NCBI GenBank assembly: GCA_021738565.1
Contig: JAIPBT010000007.1
Coordinates: 1-64,000 of the forward strand
From: Bacteroidales bacterium
GTDB lineage: Bacteria; Bacteroidota; Bacteroidia; Bacteroidales; GCA-2748055
Reading direction: 5' to 3'
DNA: 64,000 bases
Part shown: in pieces, positions 1 through 64,000 of the stretch
How the letters are laid out: each line of letters opens with the position of its first letter
How positions within the stretch are numbered: the stretch's first letter is position 1
Program-made: the position numbers and the translations under genes
The notes under the pieces: generated by a model
The model's input: only the letters and a program-made list of their open reading frames with translations
Told to the model about the DNA's origin: nothing
Database searches by the model: none

Positions 1-24
1 TTATGCTCGACTTCAAAACAGTCA

Positions 25-43
25 TCCCGATAATATATCGGGA
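25..43. repeat. Inverted repeat TCCCGATA-ata-TATCGGGA
   Basis: Perfect 8-bp arms around a 3-base loop. It has the same core as the palindrome at 193-212, suggesting a dispersed intergenic element or hairpin rather than a single operator. There is no T-run after it, so it is not a typical terminator. Confidence 0.6.
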
Positions 44-192
44 CTCCTGTTTTTCATCTGTCATTGCTTATTTTAATTTGTCAGATGGAGCTCGCCATGA
101 CAGCTTTTCAAAGGTTCCTTGCCTATAAAGTGTTATAATCATAATCTTAATTGTTCCGCTAACCGGCGGATCATGGCTCGGTTCAGTCATCG

Positions 193-212
193 ATCCCGAT
201 GGCTATCGGGAT
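193..212. repeat. Inverted repeat ATCCCGAT-ggct-ATCGGGAT
   Basis: Perfect 8-bp arms with a 4-base loop, sharing the CCCGAT core with the repeat at 25-43, about 160 bases away. It probably belongs to a small dispersed palindromic family; its function is unknown. Confidence 0.65.
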
Positions 213-376
213 GCTCTTGCCGCTTTCTTATCAAGCACTGCTAAATAATATGAGTTTTCTTTCTGACACTAATTTGAAAATGCGTGGTCCACAGAATTAG
301 CAAGAGATCAACAGGAACGATACTGGTTTCGGCTGCTAATATGAAAGTATCTTGTGGTCTTTTTTTAGGCAATCGG

Positions 377-817
377 TTAGCGGGACGCCCATGGTAAAAC
401 AACATAGGTATAGACCCAACAACCGGCACAGAAATTAATCCCGCACTCAAAGAAAGCAAACAGTATCAGTATGGATGCAAATATGAATGCAGGTATGGTT
501 AAACCGGCTAATGCAAATGCTGCAATCATAAACGAAAAAAAGAACCCGATCCTGGCTGCAAATATTTTAGGAGCTTTGTCAATCAGATGAACCTTAAAGT
601 TAAAATATCCGACAATCCTTTTAGAAATCCAGCTTAAAGGACTGTAGCTTAATCTGGTAAATGCCCTGATATAAAAATCAATTACCATGAAAAGGGGTAT
701 ATAAGGATTTGGTATTAACAGAAATATTCCGGTGATGATAACTACCCATAAAGCAGTTGTTCTCACAATACTTTCATTAATCCGCTCTGTTGATACTGGG
801 CAAATTATATTTCTCAT
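377..817 (-). CDS. DUF4395 family integral membrane protein
   Basis: About 146 residues, function unknown. The pattern fits the DUF4395 family: CPVS near the N-terminus followed by an R-x-N-E segment, four hydrophobic membrane segments, and a C-terminal cysteine cluster (C-x3-FCAGCW) in which the closely spaced cysteines could bind metal or be redox active. I place the start at the ATG at 817 because CPVS homologues begin close to this motif. An upstream in-frame ATG at 856 would add 13 residues and has an AAGGA directly abutting it, too close for a normal ribosome site. The gene stands alone, divergent from the broken glycosyltransferase. Confidence 0.7.
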   Translation of the reverse strand: MRNIICPVSTERINESIVRTTALWVVIITGIFLLIPNPYIPLFMVIDFYIRAFTRLSYSPLSWISKRIVGYFNFKVHLIDKAPKIFAARIGFFFSFMIAAFALAGLTIPAFIFASILILFAFFECGINFCAGCWVYTYVVLPWASR

Positions 818-965
818 CTGAAACCTGTTTTTCTTATTTGTAGCAAAAAAAATCATTCCTTACATTTATCCTTAACGATTTTCTATATTGCAGGTTCAAT
901 GGTTTAACAATGTTAACATATCTTTTCATAATTCAGCAATTAATACTTTCCGGCCACAACTGTAC

Positions 966-1979
966 ATGATGAAATCCTCTCCGGTAATATCGGTAATATT
1001 GCCATTTTACAATGCCGAAAAAACACTTGACCGTGCTGTAAAAAGCATTGTCAATCAGACTTATGACAATTTTGAACTTATTCTGGTGAATAACCTGTCC
1101 AGCGATATGAGTATTAATATTGCCTGAAAATGGGTTGTAAATGATTCCAGGATCATACTTTTGGAGGAGAAAAACCGGGGAGTTGTATATGCAAGTGAAG
1201 CAGGATTGAAAATATGCAGGGGAAAGTATATTTCCAGAATGGATGCCGATGATGAAGCCTTGCCTGAAAAAATTGAACTTCAAAAAAAACACCTTGATAC
1301 CAACCCTTCAGCAGGCGCGGTAGCATGTATGGTTGAACACGTTCCGTTACATAATGATCCCGGAGGTTTCAGAAGATTTGTGGATTGGAACAATTCAATT
1401 GTTACCTCAGAAGAGATATCCCTGAATCGCTTTATCGAACTCCCCCTTGTAAACCCAACCCTGATGTGGCGAAAAGAGATCTCCGAAAAACATGGACTGT
1501 ACAGGGAAGGTAATTTTCCTGAAGATTATGAAATGATACTGCGCTGGCTTGATTCAGATGTCAGGATAGATAAAATAGACCGTATTATGCTGAAATGGTA
1601 TGACTCTCTTTCAAGATTGACCCGGACTGATAAAAAATACAGGGACCGGTCCTTTTTTAAAATAAAGAGCATCTACCTGGAAAAATGGCTGGGAAAAAAC
1701 AATCCCTTTCACCCGATTGTTTCCGTTTGGGGAGCAAGCAGGATCAGCAGAAGAAGGGCACGTTTGCTTGAGGACCTTGGCATTGAGATCGAATTCTATA
1801 TCGATACAAAAAAGACAAGACAAATTGACAAGCAGATCGTATACTATGAAGATCTTCCTGAAACGGGAGAGATGTTTATACTTTCATATATCAGACAACT
1901 TGATAACCGCGACAGGATCCGGAGATTTTTGATCGAAAAGGGCTACAGGGAAGGAGAAAATTTCATGATGATATCCTAA
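966..1979 (+). pseudogene. Glycosyltransferase family 2, interrupted by an in-frame stop
   Basis: The N-terminal part (from the ATG at 966; a second ATG at 969) reads as a classic GT-A start: VISVILPFYNAEKTLDRAV, then SIVNQTYDNFELILVNN. A TGA at 1125-1127 stops it, but the same frame continues at once with KWVVNDSRIILLEE and then the metal-binding RMDADDE motif and LPLVNPTLMWR acceptor-side region. The last 90 residues form an extra domain beginning VSVWGASRISRR. So one base change, not a frameshift, splits a roughly 337-residue gene. TGA is used as a normal stop elsewhere in the window (for example the RND pump gene at 9045), so recoding is unlikely. Either a recent pseudogene or a sequencing error; the TTG at 1161 is not a convincing restart. 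Confidence 0.8.
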
Positions 1980-2061
1980 AAAAATCATTTATTACAGGGT
2001 TTTGTTAACTTGCGTAAAATTTCATAACGTACTTTTTACGTAAAGTTACCCCTTCAAATTG

Positions 2062-4548
2062 ATGTTATCGTTTCATACAACAGATTTAATTATGCATATG
2101 TTCCGTGTAAGCACCCTGCTGAAAATAACTGCCATCATGTTAATGCAGTTCATTTTTACTGATGAAATAAAAGGTCAGGATGCAGATTATGAATTCATTA
2201 CAATAAATACGGACAGCATCTACCAGCAAATTGCCGGTTTTGGCGGATCCCTGGCCTATTATGAGGGTTGGGTTACTGCACACCCCAATAAAGCAGGTAT
2301 CTATGAAGCAATTTTCAAGGAACTGAGTCTTGATATCCTCAGAATCAGAAATGCTTATGCTTATGACGCAAGTATGATTGAAAAAGTAAGTGAATTTAAT
2401 GTAGCTGCGGAAAATCAGCTTGGCAAACCGATCGACATACTTGTTACATCATGGGGCCCACCTGCCTACCTGAAAAGTAATAATGACAGGAAGAATGGAG
2501 GAACACTGAAATATGCGGTTGAAAACAACAATGTTAAATTTGATTATGCAGGATTTGCCCACTGGTGGAATAATTCACTTAATGCGTATGAATCAAATGG
2601 TATCTATCCGACTTATATTAGCATACAAAATGAGCCTGATTTTACAGCAACCTGGGAATCGTGTCTTCTCAGACCAACTGAGATAATCGGAGTTTCTGAC
2701 ACCATTGCAGGATATGATAGCGCGCTGGGCGCAGTGTATGATACAATTTCAAAAAGGACATATGTGCCCCGGATCCTTGGGCCTGAACCGGTCGGCATCG
2801 GATACAACGCAGTTCAGAATTATATCAATGAACTTGACATCAATAAACTGCATGGGATTGCCCACCACCTTTATCACGGTGTCGATGTCAATAATCCTTA
2901 TGCGTCAGAAGATTTCAGAATTGTTGGCGAATTGAAACCTGAGATCCCGCATTATCAAACCGAATTCTCAGGAGGGGACTGGTGGTCACTTGCAGGATTG
3001 ATCTTCAAATCACTGAATGATGAAAACGCTGTTGCATACCTTTATTGGGACCTGGCATGGCCAGGGGCAGGTCTGGTTGACATAGATAATCCATGGACAC
3101 GCAGCAGCTGGCAGAACACCGATGGTTATGCTAGAACAAAGGATTTTTATGTCTTCAAACAATTTTCAGCATTCATCCATCCCGGGTGGACCAGGTTCGC
3201 TATATCTTACAACCGTCAAGAGAGCAAGATGCTGGGATTCATTAATCCGGCAAAAGATTCTGTCGCTCTTGTTATGATAAACCTTTCTGAATCAAACAAA
3301 GTGTTGACCCCGCTAAATATTCCCGGGTTCAGGATCGACAGTGCGGAAGTGTTTTATACATCTGAATCAATGAATTGCCAGTCTGCGGGAAAATTGCAAA
3401 ACATGATCCTCGAAACCGGTCCGAAAACCATAGCGACCGTGCAGATGATAATTTCTGAAAGCAGCTCCGATGCATTGATTGAGGAAATACAATTGCAGCC
3501 GGCAGATACAATAATCGATTCCCGGCTCGATTCCCTTGATCTTAACCCTCAGATTGTTCCTGAAAATGCTTCCAACAAAACGTTGTTCTGGCAGATCACA
3601 AAAGGAGATACAATCGCTGCAATTTCCCAGTCAGGAATGCTCAAAGCCCTTGGGACCCATGATGGGATTGCAGGTGTAAAAGCTACAGCAGTGGATGGTT
3701 CCGGTGTATTCGCCACCCGCGAAATATCTGTCATCAACCAGGTGCTGGTTGAAAGCATAGAAATAAAGGCATCCGCCGGAAGGATCAATACCCCCGAAGG
3801 GACCATTCAATACACAGTTACAGTGTATCCCGACCAGGCATTCAATATGGATCTTGTATGGGAAATAATTAGCGGGACAGATATTGCCACCCTATCACAG
3901 GAGGGATTATTGACAGCACTGGGAACCGGAGATGGCCAGGTGACCATAAGGGTTTCAACCACTGACGGATCAGGTGTGTTTGAAGAATTCACAGTGAATA
4001 TTTCCAACCAGATCCCTGTAACTTCGGTAACTATTTCATCCTTTACAACAACGATCGATGAATTCATGGGATCCCTGCAGTTGCATGCTTCTGTTTTGCC
4101 GGAGAATGCATCAGATACGACTGTTGCATGGAGCGTTGAACAAAATGACACCCTTGCAAAAATTGATCAGTCAGGGCTGCTACATGCAACCGGAATTGCC
4201 AATGGATTTGTCTACGTAATTGCCACCGCCAATGATGCTTCCGGTTTATCGGACCAGTTGGAAATTGAAATAACCGGACAGGATAATTCAGCATTGTTTC
4301 CATTCGGTTCAGACATGAAATTTGACATTTTCAAACATGCCTTAAGGTATAAAATACCTCAAAGGCACATCCCCGGAATACTGCGTATTTATTCAACGGC
4401 AGGCAAACTTTTGTACCAGGAAAAAATAGAACCAGGGCAAACAAGTGGAAATATTTTTCTGGAACCCAATGGGCGGGAGATTTTGCTTTTAGAATATACT
4501 GATTTTTCGGAACAAGTGACCATCCCATTGATAATGACCGGAGGATAA
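2062..4548 (+). CDS. Secreted GH30-family glycosidase with three Big_2 Ig-like domains
   Basis: About 828 residues. A signal peptide (most plausible start ATG 2062, with alternatives at 2092 and 2098 that fit the MFRVSTLLK signal better) is followed by a GH30 (beta/alpha)8 catalytic domain at about 40-460: QIAGFGG near the front, the acid/base Glu191 in SIQNEPD and the nucleophile Glu301 in YQTEFSGGDWW. This arrangement is known from glucuronoxylanases and related GH30 enzymes, so a xylan-type substrate is likely but inferred. Then come three bacterial Ig-like (Big_2) repeats (about 475-745), each ending in NQ and carrying SG-LL-ALGTGDG. The C-terminal 80 residues resemble a T9SS sorting domain but lack the usual basic end. 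It is upstream of, but separate from, the efflux operon. Confidence 0.85.
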   Translation: MLSFHTTDLIMHMFRVSTLLKITAIMLMQFIFTDEIKGQDADYEFITINTDSIYQQIAGFGGSLAYYEGWVTAHPNKAGIYEAIFKELSLDILRIRNAYAYDASMIEKVSEFNVAAENQLGKPIDILVTSWGPPAYLKSNNDRKNGGTLKYAVENNNVKFDYAGFAHWWNNSLNAYESNGIYPTYISIQNEPDFTATWESCLLRPTEIIGVSDTIAGYDSALGAVYDTISKRTYVPRILGPEPVGIGYNAVQNYINELDINKLHGIAHHLYHGVDVNNPYASEDFRIVGELKPEIPHYQTEFSGGDWWSLAGLIFKSLNDENAVAYLYWDLAWPGAGLVDIDNPWTRSSWQNTDGYARTKDFYVFKQFSAFIHPGWTRFAISYNRQESKMLGFINPAKDSVALVMINLSESNKVLTPLNIPGFRIDSAEVFYTSESMNCQSAGKLQNMILETGPKTIATVQMIISESSSDALIEEIQLQPADTIIDSRLDSLDLNPQIVPENASNKTLFWQITKGDTIAAISQSGMLKALGTHDGIAGVKATAVDGSGVFATREISVINQVLVESIEIKASAGRINTPEGTIQYTVTVYPDQAFNMDLVWEIISGTDIATLSQEGLLTALGTGDGQVTIRVSTTDGSGVFEEFTVNISNQIPVTSVTISSFTTTIDEFMGSLQLHASVLPENASDTTVAWSVEQNDTLAKIDQSGLLHATGIANGFVYVIATANDASGLSDQLEIEITGQDNSALFPFGSDMKFDIFKHALRYKIPQRHIPGILRIYSTAGKLLYQEKIEPGQTSGNIFLEPNGREILLLEYTDFSEQVTIPLIMTGG

Positions 4549-4585
4549 TTATCATTACGCTGTGATTACATATTGACAATATTAC

Positions 4586-4593
4586 TATTTTTG
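4586..4593 (+). promoter_or_regulatory. Possible -7 box (TATTTTTG) for the efflux operon
   Basis: Matches the Bacteroidota TAnnTTTG -7 element, 27 bases before the adaptor start codon. No TTTG -33 box at the expected spacing was seen, so this rests on the -7 box alone. Confidence 0.35.
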
Positions 4594-4620
4594 GTGATTG
4601 TATGATTATAAACTGAATTG

Positions 4621-5808
4621 ATGAAAAAGATTGACAGAAGAATAATTATTGTTCTTTCCTTTCTGTTTATTGTTGCACTCTCTTACGGTATCATGAGATT
4701 TCTGATTGCACAGAAGGAGGAAGCCCCTGCTTTTAAATCTTTTGAAGCAAAAAGATTTGTAAGGGCCGATATCATCACTTATGGTGAGGTTATTTCACCC
4801 GTTTCTGAAACAGGCCGCATGTCATCCATTGCACAGGTAAACCTTTCTGCAGAGGCATCCGGAAAAATAGAACAGGGGGATATCATGCTGAAAAAGGGGG
4901 GAAACTTTAAAAAAGGTGATGTTATTTTCAGTATCTACCGCGACGAGGCTGCACTGGCTTTAAAAGCCAAAAAAAGCCAGTTTTTAAACACCCTTGCCTT
5001 GTTGCTCCCGGATATCGCGGTTGATTTTCCTGAAAATGAGGAAACATTCCGACAGTTCTTTTCATCCATTGATATGGAAAAACCACTGCCTGACTTCCCG
5101 ATTATTGATAATGAGAAGCTAAAGATATTTCTTGCAGGAAGAAATGTGCTCAGTGAATATTACAACATCCGGAAAGATGAACTGCAGTTAAGCAGACATG
5201 TAATCACGGCGCCTTTTAACGGGACCCTGACCGATGTCTTTCTTGAGGTAGGCGCTTATACGAATACAGGCGGAACGGTTGCCCGGGCCATTCGTACCGA
5301 CCAACTTGAACTTGAAGTCCCATTGCGAAGAGATGATGCGTTGTGGGTGAGGATCGGAGATCCGGTAAAAGTCAGTTCTGATTCAAGGTCACACACCTGG
5401 CAGGGAACTGTTACAAGGAAGGGAATGCTGGTAGATGAAAACACACAATCCCAGAGTGTTTATGTTCACATCAAAAATAACACAGATCAGCCTTTACTTG
5501 CAGGAGAATTTCTTTCCGCATCTTTCCCGGGAAGACCCATAAAAGGAGTAATGGAAATTCCCAGGAACGCAGTGTTCAATACCAATGAAGTTTTCATTGT
5601 AAATGAACGAAGACTGGTAAAAGAGAAGATCAATATAATTAAGGTAAATACCAATACCCTGCTCTTCAATGGTCCGTATCCGGGAGATACCCTTGTGGTA
5701 CAATCACTGATCAATGTATTTGAAGGTACACAGGTAACAACAAGCCTTGACAATTCAACAGCTCAAAACGGCAGACAATTCAAAGGACGCCCTGACAACA
5801 ATCAATAA
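4621..5808 (+). CDS. RND efflux periplasmic adaptor (membrane fusion protein, HlyD/AcrA type)
   Basis: About 395 residues. An N-terminal membrane anchor (about 8-28) precedes a biotinyl-lipoyl-like half (VNLSAEASGKIEQG ... GGNFKKGDVIFSI), a helical hairpin with the unusual AFLNTLALLLPD-type insert, the second lipoyl half (VITAPFNGTLTDVFLEVGAY), and a beta-barrel domain (GDPVKVSSD ... QSQSVYVHI). It should bridge the inner-membrane pump and the TolC channel encoded immediately downstream (20-bp gap, then a 4-bp overlap). The ATG at 4621 is preferred over the TTG immediately before it. No local regulator gene is present. The exported substrate cannot be told from sequence. Confidence 0.9.
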   Translation: MKKIDRRIIIVLSFLFIVALSYGIMRFLIAQKEEAPAFKSFEAKRFVRADIITYGEVISPVSETGRMSSIAQVNLSAEASGKIEQGDIMLKKGGNFKKGDVIFSIYRDEAALALKAKKSQFLNTLALLLPDIAVDFPENEETFRQFFSSIDMEKPLPDFPIIDNEKLKIFLAGRNVLSEYYNIRKDELQLSRHVITAPFNGTLTDVFLEVGAYTNTGGTVARAIRTDQLELEVPLRRDDALWVRIGDPVKVSSDSRSHTWQGTVTRKGMLVDENTQSQSVYVHIKNNTDQPLLAGEFLSASFPGRPIKGVMEIPRNAVFNTNEVFIVNERRLVKEKINIIKVNTNTLLFNGPYPGDTLVVQSLINVFEGTQVTTSLDNSTAQNGRQFKGRPDNNQ

Positions 5809-5828
5809 CTCTTAAATGAAGCTGTATT

Positions 5829-8800
5829 ATGAAGAAGATCATCGAAAGGGTTGTTGAATTCCCGATTTATGCCAACCTGCTCATTGCAGTTGTATTGCTT
5901 GCAGGGGGGATTAGTCTGATCTCTCTCAAAAAATCGTTCTTTCCCGAAATGGAAAGCAGGTATATCTCCGTTTCTGTATATTATCCCGGCGCATCTCCGG
6001 TAGAGATGGAAGAAGGGGTCACTTCGAGAATTGAGGAGGCCATCAGGGGTATTGTCGGCATCAAGGAGATAACCTCAACAAGCGTTGAAAACCGCTCAAG
6101 TGTAAGAATTGAAACTACGGGAGAATATCCTATAAACGAAGTGCTTCTGGAAATTAAGAATGCCGTGGATGGTATTTCAGCATTACCCTCTGCGGCAGAG
6201 CGTCCCATTGTTTCCAAATCACGTTCCCGGGCCCCTGCTATCAGACTGAGCCTCGTGCCTGCGGATGGCAATGAATTTGATCTGTTGACATTGAAAAGTC
6301 ATGCCCAGCAGATAGAAGAGGATTTTTTTAATTCAGGAGTGATGAGCCAGATCTCCCTGTCGGGGTATCCTCCCCTTGAAATTTCAGTCGAAATTGATGA
6401 AGCAGAATTGCTCAGGCACAACCTCACGTTCAACCATATCGTAAGGGCCATTCAGAACAACAACAGGGATGTTTCCGGGGGAGAGATCAAATCAAGGGAT
6501 GAAGAGCTGCTGATCAGGTTGCGTTCCAGAAGTGCAGATCCCAATAAAATTGGGTCGATTATCATAATGGGACAACCAGACGGCAGTTACATCAGGATAA
6601 GGGATGTGGCAGAGGTGAAAACCAAATTTGCTGACTCACCCAACCGTCGCTGGACCAATGGAAAGTCTTCTGTTTCCATCAGTGTGGATAAACTTCCCGA
6701 AGAGGACCTGGATGAGATTACCGATTATGTTAGGGAATATATTCAAACGTACAATGCGCGTAACCAGGGCGTGGAGCTGATCATAACCCGTGCTCACCTT
6801 GAGATCATACAGAGCCGGCTTAACCTGTTACTGAAAAACGGACTGATCGGGTTGATCCTTATCATAACAGCATTGTCACTTTTTCTCAGCATGAGACTTT
6901 CCCTGTGGGTTTCCATTGGTATCCCATTCAGCTTCCTTGCCATGTTCATTGTGGCACACTTCGCCGGTGTGACAATCAACCTTCAGTCACTTTTCGGGAT
7001 GATCCTTGTAATAGGGATCCTTGTTGACGACGGGATCGTAATCGCCGAAAACATCTATGTTCATTTTGAAGAAGGCAAATCCCCCATGAAAGCAGCGGTT
7101 GATGGGGCCCTTGAGGTTGCCCCTGCAGTTCTGACTTCCGTCACAACAACGATTGTTGCTTTTGGACCCTTATTGTTCCTTTCCGGAACACGGATGGAAA
7201 TGATGTATGAAGTTGCCATCGTTGTAATTGCATCCCTTTTCTTCTCACTTTTTGAAGCGTTCCTGATTTTACCGGCGCATCTGGGAAACAATAACGTGAT
7301 GGACCGCAAAAGCCTGGAAAGAAAAAAGAAAGGGATCAAAAAATACTTTCACAGGTTCCTTATCTGGTTGCGCGACGACATTTATCATTACATGCTGGAA
7401 TGGCTCATAAAATGGCGAATTATCGTTGTCGGAATTGCAACATCCTTATTTCTCATCACGGCAGGATTGTTTTTTGGAGGACACATTAAAAACACCTATT
7501 TCCCGATGGTGGATTTCGACTCATTCGAGATCAACATTGCTTTTACCCCTGGTGACGGTGAGGCACAAACACTTGCTTTTCTGGAAAGGTTTGAAAAAGC
7601 TGCATGGGAGGTAAATGAAGAAATGACCAAAGAACTGGGACTTAAGGAAGACCTGATTGAACGTACCAGTGTTCAGCTGGGGAGTGCCTTCAGGGGCCAG
7701 GAATCGGGGGGTCACGCAGGTAATGTTGATGTTTACCCTGTTGATCTTGAGGGCCTTTCAATTTCAGGAAGTGACATTTCCAACCGGGTAAGAGAAAAAA
7801 TAGGTCCTGTCCCCGAAGCCAGTAAATATACGGTAGGAGGCAGGAACTGGTGGGGAGCGCCGGTTTCAGTAGGATTAATGTCCATTAACCTGAAGGAATT
7901 GAACCAGGCTAAAGAATACCTGATCAGCCGCATGAAGGAAATGACGCAATTAAAGGATGTAACAGAAAATATAGCATTGGGAAAACAGGAAGTCCGCCTT
8001 GACCTGAAACCCAAAGCCTATTTTCTGGGTCTGGATGAAAATGAAATAGCAGGACAGGTAAGACAGGGGTTCTATGGTGCACAGGCCCAGCGCCTGCAGG
8101 TTGGAAGGGATGAACTCAGGGTATGGGTCAGGTACCCCAAATCCGGCAGGCTTACACTCGGACAAATGGAGAAAATGAAGATCAAAACTCCATCGGGAGA
8201 ATATCCATTATCAGAATTGGCTGATTATCATATCGAAAGAGGACCAGTGGCCATAAACCGCTTTCAGGGATCAAGAGAAATCAGGGTCGAAGCAGAAACG
8301 GTCGATCCTTATGCACCCGTACCCGAAATCCTTGAACAAATTGACCAGGAGGTCATGCCGGATCTTTTGTCACAATTCACCGGGGTCCGCTATATTTACC
8401 AGGGCCAGCAAAAATCCAGCAGGGAGGCAATTGATAAAGCCTTGAAATATTTTACGCTTGCATTTATCATCATCGTTATGCTGCTTATTTTTCATTTCAG
8501 AAGCGGCTATAAAGCATCAATCATCATACTCATGATTCCCATTGCCATGCTTGGCGTTATCTGGGGGCACGGATTGCATGGAAAGCCATTGTCGATGATG
8601 AGTTTGTGGGGCATGGTGGCACTTACTGGTGTCATCGTGAACGATGCCATTGTTTTTTTGGCAAAATTTGACGGACTGCTGGTAAACGGGAAAACAGTTC
8701 ATGAGGCCATCATGGAGGCAGGAAAGATACGTCTGAGACCCATTATTCTTACGAGTATTACAACCTCCATCGGCTTGTTCCCCATCATCTTTGAAAAAAG

Positions 8801-9047
8801 TGTGCAGGCCCAGTTCCTGATCCCCATGGCGATCAGCCTTGCATACGGCGTGGCCATAGGAACCATATTCATCCTGATATTCTTCCCGGTACTGATCATG
8901 CTTTTGAGCGATTTCAGAGTCTACACAAAATACCTGTGGACCGGTAAAAGACCGGAAAGGGAAGATGTGGAAACAGCCGTTGTACTTCACAGGAAAAAAC
9001 TGGCATACGAGCAGAATGGAAAGAATGAACAAAACAAAGAGCAATGA
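5829..9047 (+). CDS. RND-family efflux pump, inner-membrane permease (AcrB-like)
   Basis: 1072 residues, normal for the family. It carries the N-terminal transmembrane segment and porter-domain signature (YYPGASPVEMEEGVTSRIEEAIRGI), the first transmembrane bundle with the proton-relay pair in GILVDDGIVIAENI, two large periplasmic loops, and the second bundle (MMSLWGMVALTGVIVNDAIV). It uses the proton gradient to export small molecules through the adaptor and TolC partner in the same operon. The last coding bases overlap the TolC start (ATGA). The C-terminus is short and charged. The second half has an NDA motif where AcrB has a Lys-bearing helix, as in many Bacteroidota pumps, so drug specificity should not be assumed. 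Confidence 0.95.
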   Translation: MKKIIERVVEFPIYANLLIAVVLLAGGISLISLKKSFFPEMESRYISVSVYYPGASPVEMEEGVTSRIEEAIRGIVGIKEITSTSVENRSSVRIETTGEYPINEVLLEIKNAVDGISALPSAAERPIVSKSRSRAPAIRLSLVPADGNEFDLLTLKSHAQQIEEDFFNSGVMSQISLSGYPPLEISVEIDEAELLRHNLTFNHIVRAIQNNNRDVSGGEIKSRDEELLIRLRSRSADPNKIGSIIIMGQPDGSYIRIRDVAEVKTKFADSPNRRWTNGKSSVSISVDKLPEEDLDEITDYVREYIQTYNARNQGVELIITRAHLEIIQSRLNLLLKNGLIGLILIITALSLFLSMRLSLWVSIGIPFSFLAMFIVAHFAGVTINLQSLFGMILVIGILVDDGIVIAENIYVHFEEGKSPMKAAVDGALEVAPAVLTSVTTTIVAFGPLLFLSGTRMEMMYEVAIVVIASLFFSLFEAFLILPAHLGNNNVMDRKSLERKKKGIKKYFHRFLIWLRDDIYHYMLEWLIKWRIIVVGIATSLFLITAGLFFGGHIKNTYFPMVDFDSFEINIAFTPGDGEAQTLAFLERFEKAAWEVNEEMTKELGLKEDLIERTSVQLGSAFRGQESGGHAGNVDVYPVDLEGLSISGSDISNRVREKIGPVPEASKYTVGGRNWWGAPVSVGLMSINLKELNQAKEYLISRMKEMTQLKDVTENIALGKQEVRLDLKPKAYFLGLDENEIAGQVRQGFYGAQAQRLQVGRDELRVWVRYPKSGRLTLGQMEKMKIKTPSGEYPLSELADYHIERGPVAINRFQGSREIRVEAETVDPYAPVPEILEQIDQEVMPDLLSQFTGVRYIYQGQQKSSREAIDKALKYFTLAFIIIVMLLIFHFRSGYKASIIILMIPIAMLGVIWGHGLHGKPLSMMSLWGMVALTGVIVNDAIVFLAKFDGLLVNGKTVHEAIMEAGKIRLRPIILTSITTSIGLFPIIFEKSVQAQFLIPMAISLAYGVAIGTIFILIFFPVLIMLLSDFRVYTKYLWTGKRPEREDVETAVVLHRKKLAYEQNGKNEQNKEQ

Positions 9048-10354
9048 GCAAACTGAAGAAATATAGCCTGTTTTTATTGATTGTTCTTTTCTCACCGGTC
9101 AGCGGTCAGCAAGATGAACTTTCACTTACCGATGCAATTCTCAAAGCCCTTGACAACAATTACGGGATCACCATATCAAGGTCAGAACTAAACATAGCAG
9201 AAATCAATAACAACTGGGGAAATGCCGGCAGGTATCCTGTAATAGGATTCGACGCCTCCTCAAACAACAGTTATGATCTGGCAGACCAGACCTTGAGCAA
9301 CAGGATCGCAGCAGGAATGGACTTGAACTGGGTACTGTTTGACGGATTCAGAGTCAATGTTACAAAATCATTCCTTGAAAATACCGAAGAGATAACTTCC
9401 GGAAGACTCTCTGTTATGGTGGAGAATACCATCCAGGACATCATTTTGGCATATTATACCGTTCTCCTTGAACAAGAACGGCTGGAGGTATTGAAGCATG
9501 TATTGAAACTTTCATCCGACAGGTATGCATATGAATTAAATAAGAAATCAATCGGAAGTTCAGTAACCTATGAGGTTTTGCAGGCAGAAAGTATATTCCT
9601 TGGAGATAAAGCCGCTGTCCTGGACCAGGAAATGAGGGTCAGAAATGCAATGCGTAATTTTAATTTTATTATCACCGAAGATCCGGCGGTAGCCTGGCAT
9701 TTCCCGGAAGAATTCAATGCCGACACATCACACTACAACCTTTCGGATCTCCGGGCAAAGATGCTCAACAATAACCAGACACTGAAAAACCAGTATACAA
9801 ACCTGTTGCTCCGCCAGGATGAAACAGAACTTAAGCGATCTTCATTCTACCCTTCAGTTTCAACCTCACTGGGCATGGACAACAGTTTTAACAGGAGCAA
9901 AACAAGCGGCAGTGCAGTACTGAATTTTGATTCTTATGCCCCTTATGCCAATCTCAGGTTATCCTATGATATCTACCAGGGAGGGATCAGAAAAAGGGCA
10001 ATGGAAGTGGCCCGCATCAATGAGGAAATTGCGCAGGTGAGTATAGAACAGATGGAACATGCACTGACGAATGAACTATTCAACCTGTATGATTACTATG
10101 AAGTCAGGATCGCTTTGTTCGGAGTGGCCAATCAGAGCCTTAAGACTGCAGAGCTGAATTTGAATATTTCAGAAGAAAAATACCGGACAGGCGTAATTAA
10201 TTCATTTAATTACCGGGATGTGCAGCTTATATACCTGGAAGCATCTCTCAGAAGATTACAGGCAATTTATAACCTGCTGGATTCAAAAACCCGGTTAACC
10301 AGGATTACCGGAGGTTTTATCGGCACGACCCCCGCGGAAATAACCCTTCAATAA
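9044..10354 (+). CDS. TolC-family outer-membrane efflux channel
   Basis: 436 residues. Signal peptide MSKLKKYSLFLLIVLFSPVSG, then the two repeated outer-membrane efflux protein halves: LSLTDAILKALDNNYGITISR at the front, and in the second half LRLSYDIYQGGIRKRAMEVAR followed by long helices and LNISEEKYRTGVINSFNYRDVQ. It forms the trimeric channel of the tripartite pump. Its ATG overlaps the pump stop codon by 4 bases, indicating translational coupling. No terminator is obvious in the 160 bases downstream. Confidence 0.93.
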   Translation: MSKLKKYSLFLLIVLFSPVSGQQDELSLTDAILKALDNNYGITISRSELNIAEINNNWGNAGRYPVIGFDASSNNSYDLADQTLSNRIAAGMDLNWVLFDGFRVNVTKSFLENTEEITSGRLSVMVENTIQDIILAYYTVLLEQERLEVLKHVLKLSSDRYAYELNKKSIGSSVTYEVLQAESIFLGDKAAVLDQEMRVRNAMRNFNFIITEDPAVAWHFPEEFNADTSHYNLSDLRAKMLNNNQTLKNQYTNLLLRQDETELKRSSFYPSVSTSLGMDNSFNRSKTSGSAVLNFDSYAPYANLRLSYDIYQGGIRKRAMEVARINEEIAQVSIEQMEHALTNELFNLYDYYEVRIALFGVANQSLKTAELNLNISEEKYRTGVINSFNYRDVQLIYLEASLRRLQAIYNLLDSKTRLTRITGGFIGTTPAEITLQ

Positions 10355-10518
10355 AAAACCCGATTACCTGAAGCCAATCTTGTCGGAACTGTGCCGGAAT
10401 TTAAATTCAATGGATTCATTTAGATGATATTTTTAACCATTTCATTTTGTGATATGATGATTAAAATATATCATGTTCGTTTCAATTATCCGCACTGAAA
10501 AGTCATGTTGAAAACTTT

Positions 10519-12141
10519 ATGCTATATGTCAGTCAAATTTCTAATTTTGAAAAGAATTCCTATCAGAAGTTGAAGTTGCCATCAATTGATATAAAAACCT
10601 TCTTTGATAAGAAATTGATCCAGGACCTGCTGTTCGTTTTAGTAATGCTCGTTGCGTCCTGGTACTATAATTATCATGAAATAGTGGAATACAGGCCAAC
10701 CTCCAAACACCAGTGGAGAAATGCTGTAAGCGCCTCTATCGCACTTAACTATTGCCATGAGGGAGAGTTCTGTCACCCCCGAACACACAATATGCAGGTG
10801 GATAATTTTACCTCAGACATTACCATAACTGAATTCCCGGTTGTCTATTATTTCATTGGAATGCTTTACAGGCTCTTTGGATTTCACGAGTGGATCTACA
10901 AACTGGTTCAAATCCTTATAGGCTTTACCGGACTCTATTTTCTTTTCCGGCTTGGAATAAAATTATTCGACAATACCCTCTATGCCTTGCTGCTGCCGTT
11001 GATCATTTTTTCATCTCCGATCTACGTATATTACCTGAACAATTTCATTCCGGATGCCCCTTCCCTTTCGATAGCGCTGGCGGGTTTGTATTTCTTCTAT
11101 CTGTATTACCAGAATGGCAAGAACAGGTACCTGTTGTTCTCCATAATGATCTTTTCCCTGGCAGGGTTGTTAAAAGCCCCTGCCCTGCTTGTATATTTTG
11201 CTCTGCTGGCCATATTTTTCCTTGAAAATATTTTTCAGATACGTTTTAAAACAGAAGCAAAAATTTTCAAACAGTGGCCCGTTCAGCTAATAATTCTGGG
11301 AAGTACTTTGGTCCTGGTATTTGCATGGTACGCCTATGCAAAAATTTATACAGACATCCATGGTGGCGTTGTTTCACTGGTGGAGATACGTCCCTTCTGG
11401 ATCCTGGATCAGGAAACCATCAAAACAACCTGGGAGGTCATTAAAAACCGTTTCTGGGAGGGCCAGTACCACTCCCCTTACTTTTTGATCCTCACTGCCG
11501 CTCTCCTGGTCTTTAACCTGGTAGCCTGGAAAAAACACAGCCGCTTTTTCAGCTGGCTGGTGGTCCTTACTCTGCTCGGGGGGATCAGCTTTTCACTCCT
11601 TTTCTACAGGTCGTTGAAGGACCACGACTATTACCAGATAAACAACCTTGTGGTGCTGGTGCTCATAGTGATAAATTTTCTATTGTATTTAAAAAATAAT
11701 CACCTTCGAATATATGAGCATTGGATATCAAAGATATCATTGATAATTGGAGTATTATTATTAATTATCTCATGTAATACTTTAATGTCGACCCATTATT
11801 ACAACGGGTGGTTTGAATGGCATGCCAGGAAACAGCACAACAACAAGTACAATGAGATCACCCCCTATTTGCGGTCGCTTGGCATCGAACGGGAAAACAA
11901 GGTTTACTGTACACCTGACCCAAGCATCAACATTTCTCTCTATCTGATGGATCAGAAGGGTTTCACTGATTTTTACCGCAGCAAATTCCCATTTTCTGAA
12001 AAACTTGAATTTTATTCTGATCATGGATTGCAATATGTGGTTGTTGGTGATTCTGCCGCCATGGACATTTCACCTGCAGAAGCCGGGTTGAAATGGATCG
12101 GCGAATTCAATACAGCAACAATTTTCCGTGTTACGAAATAA
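10519..12141 (+). CDS. Multi-pass membrane glycosyltransferase (GT39/GT83, PMT_2-like)
   Basis: 540 residues with about 10-11 transmembrane segments. The first periplasmic loop has the pattern of C-type glycosyltransferases that use polyprenyl-phosphate sugars (KHQWRNAVSASIALNY, then EFPVVYYFIGMLYRLFG and NFIPDAPSLSIALAGLYFFY). The expected role is transfer of a sugar from undecaprenyl phosphate to an acceptor outside the cytoplasmic membrane; donor and acceptor are unknown. The last 100 residues form a soluble tail. It is followed after 33 bases by a second enzyme of the same clan, so the two are probably cotranscribed. Confidence 0.78.
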   Translation: MLYVSQISNFEKNSYQKLKLPSIDIKTFFDKKLIQDLLFVLVMLVASWYYNYHEIVEYRPTSKHQWRNAVSASIALNYCHEGEFCHPRTHNMQVDNFTSDITITEFPVVYYFIGMLYRLFGFHEWIYKLVQILIGFTGLYFLFRLGIKLFDNTLYALLLPLIIFSSPIYVYYLNNFIPDAPSLSIALAGLYFFYLYYQNGKNRYLLFSIMIFSLAGLLKAPALLVYFALLAIFFLENIFQIRFKTEAKIFKQWPVQLIILGSTLVLVFAWYAYAKIYTDIHGGVVSLVEIRPFWILDQETIKTTWEVIKNRFWEGQYHSPYFLILTAALLVFNLVAWKKHSRFFSWLVVLTLLGGISFSLLFYRSLKDHDYYQINNLVVLVLIVINFLLYLKNNHLRIYEHWISKISLIIGVLLLIISCNTLMSTHYYNGWFEWHARKQHNNKYNEITPYLRSLGIERENKVYCTPDPSINISLYLMDQKGFTDFYRSKFPFSEKLEFYSDHGLQYVVVGDSAAMDISPAEAGLKWIGEFNTATIFRVTK

Positions 12142-12174
12142 TTGCGATTGTTTTTTGCATCACTCAATTGTTAG

Positions 12175-13896
12175 ATGCAATTTTATTGGTCAAACTGCAA
12201 ACCAACTTTTGTGAAGAAAATACTTTTGTTTTCCTTTTTCTGGCTCCTGATCAACCTGGTACAGTCCTGTTTTACAGAAATCATCGACGATGAGGCTTAT
12301 TACTGGGTATTTTCAAAATTTCTTGATTGGGGATATTGTGGCCACCCTCCCATGATTGCACTGATGGTAAAGGCTGGCTATGTACTTTTCAATAACGAAT
12401 TAGGAGTCAGACTTTTAAGTTCACTGATGGGCGCAGGAACTGTATTTATGATCCTGTATATGCTGAAGGATTCAATCCGCGATCTCAGATTGATTATACT
12501 CATCTTATTCTCGATTCCCTTCCTGCACTCCCATGTGGCTGGATTTATAGCTGTTCCCGATGTCCCGATGTTGTTTTTCTCGACGCTGTTTTTCTTTTTT
12601 TACAAGCGGTATTTATCAGATGATAATCTTCTCCATACCCTTTTGCTTACACTTTCCATTGTACTGATGCTTTACAGCAAATACCACGCCCTTCTGATCA
12701 TTGGTTTTACCATCCTCTCTTTTCCGGGACTACTTCAACGCCGGAGTTTCTGGTTGATCGTACTATTTTCAATCCTCCTCTATATTCCACATATACTTTG
12801 GGAGGTCAGGCATGATTTTATGACATTTTCCTACCATCTTGTTGAACGGAACAGGGCATTCCGAATCCATCACATCCTGGATTATTTCGGGGGGCAAATC
12901 CTGATACTTGGTCCGTTCACCGGATTCCTGCTCCTGTTATCAGGAATAAAGAAAAAAGCAAAAGATCCATATAAAAGAGCTCTCAAATACAACTTTGCAG
13001 GTATTTTTCTATTTTTTCTCGCATCCGCTATCAGGGGGCATGTTGAAGCACATTGGACCGCTGCCGGGATCATTCCTATGTTATTGTACACATTGCCTGA
13101 ACTGGAGAAAAAACATCCCCTGGTAAGAATGGGGTATTTACTTACAGGTATTTCCATTCCCCTTGTTGTTATTTTGCGTTTGTTGCTTGTTTTTGATAAT
13201 GAATTGATCCCTGATCATTTACGTAAGAGGTTCCATGGTAAGGAAGAAGCCATGATTGCTATAGATAAAAGGGCCAACGGCAGGCCGGTGGTGTTTACCA
13301 ATTCTTATCAGAATTCATCCGTCTATTGGTTTTTTACTCAAAAACCCGCCTTCTCATATAACAACAAGCATTCCCACAAGAGCCAGTTTGACCTGATGGG
13401 AATGGAATCAGAACTGCAGGGAAAAAGCGTGTTATTTGTGCCTCGCAAAGGATTTCAGGAATGCGACACACTGAAAACAGGGCTCAACAATTATAACATT
13501 TACGATATAGAACATTACTGTACATTCAACAGGGTGGTTGTTCGTCCTCCCGATTTTAACCAGCCGATAACAGCAGGTTCGCAGACAGAAATTACACTGG
13601 AGCTATACAATCCCACTGAGGACACAGTTTTTTTTAATGACTGCTGTACATTCCCGTCAAGAATGACCTATTCATATTATGTTGGAGACGGATTCCATGA
13701 TACCCGTTATGATCCCGAAGCCCCTCCGCTTCCCGATCTGCCTCCGGGAGCCGTCCTGAAATATTCCTTCCAAATAAACATACCGGATACTCCTGGTAAA
13801 GTAAGGGTTATGTTTTCTTTTGGATCGACAAAGATAACGTCCGGAATTAATGGAAAACCGACTAAAATTAATGTGATCCGTGGAAGAACGCAATAA
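12175..13896 (+). CDS. Multi-pass membrane glycosyltransferase (GT83/ArnT-like) with C-terminal beta-domain
   Basis: 573 residues. The first loop has IDDEAYYWVFSKFLDWGY followed by GHPPMIA, the DDEAYYW acidic pair being the metal- and donor-binding signature of the ArnT/GT83 branch. About 9-10 membrane segments run to residue 340, with AHWTAAG in the last loop. The C-terminal 200 residues are soluble; within them the final 120 (after VRPPDFNQPI) look like a beta-sandwich with PGAVLKYSFQINIP, unusual for this family. It probably works on a polyprenyl-linked sugar alongside the preceding gene. It converges on the PLP decarboxylase with a 25-bp gap and no visible terminator. Confidence 0.8.
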   Translation: MQFYWSNCKPTFVKKILLFSFFWLLINLVQSCFTEIIDDEAYYWVFSKFLDWGYCGHPPMIALMVKAGYVLFNNELGVRLLSSLMGAGTVFMILYMLKDSIRDLRLIILILFSIPFLHSHVAGFIAVPDVPMLFFSTLFFFFYKRYLSDDNLLHTLLLTLSIVLMLYSKYHALLIIGFTILSFPGLLQRRSFWLIVLFSILLYIPHILWEVRHDFMTFSYHLVERNRAFRIHHILDYFGGQILILGPFTGFLLLLSGIKKKAKDPYKRALKYNFAGIFLFFLASAIRGHVEAHWTAAGIIPMLLYTLPELEKKHPLVRMGYLLTGISIPLVVILRLLLVFDNELIPDHLRKRFHGKEEAMIAIDKRANGRPVVFTNSYQNSSVYWFFTQKPAFSYNNKHSHKSQFDLMGMESELQGKSVLFVPRKGFQECDTLKTGLNNYNIYDIEHYCTFNRVVVRPPDFNQPITAGSQTEITLELYNPTEDTVFFNDCCTFPSRMTYSYYVGDGFHDTRYDPEAPPLPDLPPGAVLKYSFQINIPDTPGKVRVMFSFGSTKITSGINGKPTKINVIRGRTQ

Positions 13897-13921
13897 TTGA
13901 ATATTCTACCCTCCAGGTTGA

Positions 13922-15343
13922 TTAATTCAATTCTGATGCCGTTTCCCGTATCAATTTCCAGGCGCTTTGAACGTGCTCACGCGTCACACTGGTCTGCCCG
14001 ATCACCATCCTGAGTGTGACCAGTCCGTTTACCTTGGTATGTGTCAGGTAAACCTTACCGCTGCTGTTCAATGTCTGCATCAGGCTGCTGTTGATGCGGT
14101 TCAATGTTTCATTATCTGAAATCCCCCTGGGAGTGTAATGGAAGCAGACCAATCCCAGGTTTTGTGGTTCAAAGAGTGTGAATTCGGGATGCTCCCTGAT
14201 TGCACCGGCCAATTCCCCGGCCCAGGCAATATGGTTTCGGACCTTTTCCCGGATTCCTTCAACCCCGTAATCCCTGATCACGAACCAGAGCTTCAATGCC
14301 CTGAACCTCCTGCCGAGTTGAATTCCCCAATCCCGGTAATCATTCACTTTTCCGCGCGAACCGGTCTTCAGGTATTCCGGAAGTATCTCAAATGTCCTGA
14401 GCAGTGCCCCCACATCCTTTACAAAATAGGCAGAGCAGTCGAAATTTGTGAACATCCATTTGTGCGGGTTGAACACAAAGCTGTCGGCCATCCCGATCCC
14501 TTTTATCATATACCTGTGTTCGGGAAGAACCAGTGCGGTCCCGGCATAGGCAGCATCCACATGCAGCCAGATGTTGTGTTCTTCACACAGCTCACCGACA
14601 GGTTGCAGGGGATCAATTGCCACTGTTCCCGTAGTACCCAGTGCTGCAACCACACAAAGGGGAGTAAAGCCATTGGAGATATCGTCTTCCACTGCCTGTT
14701 TCAACTTATCCGTATTAATCGCGAGGGCAGCATCCGTTTCGATCTTCACCAAATTCGCTCTTCCAAAACCTGCCATCTTAACTGCTTTTTCAATGGAAGA
14801 ATGGGCCTCGGTACTGCAATATATCCTGAAATGCTCATTACCGGAATATCCTGTTTCATTGATGCGATATTCCGAAAATTTCTCCCTGGCTGTCAGCAAC
14901 GCCACCAGGGTAGCCGTTGAAGCGGTATCCTGTATCACCCCTTCAAAGGAAGAGGGAAGTCCGGTCATTTCCCTTAACCAGTTCATTACTTTTTCCTCCA
15001 GCTCAGCCGCGGCAGGAGATGTCTCCCAGACCATACACTGCGCAGCAAGTGTTGCGGTTAACATTTCAGCAAGAACCGAAGGATAACTTGAATTCGCCGT
15101 GAAATAGGCAAAGTAATTGGGACTTTGCCAATGGGTCATCCCTGGTAGAATAATGTTCTTGAAGTCCTCAAATACGGTTGACATGGATTCACCTGAAGCG
15201 GGCGGTTCATCAGGAATTGCGGAGAAGATCTCTCCCGGGTTTACCTGTGACTTCACAGGGAGATCCCCCACATTTTCCAGGTAATCAGCCATCCAGTCGA
15301 CAAAATCGTGAGCGTGTTTACGGAAGTCTTTTGAATCGATCAT
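13922..15343 (-). CDS. PLP-dependent aromatic-L-amino-acid decarboxylase (group II)
   Basis: 473 residues, the usual length for DDC/TDC enzymes. PLP-site residues: His181 in TEAHSSIEKA, Asp263 in WLHVDAAYAG and the Schiff-base Lys295 in NPHKWM. The mobile loop has Tyr336 in NDYRDW, the residue that in this family separates decarboxylases (Tyr) from aromatic aldehyde synthases (Phe). It should therefore produce amines (such as tryptamine, tyramine or phenylethylamine) from aromatic amino acids; the exact substrate is not certain. It stands alone, converging on the glycosyltransferases, with no transporter or amine oxidase beside it. Start ATG at 15343. Confidence 0.88.
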   Translation of the reverse strand: MIDSKDFRKHAHDFVDWMADYLENVGDLPVKSQVNPGEIFSAIPDEPPASGESMSTVFEDFKNIILPGMTHWQSPNYFAYFTANSSYPSVLAEMLTATLAAQCMVWETSPAAAELEEKVMNWLREMTGLPSSFEGVIQDTASTATLVALLTAREKFSEYRINETGYSGNEHFRIYCSTEAHSSIEKAVKMAGFGRANLVKIETDAALAINTDKLKQAVEDDISNGFTPLCVVAALGTTGTVAIDPLQPVGELCEEHNIWLHVDAAYAGTALVLPEHRYMIKGIGMADSFVFNPHKWMFTNFDCSAYFVKDVGALLRTFEILPEYLKTGSRGKVNDYRDWGIQLGRRFRALKLWFVIRDYGVEGIREKVRNHIAWAGELAGAIREHPEFTLFEPQNLGLVCFHYTPRGISDNETLNRINSSLMQTLNSSGKVYLTHTKVNGLVTLRMVIGQTSVTREHVQSAWKLIRETASELN

Positions 15344-15412
15344 AATGAAGCATGTTATTTTTCCTAAAATTAGGGGAATATTTCCAACATAAAATCATAA
15401 ATATTTCCGGCT

Positions 15413-18019
15413 TCAGAATACCATGACTTTTTTAACGTGCACGTTTTTATTGCATCTGAAATATAGCAGATAGAGGCCATCTGCGAGATTCCCGTTGTTT
15501 TTCAAAGCATCGTACCAATGAACCGTGTAATTTCCAGCTAATCTTTTTTCTGACGGGAGCAGGATCCTGACGGTCATCCCATTGCTGCTGATCACCTTCA
15601 GCTCAACATCTGTTGGGACCGACAATGTAAATTCAACCGTATTTCCCCAGATCACCGGTCCCTCATATGCGACAGGTAAGTAAAGTGATGTATTAGTTGT
15701 ATCCGTTTCGAACATCCGATTGAATTCCAGGTCAAACCAGTTGAAATTAAACAGGTATCCCGGTCCACCCACGAATGTAAATTTCAGGCGGTGGGATCCC
15801 GAATCAAGCGGTGTTTCCACCGGTGCGGTTGTATACCAGTCCTGCCAACCATCTGAAAATTCTCCGGTTACACCGACCAGTGCCACGATACTGTCGTCAT
15901 TACTGACTTCTATGGTACCCCCTTCTGTAGCTGTGGCCACCCTGACGGTAAGGTCATAAATACCGGAGGTATCAATCTTTACCCGATAATACGACCAGTC
16001 ATTGTTTTCAAGGGCTCCGAGAACCCATCCGCCACCCAGGTCGGTTGATTGCTGCAATTGGACACCACTCTGGCTGAAGAAAGCCTCAGCTTCAAACACA
16101 TTCAATTCAGCCAAAGTGATTTCCAGTTTGAAAATAACCTCAGAAGTACATCCCTGGCTGTTCACAAGTTCTGCCCTGTAGGTTCCTGACTGTCCCGTAC
16201 CAATACCTTCAAAATTGATTTTATTCAATTCACTGGTGAAGCCATGCGGACCTGTCCAGGACAGATCAATGGACTCCTCAATTTCGAGCCAAAACTTTAA
16301 GGTATCGCCTTCTGTAACTTTAATTTCAGTTCCTGATACCGGTTCCTGTTCATTGACCTGGTAATATGGAATGAACACAATCTCACTACAAGGTGAAAAC
16401 TGCGCCTGGATACTGTGGTTGTTTGCAATATTCCTCAATACATATGTTGAGGACAGTGGTTGCGATACCCCGTCAATGAGAACCTCCTCCAGGAAAAAAT
16501 TCTCATCTTCAATGACCTTGAATTCAGCAGAATCCCCCCCGCTATAATAGGAAATCCCTTCCGGTGAAATTTTCCCCCCATCGGTTGCCGAGGCATGGAT
16601 CGAATAATATGCCGTCTCGCTGCTTATTCTCAATTGGTACAGCTCCAGTAGTTCTGCCGTGGTGTCCGGATTGCTGAACACCAGCTTCAGAACATGCTTG
16701 CCTTTATAGAGGAAGATAGAATCCCGGGGGGGATGTTCCTGTATGTCCAACCGGACCGTATCGGTTGGCTGATCATCGATGTACAGGTACGCCTCCGTTC
16801 CCGGGTAAGGATCGTTGATTTGCATTTCCAGTTCATAGACCTCGCTGCCCGGGATGTTCAGGATATACTCCACATAGTCGCCGTCATGAATCCTGGCCAA
16901 TTGGGCAGTTGTATCTCCTTCGGTCAAAACCAGGTGGCCCTGTTTACGAAAATAATCCTCTGCTTTGACCACTCCCGGAATCCAGATACCGGGTTCGCGG
17001 GCGACCAGGTCCATGGCCACTCCTGTCCTGGTCCCGATCACTTCCCGGATGGTTCCGTCAGGATTGTAATAAAGAGAGTCAACACAAACGTTCCTCCTGT
17101 AAGCACTGCCATTCGGTCCGTAATTTCCCACATGGTAGAAGTAGTAACTTTGTCCATGGAATTCAATGATTGAATGGTGATCCTGTGCGCCCGGCGGAAT
17201 CATTTTCAATTCCCCCTTGTATTCAAAAGGTCCGTATGGGTTATCAGCCATACCATAATACCCCTGGTACGGCCAGCAGGTATTGCATGTCCAGGAAAAA
17301 TAATAGATACTGTCGCGTTTGTGCATGTATCCGCCCTCCCCGAAGTTTTCCGCACCATACTCAATGCACCTGGGGGTCTCTGCAAGTTCTGTCATGTTCT
17401 CTTTCAGCCTCGCGATCATGGGTCCGGTTCCCCCTCCTTCGCCATCTCCTCCTCCGCCCCAGACCAGATATGCTTGCCCTTCATCGTCCATAAAACAGGT
17501 GGGGTCAATATGATCCGGACCCTCAATGTAGCGGCCGATGTCTGTAAAAGGTCCTTCAGGTTTGTTGCTGGTTGCCACCCCTACCCTCCATTGCCACTCG
17601 TTTGACAGGGTTGGGAAATAAAGATAATAGGTACCGTCTTTGTAGGCAGCATCAGGGGCAAACATCCATGCATTTGCGGAGTTTCCCCACTTGACATCCC
17701 TTGCATGCAGGATCGTACCATGATCGGTCCAGTTGACCATGTCAGCGGAAGAATATACCCTGTAATCTTCCATAGCGCTATAGTCGACAGCATCTTCAGG
17801 ATCGTGGGAAGCATAAATCCAGACCCTGCCATCGTTCCACACCTCTGCTGCCGGATCAGCACTGCGTATATGTGTAACAATAGGATTGCCCGAGGTTAGG
17901 GTATCCGGGATTTGAGGTACAAGTGATACATTGGCAAGTATACTTCCCCCTGGGTACAGAAGAATAAGTGACGCACCAATATAAACCGTATACAGGAAGG
18001 TGTTTATTTTTACAAACAT
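15413..18019 (-). CDS. Secreted GH43 glycosidase with two CBM6-like modules and a T9SS tail
   Basis: 868 residues. A signal or anchor segment (about 8-30) is followed by a five-bladed GH43 domain (about 40-345) with catalytic Asp55 (SADPAAEVW), Asp172 (DHIDPTCF) and Glu228 (NFGEGGYMHK). Then a CBM6-like module (VKAEDYFRKQG ... about 350-470), a divergent InlB-type repeat (about 475-550), an Ig-like segment, a second CBM6-like module (FEAEAFFSQSG ... about 640-770), and a C-terminal FlgD/T9SS-like domain (YTVHWYDALKNNG ... DGLYLLYFRC). Members act mainly on arabinose- or xylose-containing chains. A glycine-rich loop (WGGGGDGEGGGTG) lies within the catalytic domain. It sits downstream of the GH105 gene in the same direction. 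Confidence 0.88.
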   Translation of the reverse strand: MFVKINTFLYTVYIGASLILLYPGGSILANVSLVPQIPDTLTSGNPIVTHIRSADPAAEVWNDGRVWIYASHDPEDAVDYSAMEDYRVYSSADMVNWTDHGTILHARDVKWGNSANAWMFAPDAAYKDGTYYLYFPTLSNEWQWRVGVATSNKPEGPFTDIGRYIEGPDHIDPTCFMDDEGQAYLVWGGGGDGEGGGTGPMIARLKENMTELAETPRCIEYGAENFGEGGYMHKRDSIYYFSWTCNTCWPYQGYYGMADNPYGPFEYKGELKMIPPGAQDHHSIIEFHGQSYYFYHVGNYGPNGSAYRRNVCVDSLYYNPDGTIREVIGTRTGVAMDLVAREPGIWIPGVVKAEDYFRKQGHLVLTEGDTTAQLARIHDGDYVEYILNIPGSEVYELEMQINDPYPGTEAYLYIDDQPTDTVRLDIQEHPPRDSIFLYKGKHVLKLVFSNPDTTAELLELYQLRISSETAYYSIHASATDGGKISPEGISYYSGGDSAEFKVIEDENFFLEEVLIDGVSQPLSSTYVLRNIANNHSIQAQFSPCSEIVFIPYYQVNEQEPVSGTEIKVTEGDTLKFWLEIEESIDLSWTGPHGFTSELNKINFEGIGTGQSGTYRAELVNSQGCTSEVIFKLEITLAELNVFEAEAFFSQSGVQLQQSTDLGGGWVLGALENNDWSYYRVKIDTSGIYDLTVRVATATEGGTIEVSNDDSIVALVGVTGEFSDGWQDWYTTAPVETPLDSGSHRLKFTFVGGPGYLFNFNWFDLEFNRMFETDTTNTSLYLPVAYEGPVIWGNTVEFTLSVPTDVELKVISSNGMTVRILLPSEKRLAGNYTVHWYDALKNNGNLADGLYLLYFRCNKNVHVKKVMVF

Positions 18020-18206
18020 ATCCAGGATGGTTTTTTCCCAAAAATATGAATATTATGGGAACTGGACAGGCTTTAATACAATCCCTTGCAGATAAAGTTA
18101 TTCCATGCTGCATAATTTGAATGCTTTCAGTGAGGAGTCCACACCCAGACCAGCATTTCAGGGTACAGCTTGTTGTTGACAATGATCTTTAGCAACCAAT
18201 CTTGCG

Positions 18207-19349
18207 CTATTCCTGCAGCCTTATCATTGCTGTGGAAGCCCATAGGACAGCCGCCTGCCCGTGGTAATCTCCAGTGATCCTGGGCCTTCTAAGATAATAC
18301 CCGACCCGTTTTTTGGCGTTGGTCCACATGCAGACATCGATCACCTCTCCTTTTTCATTTACAAATTCAGTTGTGAGCGCATTCCAGCCATTTTCAATGG
18401 CAGGAAGGTACTTCTCAGCCGGCAGGATACCCATGTCTACCCCAGTGATCATGGAAAAAAGAAACATTCCGGTACATGAGGGTTCGGCAAAACTTTCCGG
18501 GTTGTCAAGCAGCTGGTGCCACATGCCGTCACTTCCCTGGAACGCAAACAATCCCTGCATCATCTTCCTGTAAGCGGCCACCAGCCGGTCATAATATTTG
18601 TGGTTTTCCGGGAGTTCCGACAACAACTCTCCAAGTGCTGCCGCACCCCATCCATTCCCCCTGCCCCAGTAATGCGGAGCATCCGGTCGATGATAAAACA
18701 GTCCGTTCGGACGCTGCAGGCTGTCAATATAGGTTATGATCTGCAACGCTGCCCGGTCCAGGTATTTTTCATCCCCGGTCGACCTGAAGGCCTGTACCTG
18801 GAGAGAGCCAACCATATACATATCGTCCACCCAGAAACGGGTCAGCTCAGTCAGCCCGTCCGGACGCGGATCGCTGTATTCATGATCCGCCAAATCCTTT
18901 GCAATTTTCAAATAATCTTTTTTCCCGGTCTGTTGATAGAGTTCAAATGGCCAGATACCGAATACGTTGAAGTCGACATGTCCCCTGCGGTACTTGCGTT
19001 TGCCCAAATAATAGGGTTGGAACCCCTCTTCTATCTGCCGGGTTATATCCTTGTTATCGCTGGCCCCAGCAAAAATCAGTGCCCCGTAGTAAGCACATAC
19101 TTTCTGGTACCTCCATCCGAACCGGCGGTCGATAATATTGGCTGCAATACTGTTACCTATCTCTATCGGCGAGGTATTCAGATCCAGGTCTGCAGCAGAT
19201 TGGACATGCTGGTTTGAAGCTGGCCGGGTGTGAAGGTTTGCAAGGGATTGGGTATGATTGGACCCTTTGGACTGTGCAGAAAGATCCGCCTGAATCAGCA
19301 ATGCAATGGCCAGTGAAAATACACTTATCAGAAGTTGGTTCCTTTTCAT
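18207..19349 (-). CDS. GH105 unsaturated uronyl hydrolase (YteR/YesR-like)
   Basis: 380 residues with a signal peptide ending near SAQS. The (alpha/alpha)6 family hallmarks are RFWVDDMYMVGSL (the Asp of WVD, residue 175, matches the catalytic Asp of YteR), HYWGRGNGWGAAAL, and DYHGQAAVLWAS at the end. Such enzymes remove the 4,5-unsaturated uronic acid that polysaccharide lyases leave on pectin (rhamnogalacturonan) and related fragments, probably in the periplasm. It lies 2 bases from the toroid-protein gene, so it is in one operon with it. A lyase should precede it in the pathway; the neighbouring unassigned protein is a candidate. Confidence 0.87.
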   Translation of the reverse strand: MKRNQLLISVFSLAIALLIQADLSAQSKGSNHTQSLANLHTRPASNQHVQSAADLDLNTSPIEIGNSIAANIIDRRFGWRYQKVCAYYGALIFAGASDNKDITRQIEEGFQPYYLGKRKYRRGHVDFNVFGIWPFELYQQTGKKDYLKIAKDLADHEYSDPRPDGLTELTRFWVDDMYMVGSLQVQAFRSTGDEKYLDRAALQIITYIDSLQRPNGLFYHRPDAPHYWGRGNGWGAAALGELLSELPENHKYYDRLVAAYRKMMQGLFAFQGSDGMWHQLLDNPESFAEPSCTGMFLFSMITGVDMGILPAEKYLPAIENGWNALTTEFVNEKGEVIDVCMWTNAKKRVGYYLRRPRITGDYHGQAAVLWASTAMIRLQE

Positions 19350-19351
19350 AG

Positions 19352-21295
19352 TTACCTTTTTAAAAATTCTCTTAACAGGTTATTAAAATCCAGGAACAGG
19401 GATTTCCCGTTGTGCTCAAAAGTGAGGGTTGGATCCTTCTTTTCCGCTTGCACATAAGGAGAATCATACCTGCTGTATTGTGTGTCAATGACTTCGCCAT
19501 CCAGTATAAAATCCCTGCTAAAATTGAGCTCATATATTTTCCCCCTGGTAACATACCTCAATTCTAGCTTTTTGCCGTTGAAGGCAACCGGGTTATTCAG
19601 GATCCTCCTCGTGAATGCACCGAAATCGCCATCTTCTGATGCAGAGCCAGCTTCAGTGATCCAGAAAGATTGCTTGCCCTTCAGGATAAGATCATCCTTT
19701 GCTTCATCCCTGAATACAAGTGTATCGGACGCGATAAAAGCACAGTAAGTAGATCCTTTTTTGCCGAAAGCATAGTTCCCTTCGATGAAAGCTGTATCAA
19801 ACAATTTTGTCGGAAAAAATGCCCGGGTATAATCCAGCAGTGCAGATTCCATGATCCCCTTTTTGCGCGGAATATCATAGATAGACAGGTTTACGTTTTC
19901 ATCCTGGACAGAATGCGGAAAATGCCCATATCCCACCCAGTAATTGGGAGAGGATGCATTTGATTCTTTTTCTCTTGCCGGATGGTTATGGAATATGGCA
20001 AAATGTTTCCCGATATTCATTCCAAATACATGTTGCTGATCTGCATAGTCTCCGACCTGGTGACTCTGCACGGTATACATGGAATAATCTTTTGTTTTAT
20101 ATGTATAGGTATTTCCCTTCTGAATGGCGACGCCGTTGTACTGTGGATTGAGGATCCTGGAAACCGTGGGTTCCAGGTGCAACCATCGCAACAGGAAAAA
20201 ATTCATGGAGCGGAAATCACTTACAAAATCGTTTGAAAACATGCGCGTATTGCGTATATGCTTGATTGAATTCCTGATGATGATGGGATTTGTAAAGGCT
20301 TCCATTCCCCACTGCATCATCATGCTCCTGTTGTCGGTTCCATAATACCCCTCTTTCTTCAGTTCAGTCAGGTCCAACCCGTTGCTTTGCTTGATGATGA
20401 CGGTGCGATCATCGTTGGCAATCTCAGTGAAAACAGGTGGCAATTGATACTTTTCAGTTACCATCAAGCCATACATAATGCCCGGACCGATCTCCTTGCC
20501 ATCTCCCCAGTAGTAATTGGTTACACCTCCAAAATCCCCGTCCCTGATCCCGGTACGGTTATTCTGGTATGCTCTTCCGCTCACGCTGATGAACAATGTA
20601 TCAATGCTCTGGGCCGCGATATCATAAAAGAGCAGGTCCATGATCATCTGGCATCTTTTCACCAATACCTCATCATCTGCAAAATCGATCAGGTTGATCA
20701 ATGGTCCTATATCCTCCTTGTAATACACATTGGAATAGTATTCAATGAAACCATAATTCCAGCGCATCTCCAGCCAGTCAAATGCGCGTATCCTGGCTTT
20801 TTCCATGTGCTCTTTCCCTGTTAATCCGCTGACCGGGAAAACCTGGTCGGGATACATTTGTCCCACCAGGTATTCTGCAGCAGCAAAAAGAATCTGGTGG
20901 TTTTCGCTCCAGTAGCACATTGAATTCTCTCCCGGATCATCCCACCAGTAGCGGAAATTGAACAGTACATTTTCAATCTTTGCCATGTAATCCTCCGGGA
21001 TCCGGTCGCCGTATTCATAGAGTATGCGGACCAGGTTGACCAGCCTGAAATCGGAACAATCGTATTCTGTCTGCACATACTCCAGCGTACCGTCGAGCCG
21101 GTTCCAGTCCTTATCGAACATGCCTTTTACCAGTTCGTAATAGACCTGGTCCACTTCGATCTTGATCTCTTTTGCGGGTCGTCTTGGAAAGACATAATTT
21201 CTTGGTTTTTCCTGTGCCAGGGCAAGCATACCTGACTGCACCAGGATGAAGCCCGCTATCAATGATCTGACAATGTACTTTTTTAGAATTTCCAT
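19352..21295 (-). CDS. Secreted protein of unassigned family, possibly an (alpha/alpha)-toroid polysaccharide lyase
   Basis: 647 residues with a signal peptide ending LALAQ. I cannot assign it to a named family. The N-terminal half is helix-rich and contains CYWSENHQILFAAAEYLVGQ and WLEMRWNYGFIEYYSN; the C-terminal half (from about 390) is beta-rich with MYTVQSHQVGDYADQQHVFG and FHNHPA. That order (helical toroid then beta-sandwich) recalls lyases of the hyaluronate/alginate/heparinase type, with Asn-His, Tyr and His-rich conserved-looking sites. Its operon partners (GH105, DUF4861, Omp85-like barrel) support uronate-polymer breakdown. Its start shares one base with the preceding stop (TAATG), so translation is coupled. 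Confidence 0.6.
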   Translation of the reverse strand: MEILKKYIVRSLIAGFILVQSGMLALAQEKPRNYVFPRRPAKEIKIEVDQVYYELVKGMFDKDWNRLDGTLEYVQTEYDCSDFRLVNLVRILYEYGDRIPEDYMAKIENVLFNFRYWWDDPGENSMCYWSENHQILFAAAEYLVGQMYPDQVFPVSGLTGKEHMEKARIRAFDWLEMRWNYGFIEYYSNVYYKEDIGPLINLIDFADDEVLVKRCQMIMDLLFYDIAAQSIDTLFISVSGRAYQNNRTGIRDGDFGGVTNYYWGDGKEIGPGIMYGLMVTEKYQLPPVFTEIANDDRTVIIKQSNGLDLTELKKEGYYGTDNRSMMMQWGMEAFTNPIIIRNSIKHIRNTRMFSNDFVSDFRSMNFFLLRWLHLEPTVSRILNPQYNGVAIQKGNTYTYKTKDYSMYTVQSHQVGDYADQQHVFGMNIGKHFAIFHNHPAREKESNASSPNYWVGYGHFPHSVQDENVNLSIYDIPRKKGIMESALLDYTRAFFPTKLFDTAFIEGNYAFGKKGSTYCAFIASDTLVFRDEAKDDLILKGKQSFWITEAGSASEDGDFGAFTRRILNNPVAFNGKKLELRYVTRGKIYELNFSRDFILDGEVIDTQYSRYDSPYVQAEKKDPTLTFEHNGKSLFLDFNNLLREFLKR

Positions 21296-22161
21296 TATTC
21301 GCTTATTAAATTTTCGACCAATTTCAAGAATTGCGCATTTGATTTTATTCCTGGCTCCCTTGCGTTTGCAGAAAGTATCCTGAATGTTATCTTCTGGATC
21401 TGTCCGGAAATTAAAATATATTGATCTTCGAGCTTTATGCGCTCCAGGTTAAAGGATTCGGGAATGAAAATTGCTCCGCCTACAGCAATTTTTTCTGCAG
21501 CCACATCCTCCGGATGTATGCCCCAGGTTGCAATATAATTGTCGGTTACCTGTACCTCCAGATCATCGAAGTAATTGATTCCACTAACGAAACGAAGTGC
21601 TGTTCCAGTCATAGAGGTCGCTTCCACTTTTGCAATCCTTGTATTGTTAAAGACGGTCACCCGAACCCGGACATCCACTTTTTCACCCATGTAGGGAATT
21701 CCATCGGAGGTCATTTCCATATAGGAGGAATCACGGGTGCGCTCTACCAAAGCAGTGCGTTTTGAGACAGGATGCAGGGGAACAATATTCTCCCCATCCC
21801 ACAGCCTGATCCCTCCAAGACCGATTGTGTTTCCTGCCTTGTAATAATCCGCACCCCAACCATCCAATTGTTCCCTTTTAGAAGGATACCACTGTTTTTC
21901 TTTCAGCTCCAGGCCCGGCTTTGCCTTGGAGTAAACGTCGATCGCTGACTTTTTATCAAAGTAAATCCGCAATGCATACCATTGGTTTTCAATGGCAGGC
22001 CCATGATGTCCCAGTTTGCGAAACAGATTGCCACGTTTTGAACTTACCGAATCGATCTGATGCCGGTCTCCCCTTTTAAAAAACAGACTTATATCGGTCT
22101 TTGCCTGTCCTGCACATTCAAGCAATGGAAAGAAAAGCACCAGGATCAATATTCTTTTCAT
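21295..22161 (-). CDS. DUF4861 family secreted protein
   Basis: About 288 residues. Recognised by QWYALRIYFDKKSAIDVYSK and by GWGADYYKAGNTIGLGGIRLWDG, typical of DUF4861 proteins found in pectin-utilisation loci of Bacteroidota. The biochemical role is unknown; a beta-sandwich acting on or binding uronate sugars is plausible. The start is placed at the ATG at 22161 (MKRILILVLFF signal); the ATG at 22173 is also possible, and the open frame extends further back only by a GTG. The signal ends LLECAGQA; the Cys has Glu before it, so it is not a normal lipobox. Confidence 0.72.
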   Translation of the reverse strand: MKRILILVLFFPLLECAGQAKTDISLFFKRGDRHQIDSVSSKRGNLFRKLGHHGPAIENQWYALRIYFDKKSAIDVYSKAKPGLELKEKQWYPSKREQLDGWGADYYKAGNTIGLGGIRLWDGENIVPLHPVSKRTALVERTRDSSYMEMTSDGIPYMGEKVDVRVRVTVFNNTRIAKVEATSMTGTALRFVSGINYFDDLEVQVTDNYIATWGIHPEDVAAEKIAVGGAIFIPESFNLERIKLEDQYILISGQIQKITFRILSANAREPGIKSNAQFLKLVENLISE

Positions 22162-22178
22162 AACAGGTAGCATAGTAT

Positions 22179-23504
22179 TTATTTTATATTGAACTTGAAC
22201 CACTCACTGCCCGGACCTGCATACATAAATGTAAACCTGAAAACCGCGATGGGTGCAATGGGAAATTGTATCTCCAAAAATGTGCCCACTGCTATCTTAT
22301 TGTCCCTGAAGAGTCCGGCATACGCATCCGCACCGTTACCAAAATTTACAAAATAGGCATTTTCCAATGATAACCATTTGGTATTTAGCCAGGTAAAATG
22401 TGATCCTGCATAAGCAGAATAATAGGTCTGTCCATAGATCTCACCTGTTCTTAATCCCAACACATCACTGGATCCTTTAATGAAACGGTACTGATCCTTT
22501 GCCGTGGTATATCCTGTACGCACCCATCCCGACAATTGTACAATATCCGTCAGGGTTTTATGGTATTCACCTTCCAGGTTGAGTGTATGATAACTTTCCG
22601 TATCCTCCAGTCCAAGACTTAGTCCATATAAAATCACAGCAGTGTATCCATCTTTGCGGTGCCGCTTTTTATTGACTGTTCCAATGGACTCGGAGACTTT
22701 GATATCCAAAAAAGTAAAGTTCTGTTGAGGTACCTGTACCCCGAGATCCATCTGTTCCTGTTCCAGTATTTCGTAGTTGATCTGGTGTCGCATGTACCGG
22801 AGAGACAGGTCGGGTGAGAATCGATACTGGTAATCCAGGTGCCAGGGATTTCCAATCTCTGCATAAAACTCCGTCTTATCGTAAGGAGCAAGCATCAACG
22901 TGTTGTATTCTGCTGTTTTCACACCATCCACTTCTGAAATTACCCGCTCCAGGTGTACCTTGGTTTCATTGCCTCTTGTATATCCGATCCTGGTGGTCAT
23001 GTTCTTGTAGAGCAATTGCCTTGGGAGTCCCAGACTGAAATCCCATTTGACACCCACCGGGCTCTTTTCCCATGCAATTTTCAGTTTTGAATTGCTCCCC
23101 AGAAAGTTATCGTCACCAGCACCCAGTCGGTACTTGTAATCATTTTCACTGCTGTGATCAATCGTAAAGAGTGGATAGAACTTCACGGCGTCCAGTGCCT
23201 CTATTTTCAATACATTGCTTTCCGAACTTGTTTCAAGTGTATAGTCAACATTGGCAAAGTTTCCGATGTTCCACACCTTGTTCATGGAAGTATCGATCTC
23301 TCCAAACCTGACCCATTCGTGTTCATGAAATGTCAGTTCATTCATAATGATGAGGTCCCAGGTGATCCAGTTCCTTGAGATTGCGATTTTGTCAACCCAA
23401 ACAGAGTCCGAAGAAGAAATCGTATCCTGCAATGCAGCTTTTTGTCCAACAACTACACTGCTGATAAAAAACAGGCATGCTGTGATAATAAAAATTCTGT
23501 ACAT
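22179..23504 (-). CDS. Outer-membrane beta-barrel protein with one POTRA-like domain (Omp85-like)
   Basis: About 441 residues from the ATG at 23504 (MYRIFIITACLFF signal). After the signal, residues about 40-100 read like a single POTRA repeat: WITWDLIIMNELTF followed by NIGNFANVDYTL, close to the BamA pattern of T-x-x-II-x-EL-F and N-x-x-F-x-V. The rest alternates aromatic and polar residues as in a beta-barrel. Short Omp85 relatives of this sort are known in Bacteroidota but their cargo is not. As the first gene of the carbohydrate operon it could serve as the outer-membrane port that SusC/SusD would normally provide. That is inference from position only. Confidence 0.65.
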   Translation of the reverse strand: MYRIFIITACLFFISSVVVGQKAALQDTISSSDSVWVDKIAISRNWITWDLIIMNELTFHEHEWVRFGEIDTSMNKVWNIGNFANVDYTLETSSESNVLKIEALDAVKFYPLFTIDHSSENDYKYRLGAGDDNFLGSNSKLKIAWEKSPVGVKWDFSLGLPRQLLYKNMTTRIGYTRGNETKVHLERVISEVDGVKTAEYNTLMLAPYDKTEFYAEIGNPWHLDYQYRFSPDLSLRYMRHQINYEILEQEQMDLGVQVPQQNFTFLDIKVSESIGTVNKKRHRKDGYTAVILYGLSLGLEDTESYHTLNLEGEYHKTLTDIVQLSGWVRTGYTTAKDQYRFIKGSSDVLGLRTGEIYGQTYYSAYAGSHFTWLNTKWLSLENAYFVNFGNGADAYAGLFRDNKIAVGTFLEIQFPIAPIAVFRFTFMYAGPGSEWFKFNIK

Positions 23505-23877
23505 TTCAGGAATTGAATACATGAATACAGTTTCTATTTTCAACCTTGGTTTGCTATCCGAATTCATTTGAATCATTTGGGTGTATAAATCCAATGTGCA
23601 TTGCCCTTGATATGCTTTGGTCCTGTCTGCAAGAATTTATTAGAAAGATTTCAGTAAATATAATCCAATACTAAATCAAAAGTATTGACAAAAATCAAGA
23701 AATAGCACTTTACGATCTGCTATATTGTGAAAATTAATAAGCCCCTAACCCGACAGACGGACCCGGATCGCGAACATGATTCGCTTCAAGGGAGTATTTA
23801 TCAGACTCTTTAAAGTCCTTTTTTGCTGTTCCCGGTCAGCCTGGGATTTCTTCTGATGTGTAGTATTATCCTACAGT
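23505..23877. other. Intergenic region upstream of the carbohydrate operon
   Basis: 373 bases without a supported gene. It contains the 5' leader of the Omp85-like gene, a possible -7 box on the minus strand (23677-23684), and downstream sequence of nothing on the plus strand. No terminator for the GH51-like gene side is needed here because that gene ends at 23878 and is read leftward towards this region. Confidence 0.5.
23677..23684 (-). promoter_or_regulatory. Possible -7 box (TACTTTTG) for the Omp85-DUF4861-GH105 operon
   Basis: On the minus strand this reads TACTTTTG, matching TAnnTTTG. It would give a leader of about 165 bases before the ATG at 23504. No -33 TTTG was found at the standard spacing. 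Confidence 0.35.
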
Positions 23878-26733
23878 CTACTTCTTGATTATAATATCCG
23901 TAAAGATTTTGTCCTTCATGTAAATACGCACCAGATAAATACCCGCAGGAATGTTCAATTCAAATAATAACTTATTCCTGGCCGGGATGATTTTTTTTGA
24001 AAAGATAGTTTCGCCGTTTATATCGTATAGCTCAAAAAAACGAACATCATCCTGGTTGCTTGATAAAATGAATTCATTGGTGACAGGATTTGGATATATG
24101 CGAATATCATGTTCAGGATAGATATCACTTTGTAAATCTACAGCCAGTAATGCCATTATAACCGTATCAGAGGTTAAATACACACTGTCAATATAATCCG
24201 GAGCATTCTGGCTTTCTACAATAAATTTGTATTTTACATTTTTAGGCAGACCATAAAACACGGCTCTTCCTTCAGTATCAAACCAAATGGTATCCTGGTC
24301 GATATAAACATACGGATACTGAACCAGACCTGTTTCTGAATGGATATTAACCGCAAGGTTGGCGACGGATTTTTCCATAAATATGTTTAATGTTGTATCT
24401 TTTTCTATCATCAGCGCTCCCTCAACCTTGTAGTAACCCTTCCTGGTGATTTGATAAGAAAGATAAGAATCCAGCAATACTGAAGGAAATTTGCAGATGC
24501 CCACTGAATTGGAGTACAGGCTATCGGTACCCAGGACTACAAGCGCATCATTTACAGGCATTTCTCCCAGCATTAAACTGAACTTCACTTCGGCGTGCGA
24601 CTGTACCATAACCAGGGTGAAAATCGTGTCCGATAATATTTGTATTTCTCCTGCATTGTTGAAATAATTTATAACTTCAGCTTTGTATGTATAACTGCCA
24701 GCAAAGATCTCCGTTATTGCTACTCCTTCCCCGCCCGTTTTAATGTCCTGCTTGCCAATGTTGATTGCAGCACTGGTTAAAGGTTCGCCTTCCTCATCCA
24801 AAACCAGGAATGACAAACTGTATCGTGTGGAGTCCATCCAGAGAACAATGTTTGTATCATTTTCCGGTATAAATATTTCCTGCTCCTTAATTGAATCCAT
24901 ATGAGATCTTGATGCAGATACATTGTAAAATCCCGGTATTGCTGTAAATGTTGCCTTCCCGTTTACATCTGTAAGAGCAGATTCACCATTAAAATTAACA
25001 GAGCAATTTTCTATGACCTGGCTTGACTGGGTGTTTTTTACTGTAAAGTTTACGGAAACCGGGTCCGGTGGTAGTTGATCTTTATTATCAACCAGCATAT
25101 ACACCACTGATCGGGGCGGCAGATTGACAGTTATACCCCCCTCTGTAATATATCCGTTGGCTTTAATATTTGCATAATGATCCGGCCCTCCCGCTGCTTC
25201 ATCCGTTCCTTCACCGTTTACATTCACTTTCAGGGAAAAATCCCCATTATCCTGTCCACCCGTCAAGGTATAAGTATAGTATCTGTATCCATACTCCAGG
25301 TTTGATATTTCTATTGCAGTTGTTTCAGAAACAATGCCTTTGTTTACAATAATTATACCTGTTTCACCTGAAGAAAAAGTGGAAGCGTAGGAAATGATAT
25401 CATTGTTTCCAGTCACAGTGTCAAAAATCATTCTGTCACCAAAGAATTTTTGAAAATAATACATATAGAAGAATACAGGTCTTGGATTGTAAAGATCTAC
25501 TCCGGGCTCTCCTCCCCGGGAGAATGTTCCATGATCATTTCCATTGTTCCAGGCATTCGTAAGGATCCATCGGTTCGCCATACCATAGCCTTTCTCAATG
25601 AATTCACCCCATACCATGGCAGCAAGCATACCGTTAATAAAGGAAACCTGTTGCATGGAACCTTCAGAAAAGATATTCCATTCGGTCATTGCCAATGGGA
25701 TCTGGGGTTTCTCAACCTCCAGCATATCTCCTGTTGCAATTTCAAATATTTTTCCGGGAATATCGTATAGTTCAAGCAGTCGCGCTGCACTTGTATTTTC
25801 TCCCTTGGGTGTAAAATATGTATGTACACTGGCAAAATCAGCCAGTTCACCCACTTCTGTCAGGACCTGCTCATTCCAGTTTGTCTGGTTCGGATCATAC
25901 GAAGATTCTTCGGCGTTGAAAAGTACAATGCCTATTTTAATATCTGTGCCAACTTCCACTGCGGCTGCCCTCATAGAATCAATAAAGATCCTGCAATGCT
26001 GTCCATAAAGCGTACCTGTTATAATTTCCGGCTGGCCGTCCTGGTTAAGATCCGGATCAATCTGATGTCCGCTCTCCCAGGATCCGTAATTTTCATTCCC
26101 GATTTCCCAGAACTTAGATCGTCCGTTATCGTATCGCACCCATTCCGCCGCCATGTGAGCAGCTTTTGCCACCGGGTCTTCACTGGTACCATACCTGGCA
26201 TAACCATAATTTACAATAATATGACCCATACAATTTATATCTTCCAGGAATTGGTAATATTCATCCACTGACATCTGCCAGTCAGGCGTGTCCATGCCAT
26301 ACCAAGGATTTATCGTTTCAGGAATATCAGTTGGCCGATCCTGGAAAGACTGATTCCAGAAATAATAATCGGAAAGACTTCCTCCCGGCCAGCGAATTAC
26401 ATGCGCGTTCAGATTTTTTGCATCGGTCATTCCGGTGGTACTATTCGTTAGTTCATTGTCCCATGTGATCATGTTGTTTCCATAAACATATCCGGGCACC
26501 TTATTGATAACCTTTTCCGCATCCAAAGAAATAGTCACATCCGGATCCTTATCGGTTTTTACAGCTATTTTAAAGGAAGGAAGCTCTGCAATTTTTTGCG
26601 TCCAGCTATCGAGGAAAAAACCTGCATCCTGGGCATATATATTAACCTGTGAAAGAAAGAAGATTATCAGCAGGAACAATGTTCGGGTCCTGTAAAATAT
26701 TTTAGTTGAATGTTGTCCAATATCAAAATACAT
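23878..26733 (-). CDS. Secreted GH51-like alpha-L-arabinofuranosidase with repeat domains and T9SS type A tail
   Basis: 951 residues. Signal peptide to about residue 35. Catalytic domain about 60-550, with the clan-A acid/base Glu214 in FWEIGNENYGSW and nucleophile Glu351 in LAMTEWNIFSEG; VIRWPGGSLSDYYFW and HTYFTPKG also fit GH51 and its relatives. It would release arabinofuranose, or act on similar furanosides, from arabinan or arabinoxylan. Residues 560-870 hold about four small beta-domains of the carboxypeptidase-regulatory type (for example NCSVNFNGESALTDVNGKATF). The end (IRIYPNPVTNEFILSSNQ ... GIYLVRIYMKD, final KK) is a textbook T9SS type A sorting domain, so export by type IX secretion is expected. 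Confidence 0.87.
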   Translation of the reverse strand: MYFDIGQHSTKIFYRTRTLFLLIIFFLSQVNIYAQDAGFFLDSWTQKIAELPSFKIAVKTDKDPDVTISLDAEKVINKVPGYVYGNNMITWDNELTNSTTGMTDAKNLNAHVIRWPGGSLSDYYFWNQSFQDRPTDIPETINPWYGMDTPDWQMSVDEYYQFLEDINCMGHIIVNYGYARYGTSEDPVAKAAHMAAEWVRYDNGRSKFWEIGNENYGSWESGHQIDPDLNQDGQPEIITGTLYGQHCRIFIDSMRAAAVEVGTDIKIGIVLFNAEESSYDPNQTNWNEQVLTEVGELADFASVHTYFTPKGENTSAARLLELYDIPGKIFEIATGDMLEVEKPQIPLAMTEWNIFSEGSMQQVSFINGMLAAMVWGEFIEKGYGMANRWILTNAWNNGNDHGTFSRGGEPGVDLYNPRPVFFYMYYFQKFFGDRMIFDTVTGNNDIISYASTFSSGETGIIIVNKGIVSETTAIEISNLEYGYRYYTYTLTGGQDNGDFSLKVNVNGEGTDEAAGGPDHYANIKANGYITEGGITVNLPPRSVVYMLVDNKDQLPPDPVSVNFTVKNTQSSQVIENCSVNFNGESALTDVNGKATFTAIPGFYNVSASRSHMDSIKEQEIFIPENDTNIVLWMDSTRYSLSFLVLDEEGEPLTSAAINIGKQDIKTGGEGVAITEIFAGSYTYKAEVINYFNNAGEIQILSDTIFTLVMVQSHAEVKFSLMLGEMPVNDALVVLGTDSLYSNSVGICKFPSVLLDSYLSYQITRKGYYKVEGALMIEKDTTLNIFMEKSVANLAVNIHSETGLVQYPYVYIDQDTIWFDTEGRAVFYGLPKNVKYKFIVESQNAPDYIDSVYLTSDTVIMALLAVDLQSDIYPEHDIRIYPNPVTNEFILSSNQDDVRFFELYDINGETIFSKKIIPARNKLLFELNIPAGIYLVRIYMKDKIFTDIIIKK

Positions 26734-26737
26734 GGTT

Positions 26738-26745
26738 CAAAAGTA
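26738..26745 (-). promoter_or_regulatory. -7 box TACTTTTG almost touching the GH51-like start codon
   Basis: Minus-strand TACTTTTG matches TAnnTTTG and lies only 4 bases before the ATG at 26733, with no later in-frame Met before the signal peptide core. If used, the transcript would be leaderless or nearly so. No -33 box was seen at 19-20 bases. Confidence 0.35.
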
Positions 26746-26959
26746 GCAAAATAAATATTAAGCATCGCTGGTTCGGGCCAGGGTCCTTTCCCAAATTCAC
26801 CAGAATTACTTCTATGTATTCCCAAAGGTTATTGTAAATTCATTACCATAAGAACCCGGCCAATCATTGTATCATGGAAGCAAATTCCTTTATGTAAAGG
26901 TGACGTGCGGTAAAAAATTGTATCTTCGGCTAAATTGAAATTCAGCATTAAGATTGCAT

Positions 26960-28096
26960 ATGATATTCTTCACTAAAATCATAGACAGGACCAGACAGCT
27001 GAGTTGTTTTCAAAAGCCCATCTTGATCGGGTTGATTCATTGGATTATACTAACCGCGGTCATAACTTCCTGTGAACCTGAATCACATACAACACATTGG
27101 AACGATGATCAGCTCCTGACCATTCGTGAATACCTGGATACAAACCGGAATGAATATTCAAAATTCTACAGTCTATTGGAAGAAGCAGAATTACTGATCA
27201 CCTTATCTGCTTACAATCCTTATGGTGAAGGCTATACACTTTTTTTACCCACCAATGAAGCCATTGATCGTTTCATCAGGGAAAACCAGCATTACGATAA
27301 TTTTTTAGAACTGTTAAAAGACACCGGTTTCATCGATACGCTTACACGCTACCATACAATAAATGAAAAATTACATACAGATCAATTCCCTTTCGGAGCT
27401 CTGACAGACAAGACGCTTAGCGGGGACAGACTTACCACTGCCTTTTACGCAAATGGCGACAATCAGGTTATCAAGGTAAACAATGCAGCTCAAATCATCC
27501 ACTCAAACCTGAAAATGACCAACGGTTATGTACATGTTATTTCCGATGTATTGCAACAGGCAGAATTTTCTGGTTATGAATGGCTTCAGCAACAGGATGA
27601 TTACTCAATCCTGGCACAGGCTATGGAGCTCTCCGGAGTTAAGGAAAGATTGTTGTGGTGGGATAAATATACCATACTTGCCGAACATGACAGTATATAT
27701 CACAGGAATGGAATTAATAACATTGAGGATCTGATCAACCGTGTTGCAACTCCCGGGATCCCTTATTCAGACCGGGCAAATTCTTTTTACCAGTTCGCCG
27801 CATACCATATCTTATTCGGCGAACTTTACCTGAATGACCTGGATTGGGGCAAACAAGAATACTGGACCCTGGGCAATGAACCAATTATAATTGATGCCAA
27901 GCTTGATATCTATATCAATCCCGGCGTTGATACCTATGGAATTACAATCTCCGAATCCGGAGATACCTCAGTGATCGACTACATCCGTCCGGTTTGGGAG
28001 GATTGCAATATTTTAACAATTACCGGCCCCTTCCATTCGATCTCAGATGTACTGGTTACCGAACCTTTGCCTGAGGCGGATTTATCAATGGATTAG
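26960..28096 (+). CDS. Fasciclin (FAS1) domain lipoprotein
   Basis: About 378 residues from the ATG at 26960 (a TTG two codons earlier is less likely). An N-terminal helix ends in the lipobox-like ITSC, so the mature protein probably begins at that Cys and is membrane-anchored. One clear FAS1 domain follows: FYSLLEEAELLITLSAYNPYGEGYTLFLPTNEAIDRFI, ending in MTNGYVHVISDVLQ. A second, more degenerate FAS1 unit spans about 185-360 (DDYSILAQAMELSGVKERLL, SISDVLV). FAS1 domains mediate adhesion or binding. Its last 12 bases overlap the end of the convergent fasciclin gene on the other strand. Confidence 0.82.
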   Translation: MIFFTKIIDRTRQLSCFQKPILIGLIHWIILTAVITSCEPESHTTHWNDDQLLTIREYLDTNRNEYSKFYSLLEEAELLITLSAYNPYGEGYTLFLPTNEAIDRFIRENQHYDNFLELLKDTGFIDTLTRYHTINEKLHTDQFPFGALTDKTLSGDRLTTAFYANGDNQVIKVNNAAQIIHSNLKMTNGYVHVISDVLQQAEFSGYEWLQQQDDYSILAQAMELSGVKERLLWWDKYTILAEHDSIYHRNGINNIEDLINRVATPGIPYSDRANSFYQFAAYHILFGELYLNDLDWGKQEYWTLGNEPIIIDAKLDIYINPGVDTYGITISESGDTSVIDYIRPVWEDCNILTITGPFHSISDVLVTEPLPEADLSMD

Positions 28097-30307
28097 CACC
28101 TGATCAATTTCATGCACAACAGAAGAAACCTCAGATCTCTCTGAAACCATTATATTGGTGGTATTCTCCTGTTCTTGAATTGAGACATATGGATCCCCGT
28201 TTTCGTCCAGAACTTCAATAATGTCCGGACCCGTTCGAATATTCAGGATTGTCCCGCCCGCAGTTTCATAATTACCTGACGGCTGCTTGTTGTCTGTAAA
28301 TATGATTGCCCCTTTTATAAAATGATGTTTTAAAAATCCGCTGAGATCTTCCATGTTTAATGTATCGGCCTGGTAGTTTTCAAGGGCATCGTCTGAAGGG
28401 GCAAAAACAGTGTAATTTTCATTGTGATCAATGAAGGTAAAATCGTGTGAACCGTGATCGTATAATCCCGCTTTGCTGAGCAGGCTAAAAAACTCCGGGT
28501 ACCTCCACAGGATTGATTGCATACTTTTATTCTCAAAATTAAACCAGTATTTGACACTGTAAGCCTCTCCGTTTTCATGGGGACCCTTCAGCATGACAGG
28601 ATTGTTGATCATAACAACTTCTCCGTTAAATCCTATTGTTGAGGGCAGACTTCCCCGGACCGTGCTTTCGGAATTATTCCATATGATATAATTACCCCCC
28701 ATTGTTGGCAGGAACTCCTTATTGGCGCTTCCGTTGGGCAGGGTGGTTGCGACATGGTTCAGTATCCTGCTGCTGATGGCTCCGCGCCCCAGCACCTCCA
28801 TTTGCTGCATGTCCCTGTTGTATTCCGTAAAATTGTAATTGTTGTTATCCTTATCAATCCAATTCAATAACATTGTAGTATCGGTTTTCAGGGCGCCATC
28901 GGGGATCGGGAAAAAGCACAATTCACCATCATTATCAGCGATGGCATCAACGATTCCGGAATATTGCATTGCCAGGCGGAAATGGGAATAGGCCGGCCGG
29001 CAGAATACCGGTCCGGTTACACTGGTAAACACACGGTCAGGGATATATGAGTTCAATCCAATAAAGGTGCAATTGCTCCCAAATTCCCTCCTGATGATGT
29101 CTCCCTCATTCTGTTGGAATCTGCCCTCTTCCCAAAAAATTTCCCGGTATTGATTTTTTGAAGGATATATTGGAACAGACTTAAAGTGTGGCGGGATAAT
29201 GATCCCGACAACATCCTGTGGAAGACTTTTATAATCTGACCAGTGGGGGTAGCCTGACTTATCGGTCAGGATGCCATCAATGAATTCCCTGAAAGCATCA
29301 TCTGTCGGAACAAACAAACCGTTGTGTATCACCAGGGTTTCATTGGTATTGGGGCCTTCGTACCCGGTGCGTTCCTTTTGAAGATCAAATGCCAGATCAG
29401 AGAAATTCAAGTCCCACAATGTATCAACCACTCCTCCAAGCCTTACCGACGGCTGATTATTTGTGGCAGGCATGTTTGGAGAGAAATCCGGATAATACCA
29501 GTAGACCAGTTCCAGGAAAAGTTTGTAGGTTTCACCCGGTAATTCTCTTTCCAGCAATTCCTTTGCATTCAGCATGGGGTTCACAACCCTGTCGATGATG
29601 TGTACAAATCCGTTTTCTGCAAAAATATCAGCCTGCAGGATCCTCGCTCCGGCATAATAGACATTTCCCCGTTCAAACACCCTTTTGAAATAATAACTGT
29701 AATCTTCAGAAGTAAGACCATTTATATCGAGGTACCCATCATAAAATACAGGCACATATTTTCTTGATTCAACAAACACCCTTTTGTAATCGTCTGAAGC
29801 CGTTGAATCTATCACAATCATCTCCCTATTTCTACCTCTTTCGATCCAATATTTATCTACAGGATTTTTAAATATTGTCTGGCGCTTAAAAGCATATGAG
29901 TTCCTGTTTTCATCATCTCCCGTCCTCCATCCATTTACACCGAGATTCTGCAGTTGCTCCAGTGTCCAGGGATTCTGAACAATATGGAATTCGGTGAGGA
30001 CCTCAAGTTCATCCAGTGGGATATCCGATAGGCTGGCATATTGATTTTCTGACAGGTAGTGTTGCATGGCTTCATCGGTCGGGGCGAAAACGGTCCAGGA
30101 TCCCGAAACATCAAGGATGGTATCCAACCCGGTAAGCCGCAAACACTCATCAAACAAGGTTAGATTCTCCTGAACCGACACAGTGGTGTAGAGTTTTCCG
30201 GGCAGCCAATCGGGTCTTCTGTATTTCTCATGCGTGGAATACTCCTCACAACCTATGATTAAGAGCAGAAAAAAGCCAGTAAGAAATATGGTCCTGATAA
30301 ATTTCAT
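28085..30307 (-). CDS. Large fasciclin (FAS1) domain lipoprotein
   Basis: 740 residues. The signal peptide MKFIRTIFLTGFFLLLIIGC ends in a good lipobox (IIGC), so it is an outer-membrane or surface lipoprotein candidate. Several FAS1 units are visible: one near 45-240 (SWTVFAPTDEAMQHYL ... ENGFVHIIDRVVN), degenerate ones in the middle (NGLFVPTDDAFREFI), and a final one (NYTVFAPSDDALENY ... EVSSVVHEIDQVLIH). Multi-FAS1 lipoproteins of Bacteroidota are usually encoded near nutrient-uptake or adhesion genes; the ligand is unknown. It is convergent with the smaller fasciclin gene, overlapping by 12 bases. Confidence 0.83.
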   Translation of the reverse strand: MKFIRTIFLTGFFLLLIIGCEEYSTHEKYRRPDWLPGKLYTTVSVQENLTLFDECLRLTGLDTILDVSGSWTVFAPTDEAMQHYLSENQYASLSDIPLDELEVLTEFHIVQNPWTLEQLQNLGVNGWRTGDDENRNSYAFKRQTIFKNPVDKYWIERGRNREMIVIDSTASDDYKRVFVESRKYVPVFYDGYLDINGLTSEDYSYYFKRVFERGNVYYAGARILQADIFAENGFVHIIDRVVNPMLNAKELLERELPGETYKLFLELVYWYYPDFSPNMPATNNQPSVRLGGVVDTLWDLNFSDLAFDLQKERTGYEGPNTNETLVIHNGLFVPTDDAFREFIDGILTDKSGYPHWSDYKSLPQDVVGIIIPPHFKSVPIYPSKNQYREIFWEEGRFQQNEGDIIRREFGSNCTFIGLNSYIPDRVFTSVTGPVFCRPAYSHFRLAMQYSGIVDAIADNDGELCFFPIPDGALKTDTTMLLNWIDKDNNNYNFTEYNRDMQQMEVLGRGAISSRILNHVATTLPNGSANKEFLPTMGGNYIIWNNSESTVRGSLPSTIGFNGEVVMINNPVMLKGPHENGEAYSVKYWFNFENKSMQSILWRYPEFFSLLSKAGLYDHGSHDFTFIDHNENYTVFAPSDDALENYQADTLNMEDLSGFLKHHFIKGAIIFTDNKQPSGNYETAGGTILNIRTGPDIIEVLDENGDPYVSIQEQENTTNIMVSERSEVSSVVHEIDQVLIH

Positions 30308-30350
30308 TATTTATTTGAAGTCCCGGGGTTTATAAAAAGGATAAAAATAC

Positions 30351-30378
30351 AAATTAGGAATTACAAATTAGGAATTAC
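30351..30378. repeat. Tandem duplication of AAATTAGGAATTAC
   Basis: Two perfect adjacent copies of a 14-bp unit in non-coding DNA just upstream of the fasciclin lipoprotein gene. Confidence 0.8.
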
Positions 30379-30547
30379 AAACCGATTCTCCCGATTTGGA
30401 AGACTTCGATATTCAACATTTGATGTTTATCATTATTTCTCACAGGGCCATTCTCGATATTATTCAGAATCAGGGAAACTGGAAATACTGCTTTTCATAT
30501 TGGTGCTGTCAACCGGCTCTTCATAGTCTCCCAACATGGTCACAGTT

Positions 30548-30685
30548 TTAATTTACCTCTTCCATACACAATATATCCAGGATCTCTGCCATGGCCTGTT
30601 CCTTTGCATTGTGAAATGAATTTTCTTCTTCAATGAGGAACATAACACGCTCATATTGTACATGGGAAAGGTTGACGATAAAGGT
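30548..30685 (-). pseudogene. Possible remnant of a small protein gene
   Basis: A minus-strand frame of about 45 codons, with protein-like composition (LSHVQYERVMFLIEEEN followed by FHNAKEQAMAEILDIL) and a proper stop at 30548-30550, but no credible start codon at its upstream end; the same frame runs open into the start of the AbiEii antitoxin region. I do not recognise the family. It could be a gene end truncated when the defence genes were inserted. Confidence 0.3.
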
Positions 30686-30732
30686 TATCCATATTTTTCG
30701 TATTTTTAGGTATAAATTTTTGCCCGATTTAA

Positions 30733-31038
30733 ATGGTAAAAAATGCGGAAATAATTTTAAAGGATAAACAGAATGAACTTAAGTTCAGGAGAGCTCTTTT
30801 CTGGGACATTCCTATTAAAAATATTAATCTTAAGAAAAATAAGCGATTGATCATTGAACGAATATTCTCGCGCGGAAACCTGTCAGAATTTAAGCAAATC
30901 ATTAATTATTACGACGAACAGGAGATCCTGGAAGAATTGAAAAAGATAAAAAGCTTTGATAAAAAGACATTGAATTTTATTAATAAAATATATAACATTA
31001 ATCTGAAAGATATAAATGCTCAGGAAGGAATCGGTTGA
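30733..31038 (+). CDS. AbiEi-like/DUF6922 antitoxin
   Basis: 101 residues. The segment FRRALFWDIPIKNINLKKNKRLIIERIFSRG fits the DUF6922-type small proteins that precede AbiEii toxins in Bacteroidota. The rest is helical and AT-rich with many Lys and Asn codons. Its end overlaps the toxin gene by 23 bases, the usual toxin-antitoxin coupling. Expected role: DNA-binding or toxin-neutralising partner, with likely autoregulation. It lacks the longer C-terminal domain of classical AbiEi. Confidence 0.75.
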   Translation: MVKNAEIILKDKQNELKFRRALFWDIPIKNINLKKNKRLIIERIFSRGNLSEFKQIINYYDEQEILEELKKIKSFDKKTLNFINKIYNINLKDINAQEGIG

Positions 31039-31657
31039 TGAGAAAGTGTTTTTGCTGATTCAACAACTTCAGCGAAAAGATTATCTGAAAAGTTTCATCC
31101 TGGTTGGAGGAACAGGGCTGGCTTTGCAAATTGGCCACAGAAAATCTGATGATGTTGATTTATTCAGCCCTGGCGATTTTGATCATTATGTTATATTGCA
31201 AGAACTTGAAAAAGAGTATGAATTCCATTTGGATTACCTGGAGAGAAATACAATTAAGGGTTCTATTGGGGGAATTAAGGTTGACATTCTTTCGCATAAA
31301 TACAAACTTATTAAGCAGCCACTGGAAACTGAAGGTTTGTGCATTGCATCCATGCAGGATATAGGTGCCATGAAACTGAATGCCATATCTAATGATGGAA
31401 CCCGGGTTAAAGATTTTATTGATCTTTATTATTTGCTTGAAAGTTTTGGAGTTAAAGAAATGTTGGAATTCTACGAGGCAAAATACCAGCTCAGAAACTC
31501 AATGCATGTTCTCAAAAGCATGAACTATTTCAATGAGGTTGATCTTGCAGACTGGCCGGTTCTTATCAGGGATAAAAAGCTCACATGGAAGGATGTAAGA
31601 TCTCTGATTGATAAAAAATGTAAGGAATACTTTTTATCACTTCCCGGAAAAGAATAG
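31016..31657 (+). CDS. AbiEii/AbiGii-type nucleotidyltransferase toxin
   Basis: 213 residues. The nucleotidyltransferase core is clear: FILVGGTGLALQIGHRKSDD followed by VDLFSPGDF (the GGT turn and the DVD metal-binding acids), then the third conserved block GGIKVDILSHKY and the helical IGAMKLNAISNDGTRVKDFIDLYYL. AbiEii enzymes belong to type IV toxin-antitoxin systems and block phage propagation by growth arrest, with tRNA nucleotidyl transfer reported for relatives. The start ATG at 31016 lies inside the antitoxin gene. Confidence 0.88.
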   Translation: MLRKESVDEKVFLLIQQLQRKDYLKSFILVGGTGLALQIGHRKSDDVDLFSPGDFDHYVILQELEKEYEFHLDYLERNTIKGSIGGIKVDILSHKYKLIKQPLETEGLCIASMQDIGAMKLNAISNDGTRVKDFIDLYYLLESFGVKEMLEFYEAKYQLRNSMHVLKSMNYFNEVDLADWPVLIRDKKLTWKDVRSLIDKKCKEYFLSLPGKE

Positions 31658-31680
31658 ATCTCATTTACAGAAAGCATGGT

Positions 31681-34600
31681 TCAGGCCTCCCCGGGCAGGG
31701 AGAAGCGAACAGTAGTTCCTGTCCCAACAGCACTTTCAACGCTGATCCGACCGTGCATCTTCTCAACAAATTCCTTACACAGGATCAACCCAAGTCCGGT
31801 TCCTGTTTCCCCTGCCGTTCCGGCTTTTGATACTGATTGATCTATCCTGAAAAGCTTTTGAATCTCTTCCTGCTTCATCCCCATTCCATTATCCTTTACA
31901 CAAAATTCTACGAGTCCTTTTCCGGCAGATTTCGCCGAAACCGTGATGCTGCCCCCCATCCTGGTGAACTTATATGCATTGCTCACCAGATTTCTCAGGA
32001 TGATACTAAGGAGGTCAGAATCTCCCTTCACCGTCAGCCGGTCTGACGTCTCGAATTTCAAATCAATATTCTTCTGAAACACCACTGATTTAAACAACTC
32101 CGCCTGCTTTTTAAAAACTTCTGAAACAGGAATTTCAACCGTATGAACCTTCAGCCGGCCGGATTGTGACCGGGACCATTGTAATAAGTTCTCCAGCAAG
32201 GCATACGCCGAGTTACTGGCTTCCCGGATATGGAGGATACGCTGTTTCTTCTCCTCATCAGTGTACTCATCAAACTTGACATTCAACAATTCTGCAAAAC
32301 CCAAGATCACATTAAAAGGGTTTTTAAGGTCATGGGCGATAATGGAGAAGAACTTATCCTTCAATGCATTCACCTGATGAAGTTCTGCATTATTACGTGC
32401 CAGCTGCTCACTCTGGTTTTTTAATTCCTCTGCCTGGTTTTCAATCCGAATCTTATTCTCAGTAAGTTCCTTGTTTGATTGTTGAAGGATTTCTGCCTGG
32501 GCCTCCAGTTCCATGTTCTTCTCCTTTAGCTCAACGGTACGCTCACGAACCTGAGACTCCAGCAAATCCTTCTTTTTCCTTAAATTATCCGTATACCTCC
32601 AGACAGTTCCAAGGATGATAAACAATAAAAGGACCATGACCAAAAGTTTAAACCATAGCCGCTTCCAGAAGGGCGGTTCAATATACAATTTCAACAAATC
32701 ACTGTTTTCGTATATCTCACCCGAAACCGTTTCCAAACGAACCGACAACCTGTAATGACCCGGTGCCAGGTTGGATAAAACCAGCTTCCGTTCATTGCCC
32801 AGGGATACCCAGTCGGATGTTATCGGGAACAACTTATAACTAAAGGAAATTTCGTTGCTATGAATGTAATTTAATACGGAAAACCCAATGGAAATCATGT
32901 TTTCCGTATGGTGTAATTCCACCTCCCCCTTGCTGTTAATCTCCGGCCCCCTATCAGATCCCGGGAATATTTCCCTGTCATAAACTTTTAAATTGCTTAC
33001 CTTAATATTTGGAATCAGATGTTGTAACTTAATTTCATCAGGGTTAAAATAATCTATGCCATCCCTGCCTCCAAAGTAAATCCGCCCCTCAGGATCTGAA
33101 GAGACTCCCCCAAAGGCAAAACCCTCCTGTAAGAGACCATCATGGATGCTAAACATGTTCATTGAGGAAAGGGATGGATCTCCCCTGCTGTAATCCAGTT
33201 CAAATGAGACAATTCTGTACAGCGTACTCACCCAGTACCTGTCATTCTTGTCCTGGATCAACGCCCTGACCATTGGATCCGGGAGGCCGTTTTTTGTTGT
33301 AAACTTATGAAACACTTCATCCTCCCTGTCATATAAATTCAACCCCTGGTCATTACCTACCCACACGTTTCCGTGGTTATCAATGGTCAGCATCCGTGTC
33401 GGGTTGTCTGTAAGGGATAATGACCCGTCTGAATTATCATACCTCCTGCTGCTAAAGTCATCGGTTGATACCCTGGTGAGGCCCCATGCTGAAGTGATCC
33501 ACGCGTATCCTTTATGGTCAATTTCAACCTGGTATACCCAGTCACCAAACAAGGAATCCATGATGTTGGTCGATGAAAGCTTCACTGCCTCCCGCTTATC
33601 CCTGTCCACAACATAGACCCCAAACCCATGCACCGTAAGCCATAGCCTTCCCCTTGAATCTTCTGTAACATCCCGGATATCAACACCGTCGATTATTTCC
33701 TGGTAGGATGCAGCATTCCCGAATAGTGGTTCAAATTGAAACTTGTGCCTGTTAAATTGCTGAATGCCACCCCTCCAGGATGTGAAATAAATTGTTCCTT
33801 CCCTGTCCTGAAATATGTTAAAAATGGCCCCTGACCCGGATGATCCGGTCATGGCCCGGCCTGAAAATGTATGCCGTTCCCCTGTCTTTGCATCATGCCT
33901 TTCAATCAACCCTGAAGAATATCCTATCCAAAAATTTCCTTCCTGATCGTGGAATAAAGCTGAAATATTTCTTTCAAATAGTCCGCCCTGACCGTACTCA
34001 CCCTGGTACAAATGCTGAAATGACAGGTTGCCGAAGGCATAGTTGATCCCTGAATTCTCAAGTCCGATCCAGTACACTTGTTGTTCATCTTCTAAAAAGC
34101 AGGAGATACGTGAAGTGGATAAGCTCCTGTCGTTCTGCACATTTGACATGTACCGGTGATAGTCCCTGTTTTCAGGATTGTATTTTATCAACCCATCCGT
34201 TGTGGATAGCCATAAAAGACTGTCTGATGAAAGCGATATTTTGTTTGTCATAACCAGTTCAAGATCGCTCAGCAACAGTTCAACCCGGCCGGTTGCGGGA
34301 TCAAAGGAATAAAATTCAGGGTCCAGTCCGCCAATCCATAGCTTACCATCAAAATGTATCATGGACTGAATCATATTAATGGGCTCCTCCCTCGGTATAA
34401 CGGCAGGATAATATTTTACCTCGGCACTTTCATGGTTGTAATGAATAAAAAGGTCTCCGGAACATACCAGCCATATCCCCTGCTCCTCATCATGTGTAAT
34501 GGCCAGTATATTAAAGTCTCCTAAGTCATCACTGTCGATACTTGAAAAAATCTCATTGGTAATATTGCTTAAATCACCCGCTTCGTCACTTCTCATAAAA

Positions 34601-35055
34601 ACATTCCCGGTGGTAGCAATGTACAGATTGGTATCCGTATCCTCTGCAAAACCTGTTAATTGCTGGCCCGCAACCGTGCCGGGGAACTCCTCGAAACCAG
34701 TAAATTGAAAGGTCTGGGAAAGAGACTGATATTTTGCCACTCCTTTGGTGAAGTATCCCAACCATAGTTCACCGGACTCCGTCAGGAACAGGTCGCTGAT
34801 GGCATTATCAGGTAACGCATTTAAAGTTGTGTCTGACTTAAAAACCTTAAATTCAGATCCGTCAAACCTGTTAAGCCCGTTTTGTGTTGATATCCATAAA
34901 TACCCTTCAGGATCCTTGACGATTCCTGTTACCAGGTTGTCAGACAACCCATCGTGAATATCAAGGGAGAAAAAATTCAGAGCCGACTCCTGTGAAAACA
35001 GACAGCACGAAATACTTAGCAGAATTGCCAGGATAATTATTCTTCTAATGATCAT
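31681..35055 (-). CDS. Reg_prop/Y_Y_Y sensor histidine kinase without receiver or HTH domain
   Basis: About 1124 residues from the ATG at 35055 (signal MIIRRIIILAILLSISCCLF); an ATG at 35151 would add 32 residues that are not signal-like. Roughly 13 beta-propeller repeats (WISTQNGLNRFDG, LWLSTTDGLIKYN, VWVGNDQGLNLYD) form two periplasmic propellers, followed by a Y_Y_Y domain, one transmembrane helix (about 820-840), a coiled coil, HisKA with the phosphoacceptor His in FFSIIAHDLKNPF, and HATPase (LRNLVSNAYKF, DNGMGM, GTGLGLILCKEF). Unlike the hybrid SusR-type regulators, it ends after the kinase, and no response regulator is beside it. The signal is probably a sugar or polysaccharide fragment, by family analogy. 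Confidence 0.88.
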   Translation of the reverse strand: MIIRRIIILAILLSISCCLFSQESALNFFSLDIHDGLSDNLVTGIVKDPEGYLWISTQNGLNRFDGSEFKVFKSDTTLNALPDNAISDLFLTESGELWLGYFTKGVAKYQSLSQTFQFTGFEEFPGTVAGQQLTGFAEDTDTNLYIATTGNVFMRSDEAGDLSNITNEIFSSIDSDDLGDFNILAITHDEEQGIWLVCSGDLFIHYNHESAEVKYYPAVIPREEPINMIQSMIHFDGKLWIGGLDPEFYSFDPATGRVELLLSDLELVMTNKISLSSDSLLWLSTTDGLIKYNPENRDYHRYMSNVQNDRSLSTSRISCFLEDEQQVYWIGLENSGINYAFGNLSFQHLYQGEYGQGGLFERNISALFHDQEGNFWIGYSSGLIERHDAKTGERHTFSGRAMTGSSGSGAIFNIFQDREGTIYFTSWRGGIQQFNRHKFQFEPLFGNAASYQEIIDGVDIRDVTEDSRGRLWLTVHGFGVYVVDRDKREAVKLSSTNIMDSLFGDWVYQVEIDHKGYAWITSAWGLTRVSTDDFSSRRYDNSDGSLSLTDNPTRMLTIDNHGNVWVGNDQGLNLYDREDEVFHKFTTKNGLPDPMVRALIQDKNDRYWVSTLYRIVSFELDYSRGDPSLSSMNMFSIHDGLLQEGFAFGGVSSDPEGRIYFGGRDGIDYFNPDEIKLQHLIPNIKVSNLKVYDREIFPGSDRGPEINSKGEVELHHTENMISIGFSVLNYIHSNEISFSYKLFPITSDWVSLGNERKLVLSNLAPGHYRLSVRLETVSGEIYENSDLLKLYIEPPFWKRLWFKLLVMVLLLFIILGTVWRYTDNLRKKKDLLESQVRERTVELKEKNMELEAQAEILQQSNKELTENKIRIENQAEELKNQSEQLARNNAELHQVNALKDKFFSIIAHDLKNPFNVILGFAELLNVKFDEYTDEEKKQRILHIREASNSAYALLENLLQWSRSQSGRLKVHTVEIPVSEVFKKQAELFKSVVFQKNIDLKFETSDRLTVKGDSDLLSIILRNLVSNAYKFTRMGGSITVSAKSAGKGLVEFCVKDNGMGMKQEEIQKLFRIDQSVSKAGTAGETGTGLGLILCKEFVEKMHGRISVESAVGTGTTVRFSLPGEA

Positions 35056-35332
35056 GCATTTGTTATTAGTAATCAGCGTCTTTGGGGGTAAATTTACTAA
35101 ATAAAGCATAATATACCATTCACTATTGTAAAAAACAGCATTTCCAGCCATGTTGCCATTGATGGTTTTAAAATCAATATAAGGTTGAATACAAACAGAC
35201 CCAACAGGCTGTTTACCGCTGAAAAAGTATCATCATCAGGAAAATCGGCCGGGTTAAAGACCAAACGCTCATTGCCAATGTCCGTATATTGACCCCAATT
35301 TTAAAAGGGGTTCAGTTGAAAAGGAAAAGAGC
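35056..35332. other. Intergenic region between sensor kinase and AbrB-like gene
   Basis: 277 bases with no supported gene. It includes an imperfect hairpin at 35292-35311 (ACCCC ... GGGGT around an AT-rich centre) just after the AbrB-like stop codon, which could be a weak terminator. No toxin partner for the AbrB-like gene is present on this side. Confidence 0.45.
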
Positions 35333-35515
35333 TTATTCATCATTCCAGTCGCGGATAATGATCCTATCCTGGTAGAGTTTGACCTCGAGTTTCTGTTTGG
35401 CCCGCCAGCCCAACTTTCGGATGTACTCCATGGGCAGGGTGATCCCGTAGCTTGTGCCACCGGATACTTTTGTTAAACTCCTGATGTTTCTTTCGTTGAT
35501 TTTTCTTCGTGCCAT
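35333..35515 (-). CDS. AbrB/MazE/SpoVT-fold DNA-binding protein
   Basis: 60 residues. TKVSGGTSYGITLPMEYIRKLG followed by KLEVKLYQDRIIIRDW is the swapped-hairpin AbrB pattern (loop, ITLP, helix, then two strands). These proteins act as antitoxins or transition-state regulators by binding DNA as dimers. No toxin gene follows or precedes it, so it may be an orphan antitoxin or a stand-alone regulator. Directly upstream of its ATG (35515) are three TACGTA-type boxes at exact 12-bp spacing (35532-35561), a likely autoregulatory operator. Confidence 0.72.
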   Translation of the reverse strand: MARRKINERNIRSLTKVSGGTSYGITLPMEYIRKLGWRAKQKLEVKLYQDRIIIRDWNDE

Positions 35516-35531
35516 AAGCGAGTTTTTTATC

Positions 35532-35561
35532 TACGTAGTAAAATACGTAATTAACTACGTT
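35532..35561 (-). promoter_or_regulatory. Three TACGTA boxes at 12-bp intervals (putative AbrB-like operator)
   Basis: TACGTA at 35532-35537 and 35544-35549 and TACGTT at 35556-35561 are spaced exactly 12 bases apart, 17 bases upstream of the minus-strand AbrB-like start codon. The first box extends to the palindrome CTACGTAG. The array fits cooperative binding of a small dimeric regulator to its own promoter; this is inference. Confidence 0.55.
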
Positions 35562-35708
35562 GATGCAAATTGGCACCCTGGCAGTAACTTTACAGGAAGG
35601 CTTACTGCTTTGGCTTAGGCTGCTTTTCAGCAAGCGCATGGGGAAGTGTCATGGTCGAAGCAGGATCAGATCAACTCGCCGGCAGCTGTCCCGATTTAGT
35701 ATCCTGTT

Positions 35709-35728
35709 GGCTTTGGTGTGCCAAAGCC
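35709..35728. repeat. Perfect hairpin GGCTTTGG-tgtg-CCAAAGCC
   Basis: 8-bp arms and a 4-base loop in the non-coding stretch between the AbrB-like and ORF6N genes. It lacks a T-run on either side, so it is probably not an intrinsic terminator. Confidence 0.6.
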
Positions 35729-35778
35729 TTACAGGTACCAGATCGGCACAGAAGGGAGGGCTGCTGGGAGGTGAGGGA

Positions 35779-36330
35779 TTATTTCTTTTTGTTTTGTTTA
35801 AAGCCAACAAGTTCCCGGCTTCTGTATTCCAGTTCTCCCTGCTTGGCTTTTTCCAGTTGCTTGAGATATTCAAAGATTAGCATGAGTTTTTCATCTTGCT
35901 CCACATCTTTCTTTTCAAGCTGTTCAAGTTTCTGGAGTATTTCTTTGTGGGTAGAAAGCAGCTCTCGCATTTTGGTAAAAATCCGGATGATCTGGATATT
36001 TACTGAGATTGCCCTTTCACTGTTTAAGACACTGGACAACATGGCTACACCCTGTTCAGTAAAGGCCATTGGAGCATAGCGAACTCCGCCCCAACTTGAG
36101 GTGCCAGATTGGCTCCTCAAGTCTGTAAATTCGGTATCAGATAACTCGAACATGAAGTCTTCCGGGAAGCGGCTGATATTTCGCCTGACGGCCCTTTTAA
36201 GCTGCTTGGTTTCTACCTCATAAAGTTCAGCCAGGTCCATGTCCAACATTACTTTTTTATTCCTGATCAAATAGATCTTGCTCATTACAACTTCATCAGG
36301 TATCGCTATGCCTTTTCCGGTTTCACTCAT
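35779..36330 (-). CDS. ORF6N-domain DNA-binding protein
   Basis: 183 residues. The ORF6N domain takes up residues about 12-100: IYLIRNKKVMLDMDLAELYEVETKQLKRAVRRN then RFPEDFMFELSDTEF and YAPMAFTEQGVAMLSSVL. A charged coiled-coil tail (EILQKLEQLEKKDVEQDEKL) ends in KQNKKK. ORF6N proteins derive from phages and mobile elements and are common next to defence genes; their function in Bacteroidota is not established. It is adjacent to the recombinase remnant and in the same direction. Confidence 0.85.
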   Translation of the reverse strand: MSETGKGIAIPDEVVMSKIYLIRNKKVMLDMDLAELYEVETKQLKRAVRRNISRFPEDFMFELSDTEFTDLRSQSGTSSWGGVRYAPMAFTEQGVAMLSSVLNSERAISVNIQIIRIFTKMRELLSTHKEILQKLEQLEKKDVEQDEKLMLIFEYLKQLEKAKQGELEYRSRELVGFKQNKKK

Positions 36331-36383
36331 AGTTTCGGGTTTTATGTATTACAAAAATATTATTTCTTACCTGCTTTTTTCAT

Positions 36384-36587
36384 TTAAGGTCGCAATTTGC
36401 GATCATAAAGGTTTCTGCTTTCCAGTGGATGATACCTCTCCAACTGCCCTTGCAGCTTATCCAGGTTATTGAGCTGGTACCGCTCCGTTGAACTGACATA
36501 CTTGTGCCCGACCATGTACTGCACCTGCCTCAGGTTATAGTGCTTCAGCCAGTGGGTGATCACGCTGCTGCGGCTTGCGTTTATCTC
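36384..36587 (-). pseudogene. C-terminal remnant of a tyrosine recombinase/integrase
   Basis: A minus-strand frame of about 67 codons that begins directly after a stop (36588-36590) and has no start codon. It reads EINASRSSVITHWLKHYNLR, then QVQYMVGHKYVSSTERYQLN and LQGQLERYHPL. This is the C-terminal catalytic end of a phage-type integrase: box-II Arg/His (SRSSVITHW), VGH, and the nucleophile Tyr of STERY. The N-terminal domain and the first catalytic Arg are missing. It shows that a mobile element once inserted here and supports horizontal origin of the neighbouring defence genes. Confidence 0.75.
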
Positions 36588-36710
36588 TTAATGTCTTTTT
36601 GCTGTAATTATCGTATAGATCCTCGAGCGATTTGTAGTCCAGGTTCCCCGATGGAAGCCTTTTTAGATATCGCACAAATTTATCACTGTCACAAAAAGGA
36701 ATAATGTTGT

Positions 36711-36747
36711 CCCATCCCAGAAATTCTCCGGTAATTTCCGGGATGGG
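36711..36747. repeat. Long imperfect hairpin (CCCATCCC ... GGGATGGG)
   Basis: Arms CCCATCCC-a-GAAAT and ATTTC-c-GGGATGGG around a 9-base centre: 13 of 14 arm positions pair. It lies between the integrase remnant and the RM gene, possibly a relic of a mobile-element end or a recombination site. Confidence 0.6.
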
Positions 36748-36827
36748 ATGCCAAAATATCCACAAATCCGTCAACAAATAAATTCCCAATCTAGTCAATC
36801 GCTGTATTTACCGATATCCGGGAATTA

Positions 36828-36848
36828 GGTTCAAGTGCTACTTGAACC
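36828..36848. repeat. Perfect inverted repeat GGTTCAAGT-gct-ACTTGAACC
   Basis: 9-bp perfect arms with a 3-base loop, about 210 bases upstream of the RM gene. It could be an operator (a C-protein-like site) or part of an attachment site. No C-protein gene is recognisable. Confidence 0.65.
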
Positions 36849-36915
36849 AAATCGCAAAAATCAAGCTTGATTCAGAAATCAGGCCTAAATATCAATTGTC
36901 CTAAAAATCGTAATC

Positions 36916-37026
36916 ATGGAACCGAAAATATTGTCCAAACAGAAAGTAACTGAAATAGAATTGAGATCCAGAACCAATGTTAAAAGACAATATTCAGAAA
37001 TGGATAAATCAAAATCTTATCTTTAA
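36916..37026 (+). CDS. Possible 36-residue ORF before the RM gene
   Basis: ATG at 36916, TAA at 37024-37026. The predicted peptide is charged (KILSKQKVTEIELRSRTNVK ...) with no recognisable family and no clear Shine-Dalgarno. It ends 32 bases before the RM start, so it may be a leader peptide or chance. Weak support. Confidence 0.25.
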   Translation: MEPKILSKQKVTEIELRSRTNVKRQYSEMDKSKSYL

Positions 37027-37058
37027 ACTTAAATTCCATAAACTTGTAATTAAAACGC

Positions 37059-40000
37059 ATGCTGCCTGAACTCCTCTCCATACGCAAATCCCTTAATAAG
37101 GCCTACTTAAAAGTCAAGCCCACCCGCTCGCAAATCGAAACCTTCAAATCAGGCCTTATCTCACTGTTTGGACAGGTGCAAGAGACTGAATCAGAAGAGC
37201 ATCACAAGAATATAATTGCAGAATTTCTAAAGAACACCTATTACCAACCCAATCACTACATCAATACGAAAGGAACAACTGACCTTGTAATTCACAATGG
37301 TAAAGATGCTAAAAGCACTGTTGGAGTTATCATTGAAACCAAACGACCTGGAAACAAGGCAGAAATGCCGACCAGGGAAAACATCAATTCCAAGGCGGTT
37401 CACGAACTTGTTCTGTACTACCTCAGAGAAAGAATCTCCAATAAAAACCTTGAAATTAAACATCTCATCGCCACCAATCTTTACGAGTGGTACATCTTCA
37501 ATGCACAGGAATTTGAAAAAGTATTTGCCAAAAACAGGAAACTTGTTGCTGACTTTGAAAAATTTGAAGCGGGAAGCCTTTCGGGTACAAAAACGGATTT
37601 TTTCTACAATGAAATCGCAAAACCTTTCATCGATACGCAAGCGGTCGATATTCCGGTTTCCTGGTTTGATCTCAGGGACTATGAAACCATTGTGAAAAAT
37701 GACTCGAAGGAAGATGATAAAAAGCTTATCGAGATATATAAAATCCTTTCCCCAGAGCATCAGTTGAAGCTCCCGTTTTCCAATGATAGCAATACACTTG
37801 ACAAAAAATTCTACAATGAATTGTTGCATATTATTGGTTTGGAAGAGCGGAAGGAAAAAAGTAAGAAGCTTATTGGCCGAAAGGATGAAGGGAAGAGAGA
37901 TAATGGTTCTCTAATTGAAAATGCGATCAAGATCCTGAATTATGAGGATTGTTTGAGAGATATTAAAAATCCATCTGACTATGGTGAGAGTAAAGATGAA
38001 CAATTATATCATGTTGCGCTTGAACTGTCTATTACATGGATCAACAGAATACTTTTTCTAAAGTTGCTGGAGGGCCAATTAGTTAAATATCATAATGGGG
38101 ATACTTCATACAAGTTTTTGAATTCTGAATTGATTACTGATTATGATGCTTTGAATAAACTATTCTTTCATGTGCTTGCTGTGAAAGAAAATGAAAGAGG
38201 AGATCATGTTAAAGAGAAATATAAGAAAATTCCTTATTTGAATAGTTCTTTATTTGAACCCAATGAGCTTGAGCACAGAACTATTCGCATAAGTAATCTT
38301 GAGGATGATTACACGCTGCCAATATTAAATGGTACTGTATTAAAAGACAATGTTGGAAAGAAAAGATCAGGAAAACTGAATCCACTCAATTATTTATTTG
38401 ATTTTCTGGATGCTTATGATTTTTCAAGTGAAGGAGCTGAGGATATTTCTGAAGAGAATAAGACGCTAATCAATGCATCTGTATTAGGACTTATTTTTGA
38501 AAAAATCAATGGATACAAAGACGGATCTTTCTTTACACCGGGATTCATTACGATGTACATGTGTCGTGAGACTATTCGAAGGGCCGTTGTACAAAAATTT
38601 AACGATGCCAAAGGATGGAAATGCGATAACCTGGAAGAGCTTTATAATAAGATAGATGACAAAAAAGAAGCGAATGAGATCATCAATAGTCTGAAGATCT
38701 GTGATCCGGCAGTTGGATCCGGTCACTTCCTGGTTTCTGCACTGAATGAGATCATTGCTATAAAATCTGAACTAAAAATATTGGCTGACTCCAAAGGAAA
38801 GGTATTAAGGGATTACCATGTAGAAGTTATCAATGATGAATTGGTTATTACTGATGAAGATGGAGAATTCTTTGAATATCATCCAAAGAATCCGGAAAGT
38901 CAGCGCATTCAGGAAACCTTATTCCATGAGAAGCAGACCATCATTGAAAACTGCCTGTTTGGCGTCGATATCAACCAGAATTCGGTAAAAATCTGCCGGC
39001 TCAGGCTCTGGATTGAATTATTAAAGAATGCTTATTACAGGCCAGATTCCGGTTTTACTGAACTGGAGACGTTGCCCAATATCGATATCAACATTAAATG
39101 CGGAAATTCGCTTATCAGTCGTTATCCATTGAATGCCGATATAAAATCCGCCCTTGCCAAAAGCAAATGGACCATTGACAGCTACCGGCTGGCTGTTATG
39201 TCATACCGGAATGCAGAGAATAAGGAGGAGAAGGTCGCCATGCGAAAACTGATCGAGGAGATTAAATCCGATTTCGAAAGCGAGGTTTCAAGCAAAGATA
39301 AACGGTTCCTGAGGCTCCATAAATTAAAAGGAGAATTATTCAGTCTTACGGGCCAGCACAACCTGTTTGAAATGGAAGGAAAAAAGAAGGATGACTGGGA
39401 GAAGAAGTTAAAGAAAGCTTCGGCGGAAATCGAAAAACTGGAAACCGAACTGGAGGAGATCCGTACCAACAAGATCTATGAAAATGCTTTTGAATGGCGA
39501 TTTGAATTTCCTGAAGTGTTGAATGATGAGGGGGATTTTGTGGGATTTGATGTGGTGATTGGGAATCCGCCTTATATAAGCGCTTGGGAAATGCACGAAA
39601 ATGATGAAAATCAAAGGGAAGAAATTAAAAACATCGTAAAAAACGGTGCTATTCTGACTGGTCATTGGGATTTATATATGGCTTTCATACTTCTTTCTAT
39701 TGAAATAGGAAAACCTAATTCATACAACACTTACATAATCCCAAATCCATTCTTGCGTGAGAAATATGCAGCATTATTAAGAAAACATCTACTTGATGAA
39801 ATGGAATTGATAAGTATAACACTTTTTGAAACAAGTAATGTATTTGATGAAGTCGCAAGGAGAACAATAATATATCTCTTTAAAAACGCACTAAGTGTTA
39901 AAGCTGACGTCGACATATTAGAAACAAATACAACAGAATTTAGAATTGATTTCAAAAACACTATAGACAAAAATGAATGGCGAAAATCAAGCGAATACAG

Positions 40001-40781
40001 GTTTAACACAAGTGCAGATAACAATATTTTCAGTTTGCTTGAAAAAATTGAATCACACTCTTACAGATTGGGAAATATCTGTTATGTAAACTATGGTGCA
40101 CAAGTTTCAAGCAAAATAAAAGGTGGTTTTAAGAAAAGCGAAGTAGTTGGAAAAATTGAGAAAGGAAATAGTAAAAGGTTTGTAGAAGGGAAAGATGTTC
40201 ATAGATGGGAACTTGCATATAGAAACCTTTGGCTCGACTACAGAAAGGACGAATTGTATGGTCCTCGTTTTGAAGAATTATTTGAAGCGGAGAAATTGCT
40301 GATTAGAAAAATATCAGACAAAGGACATAGAGTAGCAGCAACATTTGACGACAATGGCTATTACACAGACGATGGTTGTGTAATTGCAGCATTATTTACT
40401 TCATTAAAGAATGTGCTACCAAAGAATACTTACTTTGATTACGAAGTAACAGGACAAGAATATAAAATAAGTTTCGTATTAAGCCAGCTTCTTTCTTCTG
40501 TTACAACATTTTATTTCAAAAACAGATTTTCAACGGAAAGTTTGCAAGGAGAAACATCACATACTTATCCTAAATCAATTAGAGCATTACCAGTTATGAA
40601 CGCAAGTATTGAGCAACAAAAAGAAATAACATCAATAGCTACCAAGGTTTTAGAAATTAAAAGTCAAGATGTTAATGCAAACATCTCCGAACTTGAAAAC
40701 ATAATGGACAAATTATTTTATAGCCTTTACGGACTTAGTAAAACTGAAATTGAACTCCTTGAAAATAACATTAACAAATGA
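37059..40781 (+). CDS. Type IIG restriction-modification enzyme (single-chain endonuclease and N6-adenine methyltransferase)
   Basis: 1240 residues. The N-terminal nuclease has a PD-(D/E)xK site: Asp75 (GTTDLVI) and Glu93-x-Lys95 (VIIETKRP). A helical linker leads to the methyltransferase: SAM motif I DPAVGSGHF near residue 549, and the catalytic VIGNPPYI (Asn836). A coiled coil (KKLKKASAEIEKLETELEEI) lies at about 790. The C-terminal 380 residues are the TaqI/Eco57I-like target-recognition region (YVNYGAQVSSKIKGGFK, RFVEGKDVHRWEL, the latter typical). It both modifies and cuts its target, giving phage defence without other subunits. By eye, the recognition region (about 39,590-40,780) is more AT-rich than the rest, consistent with exchange of the recognition domain. 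Neighbours are remnants of mobile DNA. Confidence 0.88.
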   Translation: MLPELLSIRKSLNKAYLKVKPTRSQIETFKSGLISLFGQVQETESEEHHKNIIAEFLKNTYYQPNHYINTKGTTDLVIHNGKDAKSTVGVIIETKRPGNKAEMPTRENINSKAVHELVLYYLRERISNKNLEIKHLIATNLYEWYIFNAQEFEKVFAKNRKLVADFEKFEAGSLSGTKTDFFYNEIAKPFIDTQAVDIPVSWFDLRDYETIVKNDSKEDDKKLIEIYKILSPEHQLKLPFSNDSNTLDKKFYNELLHIIGLEERKEKSKKLIGRKDEGKRDNGSLIENAIKILNYEDCLRDIKNPSDYGESKDEQLYHVALELSITWINRILFLKLLEGQLVKYHNGDTSYKFLNSELITDYDALNKLFFHVLAVKENERGDHVKEKYKKIPYLNSSLFEPNELEHRTIRISNLEDDYTLPILNGTVLKDNVGKKRSGKLNPLNYLFDFLDAYDFSSEGAEDISEENKTLINASVLGLIFEKINGYKDGSFFTPGFITMYMCRETIRRAVVQKFNDAKGWKCDNLEELYNKIDDKKEANEIINSLKICDPAVGSGHFLVSALNEIIAIKSELKILADSKGKVLRDYHVEVINDELVITDEDGEFFEYHPKNPESQRIQETLFHEKQTIIENCLFGVDINQNSVKICRLRLWIELLKNAYYRPDSGFTELETLPNIDINIKCGNSLISRYPLNADIKSALAKSKWTIDSYRLAVMSYRNAENKEEKVAMRKLIEEIKSDFESEVSSKDKRFLRLHKLKGELFSLTGQHNLFEMEGKKKDDWEKKLKKASAEIEKLETELEEIRTNKIYENAFEWRFEFPEVLNDEGDFVGFDVVIGNPPYISAWEMHENDENQREEIKNIVKNGAILTGHWDLYMAFILLSIEIGKPNSYNTYIIPNPFLREKYAALLRKHLLDEMELISITLFETSNVFDEVARRTIIYLFKNALSVKADVDILETNTTEFRIDFKNTIDKNEWRKSSEYRFNTSADNNIFSLLEKIESHSYRLGNICYVNYGAQVSSKIKGGFKKSEVVGKIEKGNSKRFVEGKDVHRWELAYRNLWLDYRKDELYGPRFEELFEAEKLLIRKISDKGHRVAATFDDNGYYTDDGCVIAALFTSLKNVLPKNTYFDYEVTGQEYKISFVLSQLLSSVTTFYFKNRFSTESLQGETSHTYPKSIRALPVMNASIEQQKEITSIATKVLEIKSQDVNANISELENIMDKLFYSLYGLSKTEIELLENNINK

Positions 40782-41070
40782 TGCCAAACGGCTAGTAAGC
40801 AAATGCGTGTTCAAAATAAAAATTGACTTTTACCTCAAAATTACCGTAATAAATTATATCTAAACCTGGCAGATAAGATTGGAAGTGAGATTCTTGAGGA
40901 AAGAATATGGAAAATCAGGAATTTAAGATATAAGCTTTCAGAAAATCCATTAGTTATTAGCTAACTTACAAGAATAACAACGATATTTAATTCTAATTAC
41001 ACAATAACTCTATAATTCAGCATAATCCCCAAGTTTGAAAATCCATCAACACTTCCATCAACACCCCCAT

Positions 41071-41102
41071 AAAAAAAGCCCGCAAGTCATTGACTATACG
41101 GG
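41071..41102 (-). terminator. Intrinsic terminator, minus strand
   Basis: Read on the minus strand: CCCG-ta-TAGTCA / TGACT-tg-CGGG (one internal mismatch pair) followed by C and seven T. It would stop leftward transcription from the tRNA-Phe side. Confidence 0.65.
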
Positions 41103-41252
41103 ATCATCGTGTTAAGTAATTGTATAACGACTGTGAGAGTTCCAGTGTGAGAGTGGTTTTTCATTGTGCTCAAAACAAAAAAACAGAGCAGTGTTCATCG
41201 CCCCCGGAAGAACAGAGTGAGTGTGAGTGTGAGAGTGTTTCGCCTGCGGCTC

Positions 41253-41306
41253 AAAAAAAACAGAGTGCGAGTTCATCGCTCTCGCTCTTCACTCTCACTC
41301 TGTTTT
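41253..41306 (-). terminator. Terminator-like hairpin of tRNA-Phe with an expanded loop
   Basis: On the minus strand, AACAGAGTG (41304-41296) pairs perfectly with CACTCTGTT (41267-41259) and is followed by a T-run. The 28-base loop is GA-rich and contains GAGCGAGAGCGATGAA. It begins a few bases after the 3' end of tRNA-Phe. The downstream hairpin of tRNA-Leu has the same design. Confidence 0.65.
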
Positions 41307-41309
41307 CGG

Positions 41310-41382
41310 TGGTGCCACCAGGAATCGAACCAGGGACACCAGGATTTTCAGTCCTGTGCTCTACCAACTGAGCTATGGCACC
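41310..41382 (-). tRNA. tRNA-Phe (anticodon GAA)
   Basis: 73 nt. The acceptor arms GGTGCCA and TGGCACC pair, with discriminator A; the D-arm AGCTCAGTTGGTAGAGC is standard; anticodon stem CAGGA/TCCTG with loop CTGAAAA gives GAA; the T-arm contains GGTTCGATTCC. CCA is not encoded. The 3' end faces the accessory region, the usual side for integration of mobile elements. Confidence 0.95.
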
Positions 41383-41587
41383 GACACTTAATAAAACTTC
41401 CGGCCCTTTCAGCAACAGCCTATTATGCAAATGCATAAGCAAGACGCGAAAGCGTGGCAAATTTAAGCAGTTTTTTTTAACAATAATGCATATCAATAAA
41501 GAACTTCTTCTTTAGAGCTTGTCTAAATAGTGTCTGTCAATAAATTAAAATCATGCCCGTTTCACTTACACATTCGCCGGATTTACT

Positions 41588-41595
41588 ACTTTTGC
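41588..41595 (+). promoter_or_regulatory. -7 box TACTTTTG just before the M16 peptidase start
   Basis: Matches TAnnTTTG and ends 5 bases before the ATG at 41601. If functional, transcripts would start at or near the start codon. This argues against the upstream ATG at 41553, which would lie before the transcript start. Confidence 0.35.
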
Positions 41596-41600
41596 AAACG

Positions 41601-42827
41601 ATGGAGAGGAGATATGAAGCATACAGGTTATCGAACGGTATCCGGTTGATACACATACAAAACGCTTCGGAAGTGGCGCATTTCGGATTGCTGGTTCATA
41701 CGGGAACAAGGGATGAAAATGAGGATGAACACGGACTGGCGCACTTCATGGAACACATGTTCTTCAAAGGAACTCCCAAACGGTCGGCCTACCAGATCAT
41801 TTCCAGGCTGGAAGATGTGGGAGGTGAGATCAATGCCTATACCTCCAAAGAGGAAACCGCGATCTATGCTTCCATTCTTAAAAATGACTTTAAAAAAGCC
41901 GTTGAACTGATCCAGGATATCTTCCTACATTCACTTTTTGCAGAAAAAGAGCGTAAAAAGGAGATCGAGGTTATCATCAGTGAAATACAGAATTATGAAG
42001 ACACACCGTCGGAACTGATCTTCGACCAGGCCGAAGAGATCCTCTTTCCCGATCACCCCATCGGAAGAAACATCCTGGGAACCAGGGAATCGCTCCATCG
42101 CTTCCGGAACGGCATGGTTGAAAGGTTCAGACAGGAAAATTACGCCACCGAAGAGATCGTTCTGTGCTCCTCAGGCAGCCTTCCCTTTTCAAAGGTCAGG
42201 AGATACGCTGAGCGCTATTTTCATGACCTTCCCCAACAGTCACGATCCAGGGAAAGACGCTCCCCTCAACCTGCCGGAAAACTACTCCACAGAATTACCC
42301 GAAACACATTCCAGACCCATTGTGTAATTTCCGGAGCCGCCTATGCATACCACCACGAAAACCGCATGGCGCTGCATTTACTGAACAACATACTCGGGGG
42401 ACCTGGCATGAATTCCCGCCTCAACATGGCCCTTCGCGAGAGGAGGGGGTTTTCCTACAGCGCCGAATCACACTACCTGCCCTATACCGACAATGGCAGT
42501 GTAAATATTTATTTCAGCAGCGATAAGGAACGTTTTCCAAAATCACTCGAAGTTACAAATGGTGAGTTGAAAAAACTCCGCACCAAACCCATTCCTGAAA
42601 AAAAATTGTCGCATGCACGCAGGCAGCTGCTCGGACAGATAGCCATATCCTCCGAAAGCAGTGAACACCTCATGCTCAGCGCTGCAAAAAGCTATCTCCT
42701 GTTCAACCGGGTAGATTCACTTACGGATATTTCAAAAAAACTTGATGCAATATCCGCGGAAAAACTGAGGGATGTTGCCAATGAAATACTTGATCCTTCA
42801 AACCTGAATACACTCGTTTACCTGTGA
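41601..42827 (+). CDS. M16 family zinc metallopeptidase (pitrilysin-like)
   Basis: About 408 residues, the usual length of a single-chain bacterial M16 protein. The inverted zinc motif HFMEH (His48, Glu51, His52) is followed about 75 residues later by the third ligand region EVIISEIQNYEDTPSELIFD. The C-terminal inactive half contains LNNILGGPGMNSRLNMALRE and GFSYSAESHYLP, the conserved substrate-binding region. No signal peptide, so probably cytoplasmic. I prefer the ATG at 41601 (MERRYEAYRLSNGIRL aligns with homologue starts) to the ATG at 41553. Its stop overlaps the next start by one base (TGATG). Confidence 0.9.
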   Translation: MERRYEAYRLSNGIRLIHIQNASEVAHFGLLVHTGTRDENEDEHGLAHFMEHMFFKGTPKRSAYQIISRLEDVGGEINAYTSKEETAIYASILKNDFKKAVELIQDIFLHSLFAEKERKKEIEVIISEIQNYEDTPSELIFDQAEEILFPDHPIGRNILGTRESLHRFRNGMVERFRQENYATEEIVLCSSGSLPFSKVRRYAERYFHDLPQQSRSRERRSPQPAGKLLHRITRNTFQTHCVISGAAYAYHHENRMALHLLNNILGGPGMNSRLNMALRERRGFSYSAESHYLPYTDNGSVNIYFSSDKERFPKSLEVTNGELKKLRTKPIPEKKLSHARRQLLGQIAISSESSEHLMLSAAKSYLLFNRVDSLTDISKKLDAISAEKLRDVANEILDPSNLNTLVYL

Positions 42828-43471
42828 TGGCATATTTTGAATTCCCCTACGATATTGAACGCTATGCCGAAGACCATACATCGGATGAGGAGACTGCCCT
42901 TTTTGAACTGTACAGGAAAACTTACCTGAATGCCGCTCACCCGCAAATGATTTCCGGGAAGGTACAGGGACAGTTTCTTTCAATGATCAGCAAAATGATC
43001 CGCCCGCAAAGGATCCTTGAGATCGGAACCTTCACTGGATATTCCGCCTATTGCCTGGCAAAAGGACTGCAGGAAAAAGGGGAACTGATCACCATTGAGG
43101 CCAATGAAGAACTCCGGGATCAGATTAACGAATTCTTTCAACAGTCGGGGTTGGATCAAAAAGCATCCCTTCTTATTGGAAATGCCCTTGAGATCATACA
43201 AGCATTCAGGGATCCATTTGATCTTATTTTTCTGGATGCCAACAAAGAGGGCTATCCTGAATATTACACTGCCTGTATTGATTTGCTGTCTGCAGGAGGA
43301 ATTTTGATCGCAGATAATGTGCTCTGGAGCGGTAAAGTGACAGACAGCAAATCAAGCGATCTGTCAACAAATAAACTACAGGAATTCAACCGGCTGGTGC
43401 AACACGACAGCCGGGTTGAAAATGTATTTCTCACCATACGTGACGGATTGTTGATGATCCGAAAGAAATAA
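42827..43471 (+). CDS. SAM-dependent O-methyltransferase (caffeoyl-CoA/COMT-like family)
   Basis: About 214 residues. SAM motif I is ILEIGTFTGYSAYCLAKGL, acidic loop ITIEANEE, and the metal-binding DLIFLDANKEGYPEYY and IADNVLWSGKV fit the cation-dependent O-methyltransferase family found widely in bacteria. The physiological acceptor (often a catechol or flavonoid-like compound) is unknown. It is translationally coupled to the M16 peptidase; this pair is common in Bacteroidota. The start is ATG 42827 rather than the GTG at 42824. Confidence 0.9.
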   Translation: MAYFEFPYDIERYAEDHTSDEETALFELYRKTYLNAAHPQMISGKVQGQFLSMISKMIRPQRILEIGTFTGYSAYCLAKGLQEKGELITIEANEELRDQINEFFQQSGLDQKASLLIGNALEIIQAFRDPFDLIFLDANKEGYPEYYTACIDLLSAGGILIADNVLWSGKVTDSKSSDLSTNKLQEFNRLVQHDSRVENVFLTIRDGLLMIRKK

Positions 43472-43472
43472 A

Positions 43473-43485
43473 TGTTTAAAAAACA
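43473..43485. promoter_or_regulatory. Palindrome TGTTTAAAAAACA upstream of the MerR gene
   Basis: TGTTT-aaa-AAACA, similar in composition to the TTTGTTAAACA sites in front of the sigma-factor gene, and about 40 bases upstream of the candidate -7 box of the MerR gene. It could be an autoregulatory operator; this is an inference from similarity only. Confidence 0.35.
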
Positions 43486-43521
43486 GTCCCCAATAATAAA
43501 CAATTTAGTCCTGTAAGTTGT

Positions 43522-43529
43522 TATTTTTG
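43522..43529 (+). promoter_or_regulatory. -7 box TATTTTTG for the CarH-like regulator
   Basis: Matches TAnnTTTG, 27 bases before the ATG at 43557. No -33 box found. Confidence 0.4.
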
Positions 43530-43556
43530 AGGAATCACAAGGAGAGGACCATCACA

Positions 43557-44444
43557 ATGGCTGTTTATTCAATCAAAGAATTAGAAAACCTTTCAGGCAT
43601 AAAAGCGCACACGATAAGGATCTGGGAAAAAAGATACAACCTTATTGAACCGCACCGCACCATAACCAACATCAGGTATTACACAGATCAGGAATTGAAA
43701 AAAATTCTGAACGTTGCGGTGCTGAACAGGCATGGTATTAAAATCTCCAACATTGCACGCCTGAGCGAAAAAGAGCTGAAAGAAGAGATCTTGCGGGTAT
43801 CAGTCAGCTACCCGAGCATGGAAAATGCCATTGATTCCATGATCATATCAATGATCGACCTGGATGAGATCAAGTTTTTGTCAACCCTCAACAAAGCCAT
43901 ATCCAAACACGGATTTACCGATGCCTTTCTCAATGTTGTTTACCCTTTTCTCGATAAGATCGGAGTACTGTGGCTGGCAGGAGATGTAAATCCTGCCCAG
44001 GAACATTTTGTGTCCAACCTTGTAAGGCAGAAGATCATTTCCGCGATCGACGGTTTTTCACATGTATTTAATCCCAATGCAGAAAAGTTTCTTCTGTTCC
44101 TTCCCGAAGGTGAATGGCACGAAATTGGACTCCTGTTCTCATTGTACCTGCTGAAGGAAAAAGGGCATGACGTGATCTATCTCGGACAGTCGGTTCCCTA
44201 TTCAGACATCCTGGCAACCGGCGCTTCACGACATTTTGACCACATCATGGTCTCCTCCACCATACCGCAACCTGAATTTGACTTTGTAACCTACCTTCAG
44301 GACCTTGGCGGTGCATTCCCTGATAAAAACATTCTCTATTTCTCTGCTTACATGGAGAAGGATGCAGAATTCTTTGGGAAAAACTACCAAAAGATAAAGC
44401 ATATAAAGGACTTCAAAGTTTACCTCAAAAAACTTGAAGCATAG
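43557..44444 (+). CDS. MerR-type regulator with B12-binding domain (CarH/LitR-like)
   Basis: 295 residues from the ATG at 43557, which has an unusually good Shine-Dalgarno (GGAGAGG) 6-12 bases upstream; the TTG at 43518 is not needed. N-terminal MerR winged helix (YSIKELENLSGIKAHTIRIW, residues 3-70), then a helical cap with W139-x9-E149-H150 (WLAGDVNPAQEH), the exact Wx9EH pattern that marks adenosylcobalamin-sensing CarH photoreceptors, and a B12 domain with the ligand motif E186-W-H188-E-I-G191. Such proteins repress promoters in the dark as AdoCbl-bound tetramers and release DNA in light. It is followed by an ECF sigma factor, with repeated TTTGTTAAACA sites between them. Confidence 0.88.
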   Translation: MAVYSIKELENLSGIKAHTIRIWEKRYNLIEPHRTITNIRYYTDQELKKILNVAVLNRHGIKISNIARLSEKELKEEILRVSVSYPSMENAIDSMIISMIDLDEIKFLSTLNKAISKHGFTDAFLNVVYPFLDKIGVLWLAGDVNPAQEHFVSNLVRQKIISAIDGFSHVFNPNAEKFLLFLPEGEWHEIGLLFSLYLLKEKGHDVIYLGQSVPYSDILATGASRHFDHIMVSSTIPQPEFDFVTYLQDLGGAFPDKNILYFSAYMEKDAEFFGKNYQKIKHIKDFKVYLKKLEA

Positions 44445-44478
44445 CTTCCATTCAATAAAATAAGACCCCCTTCGACCT

Positions 44479-44495
44479 GTTTTGTTAAACAAAAC
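44479..44495. promoter_or_regulatory. Palindrome GTTTTGTTAAACAAAAC between regulator and sigma-factor genes
   Basis: Perfect 8-bp arms around one base. Its core TTTGTTAAACA (44481-44491) recurs exactly at 44669-44679 over the sigma-factor promoter. It may be a regulator binding site, or, since it follows the MerR stop by about 35 bases and is trailed by a T-rich stretch, a weak terminator. Confidence 0.5.
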
Positions 44496-44640
44496 CTCCT
44501 TTTCTTTAAACGTTTGCTTTTATTTATACAATTTATATTGTAAAAGATTTTTATCTCCCTTTTTCCTTTATTAACAAGGGTTTCAAAAATGTTGTTTATT
44601 TAGAATTGATTATGTATTAATATCTTATGTATTGTTATCA

Positions 44641-44679
44641 TTTGGAATGTGTTCAATTTTTTTGTATGTTTGTTAAACA
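44641..44679 (+). promoter_or_regulatory. Promoter of the ECF sigma gene with overlapping TTTGTTAAACA site
   Basis: -33 TTTG (44641-44644) and -7 TATGTTTG (44665-44672), 20 bases apart, the best Bacteroidota-type promoter in the window. The -7 box runs into TTTGTTAAACA (44669-44679), identical to the core of the palindrome at 44479-44495. A regulator bound there would block the promoter. The start codon is at 44714. Confidence 0.7.
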
Positions 44680-44713
44680 TTTAGATTGATAACCCCTTAA
44701 AGCAATAGATATT

Positions 44714-45220
44714 ATGACAACAATGGAATTCAATACAAAGCTGATCAACATGGAAGATCGACTGGAGAGATTTGCCTTAAGCCTGACATCCGACAGGGAA
44801 GCGGCAAAGGACCTGCTTCAGGAAACCTATGTAAAAGCATTGTCTTCGAAGGACAAGTTCATTGAATTTACAAACTTCGAAGCATGGGCGTATACCATAA
44901 TGAAGAACACCTTTATAAATAATTACAGGAAAGCGGTAAGGCAAAAAACCATCGTTGATCAAACAGAGGACCTGTATTATCTGAACAATTCAAAGGAGGA
45001 AAAAAGTACCAAACCGGATTCCGATTACCAGCTCAAGGAGATCCACAAACATATTGACGCGTTGCAGGATGAATTGAAAATCCCTTTCCTGATGCATACG
45101 GAGGGATACAAATACAAAGAGATTGCGGAAGGTCTGAATTTAAAGATTGGGACCGTGAAAAGCCGGATTTTCTTCACAAGGAAGAAACTGATGGAATCCC
45201 TCAAAGATTATGCAAACTAA
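44714..45220 (+). CDS. ECF-type RNA polymerase sigma factor
   Basis: 168 residues. Sigma region 2 (about 12-80) includes LTSDREAAKDLLQETYVKAL and FEAWAYTIMKNTFINNYRK; region 4 (about 108-162) includes PFLMHTEGYKYKEIAEGLN and IGTVKSRIFFTRKKL. There is no anti-sigma gene next to it. Its promoter carries the TTTGTTAAACA element shared with the upstream CarH-like gene region, so it is probably controlled by that regulator, passing a light or B12 signal to its own regulon. In other Bacteroidota such pairs stand beside carotenoid genes; none are present here. A strong terminator follows. Confidence 0.9.
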   Translation: MTTMEFNTKLINMEDRLERFALSLTSDREAAKDLLQETYVKALSSKDKFIEFTNFEAWAYTIMKNTFINNYRKAVRQKTIVDQTEDLYYLNNSKEEKSTKPDSDYQLKEIHKHIDALQDELKIPFLMHTEGYKYKEIAEGLNLKIGTVKSRIFFTRKKLMESLKDYAN

Positions 45221-45270
45221 TAAGTTTTTTCATGTAGCACATGTATATAGATTGGTAGTAGTAAAGTGAA

Positions 45271-45309
45271 AGAGGGGCTGTGTCAAAAATATTTTTGACA
45301 CAGCCTCTT
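45271..45309. terminator. Bidirectional terminator hairpin
   Basis: GGCTGTGTCAAAAAT (45276-45290) pairs perfectly with 45291-45305, extended by AGAG/CTCT with wobble pairs. A T-rich tail follows on the plus strand and CTCTTTC on the minus strand. It separates the converging sigma-factor and epimerase genes. Confidence 0.8.
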
Positions 45310-45312
45310 ATT

Positions 45313-45999
45313 TTATACCACTTCAATGATCTGATCACGGTAAAATCCAAGTGACGTATAATCTATTTTATTTCTCAGGTAGACCTCCTGGGGGATCCCC
45401 ACATCTGCAATGAAGAGCCGGTACTCATCAATGTGGTTAAGCAGGATCGTTTTCGGAGCCGCAACAGTCAACACCTTATCTGTCTTGAAACGTACACTGC
45501 CCTGCTCATCACAAATCCCTGTGGGTATGTCAAGGGATATTTTCGCTGACCTCATGGTATTCATGATGCTTATCAGCTCTGATATATCTTCCGGGAGGGG
45601 AAGCCGCTGGCTGAATCCAAAGAAGCAATCAAGCACGAGGTCATATTCAGATTCAATGGTTTTTTCAACGCCGTATGCGATGGTACGCTTCAGTTGTTCT
45701 CTGATCATTGGATGGTTTGTTGCGATCGGCATCTGAATATGTACCTTATATCCCCAGGCTTCCAGTCTGCGTGCGGCCACGAGTCCTCCCCCTCCGTTGT
45801 TTCCCGGACCCACACCCACCAGCACTTTCGAGCCGGGATGTACCACGGTTGCAGATAATCTTGCAAGCTGTAATCCCGCGCTTTCCATCATAAGCTCCAC
45901 CGGCAGGTGGTAATTATTTACCGCGTAATAATCCATCTCCCTGAATGCTTCCAGGGAAAGGGTTCTTATTTTCGAAGCTTCTACTTTTGGGAATGACAT
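45313..45999 (-). CDS. NAD(P)H-hydrate epimerase domain protein (YjeF-N/AIBP-like), stand-alone
   Basis: About 228 residues from the ATG at 45999 (MSFPKVEASKIRTLSLEAFR); an ATG at 46059 exists but adds an unlikely stretch. Features: MMESAG helix, VGVGPGNNGGGGLVAARRL and SLDIPTGICDEQG. The family repairs damaged NAD(P)HX by epimerisation. Two oddities: the usual GNNGGDG here is GNNGGGG, losing the loop Asp, and the ADP-dependent dehydratase half fused in most bacterial homologues is absent. It may be a variant of altered function. Shares the hairpin at 45271 with the sigma gene. Confidence 0.8.
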   Translation of the reverse strand: MSFPKVEASKIRTLSLEAFREMDYYAVNNYHLPVELMMESAGLQLARLSATVVHPGSKVLVGVGPGNNGGGGLVAARRLEAWGYKVHIQMPIATNHPMIREQLKRTIAYGVEKTIESEYDLVLDCFFGFSQRLPLPEDISELISIMNTMRSAKISLDIPTGICDEQGSVRFKTDKVLTVAAPKTILLNHIDEYRLFIADVGIPQEVYLRNKIDYTSLGFYRDQIIEVV

Positions 46000-46101
46000 A
46001 ATCAACTTGTTTTGGCCGAATATAAGAAAAAAAATTACTGTTTGATGGCTTAATGGCAAGGTTACACTGAGAACCGCTGAGAATAAAGAGGTTTACAGAG
46101 G

Positions 46102-46136
46102 GGTTGCTGGTTGCTGGTTGCTGGTTACTGGTTACT
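46102..46136. repeat. Tandem repeat, five units of GGTTRCT
   Basis: Three GGTTGCT and two GGTTACT units in a row (7 bp each) in non-coding DNA. Confidence 0.85.
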
Positions 46137-46263
46137 TCGACATTCTATATTCGATATTCGCTCTGGCTCCCGGCCTTTGGCCCCTGGCTCCTGGCCCCTG
46201 GCTTCAATTGTGTTGCGGTATCTTTAATACTATACAGCCAATTCCGTTGATCATTTACTGCCT

Positions 46264-46383
46264 CCCTGCCTCACTGTCTCACTGTCTCACTGCCTCACTG
46301 TCTCACCGTCTCACTGCCTCACCGTCTCACTGCCTCACCGTCTCACTGTCTCACCGCCTCACTGCCTCACTGCCTCACTGTCT
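46264..46383. repeat. 8-bp tandem array, 15 units of CACYGYCT
   Basis: Fifteen adjacent 8-bp units, variants CACTGTCT, CACCGTCT, CACTGCCT, CACCGCCT (first unit CCCTGCCT). The same family forms the 26-unit array at 63465-63674. The unit is not a multiple of 3, so translation in any frame gives an 8-residue period; this is not evidence for a protein. Confidence 0.9.
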
Positions 46384-46411
46384 CCCCCGTAGCTTCAGCG
46401 AAGGCGGACTC

Positions 46412-48688
46412 CTACACCACCGATTGCTTGTATTGGGCATCTACAACTGCGAATGCTGCCATATCAACAATTTCACGAACCGAAGCTTCCATCTGCAGGA
46501 TATGCACCGGTTTTCCCATACCCAGTAAAATTGGTCCGGTTACCTCCGCTCCCCCGATCTCCTGCATCATCTTATAGGCAATGTTTCCGGAGCTCAGGTT
46601 CGGGAAGATAATGGTATTCACTTCACGTTCACCGAGCTTGTTAAACGGGTATTTCTTCATTCTCAGCGGAGTGTTCAATGCATAGTTCATCTGCATTTCA
46701 CCATCCACGATGAGTTCGGGATACTCTTCATGAAGAATACCGACCGCTTCTCTTGCGCATTGCGGACTGTCTCCTTTGATGGATCCAAAATTGGAATAGC
46801 TCACAATGGCAATGACCGGCTCGATGTTAAAATGCCTTACAGAATCTGCCACAAGGAGCGTGGTATCAACGATGGTTTGTGCCGAGGGCCGAATGTTCAC
46901 CGTTGTATCGGCAAAGAAATAGGTTCCTTTCTTGGTCTGAACAATATACATTCCCGCAATATGCTTCTTCGGGTTGTTGGAGCCCGTTATCTGTATGGCC
47001 GGTCGTATTACATCGGCATATTTGCTTGAAAATCCAGACAAAAATGCGTCTGCATCACCCATTTCAACCATCATGATCCCGAAATGGTTTGGCAGCAGCA
47101 TCTGGGCAAAAGCATCTTCATAGGTCATCCCCTTCCTGCTCCGCTTTTCAAAGAGCCTTTTTGCATAGCTTTTTCTTAACTCATCTCCTTCCGGACAGCG
47201 TTGCTCAATCACTGTAACATCTTCGATATCCAGGTGATATTCTTTGATCAGCTTCTCTATTTTCTTTTTATCTCCCAGCAATACCGGTTCTGCTATTCCT
47301 TCGTGTTTAATTGTCTGAATGGCTTTCAGCATCATGTAATTGTCTGCCTCACCAAACACAAGTTTTTTTGGACTGGATTTTGCTTTATCGCGAACCTCCC
47401 TGATCAGTTGGTTATCTATACCCATTCGCTTCCTCAGAAACGCTTTGTATGCATCCCAGTCTTTGATGATTGTCCTTGCCACTCCTGTTTCAATAGCTGC
47501 CTTTGCCACGGCCGGCGCCACATGATAGATCAACCTGGGATCCAGTGGTTTGGGAATGATGTAATCCCTTCCAAAATATAGGTTTTGTGTCTTATATGCC
47601 TTATTGACTGTATCCGGGACGTCTTCCTTGGTAAGCTCTGCAAGTGCATGGACGGCAGCAATTTTCATTTCTTCATTGATCGCCTTTGCTTTCACGTCGA
47701 GTGCTCCCCTGAAAATGAACGGGAAGCCAAGCACATTGTTGATCTGGTTGGGATAATCGGAACGTCCCGTGGCAAAAATCAGATCTTTCCTGGCTGAAAT
47801 GGCCTTTTCATAAGATATTTCCGGATTGGGATTGGCCATGGCAAAAACAATGGGATCCCTGTTCATTGTCTTAAGCATTTCGGGTGTAAACACATCGGCC
47901 ACAGAAAGGCCCAGGAAAACATCGGCCCCCTTGATTGCATCTTCGAGTGTATTTGCATCAGTATCCCTCACGAACTCCGCTTTGTATTTGTTCAATCCCG
48001 TACGCCTTTTGTTCAGCACCCCCTTGCTGTCGCACATGGTCACATTTTCTGCTTTTATTCCAAGGGAAATGTAGAGCTTTGCACAGGATATCGCAGAGGC
48101 ACCGGCGCCATTTACCACAACTTTCAGATCTTCAATCTTCTTATTTACCAGTTCCAGTGCATTGATCAGTCCTGCCCCGGATATGATGGCTGTTCCATGT
48201 TGATCATCATGAAATACGGGTATGTCAAGTGAAGCTTTCAGTCTCTCCTCGATCTCAAAACATTCAGGAGCTTTGATGTCTTCCAGGTTGATGCCGCCAA
48301 AAGTGACAGCGATCGCCTCCACAGTGTTAATGAATTCCTCTACATTGTGCGTGTCAATTTCAATGTCAAACACGTCCACATCCGAAAAAATTTTGAACAA
48401 CAGACCCTTGCCCTCCATTACGGGTTTCCCGGCCATTGCCCCGATATCTCCGAGTCCGAGTACAGCGGTCCCGTTGGAGATCACTGCCACCAGGTTTCCA
48501 AGCGCGGTGTATTTATATACATCATCGGGGTTCTTCTGAATTTCAAGACAGGGTTCTGCCACCCCCGGTGAATAAGCCAGCGAAAGGTCGAGTTGTGTGC
48601 TGTGCGGTTTTGTTGGAATTACCTCAATTTTTCCGGGTCGACCGGAACTGTGGTAATTCAACGCGTCTTCTTTTGTAAATTTTGCCAT
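46412..48688 (-). CDS. maeB: NADP-dependent malic enzyme with phosphotransacetylase-like domain (MaeB type)
   Basis: 758 residues, the normal length for MaeB. The malic-enzyme half (about 1-430) has [11 protein letters not shown], the metal-binding [17 protein letters not shown] and a nucleotide-binding [16 protein letters not shown]. The C-terminal PTA-like half (about 440-758) has [13 protein letters not shown] and [15 protein letters not shown]; in this family it is regulatory, sensing acetyl-CoA, rather than catalytic. It decarboxylates malate to pyruvate and makes NADPH. The ATG at 48688 is 24 bases downstream of a -7 box. The stop lies 28 bases from the 8-bp array. Confidence 0.95.
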
Positions 48689-48711
48689 GATTATGTGGAT
48701 TTTTTCAAATG

Positions 48712-48719
48712 CAAAATTA
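48712..48719 (-). promoter_or_regulatory. -7 box TAATTTTG for the malic enzyme gene
   Basis: Minus-strand TAATTTTG fits TAnnTTTG and lies 23 bases before the ATG at 48688. No matching -33 TTTG was found. Confidence 0.4.
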
Positions 48720-48890
48720 CGACAGCCCCGCAGGAGTATATATGTTAATGGACAGGTGGAAAATGTGTTGTAAAACAGGGGGCTCGCGAGCTCGTCGTTT
48801 TTTCAGAACTCCTCGGTTGTGCCACCCTTCCCAACAATAAACCGGAAGAAACAGGCAAATTGAAGTGTGAGAGCGAGAGCGATAGTGAAG

Positions 48891-48986
48891 AAAAATCAGA
48901 GTGGTCATTCATCGCTCTCGCCTTTCTGCCGAAGTTTCAACGAAGACAGGCTCTTCACTCTCTCTCTTCGCTCTCTCTCTGATTTT
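48891..48986 (-). terminator. Terminator-like hairpin of tRNA-Leu with a greatly expanded loop
   Basis: On the minus strand AAAATCAGAG (48986-48977) pairs with CTCTGATTTT (48901-48892), followed by T. The loop of 75 bases is made of GA-rich repeats, shares the GCGAGAGCGATGAA motif with the tRNA-Phe hairpin, and carries an insert of about 29 bases (48922-48950) resembling the CCGTAGCTTCAGCGAAGG motif near 46390. A functional terminator with such a loop is uncertain. Confidence 0.5.
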
Positions 48987-48987
48987 G

Positions 48988-49073
48988 TACCCGAGACCGG
49001 AATCGAACCGGTACGGCCATTGCTGACCACTGGATTTTAAGTCCAGCGCGTCTACCTATTCCGCCACTCGGGC
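48988..49073 (-). tRNA. tRNA-Leu (anticodon TAA)
   Basis: 86 nt with a long variable arm, as expected for leucine. Acceptor GCCCGAG pairs with CTCGGGT (one G-T), discriminator A; anticodon stem CTGGA/TCCAG with loop CTTAAAA gives UAA; T-arm GGTTCGATTCC. No CCA encoded. It is separated from tRNA-Gly by its own terminator. Confidence 0.95.
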
Positions 49074-49159
49074 TTTTGAGCGGTAGACCTGCTCATTAGT
49101 AAAACATTTTCATCCTGCTTTCTCACTCGCTACCTGAAGGCGGGAGCTCGTAAACTCGG

Positions 49160-49175
49160 TTCCGCCACTCGGGCT
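49160..49175. repeat. 16-bp partial copy of the tRNA-Leu 5' end
   Basis: TTCCGCCACTCGGGCT is identical to 49059-49074, the last bases of the tRNA-Leu 5' end plus one flanking base; the following bases (CTATTTAGCG versus CTTTTGAGCG) are also similar. It is a truncated duplicate about 100 bases upstream of the intact tRNA, perhaps from slippage or an old integration. Confidence 0.7.
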
Positions 49176-49213
49176 ATTTAGCGTTTTTTAGGATTTGGCA
49201 GGGCAAAAATACA

Positions 49214-49247
49214 TAAAAAAACCACCCCCCGCAAAGGAGGTGGTAAA
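49214..49247 (-). terminator. Intrinsic terminator of tRNA-Gly
   Basis: On the minus strand ACCACCTCC ... GGGGTGGT forms a strong stem followed by at least six T. It begins 8 bases after the tRNA-Gly 3' end. Confidence 0.8.
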
Positions 49248-49254
49248 AATTACG

Positions 49255-49327
49255 AGCGGGAAACGGGACTCGAACCCGCGACCTCGACCTTGGCAAGGTC
49301 ACGCTCTACCAACTGAGCTATTCCCGC
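49255..49327 (-). tRNA. tRNA-Gly (anticodon GCC)
   Basis: 73 nt. Acceptor GCGGGAA/TTCCCGC with discriminator T, which is the glycine-type U73. Anticodon loop TTGCCAA gives GCC; T-arm GGTTCGAGTCC. No CCA encoded. It has its own promoter upstream and terminator downstream. Confidence 0.95.
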
Positions 49328-49339
49328 AATTTCGGATTG

Positions 49340-49371
49340 CAAATATATAACTGATAATCCATATGTGCAAC
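49340..49371 (-). promoter_or_regulatory. Promoter of tRNA-Gly
   Basis: Minus-strand -7 box TATATTTG (49347-49340) with a GTTG -33-like box (49371-49368) 20 bases upstream, 12 bases before the tRNA 5' end. The geometry matches Bacteroidota housekeeping promoters. Confidence 0.65.
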
Positions 49372-49442
49372 AATTAGTTGACTTAAACGGGTTGAAGAGC
49401 CAGCCTGACAGATCCTGCAGCGTATAGCGTAAATTATTTGAC

Positions 49443-52010
49443 TTACCTGAAAAAAGTGACCTTCCCGGTAATCAATTCCCCTGATTTCAGTATGCGTACC
49501 ACGTAAATACCTTCCGAAAAACCTGTCATGTCGATTTCATGTGCTGAAGAACCCTGGGGAATTGCTTCGTCAATGATCCTTTTTCCTCCCAGAGTATAGA
49601 TCAATACCCTTTCTGCTTTTCCGGCAACAGGATACTCAAGCATCACCTTTTCTCCTTTTGTCCATGCATGAAACGGTTGTGCAGGCATACCGGTTATACC
49701 CGAATTCTGGTTGGTAAGCGTGATCTCCATCTCATCATACACACCGGAACCATCGTTTGCCGAGGCCCTGACTATTACGATACCGTTTCCATCTCCTGTA
49801 GCTGTTAATAACCCATCCTGGTCGATGGTTGCCATCGGCTTTCCATCAACCACATTCCATGCAACCATTTTCCTGGATGCATTTTCGGGCAAAACCTCAG
49901 CTTCCAGCTGCAAAGAGCCCTGCAGAACATCAATCACGGTCGCGGGGGCCAATATCTCCACGCTTTCTGCCATTACCTGGTTGGTAAGTGTTATGACCAC
50001 TTCATCGTAAAGATTTGAACCGTCTGTTGTAGCGGCTCTTACGGTTACATCCCCATCACCCGTTCCGAGTGCTTCCAGTAAACCGGACTGTGAAATTTCT
50101 GCTATGTTTCCTCCCGAGGTGGTTTCCCACAAAAGGGTTTTGTTTGAAGCATTTTCAGGCAACACTTCGTTAAATATCCTGGCGGTTCCCCTGTAATCAT
50201 CTATTACTGTTGTTGTGGGATCCAGGGAGATGCTCTCCACCAGCAACTGGTTGCTTACCTCAACTTTTATGAGCCCCGTCACTCCGGAGCCATCCTTTGC
50301 CTTAGCCTCCACAAGCACCTCCCCATCTGCCACGCCTTTGGCTTTAACCATTCCGTAACTGGTGACCTCTGCAATATTTTCTCCCTGCCTGACCGACCAG
50401 GATACCTCTTTGCTGTTTGCCGCTTCCGGAAGGATCTCTACAGTAAGCTGCAAACTGTCTCCTTTTTCAGTAATTTGTGCCGGATCCGGACCGATCTGTA
50501 TCTGTTCCACAAGGACAGGTACAAAGAGTTGCTTCATTTCAATGCTGTCAAGGTAAATTGTTCCCGTTGAGTACCCGAGGTCAAAAACAAGCCGCGCGGT
50601 CTTATCTGATGGCTCCTCCATGGTAAACAACAACTCATACCTTGCATTTTCTCCCGACAATTCAAAGTTTTTATATTCTGTGTAAGCATTGTAGGGATCG
50701 GTGCTTTTCCCCAGGTAAACGGTGATGTTCATTCCCGGGGTGTCCGACCACGCGTCAAATGTCAAACTGTATTCTCCCCACTGGATGAGTTGGATGCCGG
50801 TCTGCGACATCTGCACATGCCAGTTGCTTCCATCAACTGCATTTACATTCACCGTGGCTGTTTCCTGCTGCACTTCAGCAGTTGCCACCGCCTCTCCCTG
50901 AACTTGAAAATTCCATCCGTTCAGTTCGTTTGAAAAATCCCCGTTCCTGACATCCCACGGATCCGGAAGAATTGAATTGGGATCAATGCGTTCGGTAAGC
51001 GCATTCAGCAGAAAATTTCTCCACATCCCAAGTGCCGGATCATACACTCCGAATCCTGCCTGGTATTCCCAGTACGACCAGCTGAAACCAAAAGATTCAA
51101 AGGTACGTGCGCAATAGGAAGTCCAGCGTGCCCTGGAGGCATCGTCTGCAGCCGAATAGGCGCCAAATTCCCCCACATGAACAGGCACATTGTGTGTCTC
51201 TGAAAAGTTTCTGACCTTTGCGAAATCATCGATCACGGCCTGCCTTTGTGCTTCCGTGCTGTCCCAGGTTGTTCCCAGCCAGTCATCAGATTGATCACCT
51301 ACCCATCCGGCACCCTGGTGGGTGAAATGAAACGGGTTATAATAATGTACCGTCAGGATCATGTTTGTATCTGTTGTCCATTCCAACTTGTCCACGCTGT
51401 TCACATTGTTCCAGTCTGGCGGACCAACCACGCAGATCCTGTCGGGATTTTCAACCCTTACCGTATCCAGTACCTGCTTGAATATCGGGTTCCAGTGTGC
51501 AGCGTCCATGGATACATGGGGTTCATTCAGGAACTCAAACAACAAACTGTCGGGATAATCCCTGAATGTATGGGAGATCTGCTTCCAGATGGCAAAAAAC
51601 CGGTTCTTGTGATAACTATCAGGATTATCATTGAATGCATCGTAATGATGTATGTTGATGATCGCGTACAAACCATTTTCAAGGGCAGCATCCACAACCT
51701 TCTGAACGGTATCAACGAAAAATGATTCAATGGTATAGGGAGCCGCTTCAGATGCATAGTCATTCCACCTGATGGGAATCCTGACATTTGAAAATCCCTG
51801 GCTCGCTATATTTTCCAGGTCGGCTGCATCAACCGATACCCCCCAGCTGTTGTTACGTGGAGCTTCAAAGCTGTTCCCCAGGTTAACCCCCCTGCCCAGT
51901 TTGTCATTAATTTCATGTGCCCGCGTCTGTCCTGATACAGGAAAGGCAACAAATAAAGCCAAGAAAACAAATGTTAATGCTCTAACTGACATGTTTTTAA
52001 TATTCTTCAT
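49443..52010 (-). CDS. Secreted GH5-family glucanase with CBM, three Big_2 domains and T9SS tail
   Basis: 855 residues. Signal peptide to about 28. GH5 barrel about 32-345 with the acid/base Glu163 (EFLNEPH) and nucleophile Glu281 (VHVGEFGAY); GRGVNLGNSFEA at the front and INIHHYDAF are typical of endo-beta-1,4-glucanases or mannanases. A CBM4/9-like beta-sandwich follows (about 350-500: NGDFSNELNGWNF ... YSLTFDAWSD). Three Big_2 repeats (about 508-765) are closely similar to those in the GH30 enzyme 45 kb away. The C-terminus (VLIYTLGGKRI ... GFSEGIYVVRILKSGELITG) is a T9SS sorting domain. It ends the minus-strand run with MutS just upstream (2-bp gap). Confidence 0.9.
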   Translation of the reverse strand: MKNIKNMSVRALTFVFLALFVAFPVSGQTRAHEINDKLGRGVNLGNSFEAPRNNSWGVSVDAADLENIASQGFSNVRIPIRWNDYASEAAPYTIESFFVDTVQKVVDAALENGLYAIINIHHYDAFNDNPDSYHKNRFFAIWKQISHTFRDYPDSLLFEFLNEPHVSMDAAHWNPIFKQVLDTVRVENPDRICVVGPPDWNNVNSVDKLEWTTDTNMILTVHYYNPFHFTHQGAGWVGDQSDDWLGTTWDSTEAQRQAVIDDFAKVRNFSETHNVPVHVGEFGAYSAADDASRARWTSYCARTFESFGFSWSYWEYQAGFGVYDPALGMWRNFLLNALTERIDPNSILPDPWDVRNGDFSNELNGWNFQVQGEAVATAEVQQETATVNVNAVDGSNWHVQMSQTGIQLIQWGEYSLTFDAWSDTPGMNITVYLGKSTDPYNAYTEYKNFELSGENARYELLFTMEEPSDKTARLVFDLGYSTGTIYLDSIEMKQLFVPVLVEQIQIGPDPAQITEKGDSLQLTVEILPEAANSKEVSWSVRQGENIAEVTSYGMVKAKGVADGEVLVEAKAKDGSGVTGLIKVEVSNQLLVESISLDPTTTVIDDYRGTARIFNEVLPENASNKTLLWETTSGGNIAEISQSGLLEALGTGDGDVTVRAATTDGSNLYDEVVITLTNQVMAESVEILAPATVIDVLQGSLQLEAEVLPENASRKMVAWNVVDGKPMATIDQDGLLTATGDGNGIVIVRASANDGSGVYDEMEITLTNQNSGITGMPAQPFHAWTKGEKVMLEYPVAGKAERVLIYTLGGKRIIDEAIPQGSSAHEIDMTGFSEGIYVVRILKSGELITGKVTFFR

Positions 52011-52012
52011 TT

Positions 52013-54640
52013 CTACTTTTTCTTTATTCCAATGAATTTTTTTATCTCGTTCAATTTATTCAGCGCTTCCACCGGTGTGAGGTTATCAATATCCGTGCCG
52101 GCGATTTCATCCCTGATCTGTTTTAATACGGGGTCATCAAGGTTAAAGAAGCTCATCTGCATCCCTTCCCTGCTGTTTCCGAGATCACTTACCGGTTTGC
52201 TGATCTTCCTGTCGCCTTCACCGGTCTCCAGTTCATTGAGTATCTCACCTGCGCGTTTCACCACGCTCTTAGGCATACCGGCCATTTCTGCCACGTGGAT
52301 CCCGAAACTGTGTTCACTTCCGCCGGGTACCAGTTTGCGAAGGAAGATCACCCTGTTGTCCATTTCCTTTATGGAAATATTGTAGTTCTTCACCCTGCCG
52401 AACGAGGATTCCATTTCGTTCAACTCGTGGTAGTGTGTAGCGAAGAGTGTTTTTGCTTTCCATTTGGGATGTTCATGAATGTATTCAACCATGGCCCATG
52501 CAATGGAGATCCCGTCATAGGTGCTTGTTCCCCTGCCAATTTCATCCAGCAAAATAAGGCTCCTGTTGGAAAGGTTATTCAGTATGCTGGCTGATTCAAG
52601 CATCTCCACCATGAAAGTCGATTCCCCCAGCGAGATGTTGTCTGATGCTCCCACACGGGTAAAGATCTTGTCCACCCAGCCCAGCGTTGCCTTCTCTGCA
52701 GGAACAAAGCTGCCCACCTGGGCCATCAGGGTGATCAGGGCCACCTGGCGTAAGAGCGCTGATTTTCCAGACATATTCGGACCTGTAAGAATGATCACCT
52801 GCTGGTTGTCGTTATCAAGGAAAACATCATTGGCAATATACGGCTCATCAACAGGCAGCTGTTGTTCTATCACGGGGTGCCTTCCCTGTTTTATGTCTAT
52901 GGAAAAGGAATCATCCAGAACGGGTCTTACATATTTGTTTTCCGTTGTGATCTTTGCAAATGAAAGCAAGACGTCCAGCCTTGCAATAAGAGAAGCATTC
53001 AGCTGTATGGCGGGAATAAAATCATTCAGATCCGCAACCAGCTCATTAAACAACCTTGCTTCCAGCTCCATGCTCTTTTCTTCAGCTCCGAGTATCTTCT
53101 GCTCGTATTCCTTCAATTCAGCGGTAATGTAACGTTCCGCACTTACCAGGGTCTGTTTTCTTATCCAGTCATCCGGCACCTTGTCTTTGTGCGTATTCCT
53201 CACTTCAATATAATACCCGAAAACGTTGTTGAACGCGATTTTCAAGCTTGATATGCCGGTCCGTTTTATCTCTTCCTGCTGCAATTGTCTCAGGTAATCT
53301 TTTCCGGAATACATGACATCCCTGAGTTCATCCAGCTCTGCAGAAACACCTTCTGCAATGACCCCTCCCTTGTTCACCTGGTTGGGAGGCTCCTCAACAA
53401 TCTCTTTTTCAATTCGCTCGCGCACAGAGGCACAAGGATTGATCTGCTCGGCTATCTTTTTCAACGCCGGTTCATCCGATCCCGCACATTTTTCCTTGAT
53501 GGGAAGAATGGCTGCAAGTGCATTTTTCAAATGCACGATATCCCTTGGGGTGACCTTACCAACTGCCACTTTGGAAACGATGCGTTCCAGATCGCCGATC
53601 TTGTGAATATGACCGCCAAGGAAATCGGAAAATTCATCATCCTCAAGAAAATATTGCACCATGTTGTGCCGCTCCCTGATCAGAAGAATGTCCTTCAGGG
53701 GAAGGGCAAGCCACCTTTTCAGCAGGCGTGATCCCATGGGGGAAACCGTTTTATCCATCACCTGCAATAAGGTCTTTCCCCCCTCATGAATGGACTGGAA
53801 TATCTCCAGGTTCCTGATGGTGAAGCGATCCAGCCACACGTAATGGTCCTCTTCAATTCTGGAAAGGTTTGATATATGGCTCTTGTCGTTGTGCTGCGTG
53901 AGCTCCAGGTATTGAAGTACAGCTCCGCTCGCGATGATCCCGTGTTCCAGGCGATGCACCCCAAAGCCCTTCAGGTTTTTTGTCCTGAAATGCCTGAGCA
54001 ATTTGTCCCTGGCATTGTCCTCCGTGAAAACCCAGTCGTCAAGCGGATAACAATAATAGCCCGTTCCGAGTTTCTCCTCGAAAAATGACATCCTGCTGCG
54101 CTGAACAAGCACCTCCTTGGGCTGGAAACTTCCCAGCAGCTTATCGATATATTCCAGGTTGCCTTCAGCTGTAAGAAATTCCCCCGTTGAAATATCCAGA
54201 AACGATATGCCCGCAATATTGGCATCCAGATAAACACCTGCCAAAAAATTATTCTCTTTGTGCTCCAGCACATTGTCGTTGGTGGTAACTCCGGGCGTAA
54301 CCAGTTCCGTGATGCCCCGCTTAACAATCTTTTTGGCCATTTTCGGATCCTCAAGCTGTTCGCATATGGCCACCCGCTGACCGGCCCTGACAAGTTTGGG
54401 GAGATAGGTTTCAAGTGCGTGGTAGGGGAATCCTGCCAGCTCAACAAATGAAGCTGCCCCGTTGGCCCTTCTTGTAAGTGTTATTCCAAGGATATCTGCT
54501 GTACGGATAGCATCCTCCCCGAAAGTCTCATAAAAATCACCTACCCTGAACAGCAGTACTGCATCAGGATGCTTTGCCTTAATGGAGTAATATTGCTTCA
54601 TTAAAGGTGTTTCAACCGTATTTTTTACCGGCTTTTCCAA
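52013..54640 (-). CDS. mutS: DNA mismatch repair protein MutS
   Basis: 875 residues. The mismatch-binding Phe-x-Glu motif is [12 protein letters not shown] (domain I), followed by connector, lever, clamp, and the ABC ATPase: Walker [14 protein letters not shown], Walker [17 protein letters not shown] and FATHYHEL. It recognises mismatches and starts repair with MutL. The start is a TTG at 54640: homologues in this phylum begin a dozen residues before LMKQY (here [19 protein letters not shown]), so the ATG at 54601 would cut conserved residues. The -7 box at 54660-54667 lies 19 bases upstream. Confidence 0.95.
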
Positions 54641-54659
54641 TGCCAGGGCATTTGAACTT

Positions 54660-54667
54660 CAAAAATA
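54660..54667 (-). promoter_or_regulatory. -7 box TATTTTTG for mutS
   Basis: Minus-strand TATTTTTG matches TAnnTTTG, 19 bases before the TTG start. No -33 box was found. Confidence 0.45.
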
Positions 54668-54767
54668 ACAGATTGCAGCGTAATAGTGAAGGAAGTTGCA
54701 TCTAAATTGTTGGCTTATCCAACACAATGATATTGGGGCTTTCATCCATTGTTGCTATATTAACGCG

Positions 54768-55964
54768 ATGAAAAATCGTAAATACACGCTCACGATTTTA
54801 ATTTTTACCGGCTTTTTTCTGGGTATTGCAGCAGGGTGGATCTTTGGAGAACCGATTGTGAAGATTGCTGCCCCCATGAAAACCCTATTTCTCCGGTTGC
54901 TGAAAATGGCCATACTGCCACTTGTGATCACCTCCATTATCAGTGCCGTTGTAAAAGTGGGATCGTCAAAAGGACTTGGGCAAATAACCCTGAGGACGAT
55001 TGGTTATTACCTTTCCACCAGCATCCTTGCCATTCTTACGGGACAGGTCCTTGTGAATATTTTCAAACCCGGCATAGGGGTCAACCTGGGCCTGGATGCC
55101 GACCCCGATTCGATCGGAGTGGTTGAAAAAGGGCTGGGAGACCTGCTACTGGATATTATCCCTGAAAATGTATTCCGCGCGATGGCCTCCGGAGATGTCC
55201 TTCCGGTAATTTTTTTCAGCATCCTTTTTGGATTTTTTGTAACACAGCTTAAGGAAAAACAGCGGATCCTGCTGGGTGATTTCTTCCATGCAGGTTTTGA
55301 AGCAATGATGAAACTTACGCTTTTTGTGGTCTGGACTGCACCGGTCGGGGTTTTTGGCATTGTGGCCATCATTGTTGCAGAAACCGGTTTTGATGCCTTT
55401 GTTCCACTGGGAAAGTATTTTCTGGTCGTACTGGCAGCGCTCTGCATACATTTTTTCATTACCCTGCCCCTTATTCTCAAATTTATCGGGAAAACTTCAC
55501 CATTCAGACACTACCGCGGAATGATCACCGCCCTGCTTACTGCTTTTTCTACCTGTTCAACCATTGTTACGCTCCCCTTTACCATGAAAGCAGTTACGGA
55601 ACATTCCGGGGCATCAGAAAAGGCGGCCGGTTTTGTTCTGCCCATCGGGGCTACGATCAACATGGACGGCACTGCACTGTACGAGTGCGTGGCAACGATC
55701 TTCATCGCACAGGTGTATGGTTTTGACCTTACTTTTGCCCAGCAGGGCATTATTGTGATCACTGCCGTACTGGCTTCCATCGGGGCTGCCAGCATTCCAA
55801 TGAGCGGTTTGGTTATGATGACCATCATCCTCAATGCCGTGGGGCTTCCTCTTGAGGGAATAGGTATCATTCTTGCCGTGGACAGGATCCTGGACATGTT
55901 CCGAACCACTGTGAACGTATTCAGCGACAGTGTTGGTGCTGTGGTTATTTCAAAATATCATTAA
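54768..55964 (+). CDS. Dicarboxylate/amino-acid:cation symporter (DAACS, GltP-like)
   Basis: About 398 residues from the ATG at 54768 (MKNRKYTLTILIFTGFFLG); an in-frame TTG at 54696 gives a non-membrane prefix and is rejected. Eight transmembrane helices and two re-entrant loops; the second-loop region AFSTCSTIVTLPFTMKA (TCSTIVTLP is the first hairpin tip), and the helix-7 GATINMDGTALYECV, matching the NMDGT sodium-binding signature. It imports glutamate, aspartate or C4-dicarboxylates with Na+ or H+. The malic enzyme nearby uses malate, but a link is only suggestive. Confidence 0.93.
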   Translation: MKNRKYTLTILIFTGFFLGIAAGWIFGEPIVKIAAPMKTLFLRLLKMAILPLVITSIISAVVKVGSSKGLGQITLRTIGYYLSTSILAILTGQVLVNIFKPGIGVNLGLDADPDSIGVVEKGLGDLLLDIIPENVFRAMASGDVLPVIFFSILFGFFVTQLKEKQRILLGDFFHAGFEAMMKLTLFVVWTAPVGVFGIVAIIVAETGFDAFVPLGKYFLVVLAALCIHFFITLPLILKFIGKTSPFRHYRGMITALLTAFSTCSTIVTLPFTMKAVTEHSGASEKAAGFVLPIGATINMDGTALYECVATIFIAQVYGFDLTFAQQGIIVITAVLASIGAASIPMSGLVMMTIILNAVGLPLEGIGIILAVDRILDMFRTTVNVFSDSVGAVVISKYH

Positions 55965-56016
55965 AATCTCCCAACAAAACATATGGTTCAATGGTTATCT
56001 TCTTAAACCATTCACG

Positions 56017-56619
56017 ATGCAACAATTTTGGGATCAGCGATACAGTATTCGCAATTATGTTTATGGCAAAGATCCAAATGACTTTTTCAAATCGGTTATA
56101 ACCAACCTGGCTCCCGGAAAGATCCTTTTACCCGGAGAGGGCGAGGGCCGGAATGCTGTATATGCATCACGGCTTGGATGGAATGTAACGGCTTTTGATG
56201 TAAGTACTGAAGGAAAAAACAAAGCGTTAAAACTTGCTGAAATAGCAGGTGTAACGATAAATTATGAAGTCAATTCCTACCTTGATTTCATCGCGGAAGA
56301 CCATTCCTTTGATATGATCGGACTGTTTTACACCCATCAGCCCCCGCTGATGCGGCATGCATTTCATAAAAAACTGATCCGAATGCTTAACCCCGGGGGC
56401 CTTATCATTCTGGAAGGTTTTGAAAAAAAGCAAATAGAGAAAACCTCCGGGGGGCCAGGGAACATTGACCTTCTTTTTAATGAAGAGAACCTATACCATG
56501 ATTTCATGGAACTGGAAATTGAAAAACTTGAAACAGTGACACGGGAGCTTAAAGAGGGAAAACTTCACAACGGGGATGCTGTTACTGTTCAATTAATTGC
56601 TCACAAGAACTCCAACTGA
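56017..56619 (+). CDS. Class I SAM-dependent methyltransferase (TehB/thiopurine-like)
   Basis: About 200 residues from the ATG at 56017 (MQQFWDQRYS); the ATG at 55930, inside the symporter gene, is unlikely. FWDQRYSIRNYVYGKDPNDF is the usual N-terminal helix of this group, then GKILLPGEGEGRNAVYASRLG (SAM motif I) and NVTAFDVSTEGKNKALKLA (acidic loop). Close relatives methylate tellurite, selenium or thiopurine; the substrate here is unknown. It follows the symporter by 52 bases. Confidence 0.85.
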   Translation: MQQFWDQRYSIRNYVYGKDPNDFFKSVITNLAPGKILLPGEGEGRNAVYASRLGWNVTAFDVSTEGKNKALKLAEIAGVTINYEVNSYLDFIAEDHSFDMIGLFYTHQPPLMRHAFHKKLIRMLNPGGLIILEGFEKKQIEKTSGGPGNIDLLFNEENLYHDFMELEIEKLETVTRELKEGKLHNGDAVTVQLIAHKNSN

Positions 56620-56740
56620 CAGATGCGGTACTGAAAACCATATGGATCAAATAAGCAATTCATAAAAATACGACATGCTGTTTTCTCAGGATAAATATTG
56701 AAATCATCGGTAAATAATTGACTCCTTAATACCAGAAATC

Positions 56741-57217
56741 ATGAAAAGAATTACAATTGAAATCAAATGGGCCATCATATTCTCTTTGATGACGTTATTA
56801 TGGATGATGCTGGAAAAACTTGCAGGACTCCATGACGAGCATATCGGCAAGCATGCAATAGTCACCAATTTTGTTGCAATTCCAGCCATAGCAATATATG
56901 TATTTGCTTTACTGGACAAACGGAAAAACTACTACAATGGCAAAATGACCTATTTGCAGGGCGTAATCTCCGGTCTGATCATATCTGCTATTGTAACCGT
57001 TTTAAGTCCTCTAAACCAATACATTACATCAACATATATTACTCCTGGATATTTTCAGAACGCTATAGACTATGCTGTTGAAACAGGAAAAATGTCATTT
57101 TCTGAGGCTAATGACAATTACAACCTGAAAAATTACATAGTCCTGGGATTAATATCCGCACCTGTTCTTGGATTGATAACAACCCTTATTGTTGCAATAT
57201 TTACTAAAAAGAGATAA
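56741..57217 (+). CDS. DUF4199 family membrane protein
   Basis: 158 residues with four hydrophobic segments. MTYLQGVISGLIISAIVTVL, YITPGYF and the C-terminal LGLISAPVLGLITTLIVAIF with a KKR end fit DUF4199, a Bacteroidota-specific membrane family of unknown function. It has its own start (ATG 56741) 121 bases after the methyltransferase and 7 bases before the SDR gene, so it may be cotranscribed with it. Confidence 0.8.
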   Translation: MKRITIEIKWAIIFSLMTLLWMMLEKLAGLHDEHIGKHAIVTNFVAIPAIAIYVFALLDKRKNYYNGKMTYLQGVISGLIISAIVTVLSPLNQYITSTYITPGYFQNAIDYAVETGKMSFSEANDNYNLKNYIVLGLISAPVLGLITTLIVAIFTKKR

Positions 57218-57224
57218 TATTCAC

Positions 57225-58016
57225 ATGGACCTTGGATTAAAAAATAAAGTAATGATGGTGGCAGCTTCCAGTTCCGGATTGGGATTTGCAGTTGCCAGGA
57301 ACCTGGCACTGGAAGGGGCCAGGCTTTCCATTGCAAGCAGAAACCCAACAAACATTCAAAACGCAGCTGCCAGGATCATCAATGAAACCGGTGCAGAGGT
57401 CTTGCCCCATGTTATGGATGTCAAAGATCCGGCCTCCATAGCATCATGGACACATAAAACCATGGATACCTATGGCAGCGTTGATGGTTTGCTGATCAAC
57501 GCCGGCGGACCTCCTTCAGGAAGGTTCGATGACCTGGATGATTCCAGGTGGAACGAAGCTTTTGAACTCACCATGATGGGAACGGTCAGACTGATCCGGG
57601 AAGTGGTCCCTCATATGATAAAAGTTAAGCATGGATCTATTTTAACCATTACTTCAATCAGCATTAAAGAACCCATTGACAACCTGCTGCTTTCAAATGT
57701 AATGAGGTCCGGAGTTACCAGCCTTCTGAAAAGTCTGTCCACAGACTTTGCCAGGTACGGCATCAGGGTTAACAACCTCGTGCCCGGGCTATTTGCCACC
57801 GACCGGCTTCAATCACTTGACCTCATCAATTCCGGGGAGTGGAGAATGACCCTTGAGGAGGTCAGGAAAATAAATTTCAGCAATATTCCCCTTGGCAGGT
57901 ATGGTGATCCGGATGAATTTGGTAAAGCGGCGGCTTTTTTACTTTCCGATGCGGCCTCCTATGTCACCGGTGAGACTTTTATAATAGACGGAGGAAAAAC
58001 CCGCACCGTTTGGTAA
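57225..58016 (+). CDS. SDR-family oxidoreductase lacking the Tyr-x3-Lys catalytic pair
   Basis: About 263 residues from the ATG at 57225. The nucleotide-binding loop is AASSSGLGFAVARNLA, followed by INAGGPP (replacing NNAG) and ITSISIKEPIDNLLLSNVMR, then VTSLLKSLSTDFARYGIRVN and the C-terminal TGETFIIDGG. The normal Y-x-x-x-K is replaced by L-S-N-V-M-R, a change seen in a defined subfamily of FabG-like SDRs of unknown substrate. It may act on a non-standard substrate or be structural. It is followed by the flavin reductase 10 bases later. Confidence 0.85.
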   Translation: MDLGLKNKVMMVAASSSGLGFAVARNLALEGARLSIASRNPTNIQNAAARIINETGAEVLPHVMDVKDPASIASWTHKTMDTYGSVDGLLINAGGPPSGRFDDLDDSRWNEAFELTMMGTVRLIREVVPHMIKVKHGSILTITSISIKEPIDNLLLSNVMRSGVTSLLKSLSTDFARYGIRVNNLVPGLFATDRLQSLDLINSGEWRMTLEEVRKINFSNIPLGRYGDPDEFGKAAAFLLSDAASYVTGETFIIDGGKTRTVW

Positions 58017-58026
58017 ATTTTTTGAA

Positions 58027-58689
58027 ATGCACGTTCAGCAGCATACTTTAACAAGACAATCCGTTCTCTATTCCGAAAAAATTGCAGAAGACGTTTTTAT
58101 CCTCGGATTTCAAAAGAATTTTGATTTTGAGCCCGGACAGGTAGTGGGCATCTCTGTTGAAGAAAACGGTCCGCGCCGCCTGTACAGCATATGCAGCGGA
58201 AAAGAAGAAGACCACATTGCAATCCTCTACAATGTGGTTGATGAAGGATACCTTACACCCCGCCTGAGCAGCCTTTTCGCAGGCGATTCCATTTGGGTCA
58301 CTGAACCCAGGGGTGATTTCCTGTATGATCCGGGGCCTTCCTTCTGGATTGCCAGTGGTACGGGAATTGCCCCGTTCTATTCCATGCTGAAGTCAGGTAA
58401 TTTCGACCGGAAGATCCTGCTTCACGGCGAAAGGCACCTTGAAAAATTCTACTTCTATGATGAATTTTATGACACCCTTGGACATAATTACATACGCTGC
58501 TGCTCAGGGGAGGAAGATCCGGCGGTGTTCCATGGAAGGGTCACCGGTTATTTAAGAAGCCTTCCTTCGCTTCCGCTTCATTACAAATATTACCTTTGCG
58601 GAAGAGCGGAAATGGTTGTGGAAACAAGGGATATCCTCATAGAAAGGGACATCCCTTTCAACCACATCATTTCGGAGATATATTTTTAG
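58027..58689 (+). CDS. Ferredoxin-NADP reductase-like FAD/NAD(P) oxidoreductase
   Basis: 220 residues. FAD-binding RRLYSICSG (R-x-Y-S), NAD(P)-binding WIASGTGIAPFYSML, and a C-terminal YYLCGRAEMVVETRDIL typical of the FNR superfamily. No 2Fe-2S domain is fused, so an external ferredoxin or flavodoxin would be the partner. It starts 10 bases after the SDR stop and ends one base before RlmN, indicating an operon. Confidence 0.85.
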   Translation: MHVQQHTLTRQSVLYSEKIAEDVFILGFQKNFDFEPGQVVGISVEENGPRRLYSICSGKEEDHIAILYNVVDEGYLTPRLSSLFAGDSIWVTEPRGDFLYDPGPSFWIASGTGIAPFYSMLKSGNFDRKILLHGERHLEKFYFYDEFYDTLGHNYIRCCSGEEDPAVFHGRVTGYLRSLPSLPLHYKYYLCGRAEMVVETRDILIERDIPFNHIISEIYF

Positions 58690-58690
58690 C

Positions 58691-59713
58691 ATGGAAAGCC
58701 TTTTTGGAAAAACACTGGATGAACTCAGGGATGTAACCGTAATACTCGGGTTGCCTTCCTACACTGCAAAACAAATCGCAGACTGGCTGTACGGGAAGCA
58801 CGTTTTTTCAATTGACGATATGACCAACCTTTCCTTGTCGGCCAGGAAGCAGCTAAAGGAAAACTATAAGTTTGGTACGGAGGCCTGCTCAAAAGTGCAG
58901 ACTTCCATTGACGGCACAAAAAAATACCTGTTCAACACCTCGGTAAACAAATACATTGAAACGGCATACATCCCGGATAGCGACAGGCACACGGTTTGTG
59001 TCTCAACCCAGGTCGGTTGCAAGATGGGCTGTCTGTTTTGCATGACCGGTAAACAGGGATTCCAGGGCAACCTCACTGCCGGGGAGATATTGAACCAGCT
59101 GCACAGCATTGAAGAATCTTCCCGGATCACCAACATTGTTTACATGGGCATGGGAGAGCCGCTGGATAATCTTGAACCTGTGCTGAAAAGCCTTGAGATC
59201 CTTACCTCAGAATGGGGATATGCAATGAGTCCCCGCAGGATCACGGTATCAACAATCGGCCTTCTTCCTGCCATGAGGGAATTTCTGGAAAAAAGTGAAG
59301 CCCACCTGGCCGTCAGCCTGCACTCCCCTTTCGAAGAAGAAAGAAAAATGCTGATGCCGGTACAGCAGGTATACCCACTGAATGAGGTACTGCAGGAGAT
59401 CCGCTCCTGGGATTTCGGCAAACAACGCCGGGTCTCTTTTGAATACATAATGTTCAGGGGCCTCAACGACACACCTGAACATGTAAAGGAGCTGACAAAG
59501 ATCCTGTCGGGTATCCGTTGCCGTATTAACCTTATACGTTTTCATCCCATACCGGACACACCGCTTGACACCTCATCAGATGAAACGATCAGTGCATTCA
59601 AAGACGCCCTTAATGACAAAGGTATTACCACCACCATAAGGGCTTCAAGGGGAGAGGATATCTATGCGGCATGCGGACTTCTTTCCACGAAAAAACTGCT
59701 GAAAAAATCATAG
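58691..59713 (+). CDS. rlmN: 23S rRNA (adenine2503-C2)-methyltransferase RlmN
   Basis: 340 residues. The radical SAM C-x3-C-x2-C cluster motif is GCKMGCLFCMTGKQGF, with GQVGC before it and GMGEPLDN after; the second catalytic Cys lies near the end (YAACGLLS). RlmN methylates A2503 of 23S rRNA and A37 of some tRNAs by a methyl-cysteine intermediate. It is the third gene of the SDR-FNR-RlmN run. ATG at 58691. Confidence 0.95.
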   Translation: MESLFGKTLDELRDVTVILGLPSYTAKQIADWLYGKHVFSIDDMTNLSLSARKQLKENYKFGTEACSKVQTSIDGTKKYLFNTSVNKYIETAYIPDSDRHTVCVSTQVGCKMGCLFCMTGKQGFQGNLTAGEILNQLHSIEESSRITNIVYMGMGEPLDNLEPVLKSLEILTSEWGYAMSPRRITVSTIGLLPAMREFLEKSEAHLAVSLHSPFEEERKMLMPVQQVYPLNEVLQEIRSWDFGKQRRVSFEYIMFRGLNDTPEHVKELTKILSGIRCRINLIRFHPIPDTPLDTSSDETISAFKDALNDKGITTTIRASRGEDIYAACGLLSTKKLLKKS

Positions 59714-59759
59714 TTCTCTGCGATTTTACATTCGCTCAACACATATAGTATAAGGAAAG

Positions 59760-59918
59760 ATGACGCTATATGCGGAAGGCTGCTCCATTGAAAAAACACT
59801 GCAATATCCTGTTCTGAACAATATACTCACAGAAGCAATGCAAATAGAGTTGTTACCGAAAACAGCTGGCTCTACGGAACGATACCGTGAGTCGGTAAAA
59901 CCAAGGCAAGCTGTTTGA
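59760..59918 (+). CDS. Possible 52-residue small protein between rlmN and comF
   Basis: ATG at 59760 with an AAGGAAAG Shine-Dalgarno 5 bases upstream, stop TGA at 59916-59918, 23 bases before the ComF start. The predicted peptide (MTLYAEGCSIEKTLQYPVLN ...) has ordinary composition and no recognisable family. Support is the ribosome site and spacing only. Confidence 0.3.
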   Translation: MTLYAEGCSIEKTLQYPVLNNILTEAMQIELLPKTAGSTERYRESVKPRQAV

Positions 59919-59941
59919 AAAGCAAATGTCCCATAAATCGT

Positions 59942-60634
59942 ATGTATGTCCGGCAATGGTTGTTTGACATTACCGGATTTTTCTTTCCGTTGTATTGTCC
60001 GGTTTGCGGAAATATTTTGTGCCATCCCGGGGAGGTCATTTGCCTTGCCTGCGAGCTGAAAATGCCGCGAACAAATTTTGTGAAAGACCCGGAAAATCCT
60101 GTGGCACAATTATTCTGGGGACGCACAAAACTGGAAGGAGCAACTTCGCTTATGCGATTCGAAAAAGGATCGAAATACCAGTCATTGATCCACGGATTGA
60201 AATACCGTGGCGAGAAACGGATCGGGCTCTTCCTGGGTAAATTGATCGGAAAAGAGCTGCTGCCAACTTCTTTTTCTGATGTAGATTTTATTGTCCCTGT
60301 ACCGCTGCATCCAAAAAAAGAGAAGAAAAGGGGATTCAACCAGAGTGAAGTGATCGCATCCGGTATATATGAAATCACAGGCATTCCTGTCAGGAATAAC
60401 ATCCTGTTCAGAAAACAGCATACCGAAACCCAGACCCATAAAAACCGCTACCAGCGATGGGAAAATATGGACGGGGTGTTTGAAATTTCAAACGAAAATG
60501 GGGTACTGCACAATAAAAAAATACTGCTCGTTGATGATGTGGTTACGACCGGTTCCACGCTTGAAGCCTGCGCGGAAACATTGCACCGGTCGGGGCCGTC
60601 CGCTATCTATATAGCCACCATTGCCTGTGCATGA
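59942..60634 (+). CDS. ComF-family phosphoribosyltransferase-like protein
   Basis: About 230 residues from the ATG at 59942; the TTG at 59915 would overlap the small ORF. An N-terminal zinc ribbon (CPVCGNILCHPG with CLAC) is followed by the phosphoribosyltransferase fold with HGLKYRGEKRIGLFLGKL, VPVPLHPKKEKKRGFNQSE and the PRPP loop KILLVDDVVTTGSTL. ComF proteins are needed for DNA uptake in naturally competent bacteria; the catalytic role is not established. Confidence 0.9.
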   Translation: MYVRQWLFDITGFFFPLYCPVCGNILCHPGEVICLACELKMPRTNFVKDPENPVAQLFWGRTKLEGATSLMRFEKGSKYQSLIHGLKYRGEKRIGLFLGKLIGKELLPTSFSDVDFIVPVPLHPKKEKKRGFNQSEVIASGIYEITGIPVRNNILFRKQHTETQTHKNRYQRWENMDGVFEISNENGVLHNKKILLVDDVVTTGSTLEACAETLHRSGPSAIYIATIACA

Positions 60635-60670
60635 ACAACACCATCAGTTCAAATAATAAAATTCTATCTG

Positions 60671-61285
60671 TCAATTCTTTATAAAATAATACTTCATGTT
60701 TATGCTCAACACATCATGGAAAAATCCCGTATCCCTGTACCGGACAGCATAGGCATCAAATTTATAGAAGGGAAATACAGAATAATTAAACCTTATACCG
60801 ATGGAAATTCTTTCCAATACATCATATGACAGTCCTCCCAATACAGTAATACCAAAAGTCCTGAGTTCACTTGCATAGTCCGGTGATATGAAACCGTTCT
60901 CGTCTGCATACTCCGCTTTCAGCAGCACATCAGGGGCAAATCCGAATTCAGCGGAAATGCGATCATTTATAAAATATTGGAGGGACAAAGGCATTTCGGC
61001 ATATTTCAGATCAATGATCTCAATTCCCGGATCGGCAATGGTGGGTCCCTGGTATTTCCCCCGCGCTGAGTATTTCAATTCCATCTGCCAGTAAAGAATT
61101 TCCGGCATGATGGCCCTTGAAACAAATGCCCCGGCATTGAGGCCGAACTTGCCCCACAATTCATGACCGTCCCCATCGATCCTGGCTGCATTTAAGCCAC
61201 CGGTGACCCCGCCCTGGAAGTTTTGCGAAACAGCGTAGATCTGCAGTGTAACAAACAATATTGATAGTGCGGCTCTTCTAAACAT
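60671..61285 (-). CDS. Outer-membrane beta-barrel protein (PorT/OMP_b-brl_2 type)
   Basis: 204 residues with a signal peptide ending YAVSQ. The pattern GGVTGGLNAARIDGDG, the repeated short beta-hairpins and LKYAEMPLSLQYFIND fit the outer-membrane beta-barrel domain common in Bacteroidota. The function is unknown. It is divergent from the rhodanese lipoprotein gene (80-bp gap). Confidence 0.8.
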   Translation of the reverse strand: MFRRAALSILFVTLQIYAVSQNFQGGVTGGLNAARIDGDGHELWGKFGLNAGAFVSRAIMPEILYWQMELKYSARGKYQGPTIADPGIEIIDLKYAEMPLSLQYFINDRISAEFGFAPDVLLKAEYADENGFISPDYASELRTFGITVLGGLSYDVLERISIGIRFNYSVFPFYKFDAYAVRYRDTGFFHDVLSINMKYYFIKN

Positions 61286-61341
61286 AATGCAAATAATAGT
61301 GGGTTAATTTAGAAGAAATTCGCTTCATTAACAAGAATCTT

Positions 61342-61349
61342 TACATTTG
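61342..61349 (+). promoter_or_regulatory. -7 box TACATTTG for the rhodanese-like lipoprotein gene
   Basis: Matches TAnnTTTG, 15 bases before the ATG at 61365. No standard -33 box found. The spacing supports the ATG at 61365 rather than the one at 61347. Confidence 0.4.
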
Positions 61350-61364
61350 CACAAAATCTTTCTT

Positions 61365-62195
61365 ATGAAGCGATGTGCAGGAATAGTGATTTTCATGCTG
61401 ATGATCAGCGGCTGCCTGGAAACAGAAGATCCTGAGGTTCATTTCCTGCGGGAGATCATGTATGATGAATTCAAAGACTATATTGCCATACTGGACAATC
61501 CTGAAAATACCGATTTTCAACTGAATGTTGTTGATATACGTGAAAAGACCGATTACCTCTCGGGGCATATCAGGAACTCAGTAAATATTGAAACAAACCT
61601 GGTCATTGATACAGCCGGTTACGTGGTCAACCAGGCACGGGCACTTACAGAAAGATTTGACAAACAAACACCGATACTGTTTTATTCTCATCAAGACGAT
61701 ACCATTGTATATACCATGGCAAAACTGGCACAGCTATTGGAATTCAAGCAAGTATATTTTTATGAAGGGGGCATTGAGGAGTGGCAGAACATACATGGTA
61801 ATTATTTGAATATTTTATACACGGCATTCAAAGCATGGCATCAAAACCATTTTCCATTCGAAAACAGAGCAGAAGTGCTGATCGATATACACCCTTCAAC
61901 ATGGTACCATGGAATTGAGGTGCTCGAAGGACATATTCCCGGCGCCCTGAATCTTCCTGTTGATTCACTGGTGGAATTTACAGGGGAGGAATGGTCCCTT
62001 ATCAATGGTGGAAAATTTTTGACGGATTCCCTGTCTTACCGTTCAGCAAGAATGATCATTTATGATACCGGGGAAACTGCCGAACAAGCTGAATATTTTT
62101 TAAAAGCAGTTCAAACGCTTGGATATACACATTTGTTCCTTTTCAGTAACGGATATGATGAATGGATCAGCAACGGGAACCAGCTCGACATTTAG
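61365..62195 (+). CDS. Lipoprotein with two rhodanese-like domains lacking catalytic Cys
   Basis: About 276 residues from the ATG at 61365. The signal peptide has a lipobox (MLMISGC), so it is lipid-anchored. Two rhodanese folds: the first (about 35-140) with DIREKTDYLSGHIRNSVNIE and FYEGGIEEW, the second (about 165-270) with DIHPSTWYHGI and GHIPGALNLPVDS. The active-site loops read LFYSHQDDTIVY and IIYDTGETAEQA; neither has the normal Cys (Ser and Asp there). It is thus probably non-catalytic, perhaps a binding or regulatory module at the envelope. Confidence 0.85.
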   Translation: MKRCAGIVIFMLMISGCLETEDPEVHFLREIMYDEFKDYIAILDNPENTDFQLNVVDIREKTDYLSGHIRNSVNIETNLVIDTAGYVVNQARALTERFDKQTPILFYSHQDDTIVYTMAKLAQLLEFKQVYFYEGGIEEWQNIHGNYLNILYTAFKAWHQNHFPFENRAEVLIDIHPSTWYHGIEVLEGHIPGALNLPVDSLVEFTGEEWSLINGGKFLTDSLSYRSARMIIYDTGETAEQAEYFLKAVQTLGYTHLFLFSNGYDEWISNGNQLDI

Positions 62196-62287
62196 TTCAA
62201 TGTTTCCCCGCCATTCTGTATACACTTACAGCAGAATCCTTACTTTGAGTCCTATAACGGAATGCAAAATACACTTTTCAGAACCAG

Positions 62288-62863
62288 TTAATGAATATCC
62301 AGTTTATATTTATCAAGCAGTCCCGGCAACCCCTCCATGCTTACCTTCATTCCCTGGATTTGATTCATTTCGGGGTCAATAATGAAATTTTCAGCTGAAC
62401 GCAAATCAGCATGTTCAAGTATTGTATTTTCAAAAATAGCCCCGTAAAGTTCAGTGTTTTTAAATATCACATTGCTAATATCTGTTTTTGTAAAATCTGC
62501 TTCCTTTAGGTTCGAATCTGAAAATACAGTTCCGCCAATCTTAAGATTATAAAATGAAGATATCTGCAGCATGCAATTTTCGAACCGGAAGGAAAGCAAT
62601 GCGGGGTTACAATCAGAAAATTGCAATCCGGTCATTTTGCATTGCCTGAATTCAGTGTCCCTGAAAGTAGTACCCGCTAAGATTGCCATACTCAAGTTGC
62701 AACCTTCAAAAACGCAGTTGTTAAATACAAATCCACTTAACTCAACCTCACTGAAATCACAGGAACTGAAAAGACAATTCTCATACAGACCCTTAACGGG
62801 TAACTCGGAATGAAAATTTACAGAATCATATGTTTTCGAATCAAATATCTGATCAATTGCCAT
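62288..62863 (-). CDS. Pentapeptide-repeat protein
   Basis: 191 residues. Five-residue repeats with the A/C-[DN]-[LF]-x-x pattern run through much of the protein (ENCLFSSCDFSEVELSGFVF, SNLKEADFTKTDISNVIFKN, ILEHADLRSAE), forming a right-handed beta-helix. Some pentapeptide proteins mimic DNA and bind gyrase (Qnr, McbG); others are structural. This one lacks a Qnr-like loop that I can recognise. It is the last gene of a likely operon with the two genes upstream. Confidence 0.85.
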   Translation of the reverse strand: MAIDQIFDSKTYDSVNFHSELPVKGLYENCLFSSCDFSEVELSGFVFNNCVFEGCNLSMAILAGTTFRDTEFRQCKMTGLQFSDCNPALLSFRFENCMLQISSFYNLKIGGTVFSDSNLKEADFTKTDISNVIFKNTELYGAIFENTILEHADLRSAENFIIDPEMNQIQGMKVSMEGLPGLLDKYKLDIH

Positions 62864-62872
62864 GGGTTGTAA

Positions 62873-63010
62873 TTAATTGTCTCTTTTTTCGAAGGTCTCC
62901 TTCTTTTTGATCTTTATCCTTCTGAAAACCAAAAAAATCACGGCGATTACCGCTGCAAGGAAAAGCAGTATTTCAATTCCAATCAGCCATTTTGCAATAA
63001 TCTCACCCAT
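62873..63010 (-). CDS. 45-residue single-pass membrane protein
   Basis: A small gene: ATG at 63010, one base after the stop of the YbjQ-type gene (TAA-A-ATG), and TAA at 62873-62875. Reading: MGEIIAKWLIGIEILLFLAA then VIAVIFLVFRRIKIKK and KETFEKRDN, i.e. a hydrophobic helix followed by a positive cytoplasmic tail, fitting a single N-out segment. Its position directly between YbjQ-like and pentapeptide genes supports it being real. I do not know its function. Confidence 0.75.
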   Translation of the reverse strand: MGEIIAKWLIGIEILLFLAAVIAVIFLVFRRIKIKKKETFEKRDN

Positions 63011-63011
63011 T

Positions 63012-63326
63012 TTACTTTAGTTTAACTGCTGTTCCGTAGGCAAGGATTTCAGCAGCCCCCTGGGTAACCATGGAAGTCGTAAGGCGTATATTGATAACCG
63101 CATCCGCTTCCATTTTTATTGCATCTTCCTCAAGGCGCTGCAAGGCCTGTTCCCTGGACTGAGCCTGTAGTTTGGTATACTCTTCAATTTCGCCGCCCAC
63201 TATATTCTTCAGACCGGCAAATATATCACGGCCAATATTCCTGGCACGCACTGTACTTCCACGGGCAATGCCCAGAATTTCAGTTATTTCCCTTCCGGGA
63301 ATGGTCTCTGTGTTTGTAAATATCAT
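63012..63326 (-). CDS. YbjQ family (UPF0145/DUF74) protein
   Basis: 104 residues. Conserved start IFTNTETIPGREITEILGIA, then RGSTVRARNIGRDIFAGLKNIVGGEIEEYTKL, SREQALQRLEEDA and EADAVINIR: this is the YbjQ/DUF74 pattern that forms a homopentamer; some members are called heavy-metal-binding domain proteins, but the function is unclear. It is the first gene of the run with the 45-residue membrane protein and pentapeptide protein. ATG at 63326. Confidence 0.92.
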   Translation of the reverse strand: MIFTNTETIPGREITEILGIARGSTVRARNIGRDIFAGLKNIVGGEIEEYTKLQAQSREQALQRLEEDAIKMEADAVINIRLTTSMVTQGAAEILAYGTAVKLK

Positions 63327-63760
63327 TTTTAATGAATATTAAGTTTACCATATAAATTTAAACTATTTAACAATATGTATGATACATCTCCTTTTATTTT
63401 CAAGAACAATGAATATGATGCGCTTCTACGCAAAGCAACAACACCCAATCGTTGAATTCTATCGTACCGTCTCACTGTCTCACCGTCTCTCACTGTCTCA
63501 CTGTCTCACCGTCTCACTGTCTCACCGTCTCACTGTCTCACCGTCTCACTGTCTCACTGTCTCACCGTCTCACCGCCTCACTGTCTCACCGTCTCACTGT
63601 CTCACCGTCTCACCGTCTCACCGCCTCACTGTCTCACTGTCTCACTGTCTCACTGTCTCACCGCCTCACTGTCTCGCTGCTTCTCAAGGATCCCAAAGAG
63701 CTGTATAATAAAATATATATTTATATAGTGAGTTAAATATATATTTCTTGCAGGGTCGAC
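63327..63760. other. Intergenic region dominated by an 8-bp tandem array
   Basis: 434 bases with no supported gene. Frames across the array give Ser/Leu/His-rich peptides of period 8 that come purely from the repeat. The AT-rich tail (about 63708-63750) has no clear promoter. Confidence 0.6.
63465..63674. repeat. 8-bp tandem array, 26 units of CACYGYCT
   Basis: Twenty-six units of CACTGTCT, CACCGTCT and CACCGCCT (first unit TACCGTCT), with one CT insertion at 63489-63490. Same family as the 15-unit array at 46264-46383. CACTGTCT and CACCGTCT often alternate, suggesting higher-order expansion. Confidence 0.92.
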
Positions 63761-64000
63761 TTATTCTTTGGTCATTTTAATGAAATCATAGATCCCTTCC
63801 GTTGCCTTTTTATTGATAAAAGTAACGTTCATGTTCCTTATCCCTTCCGGTTCCCCGGGATCGATCACATAAACAGGAGTTTCCTGCCTGGCATAAGAAA
63901 TAAGTCCGGCAGCAGGATACACGTTCAGTGAGGTACCGATGACAAGGAGAATATCTGCTTGCTGCACCATGGGAATGGCCTGTTCCATTGCAGGAACCGG
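63761..64000 (-). CDS. Sir2-family NAD-dependent deacylase, C-terminal part
   Basis: The gene continues past the right edge; only the last 79 codons are seen. PVPAMEQAIPMVQQADILLV followed by IGTSLNVYPAAGLISYA is the sirtuin C-terminal signature (G-T-S-L-x-V-x-P-A, the NAD-binding loop), and YVIDPGEPEG follows. The N-terminal part with the catalytic His and zinc ribbon is outside the window. It is probably a CobB-type protein deacetylase or desuccinylase. Confidence 0.88.
   Translation of the reverse strand, partial: PVPAMEQAIPMVQQADILLVIGTSLNVYPAAGLISYARQETPVYVIDPGEPEGIRNMNVTFINKKATEGIYDFIKMTKE

Follow-up and report, generated by a model that had tools for sequence, protein, structure and literature searches.

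Described B12-dependent photoregulators and comparison with the locus

CarH of Thermus thermophilus (PDB 5c8d, 5c8e) combines a MerR-type helix-turn-helix (HTH), a helical bundle and a Rossmann B12-binding domain with a W-x9-EH motif, an axial histidine motif and a tie to carotenoid genes, all of which recur in the locus described here. As far as the accessible parts of the reports go, the CarH proteins of Thermus and Bacillus use 11-bp direct repeats (PMC8156234, PMC9304148), the H132A variant of Thermus CarH (TtCarH) is unable to monomerise in light, position 132 is variable among other light-responsive domains, and the motifs GxxW, EH, GxxH and GxxxP are signatures of light-responsive cobalamin domains (PMC11796333). 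The same partial coverage applies to four further systems. In Streptomyces, the B12-based MerR regulator LitR controls the sigma factor LitS, which drives a carotenoid promoter (PMC12705666); Chloracidobacterium CtMerR (8JBS/8JBT, PMC11796333) has a light-responsive B12 domain without histidine at the His132 position; the class II LitR proteins of Pseudomonas, PplR1/PmlR2, implied to be non-B12-binding, are dark repressors of a light-inducible regulon with the paired-site operator TGTACA-N12-TGTACA (PMC9758184); and a merR-rpoE-crtI-crtB cluster, whose genes are known there as annotations, has been published for Echinicola (PMC8683446). No characterised operator for CarH-like regulators of Bacteroidota was found in the literature searched.

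The locus analysed here, part of a 64,000-nucleotide stretch of a Bacteroidales genome (the window), represents a type of switch that is already known, and differs from the known cases in its operator design and its regulon. Its regulator shows about 22% identity to Thermus CarH over the structure alignment and has Leu in place of His132, and its predicted operator pairs inverted half-sites spaced 23 bp centre to centre, unlike the tandem 11-bp direct repeats of Thermus CarH; the half-site, TTAAACA, contains the TnnACA of the CarH repeat, as given in the available part of PMC9304148. Of the two strict Thermus-type features, the His132 of the bis-His light state and the tandem 11-bp direct-repeat operator, neither is found. 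As in LitR-LitS, a sigma gene accompanies a B12-based MerR regulator, but the crt genes are here unlinked and also carry the regulator's own predicted operator. The Echinicola cluster likewise includes merR and a sigma gene, whereas the pair and the crt cluster of the present genome lie on different contigs. The paired-site design recalls class II LitR, from which the locus differs by the presence of the B12 residues and by the repeat TGTTTAA-N16-TTAAACA. Finally, CtMerR, which shares the absence of His132 and is only 19% identical to the regulator, occupies the first row of the VIA table obtained for it (Z 18.2, 218 residues, rmsd 3.1; CarH about 17, rows within 1 being tied).

The regulator and the sigma factor

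The best PDB relatives of the regulator (Table 1) were the Thermus CarH structures (E about 5e-19), and Foldseek matches 1 to 12 of its AlphaFold model (pLDDT 89) were all Thermus CarH. Pfam and AlphaFold/Foldseek agreed on a MerR HTH, a helical-bundle and a Rossmann B12-binding domain; the Rossmann match reached 25.2 bits, below the 32.1 cut-off, and the fold is nevertheless clear. The CarH equivalog NF052513 was the top-scoring NCBIfam model, although its 91.8 bits missed the threshold of at least 400. All four light-responsive signatures were present, as G136/W139 (GxxW), E149/H150 (EH), G185/H188 (GxxH) and G210/P214 (GxxxP), which confirmed the W139-x9-E149-H150 cap and the axial H188 that a previous sequence-only reading of this DNA had recognised in a gene at this position. 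Among 48 homologues, the tryptophan and the glutamate were invariant (48/48 each), while the EH histidine and the axial histidine were each kept in 45/48. The position of TtCarH His132 corresponds to Leu140 and is histidine in none of the 48, so the light step must differ from that of TtCarH, whose H132A variant cannot monomerise in light. Domains, light-signature residues and carotenoid-gene association support a CarH-type B12 regulator of LitR/CarH class I, and the same assignment made from the sequence alone is upheld by this comparison, with Thermus CarH as best match.

Table 1. Features of the regulator-sigma locus (coordinates in the window)
Feature	Position	Strand	Basis
Candidate operator TGTTTAA-N16-ATAAACA (1 mismatch) before the regulator gene; possible autoregulation	43473..43502	.	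Comparison
Regulator promoter, candidate -7 box TATTTTTG, a short way downstream of the regulator's operator	43522..43529	+	Sequence; weak
CarH-like MerR-family regulator, 295 aa, B12-binding_2 and B12-binding domains	43557..44444	+	Pfam, PDB relatives, AlphaFold/Foldseek, light-signature motifs
17-bp palindrome GTTTTGTTAAACAAAAC, overlapping the left half of O2	44479..44495		Sequence
Weaker operator O2, directly after the regulator stop (2 mismatches)	44483..44512	.	Comparison
Second block conserved upstream of the sigma gene, TATTnnnAAG..TTATTTrGAA	44569..44605	+	Comparison with relatives
Candidate -33 box TTTG of the sigma promoter	44641..44644	+	Sequence
Operator O1 over the sigma promoter, TGTTCAA-N16-TTAAACA (1 mismatch)	44650..44679	.	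Comparison
-7 box TATGTTTG (TAnnTTTG) of the sigma promoter	44665..44672	+	Sequence
ECF sigma factor, 168 aa	44714..45220	+	Pfam Sigma70_r2, Sigma70_r4_2; pairing with regulator

The ECF sigma gene was likewise found where it had been placed, separated from the regulator gene by a 269-bp gap. A homologue downstream of the regulator, on the same strand and within the locus, was detected in 20 of the 26 regulator loci recovered by the genome search, and no sigma gene was found in the other six. The second conserved block of this gap occurs without mismatch only at the sigma locus in its own genome, and its three mismatch-free matches over 28 genomes all correspond to sigma loci; it was dropped as a sigma-regulon motif, as the remaining matches were mostly background-like and no regulon could be drawn from them. 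No common sigma promoter motif was found, nor any Rfam match in positions 42800-46200.

A 30-bp inverted repeat as the predicted operator

The sequence-only reading had pointed to an 11-mer, TTTGTTAAACA, as a shared functional site. Its two copies in the gap (44481-44491 and 44669-44679) are indeed located as described, one inside the 17-bp palindrome and the other overlapping the -7 box of the sigma promoter; however, the 11-mer is not enriched in the whole genome (nine copies versus seven of the reversed control), and it was replaced as a candidate binding site by a 30-bp repeat of which it is only a part. Regarding the similar 13-bp palindrome signalled upstream of the regulator, TGTTTAAAAAACA, a candidate operator does lie there, but the palindrome as such is not kept in relatives, which lack its second half.

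Comparison of the regulator-sigma gaps among relatives defined the conserved unit as the inverted repeat TGTTTAA-N16-TTAAACA. In the 27 gaps considered, those among the compared regulator loci in which a sigma gene was present and the same loci on which the operator was refined, it was found with up to one mismatch in 21, against a maximum of two for 59 scrambled half-sites. With up to two mismatches it was present in 23 gaps and absent from four, while each of the other spacings from 0 to 30 reached at most seven gaps, and shuffles 0.3. Over 21 genomes, matches with up to one mismatch amounted to 115 versus 50 in the control (summed), whereas in the own genome no excess was seen at up to two mismatches (42 versus 45), and only three sites have one mismatch or fewer. 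A set of 56 operators was gathered from 49 loci (L009-L034, L047-L069), from which identical repeats and sites without a 50-base context were dropped; L039-L046 were excluded as repeats of genomes already included.

With respect to the boxes TTTG (-33) and TAnnTTTG (-7), which we take to be of the type used by Bacteroidota promoters, O1 begins in the -33/-7 spacer and continues over the -7 box. The 16-bp spacing of the half-sites stays constant while the -7 box shifts relative to the operator, starting 15 bp after the start of O1 in 12 of the 27 gaps, 14 in one, 3-4 in four and -6 in one; no TAnnTTTG-type box was found in five gaps, and O1 was not placed in four, two with a too-early start call (L019, L069) and two with no site (L032, L034). 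An O2-like site 165-168 bp upstream of O1 was detected in seven of the 27 gaps (two at 3 mismatches), and at 167 bp in an eighth, that of L019.

The repeat also precedes regulator genes in loci without a detected similar sigma gene (L054, L055, L058, L061 and L065-L068), as well as ECF sigma genes unlinked from the regulator, in G057 (contig C45) and in G005 (3.4 kb away); because of these occurrences, it is most simply read as the regulator's predicted operator. The comparison supports that this operator covers the sigma promoter and precedes the regulator's own gene, offering a sharp, testable prediction for CarH-like regulators of Bacteroidota. Loci L065-L068 are four closely similar Chitinophaga loci in which the operator overlaps the start region, and the contig of L058 ends shortly after the regulator gene.

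Carotenoid genes

The absence of carotenoid genes next to the pair, noted from the sequence alone, was confirmed, but a crtI-crtB-lycopene cyclase / crtD-cruF cluster was found on another contig, with the operator (2 mismatches), at C20:18192 of G000, in the divergent promoter common to both gene groups. The proposal of a carotenoid-free, new regulon was consequently rejected for this genome. Two congeners also have the crt site; of the 59 scrambled half-sites used as control, a single one matched at one of the three sites and none at more; part of the spacer, TTTGCTTT, is conserved there too, so that conservation is not confined to the half-sites. Of 14 crt loci from regulator-positive genomes, nine have the operator (up to two mismatches) upstream of a crt gene, against none of five from genomes without a strong regulator match (one-sided Fisher 0.022, by hand). 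It was not found in the regulator-positive loci of G009, G046, G055, G058 and G043, the last with its promoter side cut by the contig end. The regulator adjoins crt genes in L053, L061 and L069, with the order regulator-sigma-crtI-crtB in L053 (Aquiflexum) and L069, and crt genes were the most widespread unlinked operator target observed. These data suggest that the pair is an ordinary switch through which light controls carotenoid pigment genes located at another place in the genome, and indicate a likely control point of these genes.

Part of the carotenoid-free proposal does hold among relatives, as no phytoene-synthase match was found in 8 of the 26 genomes that matched the regulator strongly, a total that includes the own genome; novelty deduced from missing crt genes is unsupported for the own genome. 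Three of the eight, G012, G016 and G020, all of at least 96% completeness, keep the regulator-sigma pair without a phytoene-synthase match, and those of their operator matches that are not at the sigma gene fall within genes or at gene ends. A possible exception is C94:3408 in G020, about 20 bp before the likely start of a small exported protein.

Proposed mechanism and alternative explanations

Sequence comparison establishes the domain make-up, the ligand residues, the operator with its placement on promoters, and the association of this operator with the regulator and with crt genes; from these, we infer DNA binding, its dependence on adenosylcobalamin (AdoCbl) and light, the sign of regulation and the targets of the sigma factor. 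Probably, the locus encodes a B12 photoswitch of the CarH/LitR kind that includes a sigma-factor relay and in which an AdoCbl-dependent regulator acts as repressor in the dark. The AdoCbl-loaded protein would bind TGTTTAA-N16-TTAAACA as an inverted half-site pair lying on promoter elements, and would thereby repress the regulator gene itself, the neighbouring ECF gene and, unlinked to them, the divergent promoter of crtI-crtB-lycopene cyclase / crtD-cruF. On illumination the Co-C bond would break and the regulator would release the DNA, after which the pigment genes would be expressed directly and, probably, through the sigma factor as well. The cofactor can be made, as the genome encodes a cobalamin adenosyltransferase. 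Operator position and conservation point to control of the ECF factor by the B12 regulator in a LitS-like relay, and a CarH-type regulator with an operator on the sigma promoter and a site before its own gene makes the dark-repressed, light-induced sigma factor of the sequence-only reading plausible.

It is unlikely, in our view, that the pair is instead a coenzyme-B12 status switch, the regulator sensing AdoCbl supply and the sigma factor adjusting metabolism, with light incidental. Such a role would fit the operator before the adenosyltransferase gene of congeners, the missing His132 and the conservation of the pair in G012, G016 and G020; in addition, the name of the MAG from which one relative (L042) comes points to Guaymas Basin sediment, where it is dark, and this counts against a light switch. 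On the other hand, crt genes recur most widely among the unlinked targets observed and the four light-signature motifs are all present, position 132 being variable in other light-responsive domains according to the available part of PMC11796333. Even less probable seems a regulator that, like Streptomyces LitR, turns the sigma promoter on in light, beyond lifting repression. MerR proteins are often activators. Light-activated LitR promotes litS transcription, as stated in the accessible text of PMC12705666. However, O1 covers the -7 box, and its shifting register fits steric repression better than the fixed geometry of MerR activation.

The preferred reading, a dark repressor, also has to be weighed against two explanations of the repeat itself. 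That it serves as the -35/-10 promoter of the ECF factor itself, rather than as a repressor operator, is quite improbable: ECF promoters typically have a 16-bp spacer and the repeat lies upstream of the sigma gene, but it is palindromic, precedes regulators in loci without a detected sigma gene of this kind and overlaps TAnnTTTG boxes at shifting registers. Chance in A+T-rich sequence, with no regulatory unit at all, is hardly credible; the 11-mer is not enriched and the two-mismatch level equals the control, but neither the contrast with scrambled half-sites in the gaps nor the excess of one-mismatch matches over 21 genomes would be expected from it.

Adenosyltransferase, fasciclin and other putative targets

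Targets beyond pigment synthesis are also indicated, including the AdoCbl-making enzyme, secreted fasciclin proteins and sigma-driven genes in relatives without a detected phytoene synthase. In three of four congeners, and in none of 20 other genomes, the operator lies before the gene for cobalamin adenosyltransferase, in G000 at C19:31253; at that gene of the genus member G001, the full operator was sought and not found. This position suggests a feedback on chromophore supply. Tentatively, and with rather less than even confidence, we propose that in this genus the photoreceptor regulates its own chromophore supply, through an operator recruited to the ATP:cob(I)alamin adenosyltransferase gene: the AdoCbl-loaded repressor would limit AdoCbl synthesis in the dark, and the light that destroys AdoCbl would switch on its remaking together with the pigment genes. 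If so, a negative feedback would set the sensitivity of the switch and couple light to B12 metabolism, and the protein behind it would be CarH-like, with an operator of inverted-repeat type and no bis-His light state. The accessible part of PMC4557120 names an adenosyltransferase as likely to recycle the spent cofactor of CarH, and an operator on the enzyme's gene would make a feedback loop of this idea.

A spacing-relaxed operator pattern, chosen after the adenosyltransferase site had been seen, had two further matches in the own genome, at C5:11487 (N18) and C80:103348 (N19), one near a glycosyltransferase-like gene (named by eye) and the other inside a gene; both were taken as chance. Photolyase was discarded as a target, as the own genome has no PF03441 match, and the operator (up to two mismatches) was absent from the two photolyase regions examined (L229 and L230; nine genomes with a match). 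Fasciclin was also discarded as a target in the own genome, where 17 matches were detected (best 2.4e-22) and none of the three operator sites with up to one mismatch is located at them. In relatives, the operator precedes secreted fasciclin genes at nine loci, six of them encountered through the operator search itself.

Conservation of the Regulator-Sigma Pair

On the sequence comparisons, the regulator-sigma locus is a conserved regulatory unit of a kind already known; the apparent novelty lies in how the operator is built in this group, in its recruitment to an adenosyltransferase gene, and in relatives that have retained the pair although no phytoene synthase was found in them. The sequence-only reading, a CarH-type regulator coupled to an ECF sigma factor, stands in outline but fails on its 11-base binding site and on the absence of carotenoid genes.

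A strong regulator match was found in 26 of 61 genomes, including the one studied here (3.98 Mb, 83 contigs, 98.5% complete, the window being within its contig C74), where 269 bp separate the regulator and sigma genes. A sigma-gene homologue lay downstream on the same strand in 20 of these 26 loci and was not found within the 1.5-kb flanks searched in the other six, L031 being cut there by the contig end. Homologues were also present in 16 of 31 named loci (L039-L069, from genomes partly shared with the 26); named loci related to the regulator locus came chiefly from MAGs of Bacteroidales and other Bacteroidota. As the earlier reading stated, no carotenoid gene adjoins the pair (neighbours in the table).

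Features of the regulator-sigma locus and the crt cluster (window coordinates unless a contig or locus is named)
Feature	Position	Remark
Eco57I-type methylase, 1240 aa, with DUF7149, DUF7814 and TaqI_C domains	37059-40781	restriction-modification
O-methyltransferase gene and M16 peptidase gene		upstream of the pair
MerR_1 + B12-binding_2 + B12-binding regulator, 295 aa	43557-44444	
Weaker operator copy	44483-44512	after the regulator's stop
Conserved block TATTnnnAAG..TTATTTrGAA	44569-44605	upstream of the sigma gene; mismatch-free in this genome only here
ECF sigma factor, 168 aa	44714-45220	
YjeF_N gene		downstream of the pair, opposite strand
Putative crt operator TGTTTAACTTTTGCTTTTCATAACTGAACA	G000 C20:18192-18221	between crtD and crtI; 2 mismatches
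crtD-like gene, 84 aa	L091:9907-10161 (G000 C20)	minus strand; N- and C-terminal parts only

The Regulator and Its Predicted B12 Site

The top solved sequence relatives of the regulator were Thermus CarH proteins (E about 5e-19), and a Foldseek search with its AlphaFold2 model (32-sequence input; mean pLDDT 89, pTM 0.82) returned full-length Thermus CarH, DNA-bound and DNA-free, as the top twelve matches (best E 1.9e-14). In the VIA comparison of the B12 part, CtMerR (Z 18.2, 218 residues, rmsd 3.1) was tied with photocobilins and CarH (Z about 17-18). According to PMC11796333, light-responsive cobalamin domains are marked by GxxW, EH, GxxH and GxxxP, and the regulator has all four; W and E were invariant across 48 homologues, the EH histidine and the axial histidine each being kept in 45. 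In contrast, His132 of Thermus CarH, the light-state cobalt ligand, is replaced by Leu140, and none of the 48 homologues showed His at this position (Q 29, L 10, M 4, S 3, A 1, V 1). As PMC11796333 describes Thermus CarH H132A as unable to monomerise in light, and R, Q or Y at this position in other light-responsive proteins, the regulator may still have a light step, though one that may work otherwise than in Thermus CarH. Distant relatives (26-28% identity) were detected in five Nitrospira MAG loci (L070-L074), and no sigma-gene homologue lay within any of these loci.

A 30-bp Inverted Repeat as the Predicted Operator

Side-by-side comparison of 27 regulator-sigma gaps revealed that the 11-mer comprises the right half of a larger operator, the 30-bp inverted repeat TGTTTAA-N16-TTAAACA, plus a piece of the -7 box. 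Allowing two mismatches over the half-sites, this operator was present in 23 of the 27 gaps (0.3 in shuffles), and no other half-site spacing from 0 to 30 occurred in more than 7; allowing one, it was present in 21, versus at most two for each of 59 scrambled half-sites. Across 56 distinct operators, the strong conservation corresponded to the half-sites, accompanied at the half-site margins by a weak preference for A/T.

The offset from the operator's start to that of the -7 box (TAnnTTTG) was 15 bp in 12 gaps, 14 bp in one, 3-4 bp in four and -6 bp in one; no such box was found in five gaps, and the operator was unplaced in a further four. Since the N16 spacing is constant while the promoter register shifts, a protein-binding site is a likelier interpretation of the repeat than a promoter element. 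The repeat also stands ahead of regulator genes whose loci yielded no such sigma gene (L054, L055, L061, four closely similar Chitinophaga loci, L065-L068, and L058, with a contig end shortly after the regulator), and is therefore most simply the regulator's own predicted site. In G005, the sigma gene, located 3.4 kb from the regulator, has the operator, as does an ECF sigma gene of G057 on a different contig from the regulator. At one mismatch or fewer, 21 regulator-bearing genomes contained 115 operator matches versus 50 for the reversed control (sums made by hand); the genome studied here contained three, two next to the regulator and one within a gene.

The weaker copy lay 165-168 bp from the sigma-promoter copy in 7 of the 27 gaps (two of these at 3 mismatches), L019, with 167 bp, being an eighth case, and 153 bp separated the copies in L025, L047 and L048. 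Looping between the two operators (44483-44679) is possible. The conserved block at 44569-44605 may be an additional promoter or a site for some other regulator.

Carotenoid Genes

The genome encodes a phytoene synthase (PF00494, E 1.2e-44) and a crt cluster (L091) arranged crtI-crtB-lycopene cyclase, with crtD-like and cruF-like genes running divergently. The gene order is regulator-sigma-crtI-crtB in L053 (Aquiflexum) and L069, and regulator-crtI-crtB in L061; a merR-rpoE-crt cluster is published for Echinicola (PMC8683446). Because of this cluster with its putative operator, and of these crt-linked relatives, the supposed carotenoid-free regulon does not hold here.

At the two-mismatch level, operator matches in this genome showed no excess (42 versus 45 for the control), and the putative crt operator draws its support from its position and its recurrence in congeners G002 and G003, where its spacer piece TTTGCTTT is likewise conserved. 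One of the 59 scrambled half-sites matched one of the three crtD-crtI spacers, and none matched more. At up to two mismatches, 9 of 14 regulator-positive genomes showed the operator ahead of a crt gene, whereas G009, G046, G055, G058 and G043 (cut on that side) did not; in G007 and G011 it lies closer to the divergent cruF-like gene. It was also found in two of three family members in which no regulator was found (G006 and G014, not G025), and in none of five other genomes that lacked any strong match to the regulator (G033, G036, G041, G049, G056), crtI itself not being located in the crt loci of G033 and G036.

No PF00494 match was present in 8 of the 26 regulator-positive genomes (G001, G005, G010, G012, G016, G020, G021, G059), and a further four (G004, G015, G027, G048) showed only weaker ones. 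In G012, G016 and G020 (97%, 96% and 97% complete), the other operator matches at one mismatch or fewer are inside genes or at gene ends, with perhaps one exception in G020, and the sigma factor may therefore carry most of the output.

Locus L042, apparently the same contig as G012 C236, presented the pair and a perfect operator, with no phytoene synthase found; its MAG name suggests Guaymas Basin sediment, where a light sensor would be odd. The short crtD-like gene, versus 491 aa in congener G002, has either lost its internal part or is an artefact of the assembly.

Adenosyltransferase, Fasciclin and Photolyase Genes

An operator with N17 and no mismatches precedes the gene for cobalamin adenosyltransferase (PF01923, E 3.5e-52) in this genome, and the counterparts of this gene in G003 (N17, 1 mismatch) and G002 (N16, 1 mismatch) also have one, each operator beginning 92-153 bp ahead of the PF01923 match; none of the 59 scrambled half-sites matched any of these three upstream regions. 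The operator was looked for and not found at this gene in G001, nor, at one mismatch or fewer, in 20 other genomes, 8 of them regulator-bearing; G032 showed one N14 site with 2 mismatches. Cobalamin adenosyltransferase produces AdoCbl, the chromophore of the photoreceptor. PMC4557120 suggests that the adenosyltransferase probably recycles the spent cofactor of CarH, and PMC9304148 employs a pduO-lacking strain as a tool; the portions of the CarH and adenosyltransferase literature examined, these two included, describe no CarH control of the adenosyltransferase gene.

Secreted fasciclin-domain genes carried the operator (two mismatches or fewer) in 9 of 13 loci, six of these nine coming from the operator search itself, and the 13 leaving out a high-scoring gene at a G017 contig start. 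The other four were G011, cut by the contig end, and G018, G041 and G042, with no strong regulator match. In G007 (L124, C56:1-4500), the operator precedes a gene for a secreted protein with several fasciclin domains, and DUF2177 and NmrA/DUF2867 genes come next. The genome studied here showed no such high-scoring fasciclin gene (best match 2.4e-22) and no PF03441 photolyase match.

Proposed Switch and Known Systems

In the dark, the AdoCbl-bound regulator would sit on the inverted repeat, blocking the regulator, sigma and crt promoters; in light, cleavage of the Co-C bond would release it and allow expression. The nearest worked example is Streptomyces LitR-LitS (PMC12705666). The repeat differs from that of class II LitR, given as TGTACA-N12-TGTACA in PMC9758184. 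Thermus-type repeats have a TnnACA core (PMC9304148) that is contained in the half-site TTAAACA, so the half-site contact may persist while the arrangement went from direct to inverted.
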